From a virus: DNA of 64,000 nt. Where the stretch lies: IMG/VR virus record IMGVR_UViG_3300044634_003731, positions 1-64,000 of that record. One strand, 5' to 3'. Both the position numbers and the translations under genes were made by a program. This document shows, piece after piece, positions 1-64,000 of this stretch (position 1 is its first letter; each line of letters opens with the position of its first letter). The notes under the pieces were generated by a model that was not told the DNA's origin, did not search any database, and saw only the letters and a program-made list of their open reading frames with translations.

Positions 1-34
1 ATAAAATAAATGTTTTAAATGGAGATAAAAAATA

Positions 35-1042
35 ATGGATTTTCTTAAGGATATTGTAAAAGAGATTGGTGATGACTTTACTAAGTTAGCATCTGATATT
101 GAAGAAACGGAAACTTATGTTGATACAGGTTCATACGTTTTTAATGCACTGGTTTCAGGTAGTATATTTGGCGGTGTATCTGGGAATAAGATTACTGCTA
201 TTGCTGGAGAGTCTTCTACTGGAAAGACTTTTTTCTCTCTCGCTGTGGTTAAGAACTTTCTTGATACTAATCCCGATGGTTACTGTCTCTACTTTGACAC
301 TGAGGCTGCTATCACTAAATCACTTATAGAATCTCGTGGAATTGATACTACTCGTTTGGTTGTTGTTAACGTTGTTACTATTGAAGAGTTTCGTACAAAG
401 GCACTCAAAGCAGTAGATATGTATCTGAAAACACCACTAGAAGATCGTAAACCTTGCATGTTTGTGCTAGACTCTTTAGGTATGCTCTCTACAAGCAAGG
501 AAATTACTGATGCACTAAATGAAAAAGAAGTTCGAGATATGACTAAATCTCAACTTATTAAAGGTGCATTCCGAATGCTCACACTCAAACTAGGTCAAGC
601 AAATGTCCCGCTCATTGTCACGAATCATACATACGATGTCATCGGAGCTTACGTACCAACTAAAGAAATGGGAGGAGGTTCTGGACTCAAATACGCAGCA
701 AGTACGATCATTTATCTCAGCAAAAAGAAAGAAAAGGATGGAACGGAAGTGGTCGGAAATATTATCAAGGCTAAGACTGCTAAATCGCGTTTGAGTAAGG
801 AGAACAAAGATGTTGAGATTCGTTTGTTTTATGATGAGCGTGGTCTTGATCGATATTATGGTCTTCTTGAACTCGGTGAGATTGGGGGTCTTTGGAAGAA
901 TGTAGCAGGACGCTATGAAATGGATGGGAAGAAGATTTATGCTAAACAGATTTTAAAAGATCCCGAAGTATATTTCACTGAAGAAGTAATGCAACAATTG
1001 GATCAAATCGCACGTAAGGAATTTAGTTATGGAGAAGGTTGA
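35..1042 (+). CDS. uvsX: UvsX RecA-like recombinase
   Basis: A 335-residue T4 UvsX/RecA-family recombinase that forms filaments on single-stranded DNA and drives strand exchange for recombination-dependent replication. The Walker A motif GESSTGKT is at about residues 58-65, and a Walker B-like hydrophobic strand (CMFVLDSLG) is near 141-149. The end of the protein is acidic and aromatic. A GGAG site lies about 10 nt before the ATG. The 3' end overlaps the helicase gene by 14 nt, giving a uvsX-41-mazG operon typical of T4-like cyanophages. The family is clear; strand-exchange activity is inferred from family. Confidence 0.95.
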   Translation: MDFLKDIVKEIGDDFTKLASDIEETETYVDTGSYVFNALVSGSIFGGVSGNKITAIAGESSTGKTFFSLAVVKNFLDTNPDGYCLYFDTEAAITKSLIESRGIDTTRLVVVNVVTIEEFRTKALKAVDMYLKTPLEDRKPCMFVLDSLGMLSTSKEITDALNEKEVRDMTKSQLIKGAFRMLTLKLGQANVPLIVTNHTYDVIGAYVPTKEMGGGSGLKYAASTIIYLSKKKEKDGTEVVGNIIKAKTAKSRLSKENKDVEIRLFYDERGLDRYYGLLELGEIGGLWKNVAGRYEMDGKKIYAKQILKDPEVYFTEEVMQQLDQIARKEFSYGEG

Positions 1043-2402
1043 GTTTCTAATTCTTAGAAACCTATTACACGATGAAGAATATTTGAGAAAAGTATTACCA
1101 TTCATTAAAAATGAATATTTTGATGATTCTGAACAAAAGATAGTATTTGAAGAAATAACAAAATTTGTGTTGGAATATAATAATGTTCCAACTAAAGAAA
1201 TACTTTGTATCGAGATTGAAAAGAGAATAGATATAAATGAAGACCAGTTTAAAAAATTAATTCATTTAGTATCAAGTCTTGAAAGTATTGTAGTAGAAAA
1301 AAACTGGTTATTAGATACCACCGAAAAATGGTGTCGTGATCGTGCCATTTATTTGGCACTTATGGAATCTATTCATATTGCTGATGGGGATGATAAAAAA
1401 TCTCCAGATGCTATTCCATCAATACTCCAAGATGCTCTTGCAGTAAGTTTTGATAATCATGTTGGGCATGATTATCTTGAAGATTACGAAAAACGTTATG
1501 AATCTTATCATAAAAAGGAAGAAAAAATTGAATTTGATCTTGAATATTTTAACAAAATTACAAAAGGTGGGATCCCTAACAAAACTCTTAATATCGCTCT
1601 TGCTGGTACGGGTGTCGGCAAGTCTCTATTCATGTGCCATGTTGCTAGCTCCGTCTTGCTCCAAGGGAGGAACGTTCTGTACATTACGTTGGAAATGGCA
1701 GAAGAACGCATTGCTGAAAGAATTGACGCGAATCTCTTGAATGTCCCTATTCAAGATATCGTCAATCTTCCAAAACAAATGTTCGAAAGTAAGGTTGCAA
1801 ATCTTGCAAAGAAGACTCAAGGAACTCTAATCATTAAAGAATATCCAACTGCTTCAGCACATGCCGGGCATTTTAAATCTCTTCTTAATGAACTTTCTCT
1901 TAAAAAGTCTTTTAAACCGGATATCATCTTTATCGACTATTTGAACATTTGTGCTTCCAGTAGATATAAAGGTAATAGTAGCATTAATTCTTATACTTTT
2001 GTAAAAGCAATTGCAGAAGAACTTCGTGGACTTGCAGTGGAGTTTAATGTTCCTATTGTAAGTGCTACTCAGACAACTCGTTCTGGTTATGGTTCTTCTG
2101 ATGTGGAATTGACTGATACCTCAGAATCATTTGGTCTTCCTGCCACTGCTGACCTGATGTTTGCTCTGATTTCTACAGAAGAACTTGAAGGACTTGGACA
2201 GATTCTTGTTAAACAACTTAAGAATCGTTATAATGATCCTACCATTCATAAGCGGTTTGTGGTTGGTATTGATCGTGCTAAAATGCGTCTTTATGACTGC
2301 GAACAATCTGCTCAACAAGATATCCTTGACAATGGGAAAGATGAAGAGTATGATTATGAAGAAAAGAAACCTAAGAAAACTTTTGAGGGATTTAAATTCT
2401 GA
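1029..2402 (+). CDS. 41: gp41 replicative DNA helicase (DnaB family)
   Basis: A 457-residue DnaB-type hexameric helicase equivalent to T4 gp41, which unwinds the fork and partners with the gp61 primase encoded at 10856. An N-terminal helical domain (about 1-150) is followed by a RecA-like ATPase core with P-loop GTGVGKS near residue 194, a Walker B segment (PDIIFIDYLN) near 297-306, and a terminal acidic/lysine-rich tail. The start lies inside the end of uvsX and the stop overlaps the mazG ATG by one base, so the three genes are translationally coupled. Confidence 0.95.
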   Translation: MEKVEFLILRNLLHDEEYLRKVLPFIKNEYFDDSEQKIVFEEITKFVLEYNNVPTKEILCIEIEKRIDINEDQFKKLIHLVSSLESIVVEKNWLLDTTEKWCRDRAIYLALMESIHIADGDDKKSPDAIPSILQDALAVSFDNHVGHDYLEDYEKRYESYHKKEEKIEFDLEYFNKITKGGIPNKTLNIALAGTGVGKSLFMCHVASSVLLQGRNVLYITLEMAEERIAERIDANLLNVPIQDIVNLPKQMFESKVANLAKKTQGTLIIKEYPTASAHAGHFKSLLNELSLKKSFKPDIIFIDYLNICASSRYKGNSSINSYTFVKAIAEELRGLAVEFNVPIVSATQTTRSGYGSSDVELTDTSESFGLPATADLMFALISTEELEGLGQILVKQLKNRYNDPTIHKRFVVGIDRAKMRLYDCEQSAQQDILDNGKDEEYDYEEKKPKKTFEGFKF

Positions 2403-2821
2403 TGACTGATAAAAAAGTAATTGATTCTGACAAATACATTGATTTTGTTCGTCAAACTACAAGTCCAGCAAGTAGTGACTTTGCTCAACTTCTTTCACGA
2501 ATGACTGAACTTGAAGCAAAACATGATGCTGATGTTCCTCGTCTTTTGACCGCTGCTCTTGGTATGACTGCAGAAGCTGGTGAATTTACTGAGGTTGTAA
2601 AAAAAATCGTTCTTCAAGGTAAGCCTTATATTGAAGAAAATGTCTTTCATATGAAGCGTGAGCTTGGTGATATTTGTTGGTATATTGCTCAAGCTTGTAT
2701 GGCACTTGATACCAACTTCCGTGAGATTATGGAAATGAACTATGAGAAATTGAGTGCTCGCTACCCAGAAGGAACATTTGATGTATATAGAAGTGAAAAT
2801 CGTGTAGAGGGTGACCTATGA
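2402..2821 (+). CDS. mazG: MazG-like nucleoside triphosphate pyrophosphohydrolase
   Basis: A 139-residue all-helical MazG-family pyrophosphatase, a common cyanophage auxiliary gene. The metal-binding helices show AEAGEFTEVVKK (about 55-66) and ELGDICWYIAQA (about 84-95), matching the ExxE...ExxD pattern. Proposed roles are cleaning non-canonical dNTPs or altering (p)ppGpp levels; biochemical work on cyanophage MazG favours nucleotide turnover. The ATG overlaps the gp41 stop by one base and the stop overlaps the next ATG (ATGA), so it belongs to the replication operon. Confidence 0.88.
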   Translation: MTDKKVIDSDKYIDFVRQTTSPASSDFAQLLSRMTELEAKHDADVPRLLTAALGMTAEAGEFTEVVKKIVLQGKPYIEENVFHMKRELGDICWYIAQACMALDTNFREIMEMNYEKLSARYPEGTFDVYRSENRVEGDL

Positions 2822-3003
2822 CTAAAGAAAAACAAGTAACACTTAAACTTGATACTCGTACCGCTGCAGCAGTCCGACAAGTTTTATTTGATGCCCAAAA
2901 AGGATATACTTATGATGAAGTCAGTGTTCCTCCTCGTGTAACTGATATTCGTGAGGTAATTGGGCAACTTGATGATAATATTGGCGCTGTTCTTGGTGCT
3001 TGA
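2818..3003 (+). CDS. Small conserved protein, unknown function
   Basis: A 61-residue protein starting in a 4-base ATGA overlap with mazG and ending just before a terminator, so it is the last gene of the uvsX operon. It starts with charged residues and predicted strand/helix (KQVTLKLDTRTAAAVRQVLF) and has no cysteines or membrane segment. I do not recognise a family; the coupled position and good codon use make it likely to be real. Confidence 0.7.
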   Translation: MTKEKQVTLKLDTRTAAAVRQVLFDAQKGYTYDEVSVPPRVTDIREVIGQLDDNIGAVLGA

Positions 3004-3007
3004 ATTT

Positions 3008-3029
3008 GACTCCTTCGGGAGTTTTTTTG
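3008..3029 (+). terminator. UUCG-loop intrinsic terminator after uvsX operon
   Basis: The stem ACTCC/GGAGT (plus a G-T pair) is closed by a TTCG tetraloop and followed by seven T. It ends the uvsX-41-mazG transcript. A late-promoter motif follows directly. Confidence 0.85.
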
Positions 3030-3032
3030 TTT

Positions 3033-3040
3033 TATAAATA
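3033..3040 (+). promoter_or_regulatory. T4-type late promoter motif TATAAATA
   Basis: A perfect TATAAATA 24 nt before the ATG at 3064. In T4-like phages this motif is read by the phage late sigma factor gp55; placement before a probable virion gene fits. Confidence 0.6.
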
Positions 3041-3063
3041 AATAAAAAAGTATTTGTAAAAAA

Positions 3064-3777
3064 ATGTCTAGAATTACTGGAAAACAAGCTCTTGGACTTT
3101 TTGAGGCTTATCAAGCAGTATATGCTCCCCAAGAATTATCCGAAGAACAGATTTGGGAAGAAGTAGAAGAGTGGGTAAATTCACTTCTAGAAGAAGGATA
3201 TGATCTGAGTGATTATACCTGGGAAGAAATGTACGAAGCATATATCGAAGAGGCAAGAGCAGAAGGTGTAAAACCTTATAAAGCAGGACCAACTCAAGCA
3301 GATGTAAGAGCAAATGCTGCTGCTGCTCGTCAAAAGCACGTTGCAGGCGCTTCTGGACAAAAAGGTTATGGACCTGAAGATAAGTTTAAGAGTGATTGGA
3401 AGCTAAGAGCAACTCCATCTTCGACAAGTAAGAGAAAAGATGGAACTATTGAAACTGTTTCTCAGAGAATGGATAGAGAAAAGCCTTATGCTACCAGACC
3501 ATTTTCTCCATTGTTTACAAAACAAGGAAGTCGCACTGCTTCTGCTGTAACAAGAACGATTGAGGGTCCAGGAGAACCACAAGCAGTCACAATGCCTAGA
3601 AAAGGTAGAGGTGAAAAACCAAAACTTTCTAGAGAAATTATCCGTAAGGAGCACGTAGATGTTTATGATGTAGTTCTCTCTCATCTTCTTGGTGAAGGAT
3701 ATGCTAATTCGGTTGAATCTGCAGAAGCAATTATGGTAAATATGAGTGAGCAGTGGATTGAAAGTATTCTTGGTTGA
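3064..3777 (+). CDS. Putative virion-associated protein
   Basis: A 237-residue protein of no recognised catalytic family. The N-terminal third is acidic and helical (about 1-80). The middle is basic and low complexity, and the last 40 residues form a helical motif (LLGEGYANSVESAEAIMVNMSEQ begins with LLGEGY near 203). Similar LLDEGY segments occur in other proteins of this module, including the 803-residue protein at 6167, which suggests a shared binding element. It sits alone between two terminators with a late motif upstream. A structural or packaged role is inferred. Confidence 0.75.
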   Translation: MSRITGKQALGLFEAYQAVYAPQELSEEQIWEEVEEWVNSLLEEGYDLSDYTWEEMYEAYIEEARAEGVKPYKAGPTQADVRANAAAARQKHVAGASGQKGYGPEDKFKSDWKLRATPSSTSKRKDGTIETVSQRMDREKPYATRPFSPLFTKQGSRTASAVTRTIEGPGEPQAVTMPRKGRGEKPKLSREIIRKEHVDVYDVVLSHLLGEGYANSVESAEAIMVNMSEQWIESILG

Positions 3778-3798
3778 TTTAAACTAAACCAAATTTAT

Positions 3799-3840
3799 AT
3801 CCCCCCCTTTTCTAAATATAAGAAAGGGGGGGATTTTTTT
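3799..3840 (+). terminator. Strong terminator whose right arm doubles as ribosome binding site
   Basis: A stem of TCCCCCCCTTTT-type sequence pairs with AGAAAGGGGGGGA and is followed by seven T. The loop holds CTAAATA, a late-promoter-like motif, and the right arm (AAAGGGGGGG) lies 8 nt upstream of the ATG at 3841. Thus the hairpin could end one transcript and supply promoter and ribosome site for the next. Confidence 0.8.
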
Positions 3841-4839
3841 ATGGCCACTGGGCAACAAATTGGCGAATATTTTGAAAAATCTTTTGAGTTTCACTTATCA
3901 TCTCTATATAATATCGCAAGTTTGACAAACTTAAATATAGAAGCTGTTAATTTAGGTCTCACTTCAGCAGAAAAATTAAAAATAGATAATGAATCGAATG
4001 ATACTGCAATAAGAGTAAAAGCAAAACTCTCACAATATTATGACATTGCTCCAAGTGTAATACGTCAAGTTCCAAAAAATCCAAAAACAAGTAAATTTTT
4101 TACTAAAATATATTCTGAATTTGATGACAGCAATCCATCTGATATTCTTTTAGAATATTCAAGTAAAAAAATTCCAGAAGAAAAATATTTTGGAGTATCT
4201 TTAAAACGAACTGCTAAAAATACAAAAACAGTAAAAGCAAATCTTGGAGTCACTGATATTTTGCAGTTGTTTGGAAAAACAGGAAATGTTACAAATTGGG
4301 CGTCAAATTTTTTATATGATCAATTTGCAAAAAAAATTGTCCAAGATAGAAAGAAAGATGTAGAAGTAAATTATATTAATTACGGATTGATAAGTGCCCC
4401 AAAAAATCATTTTTCTACTTCATCTTCCGCTAAATGGTTTAATGCACAATTTGTTAGATCTTTGCCAAAAAATAAAATTCTATTTCAAAATGATGCAATA
4501 CAAATAAAAAATAATTATGTTAATTATTTCGAACAAGAACTCAACAAATTATCTCAAGATACACTAAAGAAATTTATAATTGAAGATGCATTAAAAGAGG
4601 TTTCTTTGCCTTTATATATTGTTGCTAAAAGTTCTGGAGGAATATTTTCATCATATAGTACAAATAAGATATTAGATATTGCATCTTCAGACATTGTGGT
4701 GAATACTAGAAAAACGCCGCAGGGAGGAACTAGAATAATACTGAAGAGAAAGCAGGGTGTAGATAGTATAATTGAGATAAGAATAAAATTTTCATCTGGT
4801 CAAGATATGACTAGTCCAATAAAAGTTGAGATCACTTAG
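3841..4839 (+). CDS. Conserved phage protein, unknown function
   Basis: A 332-residue lysine-rich protein that begins directly after a terminator T-run. Secondary structure looks mixed alpha/beta, and the C-terminal half has IEIRIKFSSGQ-like strands (about 312-322). There is no signal peptide or membrane segment. I do not recognise the family. It precedes the nucleotidyltransferase-like protein in the same orientation, in a block that in related cyanophages encodes proteins of unknown or virion-associated function. Confidence 0.75.
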   Translation: MATGQQIGEYFEKSFEFHLSSLYNIASLTNLNIEAVNLGLTSAEKLKIDNESNDTAIRVKAKLSQYYDIAPSVIRQVPKNPKTSKFFTKIYSEFDDSNPSDILLEYSSKKIPEEKYFGVSLKRTAKNTKTVKANLGVTDILQLFGKTGNVTNWASNFLYDQFAKKIVQDRKKDVEVNYINYGLISAPKNHFSTSSSAKWFNAQFVRSLPKNKILFQNDAIQIKNNYVNYFEQELNKLSQDTLKKFIIEDALKEVSLPLYIVAKSSGGIFSSYSTNKILDIASSDIVVNTRKTPQGGTRIILKRKQGVDSIIEIRIKFSSGQDMTSPIKVEIT

Positions 4840-4842
4840 ATA

Positions 4843-4850
4843 GATAAATA
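4843..4850 (+). promoter_or_regulatory. Late promoter motif GATAAATA
   Basis: GATAAATA lies 16 nt upstream of the ATG at 4867, matching the T4 late consensus except at the first base. Confidence 0.45.
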
Positions 4851-4866
4851 CCTATAAACCTATAAG

Positions 4867-6165
4867 ATGAAAAGATTTTCTCAATTTATATTAGAAGCAA
4901 AAGAAACCAGGGCATCTGAGCAAGCTAAGAAACTTGGTTTGGTTGGTGATGGTCATGGGGATTGGTATAACTCCCAGGGAGAATTTGTTGCTAAAACTGT
5001 AGATGGGCAATTAAAATTTTTTAATAAAGGACAAAGAATTGGATTAAGAGATATTCCACCAAAATCTGGACAAGGAAGAGGAGCATCTGCTACGGCACAA
5101 CAGCAAGTATCTCCACAACAAACTCAAGGTCAGCAAATTTCTCCTCAAAGAATACCTATTGGTCAAGAAGAGCAAATGCCTGCGGATGATGAGTTTTTAA
5201 CAATTGTTCTTGCTAAATTTAATCCCCCATCAAAAGAGCATAAAAAATTATTTACTACTGCAAAAAGAGTTTCTTTGGGCGGAGAAGTAAGAGTTTATCC
5301 ATCTAGAACTCAAGATAATAAATCTAATCCATTATCTACAAATAGAAAAATTTATTATTTGAAAATGATGTTTCCTGAAATTAAAGATGATATTGTAAAT
5401 AATCCAGAAATTAAAACAATATTTGATGTGTTAATTGCAGGAAATGAAGATGGATATTCGAATGTAAATATTGTTGTTGGGTCTGATCGCCAAGCCGAAA
5501 TACAAAATTTAGCAAATAAGTATAATGAAAAATTTTATCAGTACAATGAAATAAAAGTAATTCCTACTGGAAATTTTGATACAGAAAAGGATGTTTCGGG
5601 AATTTCTTCTGGTATGATGAGAAAAACTGCTGCAGATAATAATTTTAGAGAATTTAAAAGAGCCGTTACTAAAAATGTTGATGACCTTGATGCTAGAAAA
5701 TTGTTTAACGAGCTCAGGAAAGCAATGGGATTTAAAGAAAATGTTAAGGAAAATTATAATCTTTGGGAAATTGCCCCAGAATTAGACTTTAAAAATTTAA
5801 GAGAAAATTATATCCAAAATAAAATTTACAAAATTGGAGATATTGTGGAAAATGTGAATACTGGTTTGGTAGGTAAAGTTATACGTAGAGGAACAAATTA
5901 TTTGATTTGTGTTACTGAAGAAGATGTTATGTTTAAATCCTGGATAAAAGATATTGTTGAGTACAATGAAGTTAAAATGGATAGTTTAATGAGGGATAAA
6001 ACTCACCCAAATACTCTTGTTGGAACTTTAGGGTCATTTAAATATCACGCAAAAATGACTCCAGGTGCAATTGGAACTAATAAGAAAAATCTTCAGTATG
6101 GGGGTAAAGCATATGGAGTAAATTTTATAAATAAATATAAGGCAAAAAAAGCAAGTACTTGTTAA
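4867..6165 (+). CDS. Putative virion protein with nucleotidyltransferase-like domain
   Basis: A 432-residue protein. A short N-terminal region and a Gln/Pro-rich linker (about 65-100) lead to a Rossmann-like domain (about 110-285) with FNPPSKEHKKLF, similar to the (H/T)xGH region of cytidylyl/adenylyltransferases, IVVGSDRQ near 203-210 and ISSGMMRK near 247-254, similar to the ISSTxxR motif. The last 130 residues contain an SH3-like stretch (GDIVENVNTGLVGKVIRRG). The classical HxGH histidines are not exact, so activity is uncertain. It may be a packaged enzyme or a structural protein that reused the fold. Confidence 0.75.
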   Translation: MKRFSQFILEAKETRASEQAKKLGLVGDGHGDWYNSQGEFVAKTVDGQLKFFNKGQRIGLRDIPPKSGQGRGASATAQQQVSPQQTQGQQISPQRIPIGQEEQMPADDEFLTIVLAKFNPPSKEHKKLFTTAKRVSLGGEVRVYPSRTQDNKSNPLSTNRKIYYLKMMFPEIKDDIVNNPEIKTIFDVLIAGNEDGYSNVNIVVGSDRQAEIQNLANKYNEKFYQYNEIKVIPTGNFDTEKDVSGISSGMMRKTAADNNFREFKRAVTKNVDDLDARKLFNELRKAMGFKENVKENYNLWEIAPELDFKNLRENYIQNKIYKIGDIVENVNTGLVGKVIRRGTNYLICVTEEDVMFKSWIKDIVEYNEVKMDSLMRDKTHPNTLVGTLGSFKYHAKMTPGAIGTNKKNLQYGGKAYGVNFINKYKAKKASTC

Positions 6166-6166
6166 G

Positions 6167-8578
6167 ATGACTAAAGCAAAACCCGATTATCTTGATTTTG
6201 ATAGTGATGGAAATACTAGAGAATCAATGAAAAAAGCTTTGAAAGATAAGAAAGCAAAATCTGTTAAAGAAGGGTTGATTGGCGGTCAAACTAAAATTGA
6301 TGTTGCTGCTCCTTATGGGAAATTAACTTCTGCAGATTTTAAACATCTCCGAAAATCAAAAAAGAAACTCACCAAAGAGGGATATTCAAATTGGAGAGAA
6401 GACCTGATTGAAATCGCAGATAAAATTCCAGTAAAAAAGGAAAAAGAAGAAAAAATAACAGAAAAAGAAGTTAATAATAAAATTAAGATTAATCCAAAAC
6501 TTGAACTGGGAGAAGCAGTAGAAAATCTTGGTGGAACTCTTATTGAAATGATCGAGATTGATGAAGTTGATTATATTGTTGAGAGTGTTTATAATGAACT
6601 TCTTGATGAAGGGTATGACGATGACGAAATTGAAGAAGCACTTGAATATGCTTTAGTTGAGGCAAAAGTAACTTTTGGACACGATACTCCAACAGGACAA
6701 AAGAAAAAAGGTAATCTATTAAAAGCAGTTGGAAGACTTGCAAGACAAAAACTTTCCAGTAAAGTTCGTGGAGTTAAAAGTGCTGCTTCCGGTGCTATTG
6801 CTTCTGGTGCAAGACAAGTTGCTAGAGGTGCATTAGGTGTTGCTCGTAAAATGGAAGGCGACAAAAAACCCAGTAAAGTTCATAGCAAACCCGGAGTAAG
6901 AGCATCATCGACTTATAGTGGTGCTGGAGTTGGACAAAGAGAAAGAGTAAGTAGTGGATCTTATTCTGCCCCAAAACCAGAAGCACCAAAACCAGAAGCA
7001 CCAAAACCATCACCAAAACCAGAACAAAGAAAAGCATCATCTCCAGTTGCTGATCCTTGGGGACCTGCAACTACTCCTTCAAAAAAATCAACACCAAAAC
7101 CTCAGGCAAAGACAACTAAAGTTCCTGCAAAAACTTCAGAACCAGGATTGAGTGCTAAACAAAAGGCAGCAGCTGTAAGAGCGCAACGTAGAAATATAAA
7201 CATATCTCCAGAAGATCTTCAAAGAGTTATTCGTAACGTAAAAGAAGATTATTGGATCTCTGCCGCTAATTCATATAAAGAAGAATATCAATTAACTGAA
7301 AAAGCAGAAAGTGAGCAGCAGCAAAAGATTTTTGGTCTTGCTCTTTCAGTGAAAAGAGGTCAAACCCCAAGATCTGAAGTAAGTGATAGAGTTCTTAAAA
7401 TTGTTGATGGAATGGGCGAAAAGGAAATTCGTAAGTTTGCTAAAACAAAGCACGAAGGACTTCCCCACAAAGTCGAAACAAAAGAAGAAGTAATAAGACA
7501 ACAACTTATTGCTAGAATGATTAATAAAATTGAAGAACAAAGTGAGATTTGCGTAGATGAAGCAAAACTTCCAAGTTCAATGAAAAAAGGTAAAAAAAAA
7601 CTTGAGAGCAAAACTCAAGTAATACATGATGTTGATGATAATCTTGCAGATCAAAGACATCCTGATGCTGCTAAGATTGATGTGATGAGAAAGAAATCGG
7701 GTAAGTGGGAGAAGGTGCAATCATTAACACCTAGCCAGTTTGCCCATCATAAACTCAGAAAACCAGGAGAACCGGTAAAGGAAGAAAATGATCCTGGGGA
7801 TAAGTATGGATTTGATCAGTTTAGAGATACTAAAAAGTTTAAAGAAACGACCAAACCAAACAAACCAGTAGTAAGGTTGGGAGACAGTCCAAGAAGACCT
7901 GCTCAAAAATCTGTGGTGACTGCTCGCGGCGGATCTGAATTTGGAAGTAAAAAACCTAGTACTCCTATGGATAAACCTGGAGAGTTTGCTAAAGATTTAA
8001 AATCCAGAATTGGGGTAAAAAATCTGGAGAGAAAGAATGTTCATTTTACTGGGGGAATGCGTACAGGTTCTGGTCCTGAGAAAAAGGCAGAAGTAGTTAA
8101 AAAGATTGTAAAACCTGATGCTAAAAAAGTAATTGCAACAGACGATCATCTTCAAAATGTAAGGCATATGGCTGCTGCAGCATCTGAAACTGCACCTAAA
8201 GCAAAAGTTAGAGCATATCAATCAAAACCAGCGACAAAGGCAAAAGGTAAGGTTAAGACTGGAGATATTGTTCCAGTAAGAGTTGGTAAGGAAAAGGATT
8301 TAAGTGATACTAATATTGGTATAAGAAAGAATACCTCACCTTCATCCTCTACTAAAGAAACTCAACGTAGAAGAAAAACTGCAAAACGTGGTATGAGAAG
8401 TGAAGCACTTGATATAAATACTCAACAACAAAATACTTCACAAGTTAATCAACCAACTTCAAATGAATTAAATCCTAAACAAAAGTCTGCTCTTTCTAAG
8501 TTAGTGCAGAGTAAGACGATGCAATTGACGGCAGCAAAAAGAGCAGTTTCTTCTGGAGTTTCTCCTGATATTAGTTGA
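6167..8578 (+). CDS. Large low-complexity phage protein with divergent HAD-like domain
   Basis: An 803-residue, Lys/Pro/Ser-rich protein, one base after its upstream neighbour. A PKPEA repeat is near 266-280 and a helical LLDEGYDDDEIEEAL segment near 145-160. From about 480 to 670 HAD-phosphatase motifs can be traced in order: HDVDDNL (motif I, near 487), FTGG (motif II, near 626), a lysine region, then ATDDH (motif IV, near 657). Spacing fits a polynucleotide-kinase-phosphatase-like HAD domain. The rest looks disordered. Virion association is inferred from context only. Confidence 0.75.
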   Translation: MTKAKPDYLDFDSDGNTRESMKKALKDKKAKSVKEGLIGGQTKIDVAAPYGKLTSADFKHLRKSKKKLTKEGYSNWREDLIEIADKIPVKKEKEEKITEKEVNNKIKINPKLELGEAVENLGGTLIEMIEIDEVDYIVESVYNELLDEGYDDDEIEEALEYALVEAKVTFGHDTPTGQKKKGNLLKAVGRLARQKLSSKVRGVKSAASGAIASGARQVARGALGVARKMEGDKKPSKVHSKPGVRASSTYSGAGVGQRERVSSGSYSAPKPEAPKPEAPKPSPKPEQRKASSPVADPWGPATTPSKKSTPKPQAKTTKVPAKTSEPGLSAKQKAAAVRAQRRNINISPEDLQRVIRNVKEDYWISAANSYKEEYQLTEKAESEQQQKIFGLALSVKRGQTPRSEVSDRVLKIVDGMGEKEIRKFAKTKHEGLPHKVETKEEVIRQQLIARMINKIEEQSEICVDEAKLPSSMKKGKKKLESKTQVIHDVDDNLADQRHPDAAKIDVMRKKSGKWEKVQSLTPSQFAHHKLRKPGEPVKEENDPGDKYGFDQFRDTKKFKETTKPNKPVVRLGDSPRRPAQKSVVTARGGSEFGSKKPSTPMDKPGEFAKDLKSRIGVKNLERKNVHFTGGMRTGSGPEKKAEVVKKIVKPDAKKVIATDDHLQNVRHMAAAASETAPKAKVRAYQSKPATKAKGKVKTGDIVPVRVGKEKDLSDTNIGIRKNTSPSSSTKETQRRRKTAKRGMRSEALDINTQQQNTSQVNQPTSNELNPKQKSALSKLVQSKTMQLTAAKRAVSSGVSPDIS

Positions 8579-8636
8579 TTGTTAAATTTAGGTAAAATTC
8601 CTAAATAGTTTTGAATCCATTTATCCGGAGGTTATC

Positions 8637-8807
8637 ATGGGAGTATTAGTCGAAGTTGTAAAACCACTTCTTTTCGCAGCAATGAATTCCTGTCACACCA
8701 AGCGTCTTGTAGTTGAACTACTTGAGCGTTATGTAAATACCACTGATAATGATATTGATAATGTAATTGCAACAACTGTAAAATCAGCTCTTCTTAAAGG
8801 TTGCTGA
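8637..8807 (+). CDS. Small helical protein, unknown
   Basis: A 56-residue reading frame with a very good ribosome site (CCGGAGG, 6-7 nt before ATG). The protein begins MGVLVEVVKPLLFAAMN and ends ALLKGC, with two predicted helices and two cysteines. It is followed closely by a terminator. Family not recognised; the strong start signal supports a real gene. Confidence 0.7.
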   Translation: MGVLVEVVKPLLFAAMNSCHTKRLVVELLERYVNTTDNDIDNVIATTVKSALLKGC

Positions 8808-8834
8808 TTTTCTTATACTTAACTTAAGAATATT

Positions 8835-8868
8835 AATGGAGACTTTAATTTAACAGTCTCCATTTTTT
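8835..8868 (+). terminator. Intrinsic terminator
   Basis: A ten-base stem AATGGAGACT/AGTCTCCATT is followed by a T-run, and then by TATAAATA. Confidence 0.85.
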
Positions 8869-8875
8869 ATAAATA
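8868..8875 (+). promoter_or_regulatory. T4-type late promoter TATAAATA
   Basis: A perfect TATAAATA begins at the end of the terminator T-run, 33 nt before the structural gene at 8908. Confidence 0.6.
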
Positions 8876-8907
8876 ATTTTTAGCAAATAACTTTTACGGG
8901 AAAAGAC

Positions 8908-9669
8908 ATGGCACTCTGGGGAAATAATGATGCTAAAGGATCTGGTGGTACGGTATCTTTAGACTATAATACTTTAATTGTAACTGGAACTGGTACAACT
9001 TTTGGGCAGGTAGGTGCTGCTGCTACTGGAGATGTAATTCGCTTCGGTGATAGAACAGGAACTTATTATGGAGATGCTGTAATTGTTGGTATTGCAAGTA
9101 CAACTCAATTATCAATTGGAAGAACTTGTGGATTAAGTGGTGCTGCTATTTCCGGAGTTCAATTTGATATTAGCGAACTTCCAAAATATACAATTAAAGA
9201 TAAGAGATACCAACAGATTTTTACTGATACAACAGAAACAACCACTGCAGTAACTACCACAGCATCTATTACTGCTGGTATTGGTACCAACGTTGTTGCT
9301 ATTGCAAGTACAACTGGTATTTTAGTTGGCGATACTTTAGTTAGTGGAAGTGTTTCTAAAGTGGTCACTTCAATCGCATCAACAACGGTTTCTCTTGCTT
9401 CTACGATTGCATCCGCAATTACTTCTGGTACCTCTGTTGCATTTAATAGAATAAGTGGTGGGTACGAAGCATCAATTTATGGTGTTGCTGATGCTGGAGT
9501 TGCTGATGCTGCAACCACTACATATGAATTAACCCATTCTGGATGGGTTGGTATTCAAACTTATAAAGATGCTGAAGGTAACTTGAGAGTTAAAAAAGAA
9601 GTTCTAGTTGCAATGTCTGGTATTACAACAGGAAATACTCCACTTTATGATTCTAATCCTTTTGCTTGA
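8908..9669 (+). CDS. Putative structural protein rich in Gly/Thr beta repeats
   Basis: A 253-residue protein with small polar residues, low charge and an alternating strand pattern. Two related segments (IVGIASTTQLSIG near 55-67 and VVAIASTTGILVGD near 128-141) suggest internal duplication of a beta module. It has an optimal late promoter and no catalytic motif. Similar proteins in cyanophage genomes are annotated as virion structural proteins; precise position in the particle is unknown. Confidence 0.78.
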   Translation: MALWGNNDAKGSGGTVSLDYNTLIVTGTGTTFGQVGAAATGDVIRFGDRTGTYYGDAVIVGIASTTQLSIGRTCGLSGAAISGVQFDISELPKYTIKDKRYQQIFTDTTETTTAVTTTASITAGIGTNVVAIASTTGILVGDTLVSGSVSKVVTSIASTTVSLASTIASAITSGTSVAFNRISGGYEASIYGVADAGVADAATTTYELTHSGWVGIQTYKDAEGNLRVKKEVLVAMSGITTGNTPLYDSNPFA

Positions 9670-9675
9670 TGATTT

Positions 9676-10068
9676 ATGTTTTTTACTGAATTGAATGAGG
9701 ACAATTTTATTTTATTTGCTATTAAAAATTATGAAAATCCTCAAGCAGTAACAAAAGAAGATTTTGAAAAAGATTTAAATCATTTCAAATATATTAAAAG
9801 GTTACTGAAAAGATATAAAAGAGAAGGTGAATTAAAAACTCACCTTCTACTAAATCATTTTATTATTCTTTATAATATTTTTGGGGAAGCAACAACTCCA
9901 ATGTTATTTTTTAAAATAGAGAAAGAACTTTGGTCTTCTTTAAAATCATTTATTATTTTTCTTGGTAGATTACCGGACTATCCAAAAACACCAATACATG
10001 ATATTACGGTTGATATAAATTGCTTAACAAAGTTGTATAAAATCTACAATGAATCAGAAAAAAATTAA
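9676..10068 (+). CDS. Conserved T4-like phage helical protein
   Basis: A 130-residue helical protein with a characteristic hydrophobic core segment (HLLLNHFIILYNIFG, about 57-71) found in a conserved family of small marine T4-like phage proteins of unknown role. It sits 6 nt after the structural gene and overlaps the next frame by 20 nt. No catalytic residues are evident. Confidence 0.75.
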   Translation: MFFTELNEDNFILFAIKNYENPQAVTKEDFEKDLNHFKYIKRLLKRYKREGELKTHLLLNHFIILYNIFGEATTPMLFFKIEKELWSSLKSFIIFLGRLPDYPKTPIHDITVDINCLTKLYKIYNESEKN

Positions 10069-10252
10069 TAGAATACTTGAAATATTTCGATCGCATTTAA
10101 ATGAAGAACCTACTATGGCATTGAGTCATGGGCAAATTGCAGGAACAAAAGAATCCGGTGATGAACCTCCTGTAGATTTGAGGAAAGGAAAAATGAGAAC
10201 CTGGAATCCTTTCTTTAAGAATCTTGTAAAAATGTATAGAAGAAAAAAATAA
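10049..10252 (+). CDS. Small basic protein, possibly virion-associated
   Basis: A 67-residue protein overlapping the previous gene. It contains GQIAGTKESGDEPPVDLRKG (about 28-47), a short motif that I associate with small cyanophage virion-type proteins, and a basic C terminus (RRKK). Function unknown. Confidence 0.65.
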   Translation: MNQKKINRILEIFRSHLNEEPTMALSHGQIAGTKESGDEPPVDLRKGKMRTWNPFFKNLVKMYRRKK

Positions 10253-10333
10253 AAAAAATAAATATCTGTAGTACTACTTTGGGTTTATTTTTTATTTTTG
10301 TAGTATATAAAAAAAAAATAAATCCTTAAAAAA

Positions 10334-10762
10334 ATGTTCAACCAAAACACAACTACCGATACTAAAATTGCTGTTTTAGAGGAACGTTTATCTTCTTACG
10401 AACTTTTATTAAAGAAGATAGATGAAGCAATTCAGATTATGGGTAAAACAAGTCAAAGTATTAGTAAAATGCTTGCTGTTCATGAAGAAAAAATCGAACA
10501 GTGTGTTAAATCAGATGATTTGATAGGTGGTCTTATTGGGGAACTAAAAGAAGAAAATAAAGAACATCGTTTGCATATTGATAAAAAAATAGAGCATATG
10601 GAAGAAAAGATAACAGAAATTGATAAAATAAAGTGGATTACTGTTGGAAGTGGGGTAGTACTTGCAGTTGTTGCTGCTTCAATATCTACTCTTGCTTCTG
10701 GGTGGTGGACTCCTGCTGGAATGGAAACTCACAATAGAATAGTTAACGAAAAGATAAAATAA
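10334..10762 (+). CDS. Coiled-coil protein with C-terminal membrane segment
   Basis: A 142-residue protein. Residues about 10-95 have heptad-like hydrophobic spacing typical of a coiled coil. Residues about 100-120 (WITVGSGVVLAVVAASISTL) are a single membrane helix, followed by a short polar tail. The topology resembles small phage membrane-anchored coiled-coil proteins; a role in lysis or membrane attachment is possible but not shown. Confidence 0.72.
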   Translation: MFNQNTTTDTKIAVLEERLSSYELLLKKIDEAIQIMGKTSQSISKMLAVHEEKIEQCVKSDDLIGGLIGELKEENKEHRLHIDKKIEHMEEKITEIDKIKWITVGSGVVLAVVAASISTLASGWWTPAGMETHNRIVNEKIK

Positions 10763-10804
10763 GTAATAACAATCATCCCCCATTGTATAATATGGATACG
10801 CGCA

Positions 10805-10832
10805 TTGACAAAACCAAATATTCTGGTATGAT
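10805..10832 (+). promoter_or_regulatory. Sigma70-like promoter for primase/nrd genes
   Basis: TTGACA, 16-nt spacer, TATGAT; the predicted start of transcription lies about 15 nt before the gp61 ATG. This looks like a host-RNA-polymerase early promoter. Confidence 0.75.
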
Positions 10833-10855
10833 ACATAGACGTTAAATGTGTTGTC

Positions 10856-11824
10856 ATGGATTTTGTCGATATTAAATATCTCAATTTGATATCCGCTAAA
10901 TTGTTAAAGTTTAAAAAAATAAAAAATAATCTTTATAATTGCCGTTGCCCAATTTGCGGAGATTCTAAGAAAAACAAAAATAAAGCAAGAGGTTATTTCT
11001 ATCAAGTAAAGAATAATACAAATTTTAAATGCCATAATTGTGGGGCAAATGTATCATTTAATAATTTTTTAAAAGATTTTGATCCATTTACATACAAACA
11101 ATATCAGCTTGAAAAATTTAAAGAAGGACACACTGGAAAAAACTTTACTACAGAAGAACCTAAATTTGAATTTGAGGCTCCAAAATTTAAACCTAAACTA
11201 GATTTACCAAAAGCATCAGAAAATGAAATTTCTAAAAATTATCTAGAAAGTAGGAAATTAAACTCTTATAAATTTTATTACGCAGACAAATTTAAATCGT
11301 GGACAAATTCTTTAAAAAAGGTCTTCGATGATACTAGTAAAGATGAACCTAGGATTGTTATTCCTTTGTTCTATCAAAATAATCTTGTTGGATTTCAAGG
11401 TAGAGCACTTGGTCCAAACAAGATTAAATATATTACCGTAATGCTTAATGATGATGTACCAAAAATCTACGGTCTCGATGAGATTGAAAAAAGTAAAACT
11501 GTCTACATCACAGAAGGACCATTCGACTCAACTTTCATTCGCAACTCAATTGCTCTTTGTGGAGCTGATGGTGATGTTAGTAAGTGGGGTATTGGCGATT
11601 GTGTTTGGATCTATGATAACGAACCACGTAATGCAGAAATCCACTCAAGAATATCCCGTGCCATTAGTGATGGACAAAAAGTTGTCATCTGGCCAACATC
11701 AATAAAAGAAAAGGATATTAATGATATGATTTTGTCTGGACTTGATGTTCAATCTGTGATAGAATCAAATACTTACTCTGGATTAGAAGCAAAACTTAAA
11801 TTTACTACCTGGAAAAAAATATGA
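10856..11824 (+). CDS. 61: gp61 DNA primase
   Basis: A 322-residue primase related to T4 gp61/DnaG. The N-terminal zinc motif has cysteine pairs CPICG (about 32-36) and CHNCG (about 59-63). The TOPRIM domain has ITEGPFD near 219-225 and an acidic pair in YDNEP near 254-258. It lays RNA primers for lagging-strand synthesis together with the gp41 helicase at 1029. The stop overlaps the nrdA ATG (ATGA), coupling primase and nucleotide reductase. Confidence 0.9.
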   Translation: MDFVDIKYLNLISAKLLKFKKIKNNLYNCRCPICGDSKKNKNKARGYFYQVKNNTNFKCHNCGANVSFNNFLKDFDPFTYKQYQLEKFKEGHTGKNFTTEEPKFEFEAPKFKPKLDLPKASENEISKNYLESRKLNSYKFYYADKFKSWTNSLKKVFDDTSKDEPRIVIPLFYQNNLVGFQGRALGPNKIKYITVMLNDDVPKIYGLDEIEKSKTVYITEGPFDSTFIRNSIALCGADGDVSKWGIGDCVWIYDNEPRNAEIHSRISRAISDGQKVVIWPTSIKEKDINDMILSGLDVQSVIESNTYSGLEAKLKFTTWKKI

Positions 11825-14121
11825 GTAACGGAACAAAAGTACAAAAACGTGATGGAAGAGTTGAATCTCTTGATTTAGATAAAATGCATTTGATGGTCGA
11901 AGAAGCATGTAAAAATCTTGCAGGAGTTTCTGCTAGTCAAGTAGAGATGAAATCTGGTATTCAATTTTATGATGGAATTTCTACTGAAGAAATTCAAGAA
12001 ATTTTAATTCGTTCCGCCTCAGATTTAATTGATTTGGATCATCCAAATTATCAATATGTTGCTGCTCGTCTTCTTCTCTTTTCTGTTCGCAAACAACTTT
12101 ATGGAAAAATAAAGGAACTTCCCAATCTTGAGCAACATATTTACAATTGCGTAAATGCAGAAGTTTACGATGGAGACATTTATACCAAATACTCTAAAGA
12201 AGAAATTGCAAAAGCAGATTCGTATATTGTTCACGAACGGGACATGAACTTTACTTACGCAGGATTGCGTCAAGTAGTTGATAAGTACCTTGTACAAGAT
12301 AGAAGTAGTGGTGGTGTATATGAGACTCCGCAATTTATGTACATGATGATTGCTCTGACTATTTTTGCAGAGTATCCAAAAGAAACACGTATGTCATATG
12401 TCAAGAGGTATTATGACGCAATCTCAAAACACAAAATCAACATCCCAACACCAATCATGGCGGGAGTGCGAACTCCGCTTAGACAATTTGCTAGCTGTGT
12501 CCTTGTTGACGTTGATGACACCCTCGATAGTATCTTTAGTAGCGATATGGCTATTGGCAGATACGTTGCACAGAGGGCGGGAATCGGCATCAACGCTGGT
12601 AGAATCCGTGGCATCAACAGCAAAATCAGAGGTGGAGAAGTTCAACACACGGGTGTTGTACCATTTCTCAAGAAGTTTGAAGCAACTGTCAGATGTTGCA
12701 CGCAAAATGGCATACGAGGTGGATCCGCGACAGTTCACTTCCCCATCTGGCACCAAGAAATCGAAGACATCCTAGTTCTTAAGAATAATAAAGGTACTGA
12801 GGATAATCGTGTTCGCAAACTTGATTACAGCATTCAAATCAGCAAACTCTTCTATGAGAGGTTCATTCAGGACGGTGAAATTACACTTTTCTCCCCACAT
12901 GATGTACCTGGACTATATGATTCTTTCGGAACAATTGAGTTTGACTCTCTCTATATTGGATACGAAAATAATCCGTCCATTCAAAAGAAAACTGTTAAGG
13001 CGCAAGATCTTATTCTTAGTCTCCTTAAAGAACGCGCTGAAACGGGTCGTATCTACATTATGAATATTGATCATTGCAACTCTCACTCTTCCTTTAAGGA
13101 TAAAGTTGAGATGAGCAATCTGTGCCAGGAAATTACTCTACCAACGTATCCAATTCAGCACATTGACGACGAACACGGGGAAATTGCACTTTGTATTCTT
13201 TCCGCAATTAATGTTGGTAAAGTTAAGTCCGATGAGGAACTGGAAGAACTTTGTGACCTTTCAGTTCGTGGTTTAGATGAATTGGTTGACTATCAAAAAT
13301 ACCCTGTAAAGGCGGCAGAAATCGCCACCAAGGCGCGTCGTTCTCTTGGTATAGGGTTTATTGGTCTTGCGCACTATTTGGCAAAACTTGGGTTTAATTA
13401 TGGCGATCAAGAAGCATGGGATGCTGTTCATGGACTTTCGGAATCTTTCCAATATTATCTACTGAAAGCATCTAATCAACTTGCTAAAGAAAAGGGCCAT
13501 TGTGAATACTTTGGACGTACTAAATATGCTGATGGAATTCTTCCAATTGATACTTATAAAAAAGATGTAGATGAAATTTCTTCTATTCCGTTAGAACATG
13601 ATTGGGAAACTCTTAGAGCATCTATCTTGGAATATGGTCTCAGGCACTCAACACTGTCCGCACAGATGCCATCGGAGAGTAGTTCCGTTGTGTCAAACGC
13701 AACTAATGGAATCGAACCACCTAGGGATTACTTGTCCGTTAAGAAAAGTAAAAAGGGACCACTCAAACAGATTGTTCCCCAGTATCATACTCTCAAGAAC
13801 AACTATACGCTTCTTTGGGATATGCCTAATAACATTGGGTATATTAACATTGTTGCGGTAATGCAAAAATTCTTTGACCAAGCAATTTCTGGTAACTGGA
13901 GTTATAATCCAGAAAATTACGACAATAATGAAGTTCCGACTTCAGTTATGGCAAATGATTTTTTGACTACATACAAGTACGGGTGGAAAACTTCTTATTA
14001 CCAAAACACTTATGATATTAAGACTGATGAGGTAGTAGAAGAACCAAAACAAGACCTTCAATCACTCCTCCAAGAACTTTCTGGTGCCGAAGAAGAAGAT
14101 TGTGAAAGTTGTAAGATTTGA
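11821..14121 (+). CDS. nrdA: Ribonucleotide reductase class Ia large subunit
   Basis: A 766-residue NrdA, the catalytic subunit reducing NDPs to dNDPs. An N-terminal ATP-cone-like region (1-90) precedes the ten-stranded barrel. Active-site residues are visible: a cysteine in FASCVLVDVDDT (near 222), the Asn-Cys-Glu triad in SNLCQEI (near 438) and the partner cysteine in ALCILSAIN (near 461). The C-terminal CESCKI supplies the shuttle cysteine pair. The glutaredoxin at 58648 is the likely electron donor. A promoter for nrdB starts inside its last codons. Confidence 0.95.
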   Translation: MSNGTKVQKRDGRVESLDLDKMHLMVEEACKNLAGVSASQVEMKSGIQFYDGISTEEIQEILIRSASDLIDLDHPNYQYVAARLLLFSVRKQLYGKIKELPNLEQHIYNCVNAEVYDGDIYTKYSKEEIAKADSYIVHERDMNFTYAGLRQVVDKYLVQDRSSGGVYETPQFMYMMIALTIFAEYPKETRMSYVKRYYDAISKHKINIPTPIMAGVRTPLRQFASCVLVDVDDTLDSIFSSDMAIGRYVAQRAGIGINAGRIRGINSKIRGGEVQHTGVVPFLKKFEATVRCCTQNGIRGGSATVHFPIWHQEIEDILVLKNNKGTEDNRVRKLDYSIQISKLFYERFIQDGEITLFSPHDVPGLYDSFGTIEFDSLYIGYENNPSIQKKTVKAQDLILSLLKERAETGRIYIMNIDHCNSHSSFKDKVEMSNLCQEITLPTYPIQHIDDEHGEIALCILSAINVGKVKSDEELEELCDLSVRGLDELVDYQKYPVKAAEIATKARRSLGIGFIGLAHYLAKLGFNYGDQEAWDAVHGLSESFQYYLLKASNQLAKEKGHCEYFGRTKYADGILPIDTYKKDVDEISSIPLEHDWETLRASILEYGLRHSTLSAQMPSESSSVVSNATNGIEPPRDYLSVKKSKKGPLKQIVPQYHTLKNNYTLLWDMPNNIGYINIVAVMQKFFDQAISGNWSYNPENYDNNEVPTSVMANDFLTTYKYGWKTSYYQNTYDIKTDEVVEEPKQDLQSLLQELSGAEEEDCESCKI

Positions 14122-14146
14122 CAAATTCATAAACCTAGATTATGAT
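14118..14146 (+). promoter_or_regulatory. Sigma70-like promoter for nrdB
   Basis: TTGACA overlaps the nrdA stop codon; a 17-nt spacer leads to TATGAT. It gives nrdB its own early transcript. Confidence 0.72.
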
Positions 14147-14211
14147 GAAACTCAAATATTCTGGAGAGTTAAATAGAATGTGTGAGTTAATTTCAGTAGA
14201 GGAGATAAAGT

Positions 14212-15402
14212 GTGAATTCTGTGCAGTTTAAAATTTCTTCCATAGAAGAACCACAAACAAATATTAAAGGTATGACTGTTTTTAATACTGATCAAGTGAA
14301 TACCAAAAAACAACCAATGTTTTTTGGTAAACCTTTAGGAGTTCAGAGATATGATTCATACAAATATCCAATATTCGATAAACTAACCACTCAGCAACTA
14401 GGATACTTCTGGAGACCCGAAGAGGTGTCTCTCCAGAAGGATCGTGGAGATTATCAAACACTTCGTCCAGAGCAAAAGCACATCTATACTTCTAATTTAA
14501 AGTATCAGATTATGCTCGACTCCATTCAGGGTCGTGGTCCTGGTATGGCGTTTATTCCATACTGCTCTCTACCAGAACTAGAGGCATGTATGGAAGTATG
14601 GGGATTCATGGAGATGATCCATTCACGTTCATACACATATATTATTAAAAATGTGTATTCTGATCCAAGTGAGGTGTTTGATAAAATTGTGACCGATGAG
14701 CGTATTCTGGAGCGTGCTAAAAGCGTTACAGAGTCTTATGATGACTTCATTCAATCATCACAACAGTATGCTGTATCCGACACTTGGATGCATAATCTTG
14801 AAGGAGTATCATACGCAAAGGAAACACTCAATGATGTTAAACGAAAATTGTACAGAGCAATCGCAAACGTTAATATTCTTGAAGGTATTCGCTTCTACGT
14901 TAGTTTTGCTTGTAGTTTCGCCTTTGGCGAACTTAAGCTTATGGAAGGATCCGCTAAAATCATTAGTCTCATCGCAAGAGACGAAAATCAACACCTAGCC
15001 ATTACTCAGAATATTCTGAATAAGTGGCGTGATGGTGATGATCCAGAAATGAAACAGATTATGAAAGAAGAGGAGGAATGGACATATGCTATGTTTGATC
15101 GTGCTGTAAATGAAGAAAAGAAATGGGCAGATTATCTGTTCAAAGATGGAAGCATGATTGGACTAAATGACAAACTTCTCCAACAATATGTTGAATGGAT
15201 TGCAAATCGTAGGATTAAAGCAATTGGTTTAAAACCACAATATGATATTGCGGCAAATAATAATCCTCTTCCTTGGACTCAACATTGGATTTCTTCTAAA
15301 GGTCTTCAAGTTGCTCCACAAGAAACGGAAGTTGAGTCCTATGTAGTGGGGGGTATTAAGCAAGATGTTACCAAAAATACTTTCGCAGGATTCCAATTAT
15401 GA
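14212..15402 (+). CDS. nrdB: Ribonucleotide reductase class Ia small subunit
   Basis: A 396-residue NrdB that houses the di-iron tyrosyl-radical cofactor. Iron ligands and radical tyrosine are seen in VWGFMEMIHSRSYTYI (about 124-140), and later ligands in ISLIARDENQHLAI (about 249-262). The GTG start is chosen because GAGGAG lies 7 nt upstream; an ATG 60 nt later would drop 20 residues. Its last 38 nt overlap a small gene in another frame. Confidence 0.93.
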   Translation: MNSVQFKISSIEEPQTNIKGMTVFNTDQVNTKKQPMFFGKPLGVQRYDSYKYPIFDKLTTQQLGYFWRPEEVSLQKDRGDYQTLRPEQKHIYTSNLKYQIMLDSIQGRGPGMAFIPYCSLPELEACMEVWGFMEMIHSRSYTYIIKNVYSDPSEVFDKIVTDERILERAKSVTESYDDFIQSSQQYAVSDTWMHNLEGVSYAKETLNDVKRKLYRAIANVNILEGIRFYVSFACSFAFGELKLMEGSAKIISLIARDENQHLAITQNILNKWRDGDDPEMKQIMKEEEEWTYAMFDRAVNEEKKWADYLFKDGSMIGLNDKLLQQYVEWIANRRIKAIGLKPQYDIAANNNPLPWTQHWISSKGLQVAPQETEVESYVVGGIKQDVTKNTFAGFQL

Positions 15403-15514
15403 CGAATGGTGCGAACAGGAAATCCTGAACGCATACAAAGAAGCAGCGGAATGTGATGAATATTTGTTTGGAGATTATGATTATTGTAAAGAGTGGATTG
15501 ATATAATTGCTTAA
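15365..15514 (+). CDS. Small acidic protein overlapping nrdB end
   Basis: A 49-residue frame (starts MLPKILSQDSNYDEWCEQE) that overlaps nrdB by 38 nt and has a G-rich site 8-10 nt before its ATG. It is acidic and rich in aromatic residues, with three cysteines, and ends before a clean terminator. Family unknown. Without it, 110 nt before the terminator would be non-coding. Confidence 0.55.
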   Translation: MLPKILSQDSNYDEWCEQEILNAYKEAAECDEYLFGDYDYCKEWIDIIA

Positions 15515-15526
15515 AATATTATAGAT

Positions 15527-15551
15527 ATGGGAGAGTAATCTCCCATTTTTT
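15527..15551 (+). terminator. Intrinsic terminator abutting next start codon
   Basis: An eight-base stem ATGGGAGA/TCTCCCAT is followed by a T-run; the next ATG is at 15552. Confidence 0.85.
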
Positions 15552-15713
15552 ATGCCTAAAAATCAACTCAATAAGGACGAACTTAAAGTTCGGGTATTAA
15601 AACTAAAAGACAAACTTTATAAAGATCATATTCGTCCAGAAATGGATATGAAAGGACTTGCTCATAAATATCTGAACGAAGTTCTTGATATTATTGATGA
15701 GTACAGATATTGA
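15552..15713 (+). CDS. Small basic protein, unknown
   Basis: A 53-residue frame (MPKNQLNKDELKVRVLKLKD...) beginning directly after a terminator T-run. It is helical, Lys/Leu-rich and has no recognised family. It overlaps the next gene by 17 nt. Confidence 0.6.
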   Translation: MPKNQLNKDELKVRVLKLKDKLYKDHIRPEMDMKGLAHKYLNEVLDIIDEYRY

Positions 15714-16140
15714 CTATGAAAATCCATGGAGTTATAATGGAAATCCTTTTACTAGTGCTGATATAGGAGACTACTTTGGTTTTGTTTATTTAATAGAAAA
15801 TAAACAAAACGGTAGAAAATACATAGGAAGAAAGTACCTCTGGCAGTTTAGAACACCAAAAGGTAAAAAAAGAAAAGTAAAATCAGAATCAAATTGGAAG
15901 GAATACTATGGGTCTTGTCCGGAACTTAAAGAAGACATTGACAAATTGGGCAGAGAAAATTTTAGTCGAACTATCTTATCATTACATAAAACAAAGGGCA
16001 AAACAAACTTTGAGGAGACCAGAAGACTCTTCACCAATAATGTCCTCACCGAATCCCTTGACTGCGGAGAACCAGCGTTCTACAATAGCAACATCCTCAA
16101 TAGGTACTTCCGAAAAGATTATTATGGAAACAACGACTGA
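15697..16140 (+). CDS. GIY-YIG-like endonuclease
   Basis: A 147-residue protein starting MSTDIDYENPW (ATG chosen over a TTG 12 nt upstream). FGFVYLIENKQNGRKYIGRK (about 28-47) matches the GIY-YIG strand pair with the conserved lysine/arginine, followed by a basic insert and EEYYGS-like segment. Related T4-like cyanophage proteins are annotated as putative endonucleases. It could be a homing or repair nuclease. It overlaps neighbours on both sides. Confidence 0.7.
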   Translation: MSTDIDYENPWSYNGNPFTSADIGDYFGFVYLIENKQNGRKYIGRKYLWQFRTPKGKKRKVKSESNWKEYYGSCPELKEDIDKLGRENFSRTILSLHKTKGKTNFEETRRLFTNNVLTESLDCGEPAFYNSNILNRYFRKDYYGNND

Positions 16141-16297
16141 AGATATTGTGGCACACGTAAGAACTTGGTCTCTTGATCGTGCAGCAGATATGAATATCAA
16201 TAAAGAGGATGCTCGTGCTATTCTTGCAGAGTTTTATGAATGGATTGAACCTGAAGGAGATGAACTTGAGATTGTTTCCCTGGAACCTGAATCTTGA
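16124..16297 (+). CDS. Small acidic protein, unknown
   Basis: A 57-residue frame (METTTEDIVAHVRTWSLDRA...) overlapping the nuclease gene by 17 nt. It is strongly acidic with predicted helices. A promoter begins inside its last codons. Function unknown. Confidence 0.65.
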   Translation: METTTEDIVAHVRTWSLDRAADMNINKEDARAILAEFYEWIEPEGDELEIVSLEPES

Positions 16298-16322
16298 CAA
16301 ATCCTAAATATTAACTTATTAT
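16294..16322 (+). promoter_or_regulatory. Sigma70-like promoter directly before a hairpin
   Basis: TTGACA, 17-nt spacer, TATTAT. The predicted transcription start (about 16329) falls at the base of the hairpin at 16330. Confidence 0.7.
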
Positions 16323-16329
16323 GTAAAAT

Positions 16330-16352
16330 CCCTATTATGAGTAGGGTTTTTT
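16330..16352 (+). terminator. Short hairpin with T-run
   Basis: CCCTA/TAGGG stem, seven-base loop, six T. It ends the upstream transcript, but also forms the first bases of any RNA from the promoter at 16294. Confidence 0.7.
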
Positions 16353-16450
16353 GTTATGAGATTTTGAGTACGATTTAGAGCCGTGGGTGCTGCCCCTGAG
16401 AAGGGGAACTTCTCCTTTACCTATACGGATGTAGAGTTCTATTAAAATTA
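16353..16450 (+). other. Leader with alternative hairpins
   Basis: Two mutually exclusive small hairpins are possible before the RlpA-like gene: CCCCT/AGGGG (393-406) and GAGAAG/CTTCTC (398-414 of the 16 kb block). No T-run follows. A regulatory role is only a possibility. Confidence 0.3.
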
Positions 16451-16813
16451 ATGCTTTTTAAAACACTTTCAATTCTTGCTATTGCTACTGTAGGATTGGC
16501 ACCCCTTCAAGCAAAAGCAGCGAGCGGATGTTCCCTCGCATCACATTATGGAATTGGTGATGGATATCACGGGCAGACAACTGCCAATGGCGAACGGTAT
16601 AATGCTTACGGAAAATCAGTAGCACATCGTTGGCTTCCATTCGGAACAAAACTAAGAGTTACAAATCAATCTAATGGAAGATCAGTAATTGTGCGTGTAA
16701 ATGATCGCGGTCCTTATATCGCGGGTAGAGACCTTGACCTTTCTTATGGTGCATTCTCTACTATTGCTTCACCAAGTCAAGGTGTTGCTACAATTTGCTA
16801 CTCGCGGGTATGA
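16451..16813 (+). CDS. Secreted RlpA-like double-psi beta-barrel protein
   Basis: A 120-residue protein with a signal peptide (hydrophobic core LAIATVGLAPL, cleavage after AKA near residue 23). The mature part is an RlpA-like double-psi beta-barrel with ASHYGIGDGYHG near 30-41, a TANGERY segment near 43-49, and VRVNDRGPYIAGRDLDLS (about 81-98), the conserved NDRGP...DLS signature with catalytic-type Asp. RlpA proteins are peptidoglycan lytic transglycosylases or cell-wall binding proteins. It has no lipobox, so it should be periplasmic. A role in wall weakening or lysis is inferred. Confidence 0.85.
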   Translation: MLFKTLSILAIATVGLAPLQAKAASGCSLASHYGIGDGYHGQTTANGERYNAYGKSVAHRWLPFGTKLRVTNQSNGRSVIVRVNDRGPYIAGRDLDLSYGAFSTIASPSQGVATICYSRV

Positions 16814-16838
16814 TTGGATGAAAACTAAATAATAAATA

Positions 16839-16868
16839 GAGGAGAGCGGTTGCTACTCCTCTTTTTTT
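16839..16868 (+). terminator. Intrinsic terminator abutting next ATG
   Basis: GAGGAG/CTCCTC arms with an internal GCGGTTGCTA loop, then seven T and A before the ATG at 16869. The left arm resembles a ribosome site. Confidence 0.8.
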
Positions 16869-17273
16869 ATGTTTAATTTTAACTTCGGTAAAAAGAAACC
16901 AGATAAGAAGCAGATAATCCTTATAAGCGTCATACTCAGTGGTATTGTAGCAACCCTCTCCCAATGCTCAGGAGTCCCTTCAGAGCGTCTCTGGGACCTT
17001 CTAGACGAGGTTCAGAGGTCTCTGTTCCCTCAGACCATAATCAACGATGTGCTTCTTCAAGACCCTTCTGTTGTAAAGAGAAGAGTTGAAAGAGATGTAG
17101 ATAAAGCAATCAGAGAATATGAACGCTTGACAAGAGACTCAGAACCACCTAGAGTACCTTTGCCCAGGTTGATAGAGAAAGATCTAGATACTTCTAAGTG
17201 TTATACTGAAGAATGTAAGTCTTTAGGTGGAGAAATGAGACTTTGTGCTCCTTGGAAAGAAGACTGTATTTAA
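16869..17273 (+). CDS. Membrane-anchored protein, unknown
   Basis: A 134-residue protein: basic N terminus, one membrane helix (about 15-33), then a charged region with predicted helices and a C terminus with four cysteines (CYTEECKSLGG...CAPWKEDC). Topology and paired cysteines suggest an inner-membrane protein with a periplasmic, disulfide-bonded tail. Family not recognised. A spanin-like role is conceivable but unsupported. Confidence 0.72.
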   Translation: MFNFNFGKKKPDKKQIILISVILSGIVATLSQCSGVPSERLWDLLDEVQRSLFPQTIINDVLLQDPSVVKRRVERDVDKAIREYERLTRDSEPPRVPLPRLIEKDLDTSKCYTEECKSLGGEMRLCAPWKEDCI

Positions 17274-17277
17274 AATG

Positions 17278-17285
17278 TATAAATA
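17278..17285 (+). promoter_or_regulatory. Late promoter TATAAATA
   Basis: A perfect TATAAATA 30 nt before the ATG at 17316. Confidence 0.55.
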
Positions 17286-17315
17286 ACTCATCCTTATTTT
17301 TTATTAAAGGTTATT

Positions 17316-17504
17316 ATGTCTGTATCACAAGAACTCTTAAATGCTGTTGAACTATGGCAAGTAGAAGATGAAAAATTTTCTAAAGGAAACAATTCTGCAG
17401 GAACTCGTGCTCGTAAAGCACTTCAGGAAATTGCTAAATTAGTTAAAGCCCGTAGAACAGAAATTACAGAGGAAAAAAATTCCCGTAAAGAAGCAAAGGG
17501 TTGA
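17316..17504 (+). CDS. Small histone H1/Hc1-like protein
   Basis: A 62-residue helical protein with KGNNSAGTRARKALQEIAK (about 23-41), which resembles the repeat core of chlamydial histone-like Hc1 (KGNKAA..R.R). It is Lys/Arg/Glu-rich with a charged C terminus. An AAAGG site is 6 nt before the ATG and a late promoter is further upstream. Possible nucleoid or DNA condensation role; assignment is by motif only. Confidence 0.75.
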   Translation: MSVSQELLNAVELWQVEDEKFSKGNNSAGTRARKALQEIAKLVKARRTEITEEKNSRKEAKG

Positions 17505-17523
17505 AAATTAATAAGCAAACTCT

Positions 17524-17531
17524 TATAAATA
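17524..17531 (+). promoter_or_regulatory. Late promoter TATAAATA
   Basis: A perfect TATAAATA 22 nt before a small frame at 17553. Confidence 0.5.
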
Positions 17532-17552
17532 AAAACACTTAGGTCGAACACA

Positions 17553-17654
17553 ATGTCTTTTCCATTACCCATTAAACAGATTAGTATTCTTGATTGCCAA
17601 TATTGGCATATTGAGGGTACTCCCCTGTTTGCGGATATGGAAAGACATATGTAA
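17553..17654 (+). CDS. Very small frame, possibly coding
   Basis: A 33-residue frame (MSFPLPIKQISILDCQYWH...) after a late promoter motif and before a terminator. No clear ribosome site and no family; it may instead be leader RNA. Confidence 0.3.
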   Translation: MSFPLPIKQISILDCQYWHIEGTPLFADMERHM

Positions 17655-17680
17655 GATGTAATCCATAAAGCAAAATACAG

Positions 17681-17713
17681 GGGAGAGAAACCAAAAGTTT
17701 CCTCCCTTTTTTT
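17681..17713 (+). terminator. Intrinsic terminator abutting next ATG
   Basis: GGGAG(A)GAAAC pairs with GTTTCCTCCC around a CAAAA loop, followed by a T-run ending at the ATG at 17714. Confidence 0.8.
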
Positions 17714-17887
17714 ATGCTTTGTGCCACTTGTTCAACTGGTCGTATCATTTGCCATTGGGGTCCAAACCCTGGTATATTACTTGAGTCGGTGGGGGAACGA
17801 GACCCCAAGTGCCTAGGACCACTTCTGGAACTGGCACAAACCACTTGCCCCGCAACGGGTTCCGTGGTATTCTTAAAGGGTGGTTGA
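17714..17887 (+). CDS. Small Cys-rich frame, unknown
   Basis: A 57-residue frame starting MLCATCSTGRIICHWGPNPG, with a CxxC pair and three more cysteines, ending in SVVFLKGG. The segment is clearly more GC-rich than its surroundings and contains several inverted repeats (GGTGGT/ACCACC near 17878-17895; GTGCCA/TGGCAC arms), so a structured RNA is an alternative. It begins immediately after a terminator. Coding status is uncertain. Confidence 0.4.
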   Translation: MLCATCSTGRIICHWGPNPGILLESVGERDPKCLGPLLELAQTTCPATGSVVFLKGG

Positions 17888-17930
17888 GAGACCACCAGCA
17901 CCTTGACAACTGAATATTTACCACATTATT

Positions 17931-18002
17931 GGGACATTAACTCAGCGGTAGAGTATTCGGCTTTTAACCGATTAGTCCTCGGTTCGAATCCGAGATGTCC
18001 CA
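17931..18002 (+). tRNA. tRNA-Lys(TTT)
   Basis: Acceptor GGGACAT/ATGTCCC, anticodon loop CTTTTAA, T loop TTCGAAT, discriminator A. Confidence 0.93.
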
Positions 18003-18005
18003 TAT

Positions 18006-18087
18006 GGGAGGATTTCCGAGTGGTTAAAGGAATCTGACTGTAAATCAGACGGCTCTGCCTTCACAGGTTCAAATCCTGTTCCTCCCA
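18006..18087 (+). tRNA. tRNA-Tyr(GTA)
   Basis: Acceptor GGGAGGA/TCCTCCC, anticodon loop CTGTAAA, long variable arm as expected for bacterial Tyr. Confidence 0.93.
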
Positions 18088-18091
18088 CCTT

Positions 18092-18165
18092 GACGGTGTA
18101 GCTTAGTGGTTTAAAGCGCCTGCCTGTCACGCAGGAGATCGGGGGTTCAAATCCCCTCATCGTCG
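18092..18165 (+). tRNA. tRNA-Asp(GTC)
   Basis: Acceptor GACGGTG/CATCGTC, anticodon loop CTGTCAC, G discriminator as usual for Asp. Confidence 0.93.
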
Positions 18166-18187
18166 TTGGAGTTTATCTCCATAATAT

Positions 18188-18259
18188 GGTCCTATCGTCT
18201 AGTGGTGAGGACATCACTCTTTCACAGTGAAGACACGGGTTCAAATCCCGTTAGGACTA
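18188..18259 (+). tRNA. tRNA-Glu(TTC)
   Basis: Acceptor GGTCCTA/TAGGACT (G-T first pair), anticodon loop CTTTCAC. Confidence 0.9.
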
Positions 18260-18262
18260 CCA

Positions 18263-18336
18263 CGGAATGTAGCGCAGTTTGGTAGCGCATCTGTTTTGGG
18301 AACAGAGGGTCGCAGGTTCGAATCCTGTCATTCCGA
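18263..18336 (+). tRNA. tRNA-Pro(TGG), copy 1
   Basis: Acceptor CGGAATG/CATTCCG, anticodon loop TTTGGGA. A second, different Pro(TGG) gene is at 22064. Confidence 0.92.
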
Positions 18337-18339
18337 CCA

Positions 18340-18412
18340 GGAAACATAGCTTAGTTGGTAAAGCATTCGACTGATAATCGAAAGAGCACTGGTTCGAGTC
18401 CAGTTGTTTCCA
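18340..18412 (+). tRNA. tRNA-Ile(GAT)
   Basis: Acceptor GGAAACA/TGTTTCC, anticodon loop CTGATAA, discriminator A. Confidence 0.92.
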
Positions 18413-18435
18413 TTGTTGCTTTGAAGCAACATTAA

Positions 18436-18525
18436 GGAAGTGTGGCAGAGAGGTTTAATGCAGTGGATTGCTAATCCGCCGATGTTCTTTAAGTGCATCC
18501 GTTGGTTCGAATCCAACCACTTCCG
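18436..18525 (+). tRNA. tRNA-Ser(GCT)
   Basis: Acceptor GGAAGTG/CACTTCC, anticodon loop TTGCTAA, long variable arm, G discriminator. Confidence 0.92.
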
Positions 18526-18612
18526 TAGGACTCCAGCAAGGTGCTTGCTAGGATATAAAAGACTGACGCCTCCCTCTTCAGAAAGAGTACCCAGCAGGTC
18601 AGCGTCCACTTT
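18526..18612 (+). other. Structured spacer between tRNA-Ser and tRNA-Met
   Basis: An 87-nt spacer, longer than the others. It holds CCAGCAAG/CTTGCTAGG and CTCTT/AAGAG hairpins and competing pairings GACGC/GCGTC and CTGAC/GTCAG. No tRNA anticodon/T-loop pattern and no frame of note. Confidence 0.35.
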
Positions 18613-18684
18613 GGCAGTGTAGTTCAGTGGTAGAACAAGAGATTCATACCCTCTATGTCGGTAGTTCAATTCTACCCACTGCCT
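18613..18684 (+). tRNA. tRNA-Met(CAT), copy 1
   Basis: Acceptor GGCAGTG/CACTGCC, anticodon loop TTCATAC. T discriminator is unusual. It may be elongator Met or an Ile tRNA needing lysidine. Confidence 0.85.
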
Positions 18685-18685
18685 T

Positions 18686-18757
18686 GTGTCGTTAGCCTAG
18701 TGGTTAAGGCATCTGTTTGTGGAACAGAGGAGATGAGTTCAATTCTCATACGACACC
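18686..18757 (+). tRNA. tRNA-His(GTG)
   Basis: Acceptor GTGTCGT/ACGACAC, anticodon loop TTGTGGA, C discriminator typical of His. The extra 5' G is not encoded (T at that place). Confidence 0.9.
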
Positions 18758-18759
18758 CC

Positions 18760-18830
18760 GCCCGATAAGCATTGTGGTGATGCAGCAGTTTAGTAAACTG
18801 CAGAGAACAGTTCAATTCTGTTATTGGGCT
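18760..18830 (+). tRNA. tRNA-Thr(AGT) by anticodon
   Basis: Acceptor GCCCGAT/ATTGGGC, anticodon stem GCAGT/ACTGC with loop TTAGTAA. An A34 Thr anticodon is rare in bacteria and phages; the rest of the fold is normal with a short variable loop. Confidence 0.75.
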
Positions 18831-18833
18831 CTC

Positions 18834-18858
18834 AACTATCCGGAATTTCCAGATAGTT
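18834..18858 (+). repeat. Spacer hairpin between tRNAs
   Basis: AACTATC/GATAGTT arms with an inner GGA/TCC pair set; no T-run, so not a plain terminator. Confidence 0.6.
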
Positions 18859-18863
18859 CAAAT

Positions 18864-18939
18864 GTTCAGGTGGCAGAGTGGTCGAATGCAGAAGTCTGCA
18901 AAACTTCTATCACCATGGGTTCGAATCCCACCCTGAACT
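18864..18939 (+). tRNA. tRNA-Cys(GCA)
   Basis: Acceptor GTTCAGG/CCTGAAC, anticodon loop CTGCAAA, T discriminator usual for Cys. Confidence 0.9.
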
Positions 18940-18942
18940 CTT

Positions 18943-18968
18943 TAATCCCGTCGAATTCCACGGGATTA
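18943..18968 (+). repeat. Spacer hairpin between tRNAs
   Basis: Nine-base arms TAATCCCGT/ACGGGATTA around an eight-base loop; no T-run. Confidence 0.65.
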
Positions 18969-18973
18969 CATAA

Positions 18974-19045
18974 TCCAGAATCGACTAACTGGCAGGTCAG
19001 CACCCTTTGAAGGTGTACGTCTAGGTTCGAATCCTAGTTCTGGAA
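18974..19045 (+). tRNA. tRNA-Gln(TTG)
   Basis: Acceptor TCCAGAA/TTCTGGA, anticodon loop CTTTGAA, T loop TTCGAAT. Confidence 0.9.
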
Positions 19046-19235
19046 TTGCTCCAATAGGGGCAACAATCTGTCCAACACTGGGGTTCGACTCCCCACATCT
19101 CCATTCTTGGGGATGAACTGGTATTCGACTGGGCAGAGGGTTTCGAGAATAAATCTCAACAACATCGTATCTTTCCGCAGAACTGCTGTTGCCGTTTGAG
19201 CAATAGCACTTTGAGCGAACTGGGGAGTAATCCCC
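19046..19235 (+). ncRNA. ssrA: Circularly permuted tmRNA (ssrA)
   Basis: The 3' acceptor piece comes first: a TTGCTCC/GGGGCAA hairpin, TCTGTCC, T arm TGGGG-TTCGACT-CCCCA, then CATCTCC and discriminator A at 19103. A 5-nt spacer (TTCTT) follows, then the 5' acceptor strand GGGGATG at 19109, which pairs with CATCTCC over seven bases. GGGCAGA (19131) pairs with TCTGTCC (19067), rebuilding helix P2. The tag frame 19158-19199 reads NNIVSFRRTAVAV then stop, close to the marine cyanobacterial tag NKIVSFSRQTAPVAA. The stop lies in a TGCTGTTGC/GCAATAGCA hairpin. Permuted two-piece tmRNA is known in marine cyanobacteria. Confidence 0.88.
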
Positions 19236-19241
19236 TTTCTT

Positions 19242-19315
19242 GTCCTTTTAGCTCAGTGGAACAGAGCAATAGGCTACGAACCTATGTGTCGGGAGTTCGA
19301 ATCTCTCAAAGGACG
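19242..19315 (+). tRNA. tRNA-Arg(ACG)
   Basis: Acceptor GTCCTTT/AAAGGAC, anticodon loop CTACGAA, G discriminator. Confidence 0.92.
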
Positions 19316-19316
19316 C

Positions 19317-19336
19317 TGCCAGTCTTCAAACTGGCA
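19317..19336 (+). repeat. Spacer hairpin after tRNA-Arg
   Basis: TGCCAGT/ACTGGCA arms and a six-base loop, directly before a promoter. Confidence 0.6.
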
Positions 19337-19344
19337 CAAGGCAC

Positions 19345-19373
19345 TTGACTTTCTTGGTCAGATGCCTTATGAT
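19345..19373 (+). promoter_or_regulatory. Sigma70-like promoter inside tRNA cluster
   Basis: TTGACT, 17-nt spacer, TATGAT, upstream of tRNA-Ile(TAT). Confidence 0.65.
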
Positions 19374-19391
19374 GATTGAGTCAAGGGTTAA

Positions 19392-19463
19392 GGGACTGTC
19401 GCCTATTGGTTAAGGCCCACTGCTTATAACGGTGTGAACAGAGTTCAATTCTCTGCAGTCCTA
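19392..19463 (+). tRNA. tRNA-Ile(TAT)
   Basis: Acceptor GGGACTG/CAGTCCT, anticodon loop CTTATAA. It reads AUA directly, unlike the usual bacterial lysidine-modified CAT tRNA; AUA is common in this AT-rich genome. Confidence 0.85.
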
Positions 19464-19467
19464 CCTT

Positions 19468-19540
19468 GCTCCTTTAGCAATCTGGTGAATGCAGCGAACT
19501 CATAATTCGCCTGAGGCGTGTTCAATTCACGCAAGGAGCA
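19468..19540 (+). tRNA. tRNA-Met(CAT), copy 2
   Basis: Acceptor GCTCCTT/AAGGAGC, anticodon stem GCGAA/TTCGC with loop CTCATAA, A discriminator. Confidence 0.88.
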
Positions 19541-19543
19541 CTT

Positions 19544-19560
19544 GGTAATCAAAGATTACC
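19544..19560 (+). repeat. Spacer hairpin between tRNAs
   Basis: GGTAATC-AAA-GATTACC, a perfect seven-base stem. Confidence 0.65.
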
Positions 19561-19564
19561 TTAT

Positions 19565-19648
19565 GGGAGTATGGTGGAATCGGTAGACACATCAGACTTA
19601 AAATCTGCTGGGAGCAATCCCGTGGGAGTTCAAGTCTCCCTACTCCTA
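19565..19648 (+). tRNA. tRNA-Leu(TAA)
   Basis: Acceptor GGGAGTA/TACTCCT, anticodon loop CTTAAAA, long variable arm. Confidence 0.92.
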
Positions 19649-19651
19649 CTT

Positions 19652-19725
19652 GCCGAAGTAATCCAACTGGTAGAGGTGCCTGACTCAAAATCAGGATGTT
19701 GTGGGTTCGAATCCCACTTTCGGTA
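19652..19725 (+). tRNA. tRNA-Leu(CAA) by anticodon, short variable loop
   Basis: Acceptor GCCGAAG/TTTCGGT, stem CCTGA/TCAGG with loop CTCAAAA. The variable region is only five bases, whereas bacterial Leu tRNAs carry a long arm; the D stem is also weak. Charging identity is uncertain. Confidence 0.75.
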
Positions 19726-19740
19726 TTGGTTATAACCAAT
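19725..19740 (+). repeat. Spacer palindrome between tRNAs
   Basis: A perfect 16-base palindrome ATTGGTTATAACCAAT. Confidence 0.6.
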
Positions 19741-19743
19741 TTT

Positions 19744-19815
19744 ATTGGGATGGTGTAATTGGTAGCACGAGAGTCTCCAAAACTTTTAGTTAGGGTTCAA
19801 GTCCCTATCCCAATG
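19744..19815 (+). tRNA. tRNA-Trp(CCA)
   Basis: Acceptor ATTGGGA/TCCCAAT, anticodon loop CTCCAAA, G discriminator as expected for Trp. Confidence 0.9.
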
Positions 19816-19816
19816 C

Positions 19817-19845
19817 TTGACAAATTCTTCTGAGTTTGTTACTAT
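19817..19845 (+). promoter_or_regulatory. Sigma70-like promoter inside tRNA cluster
   Basis: TTGACA, 17-nt spacer, TACTAT, immediately after tRNA-Trp. Confidence 0.68.
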
Positions 19846-19909
19846 ATAAAAGGATAGAGGTTAAGTCACTGTTACATCCTTATGAGGTGTATCACACTTA
19901 ATCCATCAT

Positions 19910-19981
19910 CGTGGGGAAGTGTAACGGTTGCACAGAAGTCTCATAAGCTTCAGGTAGGTGGTTCAACTCCACCCCCCGCCT
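19910..19981 (+). tRNA. tRNA-Met(CAT), copy 3, 1-72 mismatch
   Basis: Acceptor CGTGGGG/CCCCGCC with a C-C mismatch at the terminal pair, anticodon loop CTCATAA, T arm GGTGG/CCACC. A broken first pair is an initiator trait, but the GGG/CCC anticodon-stem signature is absent. T discriminator followed by an encoded CCA. Confidence 0.78.
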
Positions 19982-19987
19982 CCAATT

Positions 19988-20070
19988 GCTTCAGTGGTGG
20001 AACGGTAGACACAGCGGACTTAGAATCCGCCGCCTTAAAAAGCGTGGAAGTTCAAATCTTCTCTGGAGCA
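19988..20070 (+). tRNA. tRNA-Leu(TAG)
   Basis: Acceptor GCTTCAG/CTGGAGC, anticodon loop CTTAGAA, long variable arm. Confidence 0.92.
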
Positions 20071-20071
20071 C

Positions 20072-20100
20072 TTGACAATCAAACTTAAATAGTTTATGAT
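20072..20100 (+). promoter_or_regulatory. Sigma70-like promoter inside tRNA cluster
   Basis: TTGACA, 17-nt spacer, TATGAT, upstream of tRNA-Gly. Confidence 0.72.
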
Positions 20101-20110
20101 TGTCTCAACT

Positions 20111-20182
20111 GCGGAATTAGTTCAGTGGTAGAACGCCATCCTTCCAAGTTGGATGTCACCGGTTCGAATCCGGTATTCCGCT
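20111..20182 (+). tRNA. tRNA-Gly(TCC)
   Basis: Acceptor GCGGAAT/ATTCCGC, loop CTTCCAA, anticodon stem CCATC/GTTGG with one T-T mismatch. Confidence 0.9.
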
Positions 20183-20184
20183 CT

Positions 20185-20200
20185 GAACCTTCGGGTTCTT
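20185..20200 (+). terminator. UUCG hairpin after tRNA-Gly
   Basis: GAACC-TTCG-GGTTC followed by a short TTTA; a weak terminator or processing hairpin. Confidence 0.5.
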
Positions 20201-20203
20201 TAT

Positions 20204-20275
20204 TCCACAATAGCTCAGCGGTAGAGTCGGTGACTGTTAATCACTTGGTCCCTGGTTCGAATCCAGGTTGTGGAG
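20204..20275 (+). tRNA. tRNA-Asn(GTT)
   Basis: Acceptor TCCACAA/TTGTGGA, anticodon loop CTGTTAA, G discriminator. Confidence 0.92.
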
Positions 20276-20312
20276 TTGGAAGGTCTGGAAATGTCTGGAT
20301 CTTCCTCTAAAT

Positions 20313-20328
20313 CCTAAGTTTTCTTAGG
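20313..20328 (+). repeat. Spacer hairpin
   Basis: CCTAAG-TTTT-CTTAGG, 40 nt after tRNA-Asn. Confidence 0.55.
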
Positions 20329-20329
20329 T

Positions 20330-20400
20330 CGGGGACTTGATCACCCCCGCTCGTTGCGGAGAGTGTCTTCCGCGAGTGGTGGGCACTCACTACTCATCAA
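20330..20400 (+). ncRNA. Unassigned structured RNA segment
   Basis: A GC-rich 70-nt stretch between tRNA-Asn and tRNA-Val. TTGAT (337-341) pairs with ATCAA (396-400); inside, CGCTCG pairs with CGAGTG around GCGGA/TCCGC, competing with GAGTGGTG/CACTACTC (one G-T). No tRNA anticodon or T-loop pattern and no frame. It may be a small RNA or an unusual tRNA spacer. Confidence 0.4.
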
Positions 20401-20472
20401 GGGCGATTAACTCAGCGGTAGAGTGGCTGCCTTACAAGCAGTAAGTCATTGGTTCGAATCCGATATTGCCCA
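20401..20472 (+). tRNA. tRNA-Val(TAC)
   Basis: Acceptor GGGCGAT/ATTGCCC, anticodon loop CTTACAA. Confidence 0.93.
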
Positions 20473-20516
20473 TAATAAATAAATTATATTGATGAGAATG
20501 AATAGGGTTTAAAATA

Positions 20517-20768
20517 ATGTTGTCAATAAGATGCAAAGATTGTAATAAAGAATTAATAGGGCACCCATCAAAAACAGTAACGTGTGGTTGTCCCAATATG
20601 GCAACAATTCGTGGAGACAAGATTTCGGCACTTGACTTATCTCGAATTGTTATGCTAAACTCTTTAAAAGAAAATCAAAATAAAAGTGTGCTTACTTCTC
20701 AAGATATTGCTTGGCAAGAAGCACGTCGTCAACGTAAAGTAAGACGACTTGATTTTGAAGTCCGCTAA
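20517..20768 (+). CDS. Small zinc-ribbon-like protein
   Basis: An 83-residue protein embedded among tRNA genes. RCKDCNKELIG (about 5-15) and TCGCPNM (about 22-28) give a CxxC...CxC cluster suited to zinc binding. The C-terminal third is a basic helix (ARRQRKVRRLDFEVR). Such proteins recur in cyanophages without known function; nucleic-acid binding is a guess. No strong ribosome site. Confidence 0.72.
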   Translation: MLSIRCKDCNKELIGHPSKTVTCGCPNMATIRGDKISALDLSRIVMLNSLKENQNKSVLTSQDIAWQEARRQRKVRRLDFEVR

Positions 20769-20779
20769 GGACTTAATTT

Positions 20780-20863
20780 GGAAAGGTGTCCGAGTGGTTT
20801 AAGGAACTTGTCTTGAAAACAAGCGTGTTAATAGCACCGTGGGTTCGAATCCCACCCTTTCCG
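20780..20863 (+). tRNA. tRNA-Ser(TGA)
   Basis: Acceptor GGAAAGG/CCTTTCC, anticodon loop CTTGAAA, long variable arm, G discriminator. Confidence 0.92.
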
Positions 20864-20987
20864 TTACATAGAATACAAATTTAATACTTTCTTTCGTTTT
20901 CTGTATAGTAGTGTTACAAAACACTGACATTTAGATGACGTTTAAAATTCTATGATTAGTATATAGTAGTACTATGAATAGAAAAAA

Positions 20988-21137
20988 ATGGATCAGCACA
21001 CCTATAATAATTGGGTGAAGATCAAGGAGACTTTTGAGACTTCTGGTAATACTGATAATATGTTCTATAAGAGAGCAGTTGAAATCGTAAAAACCCGAAG
21101 AGATCCTCTTGCAAAATTTCTTGGCGATGAAAAATGA
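20988..21137 (+). CDS. Small protein, unknown
   Basis: A 49-residue frame (MDQHTYNNWVKIKETFETSG...) with helical, charged composition. Its stop overlaps the next ATG (ATGA), which supports a two-gene operon. Family not recognised. Confidence 0.6.
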   Translation: MDQHTYNNWVKIKETFETSGNTDNMFYKRAVEIVKTRRDPLAKFLGDEK

Positions 21138-21337
21138 TATGTGAACAAAAAGAATTTATTACACGTTCTGAAGTTCAGGAGATGATCGATGCAGCAATAC
21201 GACGACACAACCGTAATGCTTCTATCATTAGTATGTGCGTCGGTTGGGTGGTTCTTGCTTTATTTGCTGAGGGACTTTTGAGATTAGTTGGAGTTATTCC
21301 TCCACTATTTTCTTGGATGAAAATAACATTAAATTAA
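21134..21337 (+). CDS. Small single-pass membrane protein
   Basis: A 67-residue protein with a charged N-terminal helix (about 5-28) and a membrane segment (about 31-52, SMCVGWVVLALFAEGLLRLV). Coupled to the preceding gene by ATGA. Function unknown. Confidence 0.68.
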   Translation: MICEQKEFITRSEVQEMIDAAIRRHNRNASIISMCVGWVVLALFAEGLLRLVGVIPPLFSWMKITLN

Positions 21338-21341
21338 AAAA

Positions 21342-21431
21342 ATGACTAAAACAATATATAACGCTATAATTACTTTTAGTATTATTGGTTTTTTTATTTT
21401 TTGGGGACTTACTCACTCTTATTATAAATAA
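21342..21431 (+). CDS. Tiny membrane peptide
   Basis: A 29-residue frame (MTKTIYNAIITFSIIGFFIFWG...) that is nearly all one membrane helix. It starts 4 nt after the previous gene; a late promoter overlaps its end. Tiny membrane peptides are common in cyanophages. Confidence 0.5.
   Translation: MTKTIYNAIITFSIIGFFIFWGLTHSYYK
21423..21430 (+). promoter_or_regulatory. Late promoter TATAAATA
   Basis: Perfect TATAAATA, 27 nt before the ATG at 21457. Confidence 0.55.
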
Positions 21432-21456
21432 ACAAAAATAAATTAATTGAAATATT

Positions 21457-21951
21457 ATGGCAACAAAAACTATAACTTTATCTGTGACTTCTCCCACTGA
21501 AGGATATGCTTGGAATGTAAATTTTTCTGTTGATGATGCAACATTAATAAGAAATATAGTTAATTTTTCAATTAATTGTCCTACTAATACTGAAGGTAAT
21601 TTCTCTGTTCCAAGTACTGCAAATATAAGTCAAGTAGTTAATGGATATTCTAGTCATTCTGATACTAATGGAGGAACTCCTTCTTCTCTAGCAGATTCTG
21701 GAGCAAATAGTTATGTAACTTGGAGATCTATTTTAAGGAATGGACAATTTCCCACTTCGGGAAAAAGTTTAGATATATGGAGTTATCAATTTTATAATGA
21801 TATTATGTATAGTTCTAAAACTTGGGCACAAATAGGTAATGGATCTACTTATTCGTTAAACCCAGGAAAATGGAGTCTAATTTATGATTACTCCTCAAGG
21901 AATGTTTTTGCATTATCTAAAGGTGGAACATTAACAGTTTCTGTTGTATGA
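21457..21951 (+). CDS. Unrecognised beta-rich protein
   Basis: A 164-residue Ser/Thr/Asn-rich protein with alternating strands and almost no Lys/Arg clusters. TITLSVTSPTEGYAWNVNFSVDD at the start looks like an Ig-like or tail-fibre beta sandwich. No signal peptide. A late promoter upstream suggests a virion or adhesin role, but no family was recognised. Confidence 0.7.
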   Translation: MATKTITLSVTSPTEGYAWNVNFSVDDATLIRNIVNFSINCPTNTEGNFSVPSTANISQVVNGYSSHSDTNGGTPSSLADSGANSYVTWRSILRNGQFPTSGKSLDIWSYQFYNDIMYSSKTWAQIGNGSTYSLNPGKWSLIYDYSSRNVFALSKGGTLTVSVV

Positions 21952-22073
21952 TAAAAATTGTAGAATATCTTTTGACCCATCAATGGTCATTGTTTGTTAT
22001 TGGTTGTCTCTTGACACTTGGACCTGCAATGGGTATAATGATTGTGCATCAAAATAAAAACATCGGGCATTAG
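21948..22073 (+). CDS. Small membrane protein overlapping tRNA-Pro
   Basis: A 41-residue frame starting in an ATGA overlap with the previous gene. Residues about 13-34 form a membrane helix. Its stop codon lies within the first bases of tRNA-Pro at 22064, a 10-nt overlap between protein and tRNA genes. Confidence 0.6.
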   Translation: MIKIVEYLLTHQWSLFVIGCLLTLGPAMGIMIVHQNKNIGH

Positions 22074-22137
22074 CGCAGTTTGGTAGCGCGTTCCGTTTGG
22101 GGCGGAAAGGTCAAAGGTTCAAATCCTTTATGCCCGA
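22064..22137 (+). tRNA. tRNA-Pro(TGG), copy 2
   Basis: Acceptor CGGGCAT/ATGCCCG, anticodon loop TTTGGGG, stem TTCCG/CGGAA. It differs from copy 1 through most of its length. Confidence 0.92.
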
Positions 22138-22155
22138 CTCATAAAATCTTACTTT

Positions 22156-22386
22156 ATGAAAATGTATCCAGAACTTTCAGATCTCCAAAAATTTACAGTC
22201 GAAGAATTTCAATCGAATTTTGATACTCTGATGAATAGAGTAGAAAATGGCGAATCATTTATTATTGCTGATGGTGCAAAAAATGCAGTGATAGTTCCAT
22301 ATAACGAAACTATCAAGTATACAATAGAATCAACATTGGGTGATGAATTGATTCATATATACACTGACCACGAAGAAGGTTCTTGA
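22156..22386 (+). CDS. Phd/YefM-like antitoxin-fold protein
   Basis: A 76-residue protein with the pattern of Phd/YefM antitoxins: FTVEEFQSNFDTLMNRVENGESFIIADG (from about residue 13) followed by AVIVPY (about 44-49). The family are DNA-binding repressors that neutralise toxins. No partner toxin gene is next to it; the following gene has its own promoter. It could counter a host toxin or act as a regulator. Confidence 0.65.
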   Translation: MKMYPELSDLQKFTVEEFQSNFDTLMNRVENGESFIIADGAKNAVIVPYNETIKYTIESTLGDELIHIYTDHEEGS

Positions 22387-22396
22387 ACTGTCCACC

Positions 22397-22425
22397 TTGA
22401 CTTCTCACATCCAATCCCTTATAAT
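22397..22425 (+). promoter_or_regulatory. Sigma70-like promoter
   Basis: TTGACT, 17-nt spacer, consensus TATAAT, 23 nt before the ATG at 22448. Confidence 0.78.
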
Positions 22426-22447
22426 ACTAAGGTCAACATTCAAAACA

Positions 22448-22663
22448 ATGACTCTCACAGCAAAATTCAAGAAAGACGTTCAAACCCTTCGTGGTGCAGC
22501 AAATGGTGATTTCTACCTTGATGTAAAGAATCCAAAACTTTATAAAAAGGTTCGTCGTTACTACGAAAGTGAAGGTGTAGTATTTTCTGGTGATCCTTTG
22601 GACGACTATGAAATGCTTATGGAATATGTATACCAAGACCTTGAATCAGTTGAAGTTGCATGA
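22448..22663 (+). CDS. Small conserved early protein, unknown
   Basis: A 71-residue protein (MTLTAKFKKDVQTLRGAANG...). The ATG at 22448 is chosen because a strong promoter places transcription start near 22432, after an upstream in-frame ATG. The C terminus is acidic. No recognised family; the strong early promoter suggests a host-takeover role. Confidence 0.72.
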   Translation: MTLTAKFKKDVQTLRGAANGDFYLDVKNPKLYKKVRRYYESEGVVFSGDPLDDYEMLMEYVYQDLESVEVA

Positions 22664-22715
22664 TTAAATAGTCACGGATAGACTTTAACAGTACTAATTG
22701 GTGGGGGATCCAATT

Positions 22716-22943
22716 ATGCATAAATCGGATCTTCTTCGTTGGATTGGAAATATGCTCCTCATGATTGGTTATCAAACTATGTTATGGGGAGATTTTAAAT
22801 ATGGTTTGATGATAAAAGTTATTGGAGGATTACTCACAATTCCTTTTGCTATTAAACTTAAGCTTTGGGATGTGTTATTTTTATGTGCATTTTTTGGGTT
22901 TAGTGAAATATCAAAACTCATGCAACTTTTTTTAGTTTCTTGA
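22716..22943 (+). CDS. Small multi-pass membrane protein
   Basis: A 75-residue hydrophobic protein with two or three membrane helices (about 9-24, 33-46, 52-72). GTGGGGGA lies 8 nt before the ATG. An upstream in-frame extension lacks a good start. Function unknown. Confidence 0.68.
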   Translation: MHKSDLLRWIGNMLLMIGYQTMLWGDFKYGLMIKVIGGLLTIPFAIKLKLWDVLFLCAFFGFSEISKLMQLFLVS

Positions 22944-22977
22944 CCCCTCATCTTACAAAAATCCTAATTGTAAAAAT

Positions 22978-23006
22978 ATGAGTTTAAATAACTCATATTT
23001 TTTTAT
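22978..23006 (+). terminator. Intrinsic terminator
   Basis: ATGAGTT/AACTCAT arms around TAAAT, then seven T. The ATG inside the left arm is not a gene start. Confidence 0.75.
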
Positions 23007-23037
23007 ATACATAAAAAATATTGTCTTATTTAATCTA

Positions 23038-24741
23038 ATGAATGCCCATAGCGATCTATTTTTGAAATCAAAAGAATTAAAAAACTTTTTATCCAGTAAA
23101 AAAGTTTTAGCAGTTAATGGATGCCATGATTCTTCTTTCACTTTTATAGATAAAAATGGAGATATAAGAATATTTGAATTAGAACGATTTTGTAAAAAAA
23201 GATATGCTGCTTTTAAAAAGCAGGCAGAACTTGATGGAGCAAATCACTCTATAGACGATAAATGTAGACATGAATTTTTAACTTATTTGAAAATTCATTT
23301 AAATGAAGAACCAGAAATTATATTGTATAGTGAATTGGATGATTATGATGTAACTTTCCTTTTAAAATATTTTCCCAAAGCAAGATTTTTTAGAATGGGA
23401 CATCATATGTCTCATTGTGCTGGAGCATATTTCCAGAGTGGATTTGGTAAAGAATGTCTTGTAATGTCACTTGATGCTGGGGGGATGGATTATCAAACTC
23501 TTAGTGAAATGTCATTGAGAAGTTATAGTGTATATTTTTTCTCTAAAGAAGAGTTTATTACTTTAGGGCATGTAAATTTTGGAAATAATCCGTTTATATT
23601 TGATCCCGGGATTTATGGATATTTTGGGCACTTTGTTAAAGAAATAACCAAGGGAAATAATGGTGATCCAGATCAAAAATCTTCTTTAGCATATGCAGGT
23701 AAAATAATGGGTCTTTCTGCTTATGGTAAAGTTAGACCAGAATGGGTTTCCCCAATAGAAAAATTTTATAGGCAGCATCCATTAGTTCATTGGTCGTATC
23801 AAGGACCCGCTGTAGAACAAATGTCTAAAGAAATGGGAGTAGAACTTTTTACTGATTGTTTCAGTGGACAAGATTCTTATGATTTGGCTGCAACAAATCA
23901 ACATGTGTTTGAGAATTTATGTTTCTCGCTTATAAAACCATATATTGAAAAGTATAATTTGGATTTGGTATTTTCTGGTGGATGTGCTTTAAATGTTATC
24001 TTCAATCAAAAGTTGAAAGAATACTTAGAATCAAAGGGATTGAAGTTGTATGTTCCACCAAACCCAAATGATTGTGGTTTATCTCTGGGGCACTTTACTT
24101 ATTATCAAACTTTGGAAATTAATTTATCTCCTTATTGTGGATTTGATATTTTAGATAGAGATAAAATACCATATTATTATCAACAATATCAAGATAGAGT
24201 TGAATATACTACAATTCCTAGAATAGTTGATTTAATTAAAAATGGAAAGATTGGTGGAATAATTGCAGGGTATTCTGAAGTTGGTCCTAGAGCGTTGGGG
24301 AATAGAAGTATTATTTGCGATCCTTCTATTCCAGATATGAAAGATATTATTAATTCTAAAGTAAAATTTAGAGAATGGTTTAGACCATTTGCGCCGGTTT
24401 GTAGGGAAGAGGATAAAGATTTATACTTTGATAATGCATATTCATCCGAATATATGAGTTTTGCTCCAACAGTAAAAGAAGAATATAAAAGTGTATTTCC
24501 CTCAATTACTCACGAGGATGGAACTGCAAGACTTCAAACAGTAACTAAAGAACAACATTCTCTGTTTTATGAAATCCTAGAAGAGTTGTCTAATAGGCAA
24601 TATCCTGCTATGATTATGAATACTTCTTTTAATATTAGAGGAAAACCCATACTAACTACAGTCGAAGATGCATTTTATGTGTTGGAAAATACTGAATTAG
24701 ACTTTATTGTTGTTGAAAATTTATTATTCATTAAAAAATGA
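23038..24741 (+). CDS. NodU/CmcH-type carbamoyltransferase
   Basis: A 567-residue O-carbamoyltransferase that uses carbamoyl phosphate to modify sugars or antibiotics. N-terminal kinase-like fold: VNGCHDSSFTF near 27-37 and FRMGHHMSHCAGAYFQSGF (near 118-136, metal-binding histidines). C-terminal YrdC-like part: VGPRALGNRSIICDP (near 417-431) and FRPFAPVCRE. The start at 23038 is preferred over 22978, which lies in a terminator. First gene of the sugar cluster; its stop overlaps the next ATG. Target is probably a surface or virion glycan. Confidence 0.87.
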   Translation: MNAHSDLFLKSKELKNFLSSKKVLAVNGCHDSSFTFIDKNGDIRIFELERFCKKRYAAFKKQAELDGANHSIDDKCRHEFLTYLKIHLNEEPEIILYSELDDYDVTFLLKYFPKARFFRMGHHMSHCAGAYFQSGFGKECLVMSLDAGGMDYQTLSEMSLRSYSVYFFSKEEFITLGHVNFGNNPFIFDPGIYGYFGHFVKEITKGNNGDPDQKSSLAYAGKIMGLSAYGKVRPEWVSPIEKFYRQHPLVHWSYQGPAVEQMSKEMGVELFTDCFSGQDSYDLAATNQHVFENLCFSLIKPYIEKYNLDLVFSGGCALNVIFNQKLKEYLESKGLKLYVPPNPNDCGLSLGHFTYYQTLEINLSPYCGFDILDRDKIPYYYQQYQDRVEYTTIPRIVDLIKNGKIGGIIAGYSEVGPRALGNRSIICDPSIPDMKDIINSKVKFREWFRPFAPVCREEDKDLYFDNAYSSEYMSFAPTVKEEYKSVFPSITHEDGTARLQTVTKEQHSLFYEILEELSNRQYPAMIMNTSFNIRGKPILTTVEDAFYVLENTELDFIVVENLLFIKK

Positions 24742-25511
24742 ACAGGATTTCTGATTATAAAAAATTATCTATAGATATTATTGATTGGATGTATAATTAT
24801 GCTAATAATAACAGCATAAATGCATTTGTAATTGGTGTTTCTGGAGGAATTGATTCTGCTGTTTCTTCAGTACTTTCTGCTAAAACAGGATTGCCTGTTT
24901 ATGCATTAGGTATGCCTATCCATCAGAAAGAAGAACAGGAAAATCTTTCTGATTTGCATTTAGAATATCTACAAAAAAATTTTAGCAATGTAATAGTTCA
25001 GAAGTATAATCTTTCGGAAGTATTTGAATCTTTTAAAAATGAGATGGGTGAATTTGGTATAAATTCTCATGCTCTTGCTAATACTCGTTCTCGTCTTAGA
25101 ATGGTAACCCTCTATCAAGTTGCTACTTCAGTTGGTGGTATTGTTGTTGGTACTGGAAATAAAGTTGAAGATTATGGTATAGGATTTTATACTAAATATG
25201 GCGATGGTGGTGTAGATATTGCTCCCATTGCAGATCTCTATAAAACCGAGGTGTGGGAACTTGGTAAATCATTGGGAATAGACCAACGAATTATTGAGGC
25301 AAACCCAACTGATGGTCTTTGGGATGATGGAAGAACAGATGAAGACCAAATAGGAACTTCATACGAAATGCTTGAGTGGGTTATGGAAAGGGGACTAAAT
25401 GAAGATTCAATGTTCTTGAATGAGAATCAGACTAACGCCATTCAAATTTACAAAAAATTTAACAAACAAAATAAGCATAAAATGATTTCTATTCCTACAT
25501 TTAAACTATGA
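24738..25511 (+). CDS. nadE: NH3-dependent NAD+ synthetase
   Basis: A 257-residue NadE that amidates nicotinic acid adenine dinucleotide to NAD+. The PP-loop SGGIDSA is at 35-41, and the family segments GTGNKVEDYGIGFYTKYGDG (about 137-156), PIADLYKTEVWELG and ANPTDGLWDDGRTDEDQIG follow in order. It is coupled to the carbamoyltransferase by ATGA and to the methyltransferase by another overlap. NAD supply for dehydrogenases of the cluster is one explanation; restoring NAD+ lost to host defence is another. Confidence 0.88.
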   Translation: MNRISDYKKLSIDIIDWMYNYANNNSINAFVIGVSGGIDSAVSSVLSAKTGLPVYALGMPIHQKEEQENLSDLHLEYLQKNFSNVIVQKYNLSEVFESFKNEMGEFGINSHALANTRSRLRMVTLYQVATSVGGIVVGTGNKVEDYGIGFYTKYGDGGVDIAPIADLYKTEVWELGKSLGIDQRIIEANPTDGLWDDGRTDEDQIGTSYEMLEWVMERGLNEDSMFLNENQTNAIQIYKKFNKQNKHKMISIPTFKL

Positions 25512-26290
25512 CAATATCAATAACTGAAGTAAAAGAGTTCTGGGATAATCGCCCTTGTAACATAAGACATTCTAAAAGAGAAGTTGGAACTAAAGAATAT
25601 TTTGATGAGGTAGAAAAAAAGAAATTTTTCGTAGAACCTCATATTAAATCTTTTTCGGAATTTAATCTTTGGAATGGGAAAAAAGTCCTTGAAATAGGAT
25701 GTGGTTTGGCAACTGCAGGAATTAATTTTGCTCGTAATGGTGCAGATTATACTGGTATTGAATTGTCTAAAGAAAGTTTAGAACTTGCAAAAAAAAGATT
25801 TGAAGTTTATAATTTGAAAGGAAATTTTTACGAAGGGAATGCCGAAAATTTATCTGAGTTTCTTCCAAAAGAAAAATTTGATTTAATTTATTCTTGGGGA
25901 GTAATTCATCATACTCCCAATCCACAAAAAGTAATAAATGAAGTAAAAAAATATCTTCATAAGAATGGAGTATTTAAAATGATGCTTTATTCTTCTAATT
26001 CATGGAAAAATTATATGATTGGTGCTGGATTGGATCAACCAGAAGCACAATATGGATGCCCTATTGCATATACATACACTGAAGATGAAATTAAAGATCT
26101 TTTAGGTGATGACTTTGAAATTATAAGCATTCAAAAAGACCATATTTTTCCATATCAAATTGAACCATATAAAAGAGGGGAATATATAAAACAACCTTGG
26201 TTTGAAGTAATGCCTGATGAAATGTTTAAAATTCTTGAAAAAAAACTTGGATGGCATTTATTGATTACATCTAAAATTAAAAAGGAATAA
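25508..26290 (+). CDS. Class I SAM-dependent methyltransferase
   Basis: A 260-residue methyltransferase. VLEIGCGLATAGINFARNG (about 59-77) is the SAM-binding motif I and DLIYSWGVIHHTPNP (about 125-139) is the motif IV/V region of the UbiE/Methyltransf_11 type. Substrate unknown; probably a sugar of the cluster. ATGA overlap with nadE. Confidence 0.83.
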   Translation: MTISITEVKEFWDNRPCNIRHSKREVGTKEYFDEVEKKKFFVEPHIKSFSEFNLWNGKKVLEIGCGLATAGINFARNGADYTGIELSKESLELAKKRFEVYNLKGNFYEGNAENLSEFLPKEKFDLIYSWGVIHHTPNPQKVINEVKKYLHKNGVFKMMLYSSNSWKNYMIGAGLDQPEAQYGCPIAYTYTEDEIKDLLGDDFEIISIQKDHIFPYQIEPYKRGEYIKQPWFEVMPDEMFKILEKKLGWHLLITSKIKKE

Positions 26291-26292
26291 TT

Positions 26293-27459
26293 ATGAAAAT
26301 AGGAGTAATTGGCGCAGGTAGACTTGGAATTTGTTTCGCACTTTTGTGTGAATCGGCAGGATACGATGTCTTAGTCTCTGATATTAGAGAAGATTATATT
26401 AATGATCTAAACAATCGTAAAATTATTACAAATGAACCTGAGGTAGAAAATATTCTTAGGACTGCTAAAAATTTTAGAGCAACTACTGACAACAAAGAAG
26501 TTATTCGTGAATGTGATTTAATTTATACACTAGTATCAACTCCTTCTCTTGAAGATGGATCTTATGATGTTTCTTATGTCTGGGATGTTATAGAAGACAT
26601 TAAAAAAGAAGTTGAAAACATCTCAACAAAAAAGTATTTTGTAGTTGGATGCACTGTAAACCCTGGAGATTGTGATAAATTTAAAAAGCATCTTCCATCA
26701 AAAATAAAAGTTCTTTATAATCCAGAATTTATTGCTCAGGGATCTATAATTAATGATTTACGTACTGCTGATATGGTTCTATTGGGAATAGACCATTCTG
26801 ATCAGACAGATCTAATTGTTTCTAATATGAGAAAGTTGTATGAAAAAATTCAGACAACTCGCGCAATTGTATGTACAATGTCAACAACTGCAGCAGAAAT
26901 TACTAAAATAGCAATTAATTGCTTCTTAACAACAAAAATTAGTTATGCAAATATGTTGGGAGATATTCTACATCATTCTGGATGTGGTGATGAAGTCACA
27001 TCAGTATTAAATTCTATTGGAACTGATAGTAGAATTGGAAGAAAATATCTTAAATATGGATTTGGTTATGGTGGTCCCTGTCTTCCAAGAGATAATAGAT
27101 CATTTGCTGCCTTTGCAAAGAAAGTTGGTTTAGAATATAATCTAGGAACAGTCACTGATGAGATTAATAATCAGCACGCAACCTTTATTTGTGATTATTA
27201 TGAAAAAATCAATAGAGACAATAAACCTTTTTATTTTGAATACATAACTTATAAAAAAGGCACCGATATTATTATTGAAAGTCAACAATATCGTCTTTGT
27301 ACTGATTTGTTGGATAGAGGAAATATTGTCTATATTCTCAATGATAAAAAGATTATTCCTCAAGTATGTGATTATTTGATTGATAAATATAGTGACCGGG
27401 TTAGATTTGTAGACGACATAAAATATATTATTGAACCCGTATTTATTGTAAATCTATAA
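26293..27459 (+). CDS. UDP-glucose/GDP-mannose dehydrogenase family protein
   Basis: A 388-residue nucleotide-sugar 6-dehydrogenase. The Rossmann motif GAGRLG is at 7-12. NPEFIAQGS (about 147-155) and GFGYGGPCLPRD (about 256-267) with the catalytic Cys near 263 are diagnostic. It oxidises the C6 hydroxyl to a carboxylate using two NAD+, giving a uronic acid. The last 90 residues are a less conserved nucleotide-sugar binding domain. It is 2 nt after the methyltransferase. Confidence 0.86.
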   Translation: MKIGVIGAGRLGICFALLCESAGYDVLVSDIREDYINDLNNRKIITNEPEVENILRTAKNFRATTDNKEVIRECDLIYTLVSTPSLEDGSYDVSYVWDVIEDIKKEVENISTKKYFVVGCTVNPGDCDKFKKHLPSKIKVLYNPEFIAQGSIINDLRTADMVLLGIDHSDQTDLIVSNMRKLYEKIQTTRAIVCTMSTTAAEITKIAINCFLTTKISYANMLGDILHHSGCGDEVTSVLNSIGTDSRIGRKYLKYGFGYGGPCLPRDNRSFAAFAKKVGLEYNLGTVTDEINNQHATFICDYYEKINRDNKPFYFEYITYKKGTDIIIESQQYRLCTDLLDRGNIVYILNDKKIIPQVCDYLIDKYSDRVRFVDDIKYIIEPVFIVNL

Positions 27460-27498
27460 AAAAATATTATTCTTTTTGTAAATGTTAGGAGAAACTAA

Positions 27499-28557
27499 AT
27501 GAGTGATTATACGAAAACGGCACTTGTACTTGGTGCTGGTGGTTTCATTGGAAGTCATATGGTAAAGAGACTTCGTTCTGAAGGATATTGGGTGCGTGGA
27601 GTTGATCTAAAGCATCCAGAATTTTCTGAAACAGAAGCACATGAATTTATTCAAGGTGACCTGAGGGATCCAACTTTTGTTGAGAGGGTTCTTCAGTATA
27701 AAGGTCCTTATCGTAATTTTTATAATTTTGTCCCATCAAGGTATATTGATACCTTTGATGAAATTTATCAGTTTGCTGCTGATATGGGTGGAGCAGGATT
27801 TGTGTTTAGTGGTGAGAATGATGCAGATATTATGCATAATTCTGCAACTATTAATCTGAATGTTCTTGAGGCACAACGACAACTGAATGACTTTAAAGGT
27901 ACAAATAAAACCAAGATTTTCTATTCTGGATCTGCTTGTATGTATCCAGAGCATAATCAACTAGACCCGGATAACCCAGATTGTCGTGAAGAATCAGCAT
28001 ACCCAGCTAACCCAGATTCTGAATATGGTTGGGAGAAATTGTTCTCAGAGCGGTTGTTTTTCGCTTATTCTCGTAATTATGGGATCCCTGTTCGGGTTGC
28101 TAGGTATCATAATATCTTTGGACCAGAAGGAACTTGGGAAGGGGGAAGAGAAAAGGCACCAGCAGCAATCTGCCGTAAAGTTGCCTATCTTTCTGAGGAA
28201 GGTGGAACCATCGAGGTGTGGGGAGATGGACTACAAACTCGTTCCTTCCTGTATATCGACGAGTGCATTGAGGCAACTCGTAGAATGATGGAATCTGATT
28301 TCATCGGACCAGTAAATATTGGTTCAGAAGAAATGGTTACTATTAATCAACTTGTAGATACTGCTGCTAAAGTTGCTGGAAAGAATGTAGAAAAAGAACA
28401 TATTCTTGACGCTCCTCTTGGAGTTCGTGGCCGTAATTCGAATAATGAACTTATCCGCGATAAACTTGGTTGGAATTATTCTCAAACTTTAGAGGAAGGA
28501 ATTCGTAAGACCTACGAATGGATTTCCCAACAAATTTCTAATAAAAACTGTAAGTGA
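27499..28557 (+). CDS. GDP-mannose 3,5-epimerase-like NAD-dependent epimerase
   Basis: A 352-residue short-chain dehydrogenase. GAGGFIGSHM (about 12-21) binds NAD. The catalytic YxxxK is in YGWEKLFSER (about 177-186). IYQFAADMGGAGF and YHNIFGPEGTWEGGREKAPA closely resemble plant GDP-mannose 3,5-epimerase, including the GGREKAPAA segment. An AGGAG site precedes the ATG. Codon use is somewhat more GC-rich than neighbours, possibly a separate acquisition. Confidence 0.88.
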   Translation: MSDYTKTALVLGAGGFIGSHMVKRLRSEGYWVRGVDLKHPEFSETEAHEFIQGDLRDPTFVERVLQYKGPYRNFYNFVPSRYIDTFDEIYQFAADMGGAGFVFSGENDADIMHNSATINLNVLEAQRQLNDFKGTNKTKIFYSGSACMYPEHNQLDPDNPDCREESAYPANPDSEYGWEKLFSERLFFAYSRNYGIPVRVARYHNIFGPEGTWEGGREKAPAAICRKVAYLSEEGGTIEVWGDGLQTRSFLYIDECIEATRRMMESDFIGPVNIGSEEMVTINQLVDTAAKVAGKNVEKEHILDAPLGVRGRNSNNELIRDKLGWNYSQTLEEGIRKTYEWISQQISNKNCK

Positions 28558-28562
28558 TAAAA

Positions 28563-29222
28563 ATGGCAAAACTGCAAAACGCAATTCATCTTCGTCCTAC
28601 ATTTGAGGACTTTAATATCCAGCACTATGTTGAAACTGGAACTGGTGGAATTTTAGATTCATACGGTCAGAATTCTCTCCTTCAAGTTTCACAACTTCAA
28701 AAACCGGATTTGACTATGCATTCGATTGAAATTCTTGATCGAATTTATAATGAAGCGGTGGATTATTTTAAAGATAATTCCAAAGTCTGTATGCATCTTG
28801 GTAATAGTCACGATGAACTTCCAAAGGTTCTTGATGAACTAGATGAAAATCCTGCTCTGTTTTTCCTTGATGCCCATTTCCCAGATTCTTATAGGGATGA
28901 GTATCATCGTGAAGTTATTCGTGATGACCCCGATTACATTAAAATTCCTCTTGAAGGAGAACTACGTATTCTGTGCCAGAAGCGTGATGTGAGTAAAGAT
29001 GTAATTGTTATTGATGACATTCGCATCTATAAAGAAGGTCCATATGAAAATGGTAACTTTGAAAATAAAGCACTTCATGGTGGAGAGAATCTAGATTTTG
29101 TTTATGAACTTCTTGATGAAACGCATATTATTGTTGAATCATATCTTCAGGAAGGATATTTGATTTGTTTCCCTATTATCGCTGAAGAAGATAAACTTCG
29201 TAATTATATTGTGGGTGCTTAA
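28563..29222 (+). CDS. Methyltransferase-like protein of sugar cluster
   Basis: A 219-residue protein: HYVETGTGGILDSYGQNSL (about 23-41), LTMHSIEIL, and ALFFLDAHFPDSYRDEYH (about 98-115), matching the Rossmann pattern of FkbM/TylF-like methyltransferases with an acidic D-A-H metal site. ATG at 28563 is chosen over an upstream GTG. The stop overlaps the next ATG (TAATG). Exact substrate unknown. Confidence 0.72.
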   Translation: MAKLQNAIHLRPTFEDFNIQHYVETGTGGILDSYGQNSLLQVSQLQKPDLTMHSIEILDRIYNEAVDYFKDNSKVCMHLGNSHDELPKVLDELDENPALFFLDAHFPDSYRDEYHREVIRDDPDYIKIPLEGELRILCQKRDVSKDVIVIDDIRIYKEGPYENGNFENKALHGGENLDFVYELLDETHIIVESYLQEGYLICFPIIAEEDKLRNYIVGA

Positions 29223-30082
29223 TGAGATTGCAAAATTGTAAGTATGTTGTTGCATCTGGAACAACTGGGAGATATGCGGGATGCGATCTTCTTGCTCATC
29301 CGGAAATGAATGAACTCTACTGCTTGTGGAATTGTGGATTTTATTCCAATGAATTTCAAGTTTTTAATTCACTCATTATTCTTTTGAGTCATGGAATAAT
29401 CCCAGAGAAAATTAATTACTCTTTTGGATTTAGGCATTTTAAAAAAGATCCAGAACAAGACATTTATCCATTATTTCATGAAATAAATGAAAGATGTGAA
29501 TTGGATCTTTATCGTAGAATAATTCTTCCAGATTCAAATAAAAAACAATTTGATCTTTATGATTTTTCAATTTATAATCAAATTATTAATCGATTTTTTG
29601 GTCCTAATGGAATAATTAAAGAGAGAAAACAATTTCTTATAGAAAAATATCAAATAGATACTTCAAAAACAATTGCTGTACTGTATAGAGGAACTGATAA
29701 GGGAACAGAATTAATTATTGCTAATCCTGAAGAATACTTAAATGAAGTAAAAAAGATTTTAAAAGAAAATCCGGATTTTAAAGTATTAATTCAAACGGAT
29801 CAAACTCAAGTAATTGAATATTTTTATTCTGAACTTCAAGATAAATTAATAACTTTTGAAGAAACACCATCTACTACTTCTAATAGTGTTATATGGAGTC
29901 TTATGGAAAAAAACGGTGCCAATTCAATTGATTGGTCTCAATGGTTTGATGCGGCATTAAGATGTGTTTCTGAATGCAAATATGTTATTAATCACACTGG
30001 AAATGTTGGTATGTTTATGAATTTGTATAGAGGGAATCTAAAAGGAGTATATCAATTTAATGAAAATGGAGTTTTGTCATGA
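29222..30082 (+). CDS. Fucosyltransferase-like glycosyltransferase
   Basis: A 286-residue protein with IAVLYRGTDKGTELI (about 154-168), the HxRxTDK-type motif of O-/alpha-1,6-fucosyltransferases (NodZ-like), and a later NHTGNVGMFMNLYRG region (about 258-272). Likely transfers a deoxyhexose or related sugar from a GDP-sugar. Coupled on both sides by overlaps. Confidence 0.72.
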   Translation: MRLQNCKYVVASGTTGRYAGCDLLAHPEMNELYCLWNCGFYSNEFQVFNSLIILLSHGIIPEKINYSFGFRHFKKDPEQDIYPLFHEINERCELDLYRRIILPDSNKKQFDLYDFSIYNQIINRFFGPNGIIKERKQFLIEKYQIDTSKTIAVLYRGTDKGTELIIANPEEYLNEVKKILKENPDFKVLIQTDQTQVIEYFYSELQDKLITFEETPSTTSNSVIWSLMEKNGANSIDWSQWFDAALRCVSECKYVINHTGNVGMFMNLYRGNLKGVYQFNENGVLS

Positions 30083-30657
30083 ATAAAATAGATTCTCAAA
30101 TTAGTCTTATTGAAAATTTAACACCTTCATCCTGGCCATCAGGATATTTTGAAAATACAATTTCTTATGTAAAGAATGATGGTTTATGGTTAGAATTTGG
30201 TGTTTGCTCTGGAAATACCATCAATATAATTTCATCAAAAACTAAAAATAAAGTTTATGGTTTTGATAGTTTTTTAGGTCTTCCTGAAGATTGGGGAAAT
30301 CATCAACCAAAAGGAACTTACAATAGAAATGGAAATCTTCCAGTAGTTAATAATAATGTAGAGTTAGTTGTAGGATTATTTCAAGATACTTTGGATGATT
30401 TTCTAAAAGAACATGAAGAACCAGTAGCATATTTACACTTAGATGCGGACTTATATTCATCAACTAAATTTGTTCTAGACAAACTTAAAAAAAGAATTGT
30501 TTCTGGAACTGTTATTTCGTTTGATGAAATTAGAAATTATCCAGAATATAGAGATCATGAAATTAAAGCATGGTTAGAATTTTCTAGTAAAACAAAAATA
30601 TCATATGAATGGATTACTAGAACAGATTACGAACAGGCAACTTGTATAGTAAAATGA
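30079..30657 (+). CDS. TylF/MycF-type sugar O-methyltransferase
   Basis: A 192-residue methyltransferase. WLEFGVCSGNTINII (about 36-50) and VYGFDSFLGLPEDW (about 57-70) are motifs of macrocin-O-methyltransferase relatives; AYLHLDADLYSSTKF (about 116-130) carries the metal-binding aspartates. It likely methylates a sugar hydroxyl. ATGA overlaps upstream and downstream. Confidence 0.82.
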   Translation: MNKIDSQISLIENLTPSSWPSGYFENTISYVKNDGLWLEFGVCSGNTINIISSKTKNKVYGFDSFLGLPEDWGNHQPKGTYNRNGNLPVVNNNVELVVGLFQDTLDDFLKEHEEPVAYLHLDADLYSSTKFVLDKLKKRIVSGTVISFDEIRNYPEYRDHEIKAWLEFSSKTKISYEWITRTDYEQATCIVK

Positions 30658-31448
30658 ATAAAATACCAGACTTAGTTTTTCATCATCATACTTCACTCGG
30701 GGATAATTTTATTTGCAATGCAATTGTTCATACCTATGCTGAACAACTCTGCGAAAGACTTCATCTTCCTTGTCATCATAGGTATTATGAGACAGTAAGT
30801 TGTTTATATCAAGATTTCGATAATATTATTGTGCATCCTTTTCATGATGATTGGGCAACATTAGAAAAAGAAATGTTTCCTTGGGCACAACAAAAGGGGT
30901 GGCCTGTAACAAGAATTGGATTTGAGAAGGTTTATTATCGTCGTCTTCAAAGAGAAAATTCTCCACCGGAATATTTTGCTGTCAATTTTGATAGGCAATT
31001 TTATGAACAAGCAGGAATTCTTTTTAAAGAAAGATATGAAAAATTTATTTTACCAAAAGAAATACCAGGAGTAGATGAAGTTTATGATAAGTTAACAGAA
31101 GGTGAAAAAAACTATATCATAGTGCATAAAAATTCCAGTGCAGAAGGAGATTATCCGATTGATCTTTGGACTTGGAGAAGAAATCAAATAGGCACAATCC
31201 CTGACACTAAAATTATAAAAATTGAAATGGGGCAGACAACAAATATGTTGTCATATATGAGACTTATTGAAAATGCAAAAGAGATTCATTGTCTAAACAG
31301 TAGTTTCTTTTGTTTAGTCGATAGTGTCGCTAAGAGGATTAAACCAAAACTTTTTTATCACGACATTCGTATGAATAATATTACTCAAACAAATTGTGAA
31401 TCGAATGGTAATCGTTGGACCATTGTTGAATATCCGTTTAAAAAATGA
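30654..31448 (+). CDS. Putative glycosyltransferase (GT9-like)
   Basis: A 264-residue protein starting MNKIPDLVFHHHTSLGDNFI; the H-H-x-x-x-GD start recalls the GD(x)-type N terminus of heptosyltransferase-like GT-B enzymes. A C-terminal segment ENAKEIHCLNSSFFCLVDSV (about 204-223) fits the donor-binding domain. The ATG at 30654 overlaps the upstream stop. Acceptor and donor unknown. Confidence 0.65.
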   Translation: MNKIPDLVFHHHTSLGDNFICNAIVHTYAEQLCERLHLPCHHRYYETVSCLYQDFDNIIVHPFHDDWATLEKEMFPWAQQKGWPVTRIGFEKVYYRRLQRENSPPEYFAVNFDRQFYEQAGILFKERYEKFILPKEIPGVDEVYDKLTEGEKNYIIVHKNSSAEGDYPIDLWTWRRNQIGTIPDTKIIKIEMGQTTNMLSYMRLIENAKEIHCLNSSFFCLVDSVAKRIKPKLFYHDIRMNNITQTNCESNGNRWTIVEYPFKK

Positions 31449-32323
31449 AAAAAGTAGCAGCTGTAACTTGGTGTACTGATGATTATGCAGTATATTTAAA
31501 ACCAGAAAAATTAAAAAAATCAATCAATCATTTTCATCCAGAAATTGATTTTTATATTGTGGATTCTAAACAAACTGAAAAAATAAAAAAAGAAAATCCT
31601 TGGTTGTTGTCGGAAAAAGTCAAATATCAAGATTGGATAAAAGTAATTACATGTCTTCCTTATGTTGAAGATTATGATATGATTATTTTATTAGATGCTG
31701 ATTGTATTTGTATTGGAAGCCTTGATAAGGTTATTGAGTCTGATAAAGAACTTATTGGAGTTAGAAATAATAATTTCTTTGGTAAAGCTGGATCTTCTCA
31801 ACCATGTGTTGTCCCTTTCTATGAACCATATGGTGATGGTGGAATGATTGGTGGTGATGATTTTGTAAATGCCGGATTTGTAGCATCAAATGATAAAAAG
31901 TTTTGGTATGAATGGAGAGATTTTAATAAATTCATAGCAGAGCAAAGTGATTGTAGAACTTTTACTTTTAAACCCTGGCCTTTAATTAGAAACGAGCAAG
32001 ATACTTGGAATCATATTTTCCATGCTAAAAACAAGTACACTAGTGAAATTATTGATAGAGAAGGAAGTGGAGTCACTTATGGTATAATTAATACCTGGGG
32101 TGAAAATGATCATTGCGAGAGTTGGAAAAAACTATATGTAAAAGATGATCAGATTTTCATTGATCATCCAATTACTGGACAACCACTGAGAACTAGTATT
32201 CTTCATGGTGCTGGTGTTGGAACTATGGAAACAATTAAACCAATGGGAGATCAATATCAATGGATATATAATATTGTTCCTGAAGAAGTTTCTGATTATA
32301 TTAAGTCTATTGTAGGGGATTGA
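31445..32323 (+). CDS. GT-A fold glycosyltransferase
   Basis: A 292-residue protein. DMIILLDADCICIGSLD (about 78-94) carries the DxD metal motif of family 8-like retaining transferases. A downstream LHGAG segment (near 255) matches the second metal/nucleotide contact. ATGA overlap with the previous gene. Confidence 0.78.
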   Translation: MKKVAAVTWCTDDYAVYLKPEKLKKSINHFHPEIDFYIVDSKQTEKIKKENPWLLSEKVKYQDWIKVITCLPYVEDYDMIILLDADCICIGSLDKVIESDKELIGVRNNNFFGKAGSSQPCVVPFYEPYGDGGMIGGDDFVNAGFVASNDKKFWYEWRDFNKFIAEQSDCRTFTFKPWPLIRNEQDTWNHIFHAKNKYTSEIIDREGSGVTYGIINTWGENDHCESWKKLYVKDDQIFIDHPITGQPLRTSILHGAGVGTMETIKPMGDQYQWIYNIVPEEVSDYIKSIVGD

Positions 32324-32324
32324 T

Positions 32325-32882
32325 ATGTTTGGTCAAAATGAAAGCGTAAAGATTGATTTGGTTCATGCCCATTTTATTGGTGGATTAGTTGCATCTCTTA
32401 AACCACAAAATATTCTTGAACTTGGAATAGGTGGAGGAAGAGTTACTGATCAAATTTTAAACTCTATAGAATTTAATGAAAATAATCCAAATTATACTCT
32501 TGTTGACAATTGGTATGATTTTGGATTTTGTATGCCAAATGAAGTAAAGCAAAAATATTCTAATAAAATTAATATAGTAACATCTGACGAAAAGGAATTT
32601 ATCTTTTCTACAAAAGATAAGTATGATTTTATAATGTCAGATGCCGATCATCATCATACAAATGAATGGTTTGAATATGTTTATAGTGAATTACTTCTTC
32701 CTGAAGGCGTGTTGATTTATCATGATGTAAATGTATTTCCTGAAATTGAAGGTAGTTTCCCAAATCTTGTAGAGATTTTAGATAATTGTAAAGAAAAAAA
32801 TATTCATCATAAACTTTTTAATAAATCTACATTATCTTATGAAAGGTGCCATAGAGGATTATTAGTTATTTTTAAACATTGA
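32325..32882 (+). CDS. Class I SAM-dependent methyltransferase
   Basis: A 185-residue protein with ILELGIGGGRVTDQIL (about 30-45) as SAM motif I, NYTLVDNWYDFG as motif II, and DFIMSDADHHHTNEWF (about 101-116). It resembles the Methyltransf_24 family. Two bases after the glycosyltransferase. Confidence 0.8.
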   Translation: MFGQNESVKIDLVHAHFIGGLVASLKPQNILELGIGGGRVTDQILNSIEFNENNPNYTLVDNWYDFGFCMPNEVKQKYSNKINIVTSDEKEFIFSTKDKYDFIMSDADHHHTNEWFEYVYSELLLPEGVLIYHDVNVFPEIEGSFPNLVEILDNCKEKNIHHKLFNKSTLSYERCHRGLLVIFKH

Positions 32883-32883
32883 T

Positions 32884-33282
32884 ATGAAAATTTTTGTCAA
32901 CGGAACATTTGATATTCTTCATCGCGGACATCTTGAACTTCTAAACTTTGCACGAGGTTTAGGAGATTTTTTAATGGTTGGTATTGATACTGATGATAGA
33001 GTAAAGGAAAAGAAAGGTACTACAAGACCAATACATAATCAAGAAGAAAGAAAATTTTTTCTTGAAAATTTAAAATCAGTGGATGAAGTAAAATTCTTTT
33101 CTAGTGATCAAGAACTAGAGGAATTGATAAAATCTTTTCAACCTGATATAATGGTTGTAGGATCTGATTGGAAAGGAAAATCAGTTATAGGATCTTATTA
33201 TGCTTCTAAACTTATATTTTTTGATAGGATAGGTGACTATGCCACAACAAAAATCATACAAGATATTATTGATAGGAGATAG
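32884..33282 (+). CDS. Heptose-1-phosphate adenylyltransferase-like (RfaE2/HldE C-domain type)
   Basis: A 132-residue single-domain nucleotidyltransferase. NGTFDILHRGHLELL (about 6-20) includes the HxGH motif, and GIDTDDRVKEKKGTTRP (about 38-54) and VVGSDWKGKS follow. HldE C-terminal domains and TagD share this fold; pairing with the overlapping kinase favours the heptose route. It overlaps the kinase gene by 44 nt in another frame. Confidence 0.82.
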   Translation: MKIFVNGTFDILHRGHLELLNFARGLGDFLMVGIDTDDRVKEKKGTTRPIHNQEERKFFLENLKSVDEVKFFSSDQELEELIKSFQPDIMVVGSDWKGKSVIGSYYASKLIFFDRIGDYATTKIIQDIIDRR

Positions 33283-33988
33283 TTGTATAGATGAATATGT
33301 TTATGGATCTTGTGAAAGACTAAATCCAGAAGCACCTGTTCCTATTCTAAAATATGGAAGAAAAGAAACCCGTAAAGGTATGGCATGGAACGTGAGAGAA
33401 AATCTCAAAGCGTTTGGATTGGAAGTCTATATGATTACTAATCAAGAAAATATTGTAAAAACAAGATATATTGATGAAAGATATAATCATCAAATTTTGA
33501 GAGTTGATACTGAATATCCATTAAACCCTATGAATTATGATTTACCCGATGAAAAATTTGACGCACTTGTAATATCTGATTACGATAAAGGATTTATAAC
33601 CCAAGATAAATTATTTCATCTAGTTCTTAATTCAAGAATACCTGTTTTTGTTGATAGTAAGAAAACATATTTACCGGAATCAAATTGTTTTATAAAGATA
33701 AATGAAAGTGAATCAAAACTTCTAAAAAGCAAACATGACAATCTTATTGTTACAAAGGGATCTGGTGGAGCAGAATTTGATGGAGTAACTTATCCTGGAG
33801 AAAAGGTTAGTGTTTTTGATGTAGTTGGCGCAGGAGATACTTTTCTTGCATCACTTGTTTATTTTTATCTAGTCCATGGTACAATAGAAAAAGCAATTCC
33901 TTTAGCAAATAAAGCAGCATCTATCGCTGTTCAGAATTTTGGAACTTATGTTTTAACTCAGGAAGATATAAATGAAATATGTAATTGA
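33239..33988 (+). CDS. PfkB-type sugar kinase (HldE N-domain/RfaE1-like)
   Basis: A 249-residue carbohydrate kinase. ILLIGDSCIDEYVYG (near 10-24) and RLNPEAPVPIL (near 28-38) are typical of heptose-7-phosphate kinases, and DVVGAGDTFLASL (near 198-210) is the PfkB anion-hole/catalytic Asp motif. It is shorter than a free RfaE1 (about 310), and the Gly-rich lid region is truncated (KGMAWNVRENL). The ATG at 33239 is preferred to a GTG 6 nt earlier. Confidence 0.82.
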   Translation: MPQQKSYKILLIGDSCIDEYVYGSCERLNPEAPVPILKYGRKETRKGMAWNVRENLKAFGLEVYMITNQENIVKTRYIDERYNHQILRVDTEYPLNPMNYDLPDEKFDALVISDYDKGFITQDKLFHLVLNSRIPVFVDSKKTYLPESNCFIKINESESKLLKSKHDNLIVTKGSGGAEFDGVTYPGEKVSVFDVVGAGDTFLASLVYFYLVHGTIEKAIPLANKAASIAVQNFGTYVLTQEDINEICN

Positions 33989-34292
33989 TATTGATGGGAC
34001 CATATGTAGTATTACTGATGGTAATTATGAATTTGCCATTCCAATTGAGACTAGAATTGAAAAAATAAATAAACTGTATGATGAAGGGAACCATATAATT
34101 TACTTAACTGCAAGAGGTATGGGTAGATTCAAGAACTCAAGACTTCTTACATATAAGCATTTTTATGATATCACTCATTCTCAATTAAAATCTTGGGGAT
34201 GTAAATTTCATGAACTTCATCTTGGAAAACCCTCAGGGGATTATTACATAGACGATAAAGGAATTAACTCTGATGACTTCTTCGGAAATTAA
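33972..34292 (+). CDS. HAD-family sugar phosphatase
   Basis: A 106-residue small HAD hydrolase without cap: DIDGTIC (6-12, nucleophile Asp and general acid Asp), IYLTARGMGRF (43-53, motif II Thr) and KPSGDYYIDDKG (85-96, motifs III and IV). Size and motifs match capsule-cluster phosphatases. In a heptose pathway it could remove the C7 phosphate (GmhB step). Overlaps both neighbours. Confidence 0.8.
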   Translation: MKYVIDIDGTICSITDGNYEFAIPIETRIEKINKLYDEGNHIIYLTARGMGRFKNSRLLTYKHFYDITHSQLKSWGCKFHELHLGKPSGDYYIDDKGINSDDFFGN

Positions 34293-34623
34293 ATTTGTCC
34301 CTAAAGGTTGGGGATTTGAAAAATGGATAGTGAATAACCGTGAATATTGTGGTAAACTTTTATACCTTATAAAAGATAAGAAATGTTCTTGGCATTACCA
34401 TATCTTAAAGGATGAGACATTTTATGTGCAAAGTGGTAAAATACTCTTAAAGTATTCGGAGTCTGATGATCCTATGTTTGAAAAAATTCTTCTACCTGGA
34501 GATAGTTTTCATGTATATCGTGGTCTTAGGCATCAAATGATCGCTCTTCAAGATACTGAACTTTTTGAGTTTTCTACAGAGCATTTTGATGAAGATAGTT
34601 ATCGTATAATTAAGGGAGATTGA
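34273..34623 (+). CDS. Cupin-domain protein
   Basis: A 116-residue single cupin. CSWHYHILKDETFYVQSGKI (about 39-58) carries the first metal motif (HxH...E), and PGDSFHVYRGLRHQM (about 75-89) the second histidine. Similar stand-alone cupins in sugar clusters act as isomerases or epimerases. It overlaps the phosphatase gene by 20 nt. Confidence 0.78.
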   Translation: MTSSEIKFVPKGWGFEKWIVNNREYCGKLLYLIKDKKCSWHYHILKDETFYVQSGKILLKYSESDDPMFEKILLPGDSFHVYRGLRHQMIALQDTELFEFSTEHFDEDSYRIIKGD

Positions 34624-34624
34624 A

Positions 34625-36172
34625 ATGAGTTTTGAAATTCGATTGATGGAGGGAATGCATAGAGGATTTCTTTCAAATTATCTTACTATATTGACTAGTT
34701 TTAGAACTCTAGAAAAGAAAGGAGTTGATCTAAATCAAGTTTGTGTTTCTCCATCTATGTTTATGCTTTATGGAAATCCCTCTAATTGGTTTGATGAATC
34801 GAGGGTTTCTGATGACTCATTGAAACAATTTAATGCACAAGATGGATGGGATTGTGATTATCCTTGGGCATCGTTTAGAGATTTTGATCTGAGTAAGTAT
34901 AGGAAATATATTCCATATAACAATAGAATGCAATCAATTGTTGATTCAATTCCTTCGGAGAAATATGCAAACGCTTTAGGTGTCCATTATCGGGGAACTG
35001 ATGGTGTTGGGCATACTGAGTTTGTTGCAATTGAAAATTATTTGAACGCAACAAAAAAAGAATTTGAGTCTGGAAGTTATGATTGCATCTTTCTAACTAC
35101 AGACCAAACAAATGTGATTGATGAATTTAAAAATTATTTTCCAGATATTACAATTCATTATTATGATCATCAGCGTACAATGAGTACTGCTGGGTTGCAT
35201 TATTCTATTCAAGCGCAACCAAATAGTCCAGAGAGAATTTTGGCTGGAGATGAAGTTTTGGTTGATGCAACTACTTTGTCAATGTGCAAAACTATCATCG
35301 GAAAGTCTTCTAATATTACCAACTATTCACGCATTTTAAATCCTTATGTAGAAATTCTATATCAGGATCTGCATAGTAAAAATGATCATGGAGATCATGC
35401 AGATTTTAATAGTAGAGGGTATTTGGAAAGATTTCCTCAGATCAGAGTAAAGGATATTCAACCCTTTATCTTCAATTGGAATCGTCAGTTTGAAAAAACT
35501 TGCGCAATTGAAGATGCACTTAAAGAAATTTTTGAAGATGTTACGGTCATCAATAGTGATGATAATAACACTAGAGAAGGTTGGATTGATTTGGGAGATT
35601 CTGCATATTTCACTTCTCAGTTTACTGAAGCACTTAAACTCTTTAAGGATGATAAAAAAGTTCTTCTTCATATTCAAGGAGATACTGAATATGCCGACTG
35701 GAAAGGTCTAGTAAATGACGCAAGAAAGTATTATAATCTTTATGAGTGGGGTGTTTATGCTCCAGATGTAACTAATGTTTGGTATACTCCAGATCAAACA
35801 GATATTGATGGATTGCAATCAGAAGATTCTAATATTAAAATGGTTGCTTGCACTGATGAAACAGTTTGGTTTATTCATAAAGATGTAATTAATGATTTTT
35901 ATAAGAGAGATCTTCTGAAAATTATGACACCAGAAACAATGAAAATGGGATGGGGATGGGATCTTGTGATGAATGGAATTTCATTTATTATGAGTAGACC
36001 TGTAATTAGAGATTATCGTCATCAAATTCAACATGCAAAAGGAACAAATTATAACAAAGAAACTGCTGGACAAGAGATGGCAAATCTTTGGAATAGTCTT
36101 CCTGAAGATTTGAAAGAATGTATTTCTTATATTAAAGGTGATAGGGAAAAACTAGTGAAGTATTTTGAATGA
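34625..36172 (+). CDS. Two-domain glycosyltransferase
   Basis: A 515-residue protein. The N-terminal half (about 1-270) resembles NodZ-like fucosyltransferases, with ALGVHYRGTDGVGHTEF (about 116-132) matching the motif in the gene at 29222. The second half (about 275-515) is a separate domain with repeated DxD-like acidic segments and is likely a second transferase or acceptor-binding domain. It probably acts late in assembly of the glycan. No tail for secretion is seen. Confidence 0.75.
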   Translation: MSFEIRLMEGMHRGFLSNYLTILTSFRTLEKKGVDLNQVCVSPSMFMLYGNPSNWFDESRVSDDSLKQFNAQDGWDCDYPWASFRDFDLSKYRKYIPYNNRMQSIVDSIPSEKYANALGVHYRGTDGVGHTEFVAIENYLNATKKEFESGSYDCIFLTTDQTNVIDEFKNYFPDITIHYYDHQRTMSTAGLHYSIQAQPNSPERILAGDEVLVDATTLSMCKTIIGKSSNITNYSRILNPYVEILYQDLHSKNDHGDHADFNSRGYLERFPQIRVKDIQPFIFNWNRQFEKTCAIEDALKEIFEDVTVINSDDNNTREGWIDLGDSAYFTSQFTEALKLFKDDKKVLLHIQGDTEYADWKGLVNDARKYYNLYEWGVYAPDVTNVWYTPDQTDIDGLQSEDSNIKMVACTDETVWFIHKDVINDFYKRDLLKIMTPETMKMGWGWDLVMNGISFIMSRPVIRDYRHQIQHAKGTNYNKETAGQEMANLWNSLPEDLKECISYIKGDREKLVKYFE

Positions 36173-36969
36173 TGGACAAAAACAAATCAGTATATAAACT
36201 TAAAGGTATTCCATATATTTACTGGATTAATCTGGATGCAGATACTCATCGTCGGGAGTATATGGAAAATCAATTTAAGTATTGGGAAATTGAAAATCAT
36301 ATTCGTATCTCTGGGTATGATGGGAGAGATGATGATGTATCTCTTCATCTTAAGGGAAGGATTCCGGATAATGTTTCTCAAAATGAATTGGGATGTTGTA
36401 TGTCACATCTTAAAGCAATTAAACATTTTTATGAGAACAGTACGGATGATTATTGTCTGATTCTTGAGGATGATGTTAATTTTAATATTGTAAAATATTG
36501 GAATTTTACCTGGACGGATTTTTTTGCTGAAGTTCCTTACGATTGGGATTGTGTTCAATTAACTACAATTTGTACTGGAGATATTCATGTTAAATTGCAT
36601 TTAAAGTTTATTAATGATTTTTCTGCAGCAATTTATTTGATTAGTCGCCATCATGCTGCAAAAATGATGAAACACCATATTCGTGGAGATAAGTATAAAC
36701 TTGATAATGGTGTAAAACCACGAGCAGTATCAGAGGATACTATCCTAGAAACTGGTAAAACTTACACTATTCCTCTTTTTCTTTACAATCTTGAAATGGG
36801 TTCTGCGATTCATCCGGAACACCTTGGAATCTTTCATAAAGCACCTCATGATGCATTGTTGAATTATTGGCAACAGCAAGGTGCTCAAATTGATATTAAA
36901 GATTATATGAATTATGATCCTTATCTTGGTAGAATAACTGAAAACTCTTCGGTACATCAAAATACTTGA
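36169..36969 (+). CDS. GT25 family glycosyltransferase
   Basis: A 266-residue family 25 transferase (lipooligosaccharide galactosyltransferase type). IYWINLDADTHRREYM (about 17-32), ELGCCMSHLKAIKHFYE (about 77-93) and YCLILEDDVNF (about 100-110) are the family motifs in order. The C-terminal domain of the protein at 56282 is a close relative (shared VKYWNFTW). Last gene of the cluster. Confidence 0.85.
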   Translation: MMDKNKSVYKLKGIPYIYWINLDADTHRREYMENQFKYWEIENHIRISGYDGRDDDVSLHLKGRIPDNVSQNELGCCMSHLKAIKHFYENSTDDYCLILEDDVNFNIVKYWNFTWTDFFAEVPYDWDCVQLTTICTGDIHVKLHLKFINDFSAAIYLISRHHAAKMMKHHIRGDKYKLDNGVKPRAVSEDTILETGKTYTIPLFLYNLEMGSAIHPEHLGIFHKAPHDALLNYWQQQGAQIDIKDYMNYDPYLGRITENSSVHQNT

Positions 36970-36995
36970 CATGATCCCAAAGAAACTGTTAAGAT
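36966..36995 (+). promoter_or_regulatory. Combined early/late promoter of porin gene
   Basis: TTGACA overlaps the end of the previous gene; 18-nt spacer; TAAGAT, which runs directly into the late motif GATAAATA (36993-37000). The same fusion of elements is seen before psbA and psbD. Confidence 0.65.
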
Positions 36996-37071
36996 AAATA
37001 CCGTGATGTGACGATGCCGCAACTATTTGCAAAGTTACACAACTGTCGTTTAGTACTAAAAACAAATTTTT

Positions 37072-38538
37072 ATGAAACTCAAACAACTGATGCTTGCACC
37101 TGTTGCTCTGGGAATGGTTGCTCCTGTTGCTGCGAATGCCGCAGACCTTAATATGGCAGCAGTCAACCAATACTCTTCTGAGCAGGTTACAAGCGTTACT
37201 CAATTCTCTGATGTCCGTCCTACCGATTGGGCATATCAGGCACTCAGCAACCTCGTAGAGCGTTATGGTTGCGTTGCTGGTTATCCTAACGGCACCTTTG
37301 ATGGTGGTAAGGCAATGACCCGTTATGAGGCAGCAGCACTTCTGAATGCTTGCCTTGATCGTGTGACTGAAGTTACCGATGAACTGAAGCGTCTTCAAGC
37401 AGAATTTGCACAAGAACTTGCTGTTCTTCGTGGTCGTGTAGACAAACTGGAAGCACAAGTTACTACACTTGAAGCACAACAGTTTTCCACCACTACCAAA
37501 CTTCGTGGTGAAGCAAACTTCGTAATCGGTGGTGTTGATGATTATCTAACCAAAGATGGTGATTCAACTCGCACTGCATTCAACTACGATCTGCGTCTGA
37601 ACCTGGATACTTCATTCACTGGTAAGGATCTGCTTCGCACTCGTCTGCGTTCTGCTAACTTCAGTAGCAATCCTTTCGGTTCCAGTTCTTCAATTTTCAA
37701 ACTGGATAAAGCAGACAACACTTCCAGTGAAGTTGGTAACAATGTAGTTATCGACCGTCTCTACTATTCATTCCCTGCGTTCAATAACACCACTACTATT
37801 ACTGCTGGTGCTCTTGTTCGCAATACCGAGATTGCTTGGTTGCCTACTGCTTACAAGTCCAACATTCTTGACTTTTTCCAAGTTGCTGGTACCCCTGGTG
37901 TTTATAACAAAGCAACTGGTTCTGGTTTCGGTGTTCAGTACGGCAAAAAAGGTCTTGTTGCTGGTGTAAACTATGTTGCCCAAAACGGTAGCGATAGTGC
38001 AACCGGTGAGTTTGATCGCTCTGGTGCTCTCAACACTCTGGCACAAATTGGATATCGTGGTACTAACTGGGGTGCTGCATTTGGTTACCGTTATGGTACT
38101 GAAGGCACCCGTGTTCGTACCTACAACGGTCTGAACGGTGCTTCTGGTGCTCTGGTTCCTGGTCAAACCTCTAACGGTTATGCTATCAACGCATACTGGC
38201 AACCTACCCAATCTGGTTGGGCACCTTCCATCTCTGCTGGTTATGGATGGAATACTGTAAGTGGTACTCCCAGCGATGCTACCAATAGTCAGTCTTGGTT
38301 TGCTGGTCTTCAGTGGGAAGATGTATTTGTTGATGGTAACTCTGCTGGTGTTGCTATCGGTCAGGCACCTACTGGTGAAGATCTTGAGAAAGCAACGATG
38401 CTTGAATTCTTCTACAAGTATCAAGTATCTGACAATATTAGTGTCACTCCTGCAATCTTCTATGCAAGCGACAATCAGCGTCTTGTAAATAACTCCTCTA
38501 ATTGGGGCGGTGTAATCCAGACCACATTCAAGTTCTGA
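37072..38538 (+). CDS. Cyanobacterial-type SLH-domain outer-membrane porin
   Basis: A 488-residue protein of the Som/OprB-type porin family typical of cyanobacteria. Signal peptide (1-24, cleavage after ANA), an SLH domain (about 45-95: FSDVRPTDWAYQALSNL ... GYPNGTFDGGKAMTRYE) that anchors to peptidoglycan, a coiled-coil linker (about 100-138), then a beta-barrel of alternating strands ending in a terminal phenylalanine (QTTFKF). Codon use is more GC-rich than nearly all neighbours, like psbA/psbD, suggesting uptake from a host. Expression would put a phage porin in the host outer membrane. Confidence 0.9.
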   Translation: MKLKQLMLAPVALGMVAPVAANAADLNMAAVNQYSSEQVTSVTQFSDVRPTDWAYQALSNLVERYGCVAGYPNGTFDGGKAMTRYEAAALLNACLDRVTEVTDELKRLQAEFAQELAVLRGRVDKLEAQVTTLEAQQFSTTTKLRGEANFVIGGVDDYLTKDGDSTRTAFNYDLRLNLDTSFTGKDLLRTRLRSANFSSNPFGSSSSIFKLDKADNTSSEVGNNVVIDRLYYSFPAFNNTTTITAGALVRNTEIAWLPTAYKSNILDFFQVAGTPGVYNKATGSGFGVQYGKKGLVAGVNYVAQNGSDSATGEFDRSGALNTLAQIGYRGTNWGAAFGYRYGTEGTRVRTYNGLNGASGALVPGQTSNGYAINAYWQPTQSGWAPSISAGYGWNTVSGTPSDATNSQSWFAGLQWEDVFVDGNSAGVAIGQAPTGEDLEKATMLEFFYKYQVSDNISVTPAIFYASDNQRLVNNSSNWGGVIQTTFKF

Positions 38539-38565
38539 TGAGTCAGCAAATCTAAACAAAACATT

Positions 38566-38593
38566 AAGAGGGTCTTGACAGACCCTCTTTTTT
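38566..38593 (+). terminator. Terminator whose loop is a -35 box
   Basis: Nine-base arms AAGAGGGTC/GACCCTCTT and six T. The six-base loop is exactly TTGACA. Confidence 0.88.
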
Positions 38594-38603
38594 CATATAT
38601 ACT
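38575..38603 (+). promoter_or_regulatory. Promoter of hli nested in terminator
   Basis: TTGACA (hairpin loop), 17-nt spacer made of the right arm and T-run, TATACT, 27 nt before the hli ATG. Confidence 0.78.
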
Positions 38604-38629
38604 ATTGTTGTAAATCTTTACAAATCATA

Positions 38630-38824
38630 ATGACTGTAACGACTAATGAGCATGGACAGCAAAATATGTGGGCAAAAGAGCCTGCAATGTACTATGAAAA
38701 CTATGGGATGCTGTCTCCCAATGAAGTAAAGGAGCGCACCAATGGACGTTGGGCTATGGTCGGTTTTGTTGCTGGGGTCATTTCTTATGCTATCACTGGC
38801 AACTTCTTCTTCGGAATCTTCTGA
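38630..38824 (+). CDS. hli: High-light-inducible protein (Hli)
   Basis: A 64-residue Hli/ELIP-type single-helix chlorophyll-binding protein that protects photosystems. ERTNGRWAMVGFVAGVISYA (about 36-55) is the conserved chlorophyll-binding helix (ExxNGRxAMxGF). The N-terminal 30 residues are polar. It has its own strong promoter. It is the first of a photosynthesis block with petF. Confidence 0.94.
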   Translation: MTVTTNEHGQQNMWAKEPAMYYENYGMLSPNEVKERTNGRWAMVGFVAGVISYAITGNFFFGIF

Positions 38825-38831
38825 TAATTGA

Positions 38832-38860
38832 TTGACAATGACTTCACTTTTCCTTACAAT
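38832..38860 (+). promoter_or_regulatory. Sigma70-like promoter for petF
   Basis: TTGACA, 17-nt spacer, TACAAT; predicted start near 38867, about 57 nt before the petF ATG. Confidence 0.65.
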
Positions 38861-38924
38861 AACATCTGTTGCCTTCTTCGTATTGTTGGCAGCATCTGTA
38901 GAAAAACTTTGTGAAACTTACTAA
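38838..38924 (+). CDS. Tiny membrane peptide before petF
   Basis: A 28-residue frame ([20 protein letters not shown]...) forming one membrane helix, with its stop overlapping the petF ATG (TAATG). A promoter (38832-38860) overlaps its 5' end, so only hli read-through would translate it. Size resembles small photosystem or cytochrome subunits, but no match is claimed. Confidence 0.45.
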
Positions 38925-39217
38925 TGGCAACCTATAACGTTACCCTTCAATCCCCTGATGGCACTGAAACTACCATTGAGTGCCCTGATGATCAATATAT
39001 TCTTGACGCCGCTGAATTTGCTGGCGTAGACCTTCCTTCGTCTTGTCGTGCTGGTGCTTGCTCTGCCTGTGCTGGTAAACTGATTAGCGGCACAGTTGAT
39101 AACGAGGAGCAATCATTCCTTGATGATGAACAAATGGCAGAAGGATGGGTTCTTACCTGCGTCGCTTACCCCATCAGCGATTGTGTCATCTTGACTGAAC
39201 AGGAAGAGAACCTGTGA
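38924..39217 (+). CDS. petF: Plant-type [2Fe-2S] ferredoxin
   Basis: A 97-residue ferredoxin. Cluster cysteines are at 41, 46, 49 and 79 (CRAGACSAC ... LTC), in the exact plant/cyanobacterial spacing. It accepts electrons from photosystem I; in phage infection it may feed ribonucleotide reduction or bilin and other reductases. Translationally coupled with frames on both sides. Confidence 0.94.
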
Positions 39218-39492
39218 GTGCTGGAATGTTGGGGCAATTCGCTCTTGCCCTCGAAACACTTGGATGGGATAAAAATGATGACATCTCAGTTGAAATTGGT
39301 GGAGTAGCAGTCACAGGAACTGCTACTAGCCCAACTGCAAATCCAAAATGGGCAAAACCATTTGGGACAGTATCTTATCAAAACGATGCCTTTATCGTAA
39401 TTAAAAATAAATCAAGGAACCCAGTTATTCCTTCACAACCAAATCCTGAACTTAAACAACAACACCCTTATAATGGAACACTCTCTAGTTGA
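39214..39492 (+). CDS. Conserved small protein downstream of ferredoxin
   Basis: A 92-residue protein whose GTG start overlaps the ferredoxin stop (GTGA). It contains a [19 protein letters not shown] strand-rich segment and a Pro/Asn-rich tail. No family recognised. Its end overlaps the next gene by 20 nt. Confidence 0.65.
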
Positions 39493-39658
39493 ACTACTGA
39501 CTTATTATGTGATTGTTGCTGCTCTATTCATTGGAGCACCAGCAGTATTCTTCACAATTGTTTTTATGCCTGCACTTATGAATACTAAGGGTGCAGTTGT
39601 TGGTTATAAAATTCACCGTGATTATGGTGAAACATCTATCTATTCTAAAGTAAATTAA
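39473..39658 (+). CDS. Small membrane protein in photosynthesis block
   Basis: A 61-residue protein with one membrane helix (about 10-36: YYVIVAALFIGAPAVFFTIVF) and a polar C terminus. Position between petF and a second hli suggests a thylakoid role; no family identified. Confidence 0.65.
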   Translation: MEHSLVELLTYYVIVAALFIGAPAVFFTIVFMPALMNTKGAVVGYKIHRDYGETSIYSKVN

Positions 39659-39673
39659 TTAAGGAGAAAACAA

Positions 39674-39793
39674 ATGAAGAAAATTTTTACCGAAAAAGCA
39701 GAACGTATTAATGGTTGGTTCGCAATGATTGGTTTCGTTGCAGCCGTTGGTTCTTACCTTGTTACCGGTCAAATTATTCCTGGTGTATTTTGA
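39674..39793 (+). CDS. hli: Second high-light-inducible protein
   Basis: A 39-residue short Hli: ERINGWFAMIGFVAAVGSYL (about 10-29) is the chlorophyll-binding helix, with W replacing R of the usual NGR motif. AAGGAG lies 8 nt before the ATG. Its stop overlaps an ATG of the peroxiredoxin frame (TGATG). Confidence 0.88.
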   Translation: MKKIFTEKAERINGWFAMIGFVAAVGSYLVTGQIIPGVF

Positions 39794-39804
39794 TGGAGGT
39801 TTCT

Positions 39805-40308
39805 ATGAGAGCAGAAGGATATGAAATTCCCCAGGTGGAATTTGTATTTCGTGAGAATGGTAAATTTGTAAATCGTACATCAAAAGAACTTTTCGATGGG
39901 AAGCGTGTGGTCATTTTTAGTCTGCCTGGTGCTTTCACTCCTACTTGCAGTGCCTATCAGCTACCTGGATTCGAAGAGAAATACGACGACTTTATTGGTA
40001 ACGGCATCGACGCTATTTACTGCATCTCTGTTAATGATGGGTTTGTGATGAATGCATGGGCAAAAGACCAAGGAATTGAAAAGGTAAAACTTATTCCTGA
40101 TGGTAATGCGTATTTTACGCGATCTATGGGGATGCTTGTTACTAAATCTAATCTTGGTTTTGGTGAAAGGTCTTGGCGTTATGCTGCAGTTGTAGATAAT
40201 GGCATTATTGAAAAACTTTTTGTTGAAGCAGGAAAACGTGATAATGCAGATACTGATCCTTATGAAGTAACTAATCCAGAGACTATTCTTTCTTATTTGA
40301 AAAGTTAA
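39805..40308 (+). CDS. Prx5-type peroxiredoxin
   Basis: A 167-residue peroxiredoxin that reduces peroxides. The peroxidatic cysteine is C48 in PGAFTPTCSAYQLPGFE (41-57), with the family Thr and a later Arg (FGERSWRYA). The ATG at 39805 is preferred because GGAGG lies 5 nt upstream; an in-frame ATG 12 nt earlier overlaps the hli stop. It probably limits photo-oxidative damage during infection. Confidence 0.88.
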   Translation: MRAEGYEIPQVEFVFRENGKFVNRTSKELFDGKRVVIFSLPGAFTPTCSAYQLPGFEEKYDDFIGNGIDAIYCISVNDGFVMNAWAKDQGIEKVKLIPDGNAYFTRSMGMLVTKSNLGFGERSWRYAAVVDNGIIEKLFVEAGKRDNADTDPYEVTNPETILSYLKS

Positions 40309-40316
40309 TATTGAAA

Positions 40317-40343
40317 TGAGGAGGGAATTAACCCTCCTTTTTT
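40317..40343 (+). terminator. Intrinsic terminator
   Basis: AGGAGGG/CCCTCCT stem, six-base loop, six T; followed by AATAAATA. Confidence 0.85.
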
Positions 40344-40375
40344 AATAAATAATTTTATCTGGTTTGGGTACTATA

Positions 40376-41074
40376 ATGCTTATAGATCTTCATAACTTTT
40401 TTAAATTCTACGATGAGAAAAATCCAAAGCATGTTGCTGCAGTAGAACAGTTTGAAAAAGATTTGCTTTTAAAATCTCAAGAATTGATACAAGATGATGC
40501 TAACTGGGTTAGAATTTTTAGAACTAAAGAAGACAAACCCCAAGCAACTATTTTACCAGTTCCTTTCTATCCACAAACAGATAACTATAGAGATGCAAAT
40601 AGAACTTGCAACTCATCTGCTTGTGCGATGTGCCTTGAGTATTTCAAACCTGGTACACTAAAAGGATCTAAAGGCGATGATGCCTATGTACAAAAAGTTT
40701 TCTCGATCGGTGACACAACTGATCACTTGGTTCAGACCAAGGTTCTTGCAACATATGGTATTAAATCCAGTTTTTCCTACAGCCTTACTTTTGCTGATCT
40801 TGATAGAGAGCTTGCCGCTGGTAGACCTGTTGTTATTGGTATTCTTCATCGGGGTCCTTTATCTAACCCCACGGGAGGACACATGGTAGTTGTGATTGGT
40901 AAAACTCCTAGTGGAGATTATGTAGTAAATGATCCTTATGGATCACTCAACGATGGTTATACTGGTGCAGTAACTAATGGTAAGGGTGCAGTATATAAGC
41001 GTAGTGAACTTACTCGTAGATGGTGTCCTAGTGGAAAAGATGGTTGGGGTAGAATATTTGATGTAAAAAAGTAG
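40376..41074 (+). CDS. C39-like peptidase domain, 0-frame part of endolysin
   Basis: A 232-residue papain-fold peptidase of the C39-like (C39_2) type. VPFYPQTDN near 62-70 and TCNSSACAMCLEYF (about 78-91) hold the catalytic-type cysteine; GGHMVVVIGK (about 168-177) holds the histidine and YVVNDPYGS (about 182-190) the Asn/Asp. It ends at a TAG directly after A-AAA-AAG, where a -1 shift would continue into the GH24 lysozyme domain. No signal peptide. Confidence 0.82.
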   Translation: MLIDLHNFFKFYDEKNPKHVAAVEQFEKDLLLKSQELIQDDANWVRIFRTKEDKPQATILPVPFYPQTDNYRDANRTCNSSACAMCLEYFKPGTLKGSKGDDAYVQKVFSIGDTTDHLVQTKVLATYGIKSSFSYSLTFADLDRELAAGRPVVIGILHRGPLSNPTGGHMVVVIGKTPSGDYVVNDPYGSLNDGYTGAVTNGKGAVYKRSELTRRWCPSGKDGWGRIFDVKK

Positions 41075-41553
41075 AATCAGCACTACAATCAAAAATCCCT
41101 CAATGTGGTGTTGATTTAATTAGAGAATTTGAGGGATGTCATTTAAATGCCTATCCAGATCCATTGACTGGTTCACTCCCAATCACAATTGGTTGGGGTT
41201 CTACCAAAGATTTTAATGGACAATCGTTTAAACTTGGAAGAAAAATCACCCAAGAGTATGCAGATAAACTACTATTGTTTGACCTTGAGCAAAGATTTCT
41301 TCCTTCACTACAAAAAATCCCACATTGGAATGAAATGTCAGATGGAAAAAGAGGCGCTTTGCTCAGCTTTGCTTATAATCTTGGTGCCGGTTTTTACGGC
41401 GGTTCTAACTTTAATACTATTACTAAATGTCTGAAAAATAAAGAATGGTCTAAAGTTCCTGATGTATTATATCTTTATCGCAATCCCGGAACTAATGTAG
41501 AGAAAGGACTTGCTCGCAGAAGAGTTGCTGAAGGTAAACTCTGGAATTCTTAA
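41071..41553 (+). CDS. GH24 lysozyme domain, -1 frame part of endolysin
   Basis: A 160-residue open frame with no ATG, GTG or TTG before the catalytic region. VDLIREFEGCHLNAYPDPLTG carries the T4-lysozyme Glu-8-Asp spacing, and LPITIGWG the catalytic Thr; RGALLSFAYNLGAGFYGGS follows. The only in-frame TTG (41164) lies after the catalytic Glu, so the active enzyme needs fusion through the slippery heptamer A-AAA-AAG (41065-41071). Fusion length would be about 392 residues. A 9-bp stem ATCCCTCAA/TTGAGGGAT lies 24 nt downstream. Confidence 0.78.
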   Translation, partial: VESALQSKIPQCGVDLIREFEGCHLNAYPDPLTGSLPITIGWGSTKDFNGQSFKLGRKITQEYADKLLLFDLEQRFLPSLQKIPHWNEMSDGKRGALLSFAYNLGAGFYGGSNFNTITKCLKNKEWSKVPDVLYLYRNPGTNVEKGLARRRVAEGKLWNS

Positions 41554-41882
41554 TCACTATCTTCTACTCTTGTTCTTAGTGCAATTACTGTAGTAAGAAT
41601 AGTCAGTAAAGTTTCATATCCTCTTCTTTCAGATTCTTTGCAATCTAAAGGAGGAGGGTTTTTTAATTCTCCTTTTACATTTGCTTTGTTTATAGTTCCC
41701 GGAATCATAAAGTTGCAAGAAACAAAGTTAATACCAACAAATCCAATTACAGAACAACATATTACAAATATAAGTTTATTTAATAATGAACCGTGCTTTT
41801 TTCCTACCTCTTTTGGCGGGTCGTCTAATGAATCTGATGATTTCTGGGAATTGTCTTTTTGGTTGAGGTCTTCTTCCTTCAT
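41550..41882 (-). CDS. Membrane protein facing the lysozyme gene
   Basis: A 110-residue minus-strand protein: polar N terminus (1-33), membrane helix (about 35-55, LIFVICCSVIGFVGINFVSC), then a segment with CKESERRGYETLLTILTTVI (about 80-99). The last motif recurs in small cyanophage membrane proteins. Its stop overlaps the lysozyme stop on the other strand. Place next to an endolysin makes a lysis role possible. Confidence 0.7.
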   Translation of the reverse strand: MKEEDLNQKDNSQKSSDSLDDPPKEVGKKHGSLLNKLIFVICCSVIGFVGINFVSCNFMIPGTINKANVKGELKNPPPLDCKESERRGYETLLTILTTVIALRTRVEDSD

Positions 41883-41946
41883 TGAATACTCCTTCGTTGG
41901 TGATTAGTCTCATAACCAACAATCCAATGATAAGTGTTAATTTCAT
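41776..41946 (-). CDS. Small basic frame overlapping membrane protein gene
   Basis: A 56-residue minus-strand frame that starts in an ATGA overlap with the upstream gene and overlaps the start of the 110-residue gene by 107 nt. It has a hydrophobic start (MKLTLIIGLLVM) and a very basic C terminus. An overlapping pair of this type recalls nested spanin genes, but there is no lipobox. Confidence 0.4.
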   Translation of the reverse strand: MKLTLIIGLLVMRLITNEGVFNEGRRPQPKRQFPEIIRFIRRPAKRGRKKARFIIK

Positions 41947-42134
41947 CGTCCTTCAGAGATATGAATCCACGTTTTAAGTTCTTGTAAATATTTTCTTAAC
42001 ATATCTGCTTTTTCTAGATGCCATTTATCCCCACTCCTAAAGTATTCTTGAGTATGATTATCTATTGCTTTAAGGATATTATGTATTGGAGCATTCCAGG
42101 GCTCTCTGATAGGAGTATTCCATTCCCTTGGCAT
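41943..42134 (-). CDS. Small helical protein
   Basis: A 63-residue minus-strand protein (MPREWNTPIREPWNAPIHNI...) with Trp-rich N terminus and a helical middle (KWHLEKADMLRKYLQEL). First gene of the minus-strand island. Family unknown. Confidence 0.62.
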   Translation of the reverse strand: MPREWNTPIREPWNAPIHNILKAIDNHTQEYFRSGDKWHLEKADMLRKYLQELKTWIHISEGR

Positions 42135-42210
42135 ATGGGAGGGTAAGCAATTTCAATTATTTAGGGTTTTGGTGTATAATAAATACTTTCATATCTAGGT
42201 TGTTGTAATA

Positions 42211-44229
42211 GTGGTGCTTAAAAAACCTTCAGAATATTTTAAGAAGGACATTCCCTCTGTAGATAATTCAATTCAAGAAGCAGTAAAATTGCCTGAATTG
42301 AATACTTTTTCTGATGCTTTTCAGTCTTTTAAAAATAACTTAAGCAAGATTGAAGTTCTTTCAGAGTTTTCTGAAACTCTAGACAACTATCGCGTTAATA
42401 TTGAAAGAGTTAATTTTCTTTCAGAAAAAGTAGAAGATATTCAAAATGAGATCCAAAATCTTCTTAAAAAAGAAGATTTAGATCGTGCAATTATGTCTCA
42501 ACTTCTTGTGGTTGAGCAGAGTATTCAAGATCTTCAAAATAAAGTTAAGGGAATTAATGAAAAAAATCTCACAGAAATTCGTTTAGATGTTGCTGGACTT
42601 ACTGAGTCTGTAAGTGAATTTCTTGAAGTTGAAGTACCAAAATACAAGAAGTTAGTTATTGATTCTGAACTTCGTACTAATGATCGGTATGAAGAGTTGG
42701 AGTCAAATGTCAATTCAACACTCGAAGGTATTGGGGAATTTGTTGATAATAAGTATCAGAAACTTACTGAAAGTCTTCAAGGTATTAATGAGAATAGTCT
42801 TTCTGGAATTGTAGAAGATTTCAAAAAACTTGATGAAGCAGTTCTGCAACTTAAGGAACAAGAGATTCCTAAGTACAAAGGTTTTATCGTAGAGAATGAA
42901 AGGAAAACTGAAGTTAGTCTGGATGAGTTTAATCAAAAGTTAGATAAAGCTCTTATAAATTTTGACGAAAAAGTTCAAGAATCTATTCAATATCTTGATG
43001 ATAAAGTTGATAAAAAAATCGGTATATTTCAAGATTCAATTGAAGAAATAGATGAAAAGTTTATTGAACTTAAGGAACAAGAGATTCCAAAGTATAAAAG
43101 ATTTATTGTTGAAACCGAAAAGAAAACAGAGTCAAAATTAAATGAATTTGATGAAAAATTAGACACAACTATAAATGAGGTCTTAGAAGTAGTAAATTCC
43201 GTAGAGGTACTTAATTCCGATACAGAAAGAAAAATATCTAAAAATATTGAAGATGTTCAAGATCTTCAATCGAGAGTTAATGTAGAATTAAAAAATGTAG
43301 AGGAGCATAAAGAAAAATTAAGTAAGAAAGTAATTGATTTAGAAGTTGAAATTGTCCGTAATGAAAGTCATATTAAATCACAAAATGAATATATTGAAAA
43401 TATTCAAGAAGAAGTCCGTGATGTAATTTCTAAGTTACAGATAGAAAAACTTGAAGAGAAAAATCACGAACTTACTAAAAAAATTAAGTATCTTGAAGAA
43501 ATTTTTGAAAAGTTTAATGAAAAAGAAATTCTTTCTGAAAATATTATTGTTGAACCACCTTCAACAAAAAATGAAGATCCATTAACTCCTTTAGATCAAA
43601 ACTTTGTTACTTTAGATCAACTTAATCAGCATTATCGTTTATTCCTTAATCGCATTCAGCAACAACTTGCAACGATTGGTGGAGGGGGTGAAACTCAACT
43701 TAAGTATCTTGATGATATTGTTGGTATTGCGACAAATGCAAGTGCATATAATAATAAATTTTTAAAATATAATCATAGTATTGGTAAGTTTGAATTTGTT
43801 TCTGTTGGTGCTGGATCACAAGATCTTAATGATACTCTTCAACTTGGAAATTCTTCTTCTTTGGGGATGTCTGTTGGGGTTGCTACAGTAACTTCTCTGG
43901 ATGTTGATAGTGTTGCTAATTTTGATACTAACACTATTACGTTCGGTTCTTCATCTCCAACGCAAATTTATTCTTTTTCTGCAACACAATATCGTTCTGC
44001 AAAATTACAAATTCAAATTACTCAAGGATCTGATTATCAAACATCTGATATATTATTAATTCATAATGGATCTGTTGTAAATATTGTTGAGTATGCTTCT
44101 ATTTCTACGAATGATTATTTGGGAACGTTTGATGCTTTGATTAGTGGTGGTAATGTTTCTTTGCGAGTCTTAATGGGAAGTTCTTCTTCATCAACAATCA
44201 AGGTTGTCTCTCAAGCAATATCATTGTGA
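42211..44229 (+). CDS. Long coiled-coil tail-fibre-like protein
   Basis: A 672-residue protein starting GTG-GTG. Residues about 60-470 are heptad coiled coil. A repeat occurs three times: VPKYKKLVIDSELRTN (near 147), IPKYKGFIVENERKTE (near 222) and IPKYKRFIVETEKKTE (near 297), spaced about 75 residues. The last 200 residues are Ser/Gly-rich with strand pattern and look like a fibre tip domain. Upstream ATAATAAATAC resembles a late promoter. It is the first of four adjacent fibre-like genes. Confidence 0.8.
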   Translation: MVLKKPSEYFKKDIPSVDNSIQEAVKLPELNTFSDAFQSFKNNLSKIEVLSEFSETLDNYRVNIERVNFLSEKVEDIQNEIQNLLKKEDLDRAIMSQLLVVEQSIQDLQNKVKGINEKNLTEIRLDVAGLTESVSEFLEVEVPKYKKLVIDSELRTNDRYEELESNVNSTLEGIGEFVDNKYQKLTESLQGINENSLSGIVEDFKKLDEAVLQLKEQEIPKYKGFIVENERKTEVSLDEFNQKLDKALINFDEKVQESIQYLDDKVDKKIGIFQDSIEEIDEKFIELKEQEIPKYKRFIVETEKKTESKLNEFDEKLDTTINEVLEVVNSVEVLNSDTERKISKNIEDVQDLQSRVNVELKNVEEHKEKLSKKVIDLEVEIVRNESHIKSQNEYIENIQEEVRDVISKLQIEKLEEKNHELTKKIKYLEEIFEKFNEKEILSENIIVEPPSTKNEDPLTPLDQNFVTLDQLNQHYRLFLNRIQQQLATIGGGGETQLKYLDDIVGIATNASAYNNKFLKYNHSIGKFEFVSVGAGSQDLNDTLQLGNSSSLGMSVGVATVTSLDVDSVANFDTNTITFGSSSPTQIYSFSATQYRSAKLQIQITQGSDYQTSDILLIHNGSVVNIVEYASISTNDYLGTFDALISGGNVSLRVLMGSSSSSTIKVVSQAISL

Positions 44230-44260
44230 TATTAAAATAAATAGAAAAAAGTAAGCAAAA

Positions 44261-45703
44261 ATGTCTAAGAATAGGATAGGTTTTGGAAGTGATTTAATAC
44301 TTTTTAATAGTAACGTTGGTATAGGTACAACGCGACCAACAGAAAAACTCCACGTTGTTGGAATTATTTCTGCTACATCTTATCGTGGCGATGGAAGTCA
44401 ATTAACAAATATTGTTTCTGTTGCTGGAGTTGGACTTAATACGGTTGGTGGAAATGTTGGATATGGCGCTACTGTTTTAGATTTTCGAGGAAGTGGGATA
44501 TCTACAATAACTTTAAGTTCTGGTATTGGAACAATTTATATTGAAGGGGGTGGTTCTCAAGGTACAGGATCCCAAGGTTCTCAAGGTACTCAAGGACTTC
44601 AAGGAACTATAGGTTCTCAAGGTCTCCAAGGTACTCAAGGACTTCAAGGAACATTAGGTTCTCAAGGTTCTCAAGGAACTATAGGTTCTCAAGGTCTCCA
44701 AGGTACTCAAGGACTTCAAGGAACATTAGGTTCTCAAGGTCTCCAAGGTACTCAAGGTCTCCAAGGTACTCAAGGACTTCAAGGAACATTAGGTTCTCAA
44801 GGTTCTCAAGGTGTTCAGGGTGTTGCTGGTCCAGTAGCAGGATCTGCTAATCAAGTTGTTTATAAAGATGCTTCTAATAATCCTACTGGTTCTGGAAACT
44901 TAACCTTTGATGGTACTAATCTTTATGTTGGTGGTAATGTTACGATCGGTGGAACAAGTTTTATTGTTGCTGCTAATACATTAACAGTAAAAGATAAGGA
45001 TATTGTTGTTGGTCTTGCTACGACTGCCGGTGGTGTTGATATTTCTAATGATACAACAGCAAATCATGGTGGTATTGCGGTTGCTTCGACCGAAGGAAGT
45101 CCATTAATTAATATCAATGCTGGTGTTGGTACTGACGACATTCCATCCACATATAAGCAAATTATGTGGATTAAGTCTGGTACTTTTACTGGACTGAATA
45201 CTGATGCTTGGATATTTAACTATGGTGTTGGTATTGGAAGCACTCAAATTCCCAATGGAGTTAGACTTGCTGCTGGAGGTATGCAAGTCACTGATAGTAC
45301 TTTAAGTGTTCTGCAACTTAATATTTCTGGAGTTTCTACCTTTAGTGGCACATTAGAATTATCTGGCGGTCTTAAAGATAAATTTAATACTGTTGGTGTT
45401 GCTGGTTCTATTCTTATTTCCACTGGATCTGGGGTTTCTTGGACAACTCCTTATGCGGCTGGTCTTCAAGGCACTCAAGGACTTCAAGGAACTTTAGGTT
45501 CTCAAGGACTTCAAGGAACTATAGGTTCTCAAGGACTTCAAGGCACTCAAGGACTTCAGGGATTAAGTAATCAAGGTGCTCAAGGACTTCAAGGTTTAAG
45601 TAATCAAGGTACTCAAGGACTTCAAGGTATTGCTGGAAGTGCGGGAACTGGTGGTGGTGGGGAAGCATCAATAGATCTTTTAGAAGTGATGTTATTCGCA
45701 TAA
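44261..45703 (+). CDS. Collagen-like tail fibre protein
   Basis: A 480-residue protein. An N-terminal beta segment with GIGTTRPTEKLHVVG (about 22-36) matches fibre-shaft repeats of phage tail fibres. Two collagen-like Gly-X-Gln tracts (about 96-190 and 405-465) are built from GSQG, GTQG and GLQG triplets. A globular region lies between. Collagen triplets form triple helices in phage fibres. Repetitive DNA makes the tract prone to length change. Confidence 0.83.
   Translation: MSKNRIGFGSDLILFNSNVGIGTTRPTEKLHVVGIISATSYRGDGSQLTNIVSVAGVGLNTVGGNVGYGATVLDFRGSGISTITLSSGIGTIYIEGGGSQGTGSQGSQGTQGLQGTIGSQGLQGTQGLQGTLGSQGSQGTIGSQGLQGTQGLQGTLGSQGLQGTQGLQGTQGLQGTLGSQGSQGVQGVAGPVAGSANQVVYKDASNNPTGSGNLTFDGTNLYVGGNVTIGGTSFIVAANTLTVKDKDIVVGLATTAGGVDISNDTTANHGGIAVASTEGSPLININAGVGTDDIPSTYKQIMWIKSGTFTGLNTDAWIFNYGVGIGSTQIPNGVRLAAGGMQVTDSTLSVLQLNISGVSTFSGTLELSGGLKDKFNTVGVAGSILISTGSGVSWTTPYAAGLQGTQGLQGTLGSQGLQGTIGSQGLQGTQGLQGLSNQGAQGLQGLSNQGTQGLQGIAGSAGTGGGGEASIDLLEVMLFA
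44551..44822 (+). repeat. Tandem collagen-coding repeat, tract 1
   Basis: Nine-base units of the form GGTnnnCAA repeat about 30 times, with longer duplicated blocks (for example GGACTTCAAGGAAC). Nearly identical blocks suggest recent slippage. Confidence 0.85.
45463..45645 (+). repeat. Tandem collagen-coding repeat, tract 2
   Basis: The same nine-base unit family as tract 1, with an interspersed AGTAATCAAGG variant (LSNQG). Confidence 0.8.
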
Positions 45704-45727
45704 ATATTCAAAAACTATAAAGATATA

Positions 45728-46087
45728 ATGGCACTTGCAAAGGTAGGATTAGGGACGGTCACAAGAGTTGCACTCGGAACTACTGCGACTGTTTTGACAG
45801 TAGGATCTGCAAAGACTTGTTATATTCGTTCAGTAATTCTTCACAATATTGATACTCTTAATCAAAGCACAGTTAAAGTTCATATTGTTCCAAACTCTGG
45901 TGGTTCTGTTGGAACCGCAAGTTCTGATAATCAATTAGCACAACTTTCAGTTCAACCAACAGATACTTATTTCTTTGAACTTGCATATCCTATTACATTA
46001 TCAAGTAATAATGATACTATTCAGGTTTATAACTCAAGCACTATAGACGCTGTTAATGTTTTAATTCTTGGCGATAAGGAGGCATAA
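45728..46087 (+). CDS. Small fibre-associated beta protein
   Basis: A 119-residue strand-rich protein (GTVTRVALGTTATVLTVG...) without charged clusters, between two fibre genes and 5 nt before the next. Likely a tail or fibre component; no family recognised. Confidence 0.72.
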   Translation: MALAKVGLGTVTRVALGTTATVLTVGSAKTCYIRSVILHNIDTLNQSTVKVHIVPNSGGSVGTASSDNQLAQLSVQPTDTYFFELAYPITLSSNNDTIQVYNSSTIDAVNVLILGDKEA

Positions 46088-46092
46088 GAAGT

Positions 46093-47997
46093 ATGGCGGG
46101 AAAAAGTGCAAATTCTTTTGGTGCAAAGAATTGGTCACCGGGACCACCAGCAACCAGATATAATGTAAGTGGGAAAAATAGAGAGTTTTATACTTTTGAA
46201 AACTCTCCTGGCACAGGTGCTTATGCAACTGGTGGAACAATTATTGATGGTGGTGATGGGTACATTTACCACATATTTACTGGTAGTGGAACTTTTACGG
46301 TTAATCGCCCACCAGCAGCCATTAATAGTGTTGATTATTTGATTGTTGCTGGGGGTGGTGGAACGACCGCTACTGGAGGGGGAGGTGGCGGTGCTGGCGG
46401 AATGTTATTTGGAACAACTTCAGTTAGTATTTCGAGTTATCCAGTTACTGTTGGTGGTGGTGGAGTTACTACTCCTGGACCACCGGCAATTATTAGAAGC
46501 GGAAATCCTTCAAGTGCTTTTGGACTCACTGCCGCTGCTGGCGGCGGTGGTGGTGCATCTCCAGGTGGTCCTGGTGCATCTGGCGGATCGGGTGGAGGCG
46601 GATCATCTCCATTTGGTTCAGGTTCTATTGGAAATACACCATCAACAGTTCCAAGACAAGGATATGCTGGTGGTTCTGGGGGAGGATCCTTCGCTGGATC
46701 AGGCGGTGGTGGTGGCGCTGGTGGAGTTGGAAATGTTGGATCTGGACCACCGGCAGTAGGTGGTTTAGGAGGTCCTGGGAGAATTGACCAAAATTTTCCA
46801 GCAACTATTGTTGGAAAAGCAATACCTGCTCCTGTTTATCCAACTTGGCAACCACTTATTAGTCTGGGTGGTTATGCTGCTGGTGGACCTGGATTTCCAT
46901 CTCCATCACCGAGAACTACACCAACAAATTCTGGTTATGGTGGAAATCCTGGTGGAACTGCTGGCGGTTCTGGAATTGTTTGTATAAGATACAAAAAAAC
47001 TGCAGCATATCAAAGAGCAACTGGAGGGACAATAGAACCAAACACTCATCCAGAACATCCTGGTGTATGGAGACATATTTTTACTTCTCCTGGTAATTTT
47101 ACTATTACTGACCCAACACTTCAGTGGATTGATTATTTTGCTGTTGGTGGTGGAGGTGCTGGTGGAGATATAAATCCAGCAACTGCGGGAGCAGGTGGTG
47201 GTGGAGGTGGTGGTGGTTTTGTATCATCTATCCACACTTCAACAACAACTCCAACATTAATTCCAGAAGCATATTCTTGGAATCCTGGATATTCTGTACA
47301 AGTTGGAGAACAAATGCCAGTTGGTGTTGGTACTTATCCTATTGGCATTGGAACTGGTGGAGTTACTACTAATTCCCCGAGAAATGGAAGTCCCACTACG
47401 ATAGGATTTCCTGGTCCATCACAAATTATTGCTGCAGGTGGTGGAGGTGGCGCATCTGTACCTGGAACTGGTGGTTCTGGCGGTTCTGGTGGTGGTTCTA
47501 GCACAATAGGACCAGGAATACCCGGAGGTGCAGCAAGTCCTTCACCCGGTATTCAAGGAAACAGTGGAGGTAATGGAACAGTTACTCCAGGAATTAGAAA
47601 TGCTGGAGGTGGAGGAGGTGCTGGTGGTGTTGGATTAAATGGACCAGGTTCAGGAGCTGCACCTTATCCAGGAGTTGCTGGTGGTCCTGGTTGGTATTCT
47701 GTATTGTCGCCATCTGCATATGGAACTCCTGGACCACTAACTCCAACTGCACAATATAGATATTTTGCTGGTGGTGGTGGTTCTGGGGGAACTTATTGGG
47801 TGGGAGGCACTACATCTCCTTCTCCTGGTGGTGCTGGTGGAGCAGGAGGAGGTGGCACTGGTGGAGCACCACCATCTTCACCTGGTACTTCTGCTGCTAC
47901 TCCTGGAACTACTAATACCGGTGGTGGTGGAGGTGGAGCAGGAAGTGCTGGGGGAAATGGAGGACCAGGAATCGTTATTATTCAATATCCAGAATAA
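46093..47997 (+). CDS. Gly-rich adhesin-like fibre protein with two modules
   Basis: A 634-residue protein, about a third glycine. Two copies of a module are seen: about 40-300 and 305-634. Each begins with a YATGGTI...HIFTGSGTFTV-type beta segment, then a DYLIVAGGGG/DYFAVGGGGA strand and long GGxGG tracts, ending GIVCIRY/GIVIIQY. Poly-Gly loops of this type form receptor-binding tips in T4-like phages (gp38-like). Probable host-recognition adhesin. Confidence 0.82.
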   Translation: MAGKSANSFGAKNWSPGPPATRYNVSGKNREFYTFENSPGTGAYATGGTIIDGGDGYIYHIFTGSGTFTVNRPPAAINSVDYLIVAGGGGTTATGGGGGGAGGMLFGTTSVSISSYPVTVGGGGVTTPGPPAIIRSGNPSSAFGLTAAAGGGGGASPGGPGASGGSGGGGSSPFGSGSIGNTPSTVPRQGYAGGSGGGSFAGSGGGGGAGGVGNVGSGPPAVGGLGGPGRIDQNFPATIVGKAIPAPVYPTWQPLISLGGYAAGGPGFPSPSPRTTPTNSGYGGNPGGTAGGSGIVCIRYKKTAAYQRATGGTIEPNTHPEHPGVWRHIFTSPGNFTITDPTLQWIDYFAVGGGGAGGDINPATAGAGGGGGGGGFVSSIHTSTTTPTLIPEAYSWNPGYSVQVGEQMPVGVGTYPIGIGTGGVTTNSPRNGSPTTIGFPGPSQIIAAGGGGGASVPGTGGSGGSGGGSSTIGPGIPGGAASPSPGIQGNSGGNGTVTPGIRNAGGGGGAGGVGLNGPGSGAAPYPGVAGGPGWYSVLSPSAYGTPGPLTPTAQYRYFAGGGGSGGTYWVGGTTSPSPGGAGGAGGGGTGGAPPSSPGTSAATPGTTNTGGGGGGAGSAGGNGGPGIVIIQYPE

Positions 47998-48008
47998 GGA
48001 GATAATAT

Positions 48009-48401
48009 ATGGCACACTTTGCACAGATTGGTATTGATAATGTTGTTTTAAGGGTTGATGTTGTAAGAAACGAAGATATTCTTGACGAAAATGGAAATGA
48101 AAGTGAAGAAATGGGGATACAATACCTCAAATCAGTTCACGGACCATTAACAAACTGGTTGCAAACCTCATATAATAATAAGTTTAGATTTCGTTATGCT
48201 GGTCCTGGAATGGTTTATAATAATCAATATGATGTATTTTTAAATGCCCAACCATATCCATCCTGGACTTTAAATACTGAAACTTTTGAATGGGAATCTC
48301 CAATTCCAGAACCAGAACTTACTGAAGAACAAAGAGAGACTGGAAGTTATTATGAGTGGAATGAAGAAACTCAAGAATGGAAATTGAAAGAACAAACTTG
48401 A
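48009..48401 (+). CDS. Conserved protein downstream of fibre genes
   Basis: A 130-residue acidic protein with HFAQIGIDNVVLRVDVVRNED (near 3-23) and a Trp-rich C terminus (WTLNTETFEWESP, YYEWNEETQEW). Such proteins follow tail fibres in many marine phages and may be fibre tip or assembly factors; the role is inferred from position. Confidence 0.72.
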   Translation: MAHFAQIGIDNVVLRVDVVRNEDILDENGNESEEMGIQYLKSVHGPLTNWLQTSYNNKFRFRYAGPGMVYNNQYDVFLNAQPYPSWTLNTETFEWESPIPEPELTEEQRETGSYYEWNEETQEWKLKEQT

Positions 48402-48426
48402 GATTCTTGTAAGAATAATATATAAT
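48398..48426 (+). promoter_or_regulatory. Sigma70-like promoter
   Basis: TTGAGA, 17-nt spacer, TATAAT, 30 nt before the oxygenase start. Confidence 0.68.
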
Positions 48427-48455
48427 GAGTGATGAATAGATTATAGGAGATTGAT

Positions 48456-49076
48456 TTGGCATTTCAATCAATTTGGTATTTTTCAGATATTCCTGAAAAA
48501 ATCATAGAAACAATAGAAGAAGATTTAACAGATAAGTTTCAAGAACAAATGGGAGACTCCAGACTGATGGGAGATTCTCTCAATCGTGATAAGAGAAATT
48601 CAAAAAATGCCTGGGTCCCAACGCATCATTGGACTGCAGGGTTTGTGTGGCATTATATTGAAAGAGCAAATCGTGAGAATTTTCTTTACGATATACGAAA
48701 TATTGACGGTGAATCTATGCAATTCACTCAATATGGAGTTGGTGAATTTTATAGTTGGCACAATGATGCTGGTATTTCTTGTCATTATAAACCAGTAAGT
48801 GTTGGTAATCATCACGAAGGAAGGGCACAAGATTATTTGAATGAAAATCTTGAACTTGTACGAAAACTTTCATTTGTCGTTCAACTTTCAGATCCTGACG
48901 ATTATGAGGGTGGAAATCTTCAACTTCTTGCAGAGGATGGTAAGTCTTATTTTGCTCCAAGAAAAAGAGGAACTGTGATTGTTTTTGACTCTAGAACTCA
49001 ACATAGAGTTTTAAAGGTTACCAAAGGAGTTCGTAAGTCTCTTGTTGGTTGGGTTGTAGGTCCAAGGTGGAAATAA
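48456..49076 (+). CDS. 2OG-Fe(II) oxygenase (prolyl-4-hydroxylase type)
   Basis: A 206-residue dioxygenase with a TTG start preceded by AGGAGA. SWHNDAG (about 100-106) gives the HxD pair, THRV-type TQHRVLKV (about 181-188) the distal His, and the Arg that binds 2-oxoglutarate follows. Relatives are widespread in cyanophages. Hydroxylation of a protein, perhaps the collagen-like fibre, is an attractive but untested idea. Confidence 0.85.
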   Translation: MAFQSIWYFSDIPEKIIETIEEDLTDKFQEQMGDSRLMGDSLNRDKRNSKNAWVPTHHWTAGFVWHYIERANRENFLYDIRNIDGESMQFTQYGVGEFYSWHNDAGISCHYKPVSVGNHHEGRAQDYLNENLELVRKLSFVVQLSDPDDYEGGNLQLLAEDGKSYFAPRKRGTVIVFDSRTQHRVLKVTKGVRKSLVGWVVGPRWK

Positions 49077-49077
49077 T

Positions 49078-49797
49078 ATGGTAGAACAAATGACAGAAGA
49101 GCAACTCTTCTTCCAAGAAAGATTGAATACTGGAACTTCTTGGACTCGTAATGAGTTTTTTGAAAAAAATGGATATCTTGTGATTAAAAATCTATGGGAT
49201 TCCCAAGAACTTTATCGGTCAGTTCCGGAAGAAAGAGGACAAATAAATTATTGGGGTAAAGGATTAGATCAATTTACTTATACTGAAGTTGAACAGCAAG
49301 TAGAAGGTTCTCTCGCTTGTTATTGGCATCCACAATATCGGTCAATTCATTCTAGTATTCGTTTAAAGTTGGAAAAAGAACTTGGAAGAAAATTGTATAA
49401 GACTTATTATTACGACCGTTTTTATTTTCCAGGACAAGCACTAACAAGACACGCAGATCGTGATGCTTGTGAGATTTCAGTAACTGTTCATATCAGTTCT
49501 AATCTTAAAACTCCTTGGCCGATTTGGATTAAAACTCCAGATACTTATGCAGATAAGAAAAAAACTTTAATTACTCAAAGAGGTGAAAATCGTTCAGTGA
49601 TTCTAAATGCTGGCGATGGGATGGTTTATAAAGGATGTGAAAGACCTCATTGGAGAGAACCAATGCATACTGAACATACAAGAACTTGGTATGGTAAAAG
49701 AGTAGAGAAAGAAGGTCTTTATTATCACCAAATCTTTTTTCATTATGTTCTTGCTGATGGCCAAAGAGTACAATGTGCAAATGATATGGCAAAATAA
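49078..49797 (+). CDS. Second 2OG-Fe(II) oxygenase-like protein
   Basis: A 239-residue protein, one base after the first oxygenase. LTRHADRDACEISVTVH (about 122-138) contains HxD; GCERPHWREP (about 185-194) holds the distal His. A Tyr/Trp-rich core fits the double-stranded beta-helix. Substrate unknown. Confidence 0.78.
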   Translation: MVEQMTEEQLFFQERLNTGTSWTRNEFFEKNGYLVIKNLWDSQELYRSVPEERGQINYWGKGLDQFTYTEVEQQVEGSLACYWHPQYRSIHSSIRLKLEKELGRKLYKTYYYDRFYFPGQALTRHADRDACEISVTVHISSNLKTPWPIWIKTPDTYADKKKTLITQRGENRSVILNAGDGMVYKGCERPHWREPMHTEHTRTWYGKRVEKEGLYYHQIFFHYVLADGQRVQCANDMAK

Positions 49798-49817
49798 AAA
49801 AATATTTTTGAACCCCC

Positions 49818-49852
49818 TTGACACCCTCAGAGGTCGGTGTTATGATAAATAG
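49818..49852 (+). promoter_or_regulatory. Fused early/late psbA promoter
   Basis: TTGACA, 17-nt spacer, TATGAT, which continues into GATAAATAG, so a host-type and a T4 late element share bases. The 165-nt leader before psbA holds small hairpins. Confidence 0.78.
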
Positions 49853-50017
49853 GTAAACAAATGTTAAGAAATTCACACAATTCTTAACATTGTTAAACAC
49901 CCATTAACCGAGACCTATGGGGTGTATAAATTACGTCTCTCATATCTTCTCTAGGGGTGAGAAGAAATATTGAACCATGTTCGTCCCCACGAACTCTTAC
50001 TTAACCCTTTTTCAAAT

Positions 50018-51789
50018 ATGACTGCTTCAATCGCTTCACGCCGTTCTGGCGAAAACCTCTGGGAACAATTTTGCCAGTGGGTAACTTCAACCGATAACCG
50101 TCTTTATGTTGGTTGGTTCGGTGTTCTGATGATTCCAACGCTGCTTGCTGCTGCTACTTGTTTCATCATCGCATTTATCGGTGCTCCTCCTGTAGACATT
50201 AACTAATCGGTGTCCCTTACTCGTAAGAGTATTGACGAAACTGGGTGAATTGCTGGAAACCGAAAGGTAATCAGCAGCCAAGCCTCAAGTACACTTGAGG
50301 AAGGTTCAGAGACTACCTGAGAGGTTCAGTCCCCTTAATGACAGGTTTAAGTGCCCAGCCCCTTCTATGAAGGGTGAAGATATAGTCCACACTTCACAGA
50401 GTAATCTGAAATAACCTAAGTCTTATGATATGGTTGTTTATATGAAGTTGCGACGGGATTCGTGAACCAGTTGCTGGTTCTCTAATGTACGGAAACAATA
50501 TCATCTCTGGTGCTGTTGTTCCAAGTTCAAATGCTATCGGACTTCACTTCTATCCCATCTGGGAAGCCGCTTCTCTTGATGAATGGTTGTACAATGGTGG
50601 TCCTTTCCAACTGGTTGTGTTCCACTTCCTGATTGGTATCTACTGCTATATGGGTCGTGAGTGGGAACTTTCCTACCGTCTTGGTATGCGTCCTTGGATT
50701 ATGGTTGCTTACAGCGCACCTGTTGCTGCTGCATCTGCTGTATTCTTGGTCTATCCTTTCGGTCAAGGTTCTTTCTCTGATGCGATGCCTTTGGGTATCT
50801 CTGGTACGTTCAACTATATGCTTGTGTTCCAGGCAGAGCACAACATCCTGATGCACCCCTTCCATATGCTTGGAGTTGCTGGTGTCTTTGGTGGTTCTCT
50901 GTTCAGTGCTATGCACGGTTCGTTGGTGACTTCTTCACTGGTTCGTGAAACCACTGAGAATGAGTCTCAGAACTATGGTTACAAGTTTGGTCAAGAAGAA
51001 GAGACATATAACATCGTTGCTGCACACGGTTATTTTGGTCGCCTTATTTTCCAATATGCTTCCTTCAATAACTCACGTTCACTCCACTTCTTTTTAGCGG
51101 CGTGGCCCGTTGTAGGCATCTGGTTCACTGCTCTTGGTGTTTCTACGATGGCTTTTAACCTCAATCGTCGGGGTCCCGTCCTAGCAATTTGACGGTAAAC
51201 TTTGGGTGAATTGCTGGAAGCCCTCCATAAATGGGTAATCAGCAGCCAAGTCCAAGACGCTTCTTGGAAAGGTTCAGAGACTAGGTGGTTTCTCAAGCGT
51301 GAGATGTAATACACCAATAGCGCCCAACATCCTAAATGGATGAAGATATAGTCCTCGCCTTAAAGATGGTAAATTTAAGGAAACAGAGTAACGGTTTCAA
51401 CTTCAACCAGTCCATTATGAGTTCTGAAGGAAAGGTAATTAATACCTGGGCTGATGTACTCAACCGAGCAGGTCTCGGAATGGAAGTGATGCACGAGCGT
51501 AGATTTGGGTGTTGCGCTCTTTAAATCGGATGAATTGCTGGAAACCCCAAGAGGGCAATCAGCATCCAAGTCCAGAGTACACTCTGGAAAGGTTCAGAGA
51601 CTACCTGAGGAATAGAGTTTCCTTAATAACAGGTTTAAGCGTCCGACACCAGAAATGGTGATGATATAGTCCAATCCTGGTAGTAATACCAGACAACCAA
51701 AGGAATAAAAGAATGCCCATAATTTTCCTTTGGACCTTGCATCTGTTGAAGCAACTCCTGTTGCCTTGACTGCACCGACCATCGGGTGA
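50018..51789 (+). CDS. psbA: Photosystem II D1 protein, split by three introns
   Basis: Exons are 50018-50199, 50451-51161, 51389-51500 and 51712-51789. Spliced they total 1083 nt, exactly 360 codons plus stop, the normal D1 length, and junctions restore VDI-DGIREP, FNLN-GFNF and [13 protein letters not shown]1 binds the PSII pheophytin, plastoquinone and the manganese cluster. Position 130 is Glu ([11 protein letters not shown]), the high-light form. Ligands such as the His of FHMLGVAG and the C-terminal HxE...HNFPLDLA are kept. It sustains photosynthetic electron flow during infection. Confidence 0.95.
50200..50450 (+). ncRNA. Group I intron 1 of psbA
   Basis: A 251-nt intron with 5' exon ending in T and last base G. 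Core segments: GTGAATTGCTGGAAAC (about 50245), GGTTCAGAGACTA (about 50303) and GAAGATATAGTCC (about 50376), matching P3-P4 and P7 of group I. No internal frame. Splicing restores ATC-GAC-GGG. Confidence 0.9.
51162..51388 (+). ncRNA. Group I intron 2 of psbA
   Basis: A 227-nt intron after a T and ending in G. It shares the core GGGTGAATTGCTGGAA (51204), GGTTCAGAGACTA (51271) and GAAGATATAGTCC (51342). Splicing joins CT to TAACGG (Leu-Asn-Gly). Confidence 0.9.
51501..51711 (+). ncRNA. Group I intron 3 of psbA
   Basis: A 211-nt intron between CGT and AATGCC. Core: GATGAATTGCTGGAAACC (about 51529), GGTTCAGAGACTA (51591) and GATGATATAGTCC (51660). Its size and place resemble the single known intron of cyanophage S-PM2 psbA (about 212 nt). 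Confidence 0.9.
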
Positions 51790-51795
51790 TATAAT
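51766..51795 (+). promoter_or_regulatory. Promoter at psbA 3' end
   Basis: TTGACT, 18-nt spacer, TATAAT; it overlaps the last codons of psbA and points into the terminator at 51797. Confidence 0.6.
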
Positions 51796-51796
51796 A

Positions 51797-51825
51797 AAGG
51801 GGAACTCTTTGGAGTTCCTTTTTTT
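51797..51825 (+). terminator. psbA terminator
   Basis: GGAACTC-TTTG-GAGTTCC stem and seven T. Confidence 0.85.
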
Positions 51826-51832
51826 ATAAATA
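51825..51832 (+). promoter_or_regulatory. Late promoter TATAAATA
   Basis: Perfect TATAAATA at the end of the terminator T-run, 25 nt before the endonuclease ATG. Confidence 0.6.
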
Positions 51833-51856
51833 ATTAAGCACGAAAGAAAACACGAA

Positions 51857-52285
51857 ATGACTAAACTATACTCCGACTTGTATAGAACCTGTATGACTTG
51901 CGGTGTTGAAAAGAACATTCTAGAGTTTTATATGCGTGATAAGAAAACTGGTAGGAGGCACTCTGCTTGTAAAGAATGTGATAAAACAAGAGTAAAAGCA
52001 CGGCATCAAGCAAATCCAGAACGCACGAGAAATAATGACTTGAAGAGAAACTATGGTATAACCCTTCAAGAACATCAGGAAATGTATAAAAACCAGAATG
52101 GAGTTTGTGCTATTTGTAAAGGTGAAGGTGATGGTAAATGGAAGAAATTATGCGTAGACCACGACCATAATACAGGTAAAGTTAGGCAATTACTTTGTAG
52201 AAATTGTAATATGGTTCTGGGTCAAGTTGGAGACAATCCAAATCTTTTAGAAGAAATGATTAAATACCTACAAAAGCACCAATAA
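51857..52285 (+). CDS. Endonuclease VII-type HNH homing endonuclease
   Basis: A 142-residue nuclease. The N-terminal zinc pair CMTCG/CKECD (about 14-41) precedes the Endonuclease_7 core CAICKGEG (about 86-93) and LCVDHDHNTGKVRQLLCRNC (about 101-120). Family and position between psbA and psbD match F-CphI of phage S-PM2, a free-standing endonuclease that cuts intronless psbA and promotes intron spread. One enzyme next to three introns raises the question which site it serves. Confidence 0.88.
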   Translation: MTKLYSDLYRTCMTCGVEKNILEFYMRDKKTGRRHSACKECDKTRVKARHQANPERTRNNDLKRNYGITLQEHQEMYKNQNGVCAICKGEGDGKWKKLCVDHDHNTGKVRQLLCRNCNMVLGQVGDNPNLLEEMIKYLQKHQ

Positions 52286-52286
52286 T

Positions 52287-52409
52287 ATGTCTCATAATAA
52301 TCAACATCATCCTATGGAACCCTGGGTAATCTGGGCAGGTGTAGGTATGATGGTATTCACAGTTCTTGTGTTTGTTTTATTCACTCTTGGAGTAATTTAT
52401 TGGGGATAG
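52287..52409 (+). CDS. Small membrane protein between psbA and psbD
   Basis: A 40-residue frame (MSHNNQHHPMEPWVIWAGVG...) with one membrane helix (about 14-38) and a His-rich start. Conserved size and place near PSII genes hint at a thylakoid function; no family match claimed. Confidence 0.55.
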   Translation: MSHNNQHHPMEPWVIWAGVGMMVFTVLVFVLFTLGVIYWG

Positions 52410-52422
52410 GTAGAAATCTCTA

Positions 52423-52456
52423 TTGACCTCTTTGTTAAGGAATGTTAAGATAAATA
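52423..52456 (+). promoter_or_regulatory. Fused early/late psbD promoter
   Basis: TTGACC, 17-nt spacer, TAAGAT continuing to GATAAATA; same layout as psbA and the porin gene. Confidence 0.7.
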
Positions 52457-52476
52457 TGAGAAATACATAGGAGGTT

Positions 52477-53538
52477 ATGACTTCTTCAACACTTTCACAA
52501 CCAATTAACCAGCGAGGATGGTTTGATGTCTTGGATGACTGGCTTAAACGAGATCGCTTTGTATTTGTGGGTTGGTCTGGATTACTACTTTTTCCCACTG
52601 CTTATCTTGCCCTTGGTGGCTGGCTTACTGGCACAACGTTTGTTACAAGTTGGTACACCCACGGGTTGGCGTCTAGTTACCTTGAAGGCGCTAATTTCCT
52701 TACGGCTGCTGTGTCAACGCCTGCAGATTCTATGGGTCATTCTCTTCTTCTACTTTGGGGTCCTGAGTCTCAAGGGGATATCATCAGGTGGTTCCAACTT
52801 GGGGGACTCTGGACTTTTGTGGCGCTCCACGGATCTTTCGCTCTGATTGGATTTATGCTTCGACAGTTTGAGATTGCACGACTGGTCGGTATTCGCCCTT
52901 ACAACGCAATCGCATTCTCTGGTCCTATTGCAGTATTTGTTTCTGTATTCTTGATGTATCCACTGGGACAATCCAGTTGGTTCTTTGCACCTTCATTTGG
53001 TGTTGCTGCAATCTTCAGGTTCCTTCTATTCCTTCAGGGTTTCCACAACTGGACTCTCAACCCCTTCCATATGATGGGTGTCGCAGGTATTCTTGGGGGA
53101 GCACTGCTCTGTGCGATTCACGGGGCAACAGTTGAAAACACTCTATTTGAAGACGGTGACCAAGCAAACACTTTCAAGGCATTTGAACCAACACAAGAGG
53201 AAGAGACCTACTCTATGGTCACTGCTAATAGATTCTGGTCTCAGATTTTTGGTATTGCTTTTAGTAACAAGCGTTGGCTTCATTTCTTTATGTTGTTTGT
53301 GCCTGTTATGGGTCTCTGGACCTCCAGTATCGGTATTATTGGTCTTGCCCTTAATCTTCGTGCTTACGATTTTGTTTCTCAGGAGATTCGTGCGGCAGAG
53401 GATCCCGAATTTGAGACTTTCTATACGAAGAATATTCTTCTTAATGAAGGACTTCGAGCGTGGATGGCACCTGTAGATCAACCTCACGAGAACTTTGTGT
53501 TCCCAGAAGAGGTTCTCCCTCGCGGAAATGCCCTTTAA
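52477..53538 (+). CDS. psbD: Photosystem II D2 protein
   Basis: A 353-residue D2, uninterrupted and normal length. [17 protein letters not shown] (about 89-105), [20 protein letters not shown] (about 193-212) with the P680/iron His ligands, and the C-terminal [16 protein letters not shown] are typical. An AGGAGG site precedes the ATG. D2 pairs with D1 in the reaction centre; carrying both is typical of broad-host-range T4-like cyanophages. Confidence 0.97.
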
Positions 53539-53548
53539 TAATAAATAG

Positions 53549-53575
53549 AGGAGTTCCACAAGAACTCCTTTTTTT
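53549..53575 (+). terminator. psbD terminator
   Basis: AGGAGTTC-CACAA-GAACTCCT stem followed by seven T. Confidence 0.87.
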
Positions 53576-53650
53576 ATGCTTCTTATACTTACACTATTCG
53601 TAGCATTTGGTTTCTTTATGTTCATAATGTCATTAACACAAAATCACTGA
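53576..53650 (+). CDS. Tiny hydrophobic frame
   Basis: A 24-residue frame, nearly all hydrophobic (MLLILTLFVAFGFFMFIMSL), starting right after a terminator T-run without a ribosome site. Possibly a membrane peptide; weak evidence. Confidence 0.3.
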   Translation: MLLILTLFVAFGFFMFIMSLTQNH

Positions 53651-53680
53651 CCTCATACATAAGAAGGTTGCTTTTTACCA

Positions 53681-53842
53681 ATGAAAACCATAACACTCAC
53701 AGAAGACCAAGTAAAACTTCTTGCCGATGCGGTATGGATGAGACAAAGATGTTTTATTGCTGGCGACAAAAGATTCAGAGAATACGGAGTAATGCTAGAA
53801 GATATTCTTGGAAACCTTGAATATACGCCATCAAGATATTGA
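53681..53842 (+). CDS. Small protein, unknown
   Basis: A 53-residue frame (MKTITLTEDQVKLLADAVWM...) with a helical middle and an AAGAAGG stretch upstream. The start resembles small beta-alpha regulatory proteins. No family recognised. Confidence 0.58.
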   Translation: MKTITLTEDQVKLLADAVWMRQRCFIAGDKRFREYGVMLEDILGNLEYTPSRY

Positions 53843-53901
53843 TTATGAATTATGGTAGGATCTATTGCTTGGAAAATAATATCTTCAATTCATAACAAAA
53901 T

Positions 53902-53930
53902 CTAACACATTAACAAGAACTCATTATAAT
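53902..53930 (+). promoter_or_regulatory. Promoter of talC with -10 in a hairpin loop
   Basis: CTAACA, 17-nt spacer, TATAAT. The -10 box is the first part of the terminator loop at 53925. Confidence 0.55.
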
Positions 53931-53953
53931 TAGAAATGAGTTCTTGCTTTTTT
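53914..53953 (+). terminator. Strong terminator before talC
   Basis: Eleven-base arms CAAGAACTCAT/ATGAGTTCTTG and a T-run. The ATG in the right arm is not the talC start. Confidence 0.85.
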
Positions 53954-54616
53954 ATGAAGATCTTTTTAGACACAGCAGATGTTTCAATGATTAGTTCAGC
54001 ATATGACACTGGACTATTGGATGGAGTCACTACAAATCCCACTTTAATTCTTAAAAGTGGGAGACAACTATTAGAAGTTATTGAAGAAATAACAAATTCT
54101 TTTTCAAAACTAGAAAGTATTTCAGCAGAGGTAGTTGCAGATAATGCCGAAGAAATGCTTTCACAAGCGCAAAAATATTATACAATTGCACCAGCAGTTA
54201 CTATCAAAGTTCCTTGCACAGTTGAAGGACTTAAGGCTTGTAAATTTCTTTCTGATAAAGGAATTCGAGTTAATGTAACATTAGTATTTTCAGTAGCACA
54301 AGCAATTCTTGCATCTAAAGCAGGAGCAACATATATCTCACCTTTTGTTGGTCGTTGGATGGACAATTCTATTGATGGGATTGAACTCATCAAAAATATC
54401 CGCAAGGCATTTGATTATTCTGGAACATCTACACAAATTCTTGCAGCATCTCTTCGTGATGTAAGACAGGTAGAACAATCTGCTCTTGCTGGCGCAGATG
54501 TGATTACAATTCCTCCAGTTGTATTCTGGGGAATGTATAAGAATATTATGACTGATAAGGGTCTAGAACTCTTTCAGAAGGATTGGGATGAGGTTATTAA
54601 ATCCACAGAAAAATGA
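53954..54616 (+). CDS. talC: TalC transaldolase
   Basis: A 220-residue transaldolase of the short TalC/fructose-6-phosphate aldolase type typical of cyanophages. FLDTADVSM near 4-12, GVTTNPTLILK (24-34) and Schiff-base Lys85 in PAVTIKVPCTVEG (80-92). It works in the pentose phosphate route, pushing host carbon to NADPH and ribose for dNTP synthesis, together with Gnd nearby. The ATG lies at the end of a terminator T-run. Confidence 0.93.
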   Translation: MKIFLDTADVSMISSAYDTGLLDGVTTNPTLILKSGRQLLEVIEEITNSFSKLESISAEVVADNAEEMLSQAQKYYTIAPAVTIKVPCTVEGLKACKFLSDKGIRVNVTLVFSVAQAILASKAGATYISPFVGRWMDNSIDGIELIKNIRKAFDYSGTSTQILAASLRDVRQVEQSALAGADVITIPPVVFWGMYKNIMTDKGLELFQKDWDEVIKSTEK

Positions 54617-54819
54617 AGAAAGAACATCAGTGTTGGAATTTCGTAATGTCTTCTTTCGCTAGAATTTATGGTGTAAACAAAATGAAAAGTGAAGAAAGAT
54701 TCCATTCATTTGCATTAGAGTGGTGTGATGAACATAATTATACTTGTGATATTCATCTTGATGATTTAAATAAGGTTGATAGGTATTTTAGACAACAATA
54801 CGAATCTTGGGAGGATTAA
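54613..54819 (+). CDS. Small protein between talC and gnd
   Basis: A 68-residue protein coupled to talC by ATGA overlap and followed directly by gnd. It has four cysteines/histidines (HQCWNF, WCDEHNYTCDIH) and a helical C terminus. Unknown function. Confidence 0.68.
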   Translation: MKKEHQCWNFVMSSFARIYGVNKMKSEERFHSFALEWCDEHNYTCDIHLDDLNKVDRYFRQQYESWED

Positions 54820-55854
54820 ATGAAAGTAGGATTAATTGGACTAGGGCGAATGGGCGAAGGAATGTCCCGTCGTATGATGAAGGCAGGAATAGAAGTATGG
54901 GGTTATCGTAGGAATTATGAAAAAGCAAGTGAAGCATATGAAAACGGATATGTGAATGGAGTTGCAACTACTATCGAAAACCTTGTTAAAATAGTTAAAC
55001 AAAATAAAAAAGGTAGTACTCAACCAGGCATTTTTCAAATGGTTGTTCCTGCCGAAACAGTGGAGGAGACTATCAATGAGTTACTACGATATTGTGGTGA
55101 AGGAGATATTATTATTGATCATGGCAATAGCAATTTTAAAGACAGTCGGAAGAGAGCAGAACGTCTGGCAAAAATGGGTATCCAATATATTGATTGTGGC
55201 ACTAGCGGCGGTGTTTATGGATTGGATCGTGGATACTGTCTTATGGTTGGAGGTGGAGATACTGCAGTCGCCACTTGTTCAAAGATATTCTCTGCCCTCT
55301 CCCCAGATATTCACTCCTGCCATAGAACGGATCCAACATCTGATGTAACTTCTGCTGAATATGGATGGTTACATTGTGGTGGTCCAGGTGCAGGACATTT
55401 CGTAAAGATGGTGCATAACGGCATTGAGTATGGTATTATGCAAGCGTATGCTGAAGGATTTAACATTATTAAGAATGCTAATGCAGGTGCTCAGTATGTT
55501 AGAGAAGGAGATGCAGAGGTTGCCCCTATGGCAGACCCAGAATCCTATTGTTATGATATTGATGTTGCTGAGGTTGCTGAGTTATGGCGTCGTGGTAGCG
55601 TGGTTGGTAGTTGGTTACTCGATCTTACTGCTGATGTGCTACGCAGGGATGGTAGCCTTAAACAGTTCTCTGGAGGCGTATCCGACAGCGGTGAGGGTCG
55701 TTGGACTGTTTCTGCCGCTGTGGATCTGGGGGTTCCCGCTCCTGTTATTACTACAGCACTATTTGAAAGATTTAACTCACGCAATCTCGGATCGTTCGGA
55801 GCAAAGATCTTAAATGGAATGCGTTATATGTTTGGGGGTCATTTAACAAGATAA
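54820..55854 (+). CDS. gnd: 6-phosphogluconate dehydrogenase
   Basis: A 344-residue Gnd of the short (YqeC/GntZ-like) class. GLIGLGRMGEGM (4-15) binds NADP; IDCGTSGGVYGLDRG (about 125-139) and GPGAGHFVKMVHNGIEYG (about 188-205) hold substrate and catalytic Lys. It oxidatively decarboxylates 6-phosphogluconate to ribulose 5-phosphate and NADPH, complementing TalC. GGAG site upstream. Confidence 0.92.
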   Translation: MKVGLIGLGRMGEGMSRRMMKAGIEVWGYRRNYEKASEAYENGYVNGVATTIENLVKIVKQNKKGSTQPGIFQMVVPAETVEETINELLRYCGEGDIIIDHGNSNFKDSRKRAERLAKMGIQYIDCGTSGGVYGLDRGYCLMVGGGDTAVATCSKIFSALSPDIHSCHRTDPTSDVTSAEYGWLHCGGPGAGHFVKMVHNGIEYGIMQAYAEGFNIIKNANAGAQYVREGDAEVAPMADPESYCYDIDVAEVAELWRRGSVVGSWLLDLTADVLRRDGSLKQFSGGVSDSGEGRWTVSAAVDLGVPAPVITTALFERFNSRNLGSFGAKILNGMRYMFGGHLTR

Positions 55855-55855
55855 T

Positions 55856-55990
55856 ATGATTAATTCAGAAACACCTTATAAACTTGCAGAGATCATTCGT
55901 GATACTTGGCCTAATCTTTACAGACCCGTAAAAGTATCTTACAATAATAAAAAAGATACTAAAGATGAACGAATACTGGATCGTAACTGA
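55856..55990 (+). CDS. Small protein, unknown
   Basis: A 44-residue frame (MINSETPYKLAEIIRDTWPN...) one base after gnd and overlapping the next gene by 26 nt. Basic/acidic mix, no recognised family. Confidence 0.5.
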   Translation: MINSETPYKLAEIIRDTWPNLYRPVKVSYNNKKDTKDERILDRN

Positions 55991-56237
55991 AAATAGGACT
56001 GGAAGAGTCATTGCCCATTGTGGAGATATTAATGATGCAATTATGATGGTTGGATTTGATCCTAATCATAGGTCTTATAGTCGTCATCGTTTTATTATGG
56101 ATCAAGTAATTGATATTACTTCAACAACTGATAAGCAACTTCCAGGACAGATTGGACTGCCTTCTGGAAAAGTAAATCAAATTAATCCAGAAGTAATTCG
56201 ACTTAATGAGGGTCAAGGACAACCAGTAATTGTATGA
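55965..56237 (+). CDS. Conserved small protein, unknown
   Basis: A 90-residue protein with a beta-rich start (NEYWIVTENRTGRVIAHCGD) and C-terminal polar tail. It overlaps the previous frame. No family recognised. Confidence 0.65.
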   Translation: MNEYWIVTENRTGRVIAHCGDINDAIMMVGFDPNHRSYSRHRFIMDQVIDITSTTDKQLPGQIGLPSGKVNQINPEVIRLNEGQGQPVIV

Positions 56238-56281
56238 TTATACGCATATAAAATAAATAACAAATAATTATATTGGGTAAA

Positions 56282-58597
56282 ATGGGTTTGAAAATTGTTC
56301 AAATTGGTGCAAATAAAGGGAATGATGAATTATCTCAGTATATTTTTGATAATTTTAAAAAAATAGAATTTGGATTATTTGTTGAGGCTAATAGTTTTCA
56401 TATAGAAGAATTAAAAAAATGTTATGAAAACTACGAAAATATAATTGTAGAAAATATTGCGATAAAGGATCCTTCATATTCGGAGGATAATATTACAATA
56501 TACTACCACACAAATGAATATCCTCATTATGGAATAGCATCTTCTAATATTAAACATTTAGAAAAACATATGGAATGGTGTCCTCATTTGCAGGGAGGGC
56601 AAATTGAATCTTTCAATGTTTCTTGTATTACGCTTGATGAGTTGTTTCAAAAATATTCAATTTGTGATCTTGATATTTTATTCTTAGATATAGAAGGGAT
56701 AGATGCTGAAGTTTTATTAAGTTTTGATTGGGCAAGATATTCTATTAAAAGAGTAGAATTTGAATATATCCATCTTGGAGAACATGAAACTTATATAAAA
56801 AAAATGTTCAATGATATGGGATATTCTCAAGTGGATTCCCTTCATGAATATAATTGGGCATTTGAAAAAAATAAGGATTTGAAAGTTTTATTTTTTGGAA
56901 GAAATTCTAGAGAAGATGTTTGGGAGTATGATTTTATCTTAAATGATATTCTTCCTAAAGATTACTTTAAAAGAACTCATTTCTTGTCTTTAGATGAAGT
57001 AAGAAATTCTTCAGACACTTTTGATGTTTTTGTTTATAGTGCCAGAAATCCAAATAATTATCCTTGGGGATATATGCCTACCTATGAGGAATCTTTGGAA
57101 TGTGTATTAAAAACAAAACCAAAAATTGTTATACAATTATCTGATGAATTTTATTATGAAGATCTACATGAACACAATAATTTGGCAAATTATTGTAAAT
57201 TATTTCTAAGACAATATCATCATCCCAATTATCAATATAATGAAAATACAATTCAACTTCCTTTAGCATATTGTAATGATACACCAATTGAAGATAAACT
57301 TATTCTAAATGTTATTGACAGGGATTTAGATTGGTCTTTTGTTGGAAATATTAAAAGCGATAGACTTGAAATGATTGATAATTTTAAGTCGATAGAAAAT
57401 CATTTTGTTAGTTCTTCTTTAAGTAAAGAAGAAATGATAGATTTTTATGCCAGATCTATTTTTGTTCCTAGTGGTAGAGGAAATTCTAGTTTAGATTGTT
57501 TTCGTTTATATGAAGCATCAATGTGTGGTGCTATTCCTGTGGTTGTTGGATCATCTGAAGAAATTAAAAATACTTTTGCGTATGATGAAACCCCACCTTG
57601 GATATTTGCAGAATCTTGGGATGAGGCGGTAGAAAAATGTAAAAATCTTCTGGATGATAAAGATAATTTGCAAGAGATTCAAAACAATCTATTAGATTGG
57701 TGGAGTAATATAATTATCAACATTCAAGATAAAGTCAATCGGGTTTTTGTTGGTGATACAACTGATGATCATTCATATAAACTTAAAAAATTTCCTCCAA
57801 TTAATTTTATAAGTGTTGATAAATCTGAAGATAGGAGAAAACTTCTTTATGAAAAATTTTCCAAGTATAATCTAACAAATATTAGACCTCATATATTTGA
57901 AGTTTATAATGATGAAGATCACAATTATATTGGAGAATCTTTTCGTGAATTGAATGGTATGGGAAGAGGACCTACAACTTCTCACTTAAAAGCAATTAAA
58001 GATTGGTATTTTGATACAGAAGAAGAATATGCTTTCTTCTGTGAGGATGATATAAGCTTTGAGACTGTTAAATATTGGAATTTTACTTGGGAAGAGTTTT
58101 TTAATTCTCTACCAAAAGATTGGGAATGTGTCCAACTTTGTTGGGTTAGAGAAAATGATATGTTTGTATTTTCTAATAATGGACTTAAATTGAGACATAG
58201 ATGTTGGTGTGATTGGTCGGCATGTGCATATCTTATTAAAAGGTCACATGCTAAAAAATTAATATCCAATTACTATCGAAATGGATCATTTAATCTTGAT
58301 TTTGTTGGAAATGATTCTCACGTAAGGCCACAATGGGCTAAAAATCCTGTAGCAGAAACTATAGTTTTTTCCCCTCTGGGAAATCCTAAAGATAGTAATG
58401 TTAATGTGAGTCCTATATATGGATTTCCTTTATTTGTTGAAGATGTTTATAATTGTGAATCTTGTTTATTAAAGTTTGATAATTTGAATATATTAAATCG
58501 TCAAAGAGTAATTAATGAAATGTCTTACGATACAATAGTTAATTGGTGGGAAACAAAAGGAAAAAATTTAAAGATAGAAGATATTATAGATATTTGA
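56282..58597 (+). CDS. Three-domain FkbM methyltransferase / glycosyltransferase fusion
   Basis: A 771-residue protein. Domain 1 (about 1-205) is FkbM-type: KIVQIGANKGNDEL (4-17) and DLDILFLDIEGIDAEVL (about 138-154). Domain 2 (about 205-500) is an exostosin-like/GT-B region with FVPSGRGNSSLDCFRLYEAS (about 396-415) and GAIPVVVGS. Domain 3 (about 505-771) is GT25: INFISVDKSEDRRKLL, PTTSHLKAIKDWYFD and EDDISFETVKYWNFTW. It may make and methylate a glycan in one chain. Start at ATG 56282 rather than a TTG 9 nt earlier. Confidence 0.82.
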   Translation: MGLKIVQIGANKGNDELSQYIFDNFKKIEFGLFVEANSFHIEELKKCYENYENIIVENIAIKDPSYSEDNITIYYHTNEYPHYGIASSNIKHLEKHMEWCPHLQGGQIESFNVSCITLDELFQKYSICDLDILFLDIEGIDAEVLLSFDWARYSIKRVEFEYIHLGEHETYIKKMFNDMGYSQVDSLHEYNWAFEKNKDLKVLFFGRNSREDVWEYDFILNDILPKDYFKRTHFLSLDEVRNSSDTFDVFVYSARNPNNYPWGYMPTYEESLECVLKTKPKIVIQLSDEFYYEDLHEHNNLANYCKLFLRQYHHPNYQYNENTIQLPLAYCNDTPIEDKLILNVIDRDLDWSFVGNIKSDRLEMIDNFKSIENHFVSSSLSKEEMIDFYARSIFVPSGRGNSSLDCFRLYEASMCGAIPVVVGSSEEIKNTFAYDETPPWIFAESWDEAVEKCKNLLDDKDNLQEIQNNLLDWWSNIIINIQDKVNRVFVGDTTDDHSYKLKKFPPINFISVDKSEDRRKLLYEKFSKYNLTNIRPHIFEVYNDEDHNYIGESFRELNGMGRGPTTSHLKAIKDWYFDTEEEYAFFCEDDISFETVKYWNFTWEEFFNSLPKDWECVQLCWVRENDMFVFSNNGLKLRHRCWCDWSACAYLIKRSHAKKLISNYYRNGSFNLDFVGNDSHVRPQWAKNPVAETIVFSPLGNPKDSNVNVSPIYGFPLFVEDVYNCESCLLKFDNLNILNRQRVINEMSYDTIVNWWETKGKNLKIEDIIDI

Positions 58598-58647
58598 CTT
58601 TACAAAAAATAAAAAGGATGATAATATCTTATTTTAAAAACAAAGGT

Positions 58648-58887
58648 ATGAAATTTACAGTTTATTCTAAAGATGGGTGTCCATATTGCACTAAAATTCA
58701 ACAAGTACTAGAATTGACAAATTTACAGCATGTTGTTTATAAACTAAATGTTGATTTTACTCGTGAAGAATTTTATTCTGAGTTTGGAGATGGATCTACT
58801 TTTCCCCAGATTGTTTTAAATGATACTCAGCATCTTGGTGGATGCTCAGATACAGTTCAATATTTGAAAGAACAGAATTTGATTTAA
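58648..58887 (+). CDS. nrdC: Glutaredoxin
   Basis: A 79-residue glutaredoxin with redox motif CPYC at 11-14, a TFPQIVLND cis-Pro segment (about 51-59) and GGCSD GSH-binding end. It probably reduces the class I ribonucleotide reductase (NrdAB). ATG at 58648 is chosen; the upstream in-frame ATG would add an untypical 10-residue leader. Confidence 0.88.
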   Translation: MKFTVYSKDGCPYCTKIQQVLELTNLQHVVYKLNVDFTREEFYSEFGDGSTFPQIVLNDTQHLGGCSDTVQYLKEQNLI

Positions 58888-58889
58888 TT

Positions 58890-59093
58890 GTGAAAGAAGA
58901 TCAGGATGATAAAAAAAGAAAACTAAATAAAAATGAACCTCAGATTAATCGAGGTATTGAATTATTATTACGCAATAGGAGGAGAGAATCTACACCAAAA
59001 ACGTTTCAATTGAAATTTGGTAAGATGATTTCTCTTTTTCGTAGAGAGTTTCATTTTTTTATAGAATTTCATTTCGATATTAGAAAAAAATAA
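58890..59093 (+). CDS. Small basic protein, unknown
   Basis: A 67-residue protein from GTG (58890), two bases after the glutaredoxin stop. Highly basic (KKRKLNKNE, LLLRNRRRES) with an aromatic C terminus (FRREFHFFIEFHFDIRKK). An upstream in-frame ATG lies in glutaredoxin codons and is less likely. Possibly nucleic-acid binding. Confidence 0.62.
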   Translation: MKEDQDDKKRKLNKNEPQINRGIELLLRNRRRESTPKTFQLKFGKMISLFRREFHFFIEFHFDIRKK

Positions 59094-59111
59094 ACTCTCT
59101 GGAGAAAGCAA

Positions 59112-59363
59112 ATGGAACTATCAATCATTTTGACCTTTACAATTTTATTTTGTGTAATGTTCCTTTTCATCGGTTTAATTGGTGGATGGATTTTTAAACA
59201 ATATCAAGTAGAAAGAATTTACGGTATTCGCAATATTCATCCAGAATTTCTTGATAACAATGGAAATATAATACCTGATGAAGTATTAGCTGTTCGTTTT
59301 GAAGAGGGATTTTTTGATGGTGAAGAATATGATGATGAAGATGATGAAAATGAAGAAGATTAA
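59112..59363 (+). CDS. Membrane protein with acidic tail
   Basis: An 83-residue protein with one N-terminal membrane helix (about 5-27) and a C-terminal tail of Asp/Glu (EEYDDEDDENEED). AGGAGA-like site CTGGAG upstream. Conserved topology in cyanophages; role unknown. Confidence 0.72.
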   Translation: MELSIILTFTILFCVMFLFIGLIGGWIFKQYQVERIYGIRNIHPEFLDNNGNIIPDEVLAVRFEEGFFDGEEYDDEDDENEED

Positions 59364-59408
59364 TAAATAACCAAAATAACTATATTAAACTGATTTGTAT
59401 TAAAAATT

Positions 59409-59975
59409 ATGGCAGCAACTAAAACAAAACCTAAAACATTGATTGAAAATTTACCTACAAATCCTTTTATTTTTGAAATTTTAAATTTAGTTTCAAAACA
59501 AAGAACAAATGGTAAAAAAATAGAAATTCTTCAAAAATATGAAGATCCTTCACTTAAAACAATTTTAATTTGGAACTTTGACGAGTCTGTGATTTCTTTA
59601 CTTCCAGAGGGGGAAGTTCCTTATGCAAGTACAGGGGAGCAGACATCTTATAGTGGAACATTAAGTGGAAAAATTGAAGATGCAGTTTCTAAAATGGAAG
59701 AAATGAATTCAAATTCTCTTGGATCTATGGACCAAGGTAAATCTTCAATTAGAAAAGAATATACTATGTTTTATAATTTCGTAAAAGGTGGTAATGATGG
59801 ATTAAGTTCTCTTCGCAGAGAAACTATGTTTATCAATATTCTTCAGGGTCTTCATCCACTTGAAGCGGAAATTGTTTGTCTTGTAAAAGATAAAAAACTT
59901 CAAAATAAATATAAAATTACTAAAGAAATTGTTAGTGAGGCATATCCCGATATTCAATGGGGTGGTCGTTCATGA
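59409..59975 (+). CDS. Conserved T4-like phage protein (DUF6433 type)
   Basis: A 188-residue protein. NPFIFEILNLVSKQRTNGKK (about 17-36), VISLLPEGEVPY (about 61-72) and LRRETMFINILQGLHPLEAEIV (from about 137) match a family common in T4-like phages, DUF6433. A late motif (AATAAATA at 59361) is upstream. Function unknown; neighbours are early or middle genes. Confidence 0.8.
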   Translation: MAATKTKPKTLIENLPTNPFIFEILNLVSKQRTNGKKIEILQKYEDPSLKTILIWNFDESVISLLPEGEVPYASTGEQTSYSGTLSGKIEDAVSKMEEMNSNSLGSMDQGKSSIRKEYTMFYNFVKGGNDGLSSLRRETMFINILQGLHPLEAEIVCLVKDKKLQNKYKITKEIVSEAYPDIQWGGRS

Positions 59976-60001
59976 ATGTGCTTTTAAAGGAGAAATCGAA
60001 A

Positions 60002-60304
60002 ATGGCAGAAAAAAATCAAACCAATAAAGTTCTGCCTAGTGAATATGGATGTGAAATTCTTCTTGAAAAGACCACTCTTGATAAAACAAAAGATTCTTCA
60101 TTTCCAAATGACGCATATTTAATTTGGTATAAAGTGGATGAAGAAATTCACATCGATCTTGTAAGAGGATCTAGGGTCCGTATTTTTGATATGTATTATG
60201 ATAAGTATGGATTGGGATCTGTTCAAAAAATCGATTTTGGATATGGAAGAACAAATCCAAAATTGTGGAGATATCAAAAACCAGAAAAGAAAAAAAAGAA
60301 ATGA
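60002..60304 (+). CDS. Small conserved protein, unknown
   Basis: A 100-residue protein. ATG 60002 is chosen; an earlier ATG at 59972 overlaps the previous stop (ATGA) and cannot be excluded. Middle part is strand-rich (YLIWYKVDEEIHIDLVRG) and the C terminus basic (QKPEKKKKK). The stop overlaps the next ATG. Confidence 0.7.
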   Translation: MAEKNQTNKVLPSEYGCEILLEKTTLDKTKDSSFPNDAYLIWYKVDEEIHIDLVRGSRVRIFDMYYDKYGLGSVQKIDFGYGRTNPKLWRYQKPEKKKKK

Positions 60305-60492
60305 ATAAAGGATTTAATAATGATCTTGAAGTTCAATTTGAACTTCCCAAACAAGATTTAAATAAACTTTTAAAACAATATAAAAAAGTAAAAAAATATC
60401 AAAAATCATCTCTGTTTGCTATTAAATCAATGGATGGTACTGAAGAGATTGTGAGTTCATTGATTAAGGAAGCGGAGGATAATCCACTATAA
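60301..60492 (+). CDS. Small basic helical protein
   Basis: A 63-residue protein with ATGA overlap. FELPKQDLNKLLKQYKKVKK is a long basic helix. It directly abuts speD. Unknown function. Confidence 0.65.
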   Translation: MNKGFNNDLEVQFELPKQDLNKLLKQYKKVKKYQKSSLFAIKSMDGTEEIVSSLIKEAEDNPL

Positions 60493-60819
60493 ATGGGTAA
60501 GCATTATCTACTTAACTTGTATGGATGCTCGTTTGTTCTTTTGGATGATGAGCGTTGTCTTATTGACCTTTTAGAAAACGCAGCGGTTGCAAGTGGTGCT
60601 ACTGTGATTCAGACTATCTCAAAGAAGTTTGAACCACAGGGAGTCACTGTAATTTGTCTGTTGTCGGAAAGTCATATCAGTATTCATACTTGGCCGGAGG
60701 AAGGTAAAGCAGCAGTGGATGTCTATACCTGTGGTGATTGTAATCCAAAGATTGGATGTGATATTATTATTCAGCAACTTTATGCTCAAAATCATACGTT
60801 AAGTTATATTGAGCGATAA
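60493..60819 (+). CDS. speD: S-adenosylmethionine decarboxylase proenzyme
   Basis: A 108-residue SpeD. ESHISIHTWPE (59-69) contains the self-cleavage site Glu59-Ser60, where Ser becomes the pyruvoyl cofactor, and VYTCGDCNP (about 76-84) carries the catalytic Cys. It makes decarboxylated SAM for spermidine synthesis; a known cyanophage auxiliary gene. One base after the preceding gene. Confidence 0.92.
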   Translation: MGKHYLLNLYGCSFVLLDDERCLIDLLENAAVASGATVIQTISKKFEPQGVTVICLLSESHISIHTWPEEGKAAVDVYTCGDCNPKIGCDIIIQQLYAQNHTLSYIER

Positions 60820-60846
60820 CTAAATACACTATACCTGGAGAAGACT

Positions 60847-61164
60847 ATGCTCTCTACTCAATACCGTCTTCGCCTTGAAGCAATCTGTGAGAGAATTGTA
60901 AAGGGCGAATCTGTAGAGTTAAATGAAATGATATGGGCGGAAAAGTTAGCAAAAGCAAATCGTTCTGCCTCAACTATTTTGAGACAAGCAAGACGCCGTG
61001 CCGCTAATCCAGATATGCAAGAAGGTGGTATGGATGATTTTCTAAATCAACTAGATTTGGGCGATCCAGATCCATCAAATCATAGAACAGGATTTAATGA
61101 TGTAGATGATATTATTGACTTCTTTAGTCAAGATAAACCAGATGACTGGCGTACTAGAGATTAA
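60847..61164 (+). CDS. Conserved cyanophage protein, unknown
   Basis: A 105-residue protein with a helical, basic N-terminal half (ILRQARRRAANP) and an acidic C-terminal half (LDLGDPDPSNH, DVDDIIDFF). A TACCTGGAGAAG site lies 6 nt upstream. No family recognised. It precedes the riboswitch promoter. Confidence 0.7.
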   Translation: MLSTQYRLRLEAICERIVKGESVELNEMIWAEKLAKANRSASTILRQARRRAANPDMQEGGMDDFLNQLDLGDPDPSNHRTGFNDVDDIIDFFSQDKPDDWRTRD

Positions 61165-61190
61165 TTTGGTATAATATTTTACAATTTTAT

Positions 61191-61219
61191 TTGCATAACT
61201 ATACTAACAGGTCTATAAT
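61191..61219 (+). promoter_or_regulatory. Promoter of riboswitch-peptide operon
   Basis: TTGCAT, 17-nt spacer, consensus TATAAT; start of RNA near 61226, at the base of the riboswitch. Confidence 0.75.
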
Positions 61220-61224
61220 GACCT

Positions 61225-61322
61225 TACGTTCATCCCTATGGGACGGAAGTAAGCCGACGCGGAACGGATCGTTCATTCGCTATTCGTAAATAGCGAACGC
61301 AAACGCCGACTGAAGGAACGCT
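61225..61322 (+). promoter_or_regulatory. Glutamine riboswitch (downstream-peptide motif)
   Basis: The conserved blocks CGTTCATCCC, GGGACGGAAGTAAGCCGAC and GCCGACTGAAGGAACGC appear in order. CGTTC (61227) pairs with GAACG (61316) as P1. A TTCGCTATT/AATAGCGAA hairpin fills the variable stem. This class binds glutamine in cyanobacteria and marine cyanophages and controls the peptide that follows. Confidence 0.88.
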
Positions 61323-61353
61323 CTTTAACTTAAAAAACTAAGGAGAAAACCTA

Positions 61354-61491
61354 ATGTCTAAAGTAGTTTATCGCGGTATCGAGTATGATACTGAAAAGCG
61401 TATTCAGTATCAGCAACAAATGATGCAACAACCTCAACAATACAATGAAACCTATCGTGGTGTTAAGTTTGTAAAGGAGGGGCATAAGTGA
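61354..61491 (+). CDS. Riboswitch-controlled downstream peptide (DUF4278-like)
   Basis: A 45-residue peptide with two YRG motifs: VVYRGIEYD (4-12) and TYRGVKFVKEG (33-43), linked by a Gln-rich helix. The YRG(x)xY pattern is typical of peptides after this riboswitch and of cyanobacterial DUF4278 proteins, some of which tune nitrogen metabolism. AAGGAG is 7 nt before ATG. It likely responds to host glutamine. Confidence 0.82.
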   Translation: MSKVVYRGIEYDTEKRIQYQQQMMQQPQQYNETYRGVKFVKEGHK

Positions 61492-61589
61492 TTAAGAAAC
61501 TTAATGTATTGCAACTCATAAAAGAGCAAAAGCAAAAAGAAGAGAGGCGCAAAAAAGCATCTCTTGCCACTCTATTGGCAGCAAAATAA
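61488..61589 (+). CDS. Small basic peptide coupled to riboswitch peptide
   Basis: A 33-residue frame from GTG, with AAGGAGG 7 nt upstream and a 4-nt GTGA overlap. Sequence is Lys/Glu/Gln-rich helix (LIKEQKQKEERRKK) ending LATLLAAK. The excellent ribosome site inside the previous gene supports it; function unknown. Confidence 0.65.
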   Translation: MIKKLNVLQLIKEQKQKEERRKKASLATLLAAK

Positions 61590-61593
61590 CATA

Positions 61594-61624
61594 AGAGGGG
61601 GACTTGACTCCCCCTCTTTTTTTA
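61594..61624 (+). terminator. Terminator whose loop holds a -35 box
   Basis: AGAGGGGGA/TCCCCCTCT stem, loop CTTGAC, eight T. TTGACT spans the loop and the first right-arm base. Confidence 0.88.
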
Positions 61625-61632
61625 TGTATAAT
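61604..61632 (+). promoter_or_regulatory. Promoter nested in terminator
   Basis: TTGACT, 17-nt spacer (right arm and T-run), TATAAT; 24 nt before the ATG at 61656. Same plan as the hli promoter. Confidence 0.75.
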
Positions 61633-61655
61633 TACCTTTGTCGAGGTTGATAAAA

Positions 61656-61826
61656 ATGGATAGAGAAAAGATTAAGCTCATCGTAAGAAACCTTGAGACT
61701 TTAGTTGAATGTCTTAAGAAAGAACTTGATTTTGAAGTTAAAGATCCTCAATATGAGGAAGTTAAGAATTTTCTAGCTGATTACGACGAAGTATTTTATG
61801 ACGAGGAGGATGAATATAATGTTTGA
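61656..61826 (+). CDS. Small acidic protein before thyX
   Basis: A 56-residue protein (MDREKIKLIVRNLETLVECL...) with an amphipathic helix and a C-terminal Asp/Glu-rich tail. ATG 61656 is chosen because GAGG precedes it. Overlaps thyX by 8 nt. Confidence 0.68.
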   Translation: MDREKIKLIVRNLETLVECLKKELDFEVKDPQYEEVKNFLADYDEVFYDEEDEYNV

Positions 61827-62529
61827 TGACTTTGAGTTTATGAAACCAGAAGTAAAACTTGTATCTGTTACACCAGGTGCAGAGAAACATATGGCATACT
61901 GTGCTCGTGTTTCTAATCCAGCAAACCAGGAGAATGATAAGTTTGCTGGACTACTTAAGTATTGTATTCAGCATCAGCATTGGAGTATCTTTGAACAAGC
62001 TTCAATGACTGTAGAAATTAATACTACTCGTGGTCTAGCAGCACAAATTCTTCGTCATAGGAGTTTTACATATCAGGAATTTTCACAACGATATGCTGAT
62101 AGTACTCTTCTTGGAAAAACCATTCCTCTTCCAGAACTTCGTCGTCAGGATAATAAGAATCGTCAGAACTCAATTGACGATATTCCTGATTATTTGAAAC
62201 TAACCCTAACAGAAGATATTCGCGTTCATTTTGAGCACTCTATGCGCCTCTACAATCGCCTTCTAGAGAAAGGAGTAGCAAAGGAGTGTGCAAGGTTTGT
62301 ACTGCCTCTAGCAACGCCTACACGCCTCTATATGACCGGTTCTGTAAGGTCATGGATCCATTACATTGATCTACGGTCTGCTCACGGCACACAAAAGGAA
62401 CATATGGAGATTGCTGAACTTGTACGTTGTATCTTCACTTGTCAGTTTCCTGCAGTATCTGAAGCACTTGGTTGGACTCGTGAAGGATGCTCTGAATGCG
62501 TTGATCCTCCTTCTATTACTATTGAATAA
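61819..62529 (+). CDS. thyX: Flavin-dependent thymidylate synthase
   Basis: A 236-residue ThyX that methylates dUMP to dTMP using FAD and folate. The diagnostic RHRSFTYQEFSQRY is at 79-92, and ARFVLPLATPTRLYMTG (about 154-170) and a later HxQKEHMEIA follow. The ATG is preceded by GAGGAGG at 8 nt spacing; an in-frame start 21 nt earlier is weaker. Supplies dTTP for the AT-rich genome. Confidence 0.94.
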   Translation: MFDDFEFMKPEVKLVSVTPGAEKHMAYCARVSNPANQENDKFAGLLKYCIQHQHWSIFEQASMTVEINTTRGLAAQILRHRSFTYQEFSQRYADSTLLGKTIPLPELRRQDNKNRQNSIDDIPDYLKLTLTEDIRVHFEHSMRLYNRLLEKGVAKECARFVLPLATPTRLYMTGSVRSWIHYIDLRSAHGTQKEHMEIAELVRCIFTCQFPAVSEALGWTREGCSECVDPPSITIE

Positions 62530-62558
62530 ATACTCCCATATACTATGGAGGAATAAAG

Positions 62559-62807
62559 TTGGCAACTTATCCAATTTATAATAAAATTACTGGAGAACAA
62601 AAAGAGATTGTTCTCAGTGTTCATGAGTGGGATCAATGGAAAAAAGATAATCCGGAATGGGATAGGGATTGGAGTGATCCATCAACTTGTCCAGCATCTG
62701 GTGAAATAGGTGAAGTTTATGATAAACTAAAGAAGTCTCATCCCGGATGGAACGATGTCTTGCATCGTGCAAGCAAAATGCCAGGGTCAAAAGTAAAACC
62801 AGTTTAA
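62559..62807 (+). CDS. Small conserved protein, TTG start
   Basis: An 82-residue protein from TTG with GGAGG 8 nt upstream; ATYPIYNKITGEQKEIVLSV starts the frame. Trp/Asp-rich middle (DQWKKDNPEWDRDWSDPS). Related cyanophage proteins are sometimes labelled FmdB-like zinc ribbon, but only one cysteine remains, so I treat it as unknown. Confidence 0.72.
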   Translation: MATYPIYNKITGEQKEIVLSVHEWDQWKKDNPEWDRDWSDPSTCPASGEIGEVYDKLKKSHPGWNDVLHRASKMPGSKVKPV

Positions 62808-62816
62808 TTTTTTTAT

Positions 62817-63572
62817 ATGGCAAGAAGAAAAAGAGTAGATGACCAACCAATTGGTGTTGGAATGACTGCAAAACAAATAAAGCGCAAAAAACCAATTAGT
62901 GCTGATTTGATGAGAGATGTTGAACCTCTTACTGAGAATCAAAAACTTCTTTTTAAATCATATGATTCAAATCAAAATATTGTTGCTTATGGTGCAGCAG
63001 GTACGGGTAAAACTTTCATCACTCTCTATAATGCACTTCAAGAAGTTTTAGATGAAAGGTCTCCTTACGAAAAAATTTATATTGTAAGATCTCTTGTTGC
63101 TACTCGTGAGATTGGGTTTCTTCCTGGAGATCATGAAGACAAGTCTTCTCTTTACCAAATTCCATATAAGAATATGGTAAAGTATATGTTTAATATGCCA
63201 GATGATCCATCTTTTGAGATGCTCTATGGAAATCTTAAGACTCAAGGTACGATTAGTTTTTGGAGTACTTCTTTTATTCGCGGAACTACTCTAGACAAAG
63301 CAATTATTATTGTTGATGAATTTCAGAATCTTAACTTCCATGAATTGGATTCTATTATTACTCGGGTTGGTGAAGATAGTAAAATTATGTTCTGTGGTGA
63401 TGCCACTCAAAGTGATTTAATTAAAACTAATGAGAAGAATGGTATTATTGATTTTATGAAGATTCTTCGTGTAATGCCATCATTTGATATTATTGAATTT
63501 GGTATTGAAGATATTGTTCGTTCTGGACTAGTTAAAGAGTATATCGTAGCAAAAACTGAATTGAATCTATGA
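62817..63572 (+). CDS. phoH: PhoH-family ATPase
   Basis: A 251-residue PhoH-like P-loop ATPase. GAAGTGKT (59-66) is Walker A, AIIIVDEFQNLN (about 162-173) Walker B, and MFCGDATQSDL follows as sensor region. Widespread in marine phages; proposed link to phosphate stress or RNA metabolism is unproven. Stop overlaps the next ATG. Confidence 0.92.
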   Translation: MARRKRVDDQPIGVGMTAKQIKRKKPISADLMRDVEPLTENQKLLFKSYDSNQNIVAYGAAGTGKTFITLYNALQEVLDERSPYEKIYIVRSLVATREIGFLPGDHEDKSSLYQIPYKNMVKYMFNMPDDPSFEMLYGNLKTQGTISFWSTSFIRGTTLDKAIIIVDEFQNLNFHELDSIITRVGEDSKIMFCGDATQSDLIKTNEKNGIIDFMKILRVMPSFDIIEFGIEDIVRSGLVKEYIVAKTELNL

Positions 63573-64000
63573 CATTTATTCATCATAATTACTTGGGTGA
63601 TATTGAACTAGAATGTAAGACAACAGAAAGCATCCGTCTTTATAATCTACCTAATGGAGGATGGGTGCCTTCTATTACTTCTGTAACTTCTTTTTATAAT
63701 CGTCAGATTTTTATTGATTGGCGTAAAAGAGTTGGTCTCGAAGAAGCAAACCGAATTACTAAAAAAGCAACAGCAAGAGGAACTGATTTTCACCAAGTGT
63801 GTCAAGATTATCTTGAAAATAAAGAGTTAAATTGGGATGATTATCAACTCTTAACAAAACACATGTTTCATCATGCTAAACCATACTTAGATAAGATAAA
63901 TAATATTCATGCAATCGAAAGAACTCTTTATTCGGAGTACTTGGGACTTGCTGGAAGAGTTGATTGTATCGCAGAATATGAAGGAGAACTTGCAGTTATT
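63569..64000 (+). CDS. PD-(D/E)XK exonuclease, partial
   Basis: The first 144 codons of a RecB/Cas4-like exonuclease that continues past the window. RGTDFHQVCQDYLENKE (about 70-86) supplies the N-terminal His of the nuclease core, and LAGRVDCIAEYEGELAVI (about 127-144) reaches the catalytic GxxD...E strand. ATGA overlap with phoH. The rest (D/E-x-K lysine) lies outside. Confidence 0.82.
   Translation, partial: MTFIHHNYLGDIELECKTTESIRLYNLPNGGWVPSITSVTSFYNRQIFIDWRKRVGLEEANRITKKATARGTDFHQVCQDYLENKELNWDDYQLLTKHMFHHAKPYLDKINNIHAIERTLYSEYLGLAGRVDCIAEYEGELAVI

Follow-up and report, generated by a model that had tools for sequence, protein, structure and literature searches.

In the present study, the free-standing endonuclease gene behind the psbA gene of a cyanophage was found to be tied to one of the three group I introns that interrupt psbA. 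The endonuclease (HNH-A) and intron 3, located at nucleotide (nt) 1005 of the spliced gene, co-occur across independent lineages, whereas HNH-A and intron 2 do not. The explanation that we favour, and that we regard as highly probable when taken as a whole, is that the endonuclease serves intron 3 only, by collaborative homing, and mobilises neither intron 1 nor intron 2. The evidence consists of the anatomy of the locus, the orthology of HNH-A with F-CphI, the site-specific association and the absence of a target common to the three insertion sites, each of which was observed directly.

The psbA locus and its endonuclease

The source is a T4-like cyanophage carrying psbA and psbD, represented by a virus record that is a 65-kb fragment, of which the window, the whole stretch of DNA analysed here, covers 64,000 nucleotides. 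On the forward strand of the window, psbA occupies positions 50018-51789 and contains three group I introns, which were located using Rfam RF00028 and P1 pairing, while the exons were delimited by the exon/intron placement that restores the D1 protein. Exon 1 (50018..50199; nt 1-182 after splicing) is followed by intron 1 (251 nt; 50200..50450) at nt 182, exon 2 (50451..51161) by intron 2 (227 nt; 51162..51388) at nt 893, and exon 3 (51389..51500), the 112 nt between sites 893 and 1005, by intron 3 (211 nt; 51501..51711) at nt 1005, after which exon 4 (51712..51789) includes the stop codon. Three separate matches to RF00028 scored 77, 84 and 84 bits (gathering score 50), the intron-core pattern occurred three times in the window versus 0.00 expected by chance, and splicing out all three introns, with the 5' sites after U and the intron ends at G, restored a D1 protein of 360 aa. 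The P1 guides of introns 1, 2 and 3 pair with their own exons over 5, 4 and 6 bp, respectively; the RF00028 core, the U before the 5' site, the 3' G and the P1 pairing that mark group I introns are present in all three, and the restored D1 frame suggests that they are self-splicing. No long open reading frame (ORF) was found inside intron 1, 2 or 3. Together with the RF00028 matches and the D1 frame, this result confirms the original prediction that three ORF-less psbA introns lie beside the endonuclease gene. Recent copying of introns within the psbA gene of the window was rejected, because the best match of each intron was at its own site in other phages. In addition, Rfam searches of the window revealed a PhotoRC-II RNA motif immediately 5' of psbA (49885-49978) and 25 tRNA genes in a dense cluster (17931-22137).

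Behind psbA, a probable intrinsic terminator of that gene (GGAACTC..GAGTTCC and a T run; 51801..51825) and a T4-type late promoter (TATAAATA; 51825..51832) precede the endonuclease gene (51857..52285), and psbD (52477..53538) is the downstream neighbour, as in phage S-PM2; all lie on the forward strand, and the terminator and promoter, recognised by reading the sequence, are kept in relatives. The gene encodes a free-standing Endonuclease VII-type (DHHRN) homing endonuclease of 142 aa, orthologous to F-CphI, in which the Endonuclease_7 domain (PF02945, E 2e-26) spans residues 62-140, placing the catalytic motif at the C-terminus. The protein is 81% identical to F-CphI of S-PM2 over its full length without gaps, and all five tested catalytic residues (C84, D101, H102, R110 and N118), which are required in F-CphI as determined by mutation (PMC6083498), are kept. 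F-CphI cleaves the intronless psbA of S-BM4, and the intron blocks self-cleavage (PMC6083498); collaborative homing is the term applied to F-CphI and the S-PM2 intron (PMC6083498; PMC5931967). According to PMC6083498, citing Zeng et al. 2009, F-CphI occupies the same slot between psbA and psbD as the gene in the window. S-PM2 further resembles the window in its ORF-less intron at nt 1005, where it interrupts the F-CphI target, and in the late promoter upstream of the endonuclease gene. Nevertheless, S-PM2 and S-RSM88 each have a single intron (at nt 1005), whereas psbA of the window also contains introns at nt 182 and 893, whose own enzymes are absent nearby. The expectation that the endonuclease would match F-CphI in family and place was thus borne out by the identity, the catalytic residues and the slot between psbA and psbD, and, judged from its sequence, the window endonuclease is a new member of the known system of F-CphI and its intron.

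It could be argued that the protein is a resolvase or housekeeping enzyme whose neighbourhood to psbA is unrelated to the introns, since its catalytic domain is the same as that of T4 endonuclease VII. This appears extremely improbable, however, considering the C-terminal position of the motif as in F-CphI, the 81% identity to that protein, which has been demonstrated biochemically to be a homing endonuclease (PMC6083498), and the strong association with one intron site described below. An operator mimic of the I-TevI kind (PMC2988022) upstream of the endonuclease gene was also considered. The nt-1005 target was the best match among the three sites to this upstream region, but 16% of psbA windows matched too, and the candidate was rejected; the leader of the gene (51833-51856) contains GCACGAAA repeats resembling the psbA exon end GCACGAGCG, for which the operator-mimic reading is likewise not supported.

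Association of endonucleases with intron sites

Viral contigs, many of them short, were gathered by the endonuclease, by the intron-core pattern, and by the intronless and the occupied nt-1005 junctions. The survey of intron positions, covering 199 distinct psbA regions, gave about fifteen called positions. Introns at several sites carry genes of their own (LAGLIDADG at 182 and 551, HNH at 279 and 648, and GIY-YIG at 233), and all of the observed introns at 893 and 1005 lacked an ORF and measured 201-227 nt. The contig L373 (IMGVR_UViG_3300017963_000395, 1-3549) has five mapped psbA group I introns, at nt 182, 320, 551, 648 and 753; a sixth, at nt 1005 near the contig end, is represented by its 5' part. 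The introns at nt 551 contain LAGLIDADG-type versus treble-clef/HNH-like genes, the split being L020, L022 and L069 versus L007 and L068, and these differing gene types suggest an exchange of endonucleases inside the introns.

One possibility raised in the original prediction was that a single enzyme recognises a sequence shared by all three insertion sites of the window, and a comparison of the flanks was proposed to reveal it. This comparison yielded nothing beyond chance: the identities among the three sites were 13, 7 and 12 of 40, which is ordinary for psbA, and no motif common to the three sites was observed, as the flanks were no more alike than random psbA positions, shifted alignments included. 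The idea of a shared sequence is therefore not supported, with the flanks at psbA background and the enzyme tracking 1005 and not 893.

The association between endonucleases and introns was determined in 212 distinct psbA regions, in which a second Endonuclease VII-type protein of 174 aa, HNH-B, encoded in the same slot behind psbA, is about 42% identical to HNH-A. First, HNH-A was associated with the 1005 intron (38/59 versus 2/120 regions; odds ratio (OR) 107, P 2.6e-21). Second, HNH-B was associated with the 893 intron (17/20 versus 1/142; OR 799, P 4.7e-19). Third, no association of HNH-A with the 893 intron (OR 0.38, P 0.25) or of HNH-B with the 1005 intron (P 1.0) was detected, and the two endonucleases were never found together in one region. 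Because fetching contigs by the intron pattern could bias these counts, they were repeated on loci fetched by endonuclease proteins alone, where the 893 intron was present in 1 of 38 scorable HNH-A loci versus 26 of 27 scorable HNH-B loci, and the 1005 intron in 43 of 45 HNH-A loci versus 4 of 15 HNH-B loci. Because shared descent could also bias the counts, an independent-pairs test was performed on a tree of psbA nt 1-860, a quick FastTree tree with approximate branch support. The pairs were about 9:0 for 893 with HNH-B (median P 0.004) and about 10.7:1.0 for 1005 with HNH-A (median P 0.006), and no positive cross-association was observed; the minimum numbers of state changes on the tree were 12 and 23, respectively.

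The pairing of HNH-A with the 1005 intron is strong and is not obligatory, because 21 of the 59 nt-1005 introns occur without HNH-A and are accompanied by HNH-B, another Endonuclease VII-type gene, other nuclease families or nothing recognised. Mere closeness to nt 1005 was rejected as the cause of the association, because HNH-B, residing in the same slot, tracks 893 even though 1005 is nearer. The three introns do lie in one gene within reach of a single free-standing endonuclease gene, and their cores are related in sequence, as would be expected if HNH-A read a sequence common to the three sites and mobilised all introns; with flank identities that are ordinary even in shifted alignments and with no positive association of HNH-A with 893, we consider this very improbable. 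The idea of collaborative homing is supported for intron 3 only, and introns 1 and 2 go with other systems, 893 with HNH-B and 182 mostly with LAGLIDADG genes inside the introns.

Probable target immunity, co-conversion and fate of introns 1 and 2

The HNH-A loci that lack the 1005 intron mostly appear to confirm the rule of self-immunity. In L006, encoding an HNH-A 98% identical to that of the window, the target is split by an intron at 1011, and in L028 by an intron at 1014. The target in L035 is intronless and diverged at 14 of 40 nt, a divergence observed in only 3.7% of intronless sites, and in L452, also without the 1005 intron, the nuclease is reduced to a fragment of 43 residues. Among the HNH-B loci that could be scored, L414 alone lacks the 893 intron. 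Its 893 site differs at 10 of 40 nt, and the insertion would fall at a TTG leucine codon, of a type that was absent from all occupied sites; as an instance of immunity it is weak, because it is a single case and differences of 7-9 nt are usual among intronless 893 sites. As a separate observation, in L211 and L275 an Endonuclease VII-type gene about 50% identical to that of the window was found 3' of a psbA that has no introns at all and whose 1005 junction is ordinary.

Among the 37 loci with both HNH-A and the 1005 intron, distances between the introns correlated with those of the 3' exon of 75 nt (Mantel r 0.54, P 0.001), to a small degree with those of the final 100 nt of the 5' exon (r 0.12), and not with those of psbA more than 100 nt upstream. 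This 3'-biased correlation fits co-conversion towards the endonuclease gene. HNH-A alleles and 1005 intron alleles correlated only slightly (Mantel r about 0.06, P about 0.05), which indicates that the gene and the intron also move apart and that their alleles are reshuffled. Moreover, phages with the 1005 intron and without an Endonuclease VII-type gene carry, in the slot after psbA, a GIY-YIG-like gene (L091 and L337) or an HNH-like gene (L351 and L368), suggesting that turnover is common there. Another nuclease-like gene occupies the slot in L386, which has the 1005 intron and no Endonuclease VII-type gene.

Intron 2 of the window is 94-96% identical to the 893 introns of phages carrying HNH-B. 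No remnant of HNH-B was found in the window, where only the HNH-A gene matched; as the record is a 65-kb fragment, an HNH-B gene may lie elsewhere in this phage. Since intron 2 is present without HNH-B, it was most likely orphaned, its partner being displaced as the pair of HNH-A and intron 3 homed in. The 893 intron was observed in only two HNH-A genomes, the window and L026, both with the 893 and 1005 introns; L026 carries a different 893 intron subtype, and the combination of an 893 intron with HNH-A in the slot therefore probably arose at least twice. L327 and L399 present the mirror image, with both introns and HNH-B. A search with HNH-B retrieved 36 close relatives. No relatives at 60% identity or more were found among 50,697 phage records, and a search of the open-licence literature revealed no paper describing HNH-B or the 893 pair; the HNH-A/1005 pair is known, and the HNH-B/893 pair appears to be new. 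Herein, we consider it likely that two site-specific collaborative homing systems, HNH-A/1005 and HNH-B/893, share one psbA slot, that each invasion evicts the rival endonuclease and leaves the rival intron, and that intron 2 of the window is such an orphan.

Alternatively, HNH-A might cut only at 1005 while co-conversion regularly carries along the 893 intron, in which case two introns would be served. The 893 site is only 112 nt upstream of 1005, and 893, 1005 and HNH-A occur together in the window and L026; however, the 893 intron is present in only one of the 38 scorable HNH-A loci fetched by endonuclease, and co-conversion has left little trace in the 5' exon and none more than 100 nt upstream, making regular hitch-hiking unlikely. 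Hitch-hiking of intron 2 as a rare event is also compatible with the explanation preferred here, that HNH-A serves intron 3 only.

Most nt-182 introns of relatives are about 715 nt long with a LAGLIDADG gene inside, which intron 1 of the window lacks. Intron 1 matches these introns up to the ORF and then again in its 3' tail (50414..50439), where 25 of 26 nt agree with L007 at the 3' end of its LAGLIDADG ORF and its intron tail, and its core groups with LAGLIDADG-bearing cores in a core tree with low branch supports. On account of the match before the ORF and in the tail and of this position among ORF-bearing cores, intron 1 most likely lost an internal LAGLIDADG gene, and this is the least certain step of the history. 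If the 251-nt form were instead ancestral and the gene had entered the relatives later, the tail common to intron 1 and L007 could be intron structure overlapped by the ORF, and the low supports in the nt-182 tree would leave room for such a history. We regard this as rather unlikely, since two ORF-less cores (the window and L373) lie among ORF-bearing ones, and a loss is more parsimonious than repeated insertion at the same position. With HNH-A serving intron 3 only, introns 1 and 2 look like relics.

Proposed course of events and significance

Herein, we propose the following course of events, in which we infer the cutting by the endonuclease, the order of steps and the displacement of HNH-B. 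Late in infection, a co-infecting phage with an intronless psbA would have this gene cut by the endonuclease, at nt 1005 or close to it, and repair from the window genome would copy the endonuclease gene along with intron 3 and the 3' exon, while the carrier itself would be protected by the splitting of the target by intron 3. In the history of the window, homing at 1005 from the 3' side most likely brought intron 3 and HNH-A and overwrote HNH-B, leaving intron 2 behind, which is the simplest interpretation. The orphaned intron 2 would then move only by hitch-hiking, at 112 nt from site 1005.

Similar arrangements have been found in other cyanophages. The psbA of S-SRM01 (MW015081; PMC8557907) also has three introns, but at nt 279, 753 and 1005, so that two of the three sites differ, and a downstream gene of the F-CphI type (84% identity); unlike in the window, one of its introns retains an HNH gene, which is the only psbA intron described in the paper (PMC8557907). 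S-CBWM1 (MG450654) has two annotated psbA group I introns, one with an internal endonuclease gene; it differs from the window in its intron sites and in the annotated stretch, which is without an F-CphI-type gene. Turnover of homing endonuclease genes at loci of collaborative homing, in which the nuclease genes are replaced and the intron stays, has been put forward as a hypothesis (PMC10448857). In the present case, by comparison with that hypothesis, two related nuclease lines and their introns are separable by site in one slot, and turnover therefore becomes visible by comparison.

Thus, comparison alone suffices to distinguish two pairs in psbA, each bound to its own insertion site. The arrangement in the window reveals a second, apparently undescribed pair and points to the displacement of one pair by the other, and a direct prediction follows for HNH-B. 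Those phages in which the intron was retained while its nuclease was replaced provide a natural experiment in which the turnover of enzymes, the immunity of targets and the orphaning of introns can be followed.
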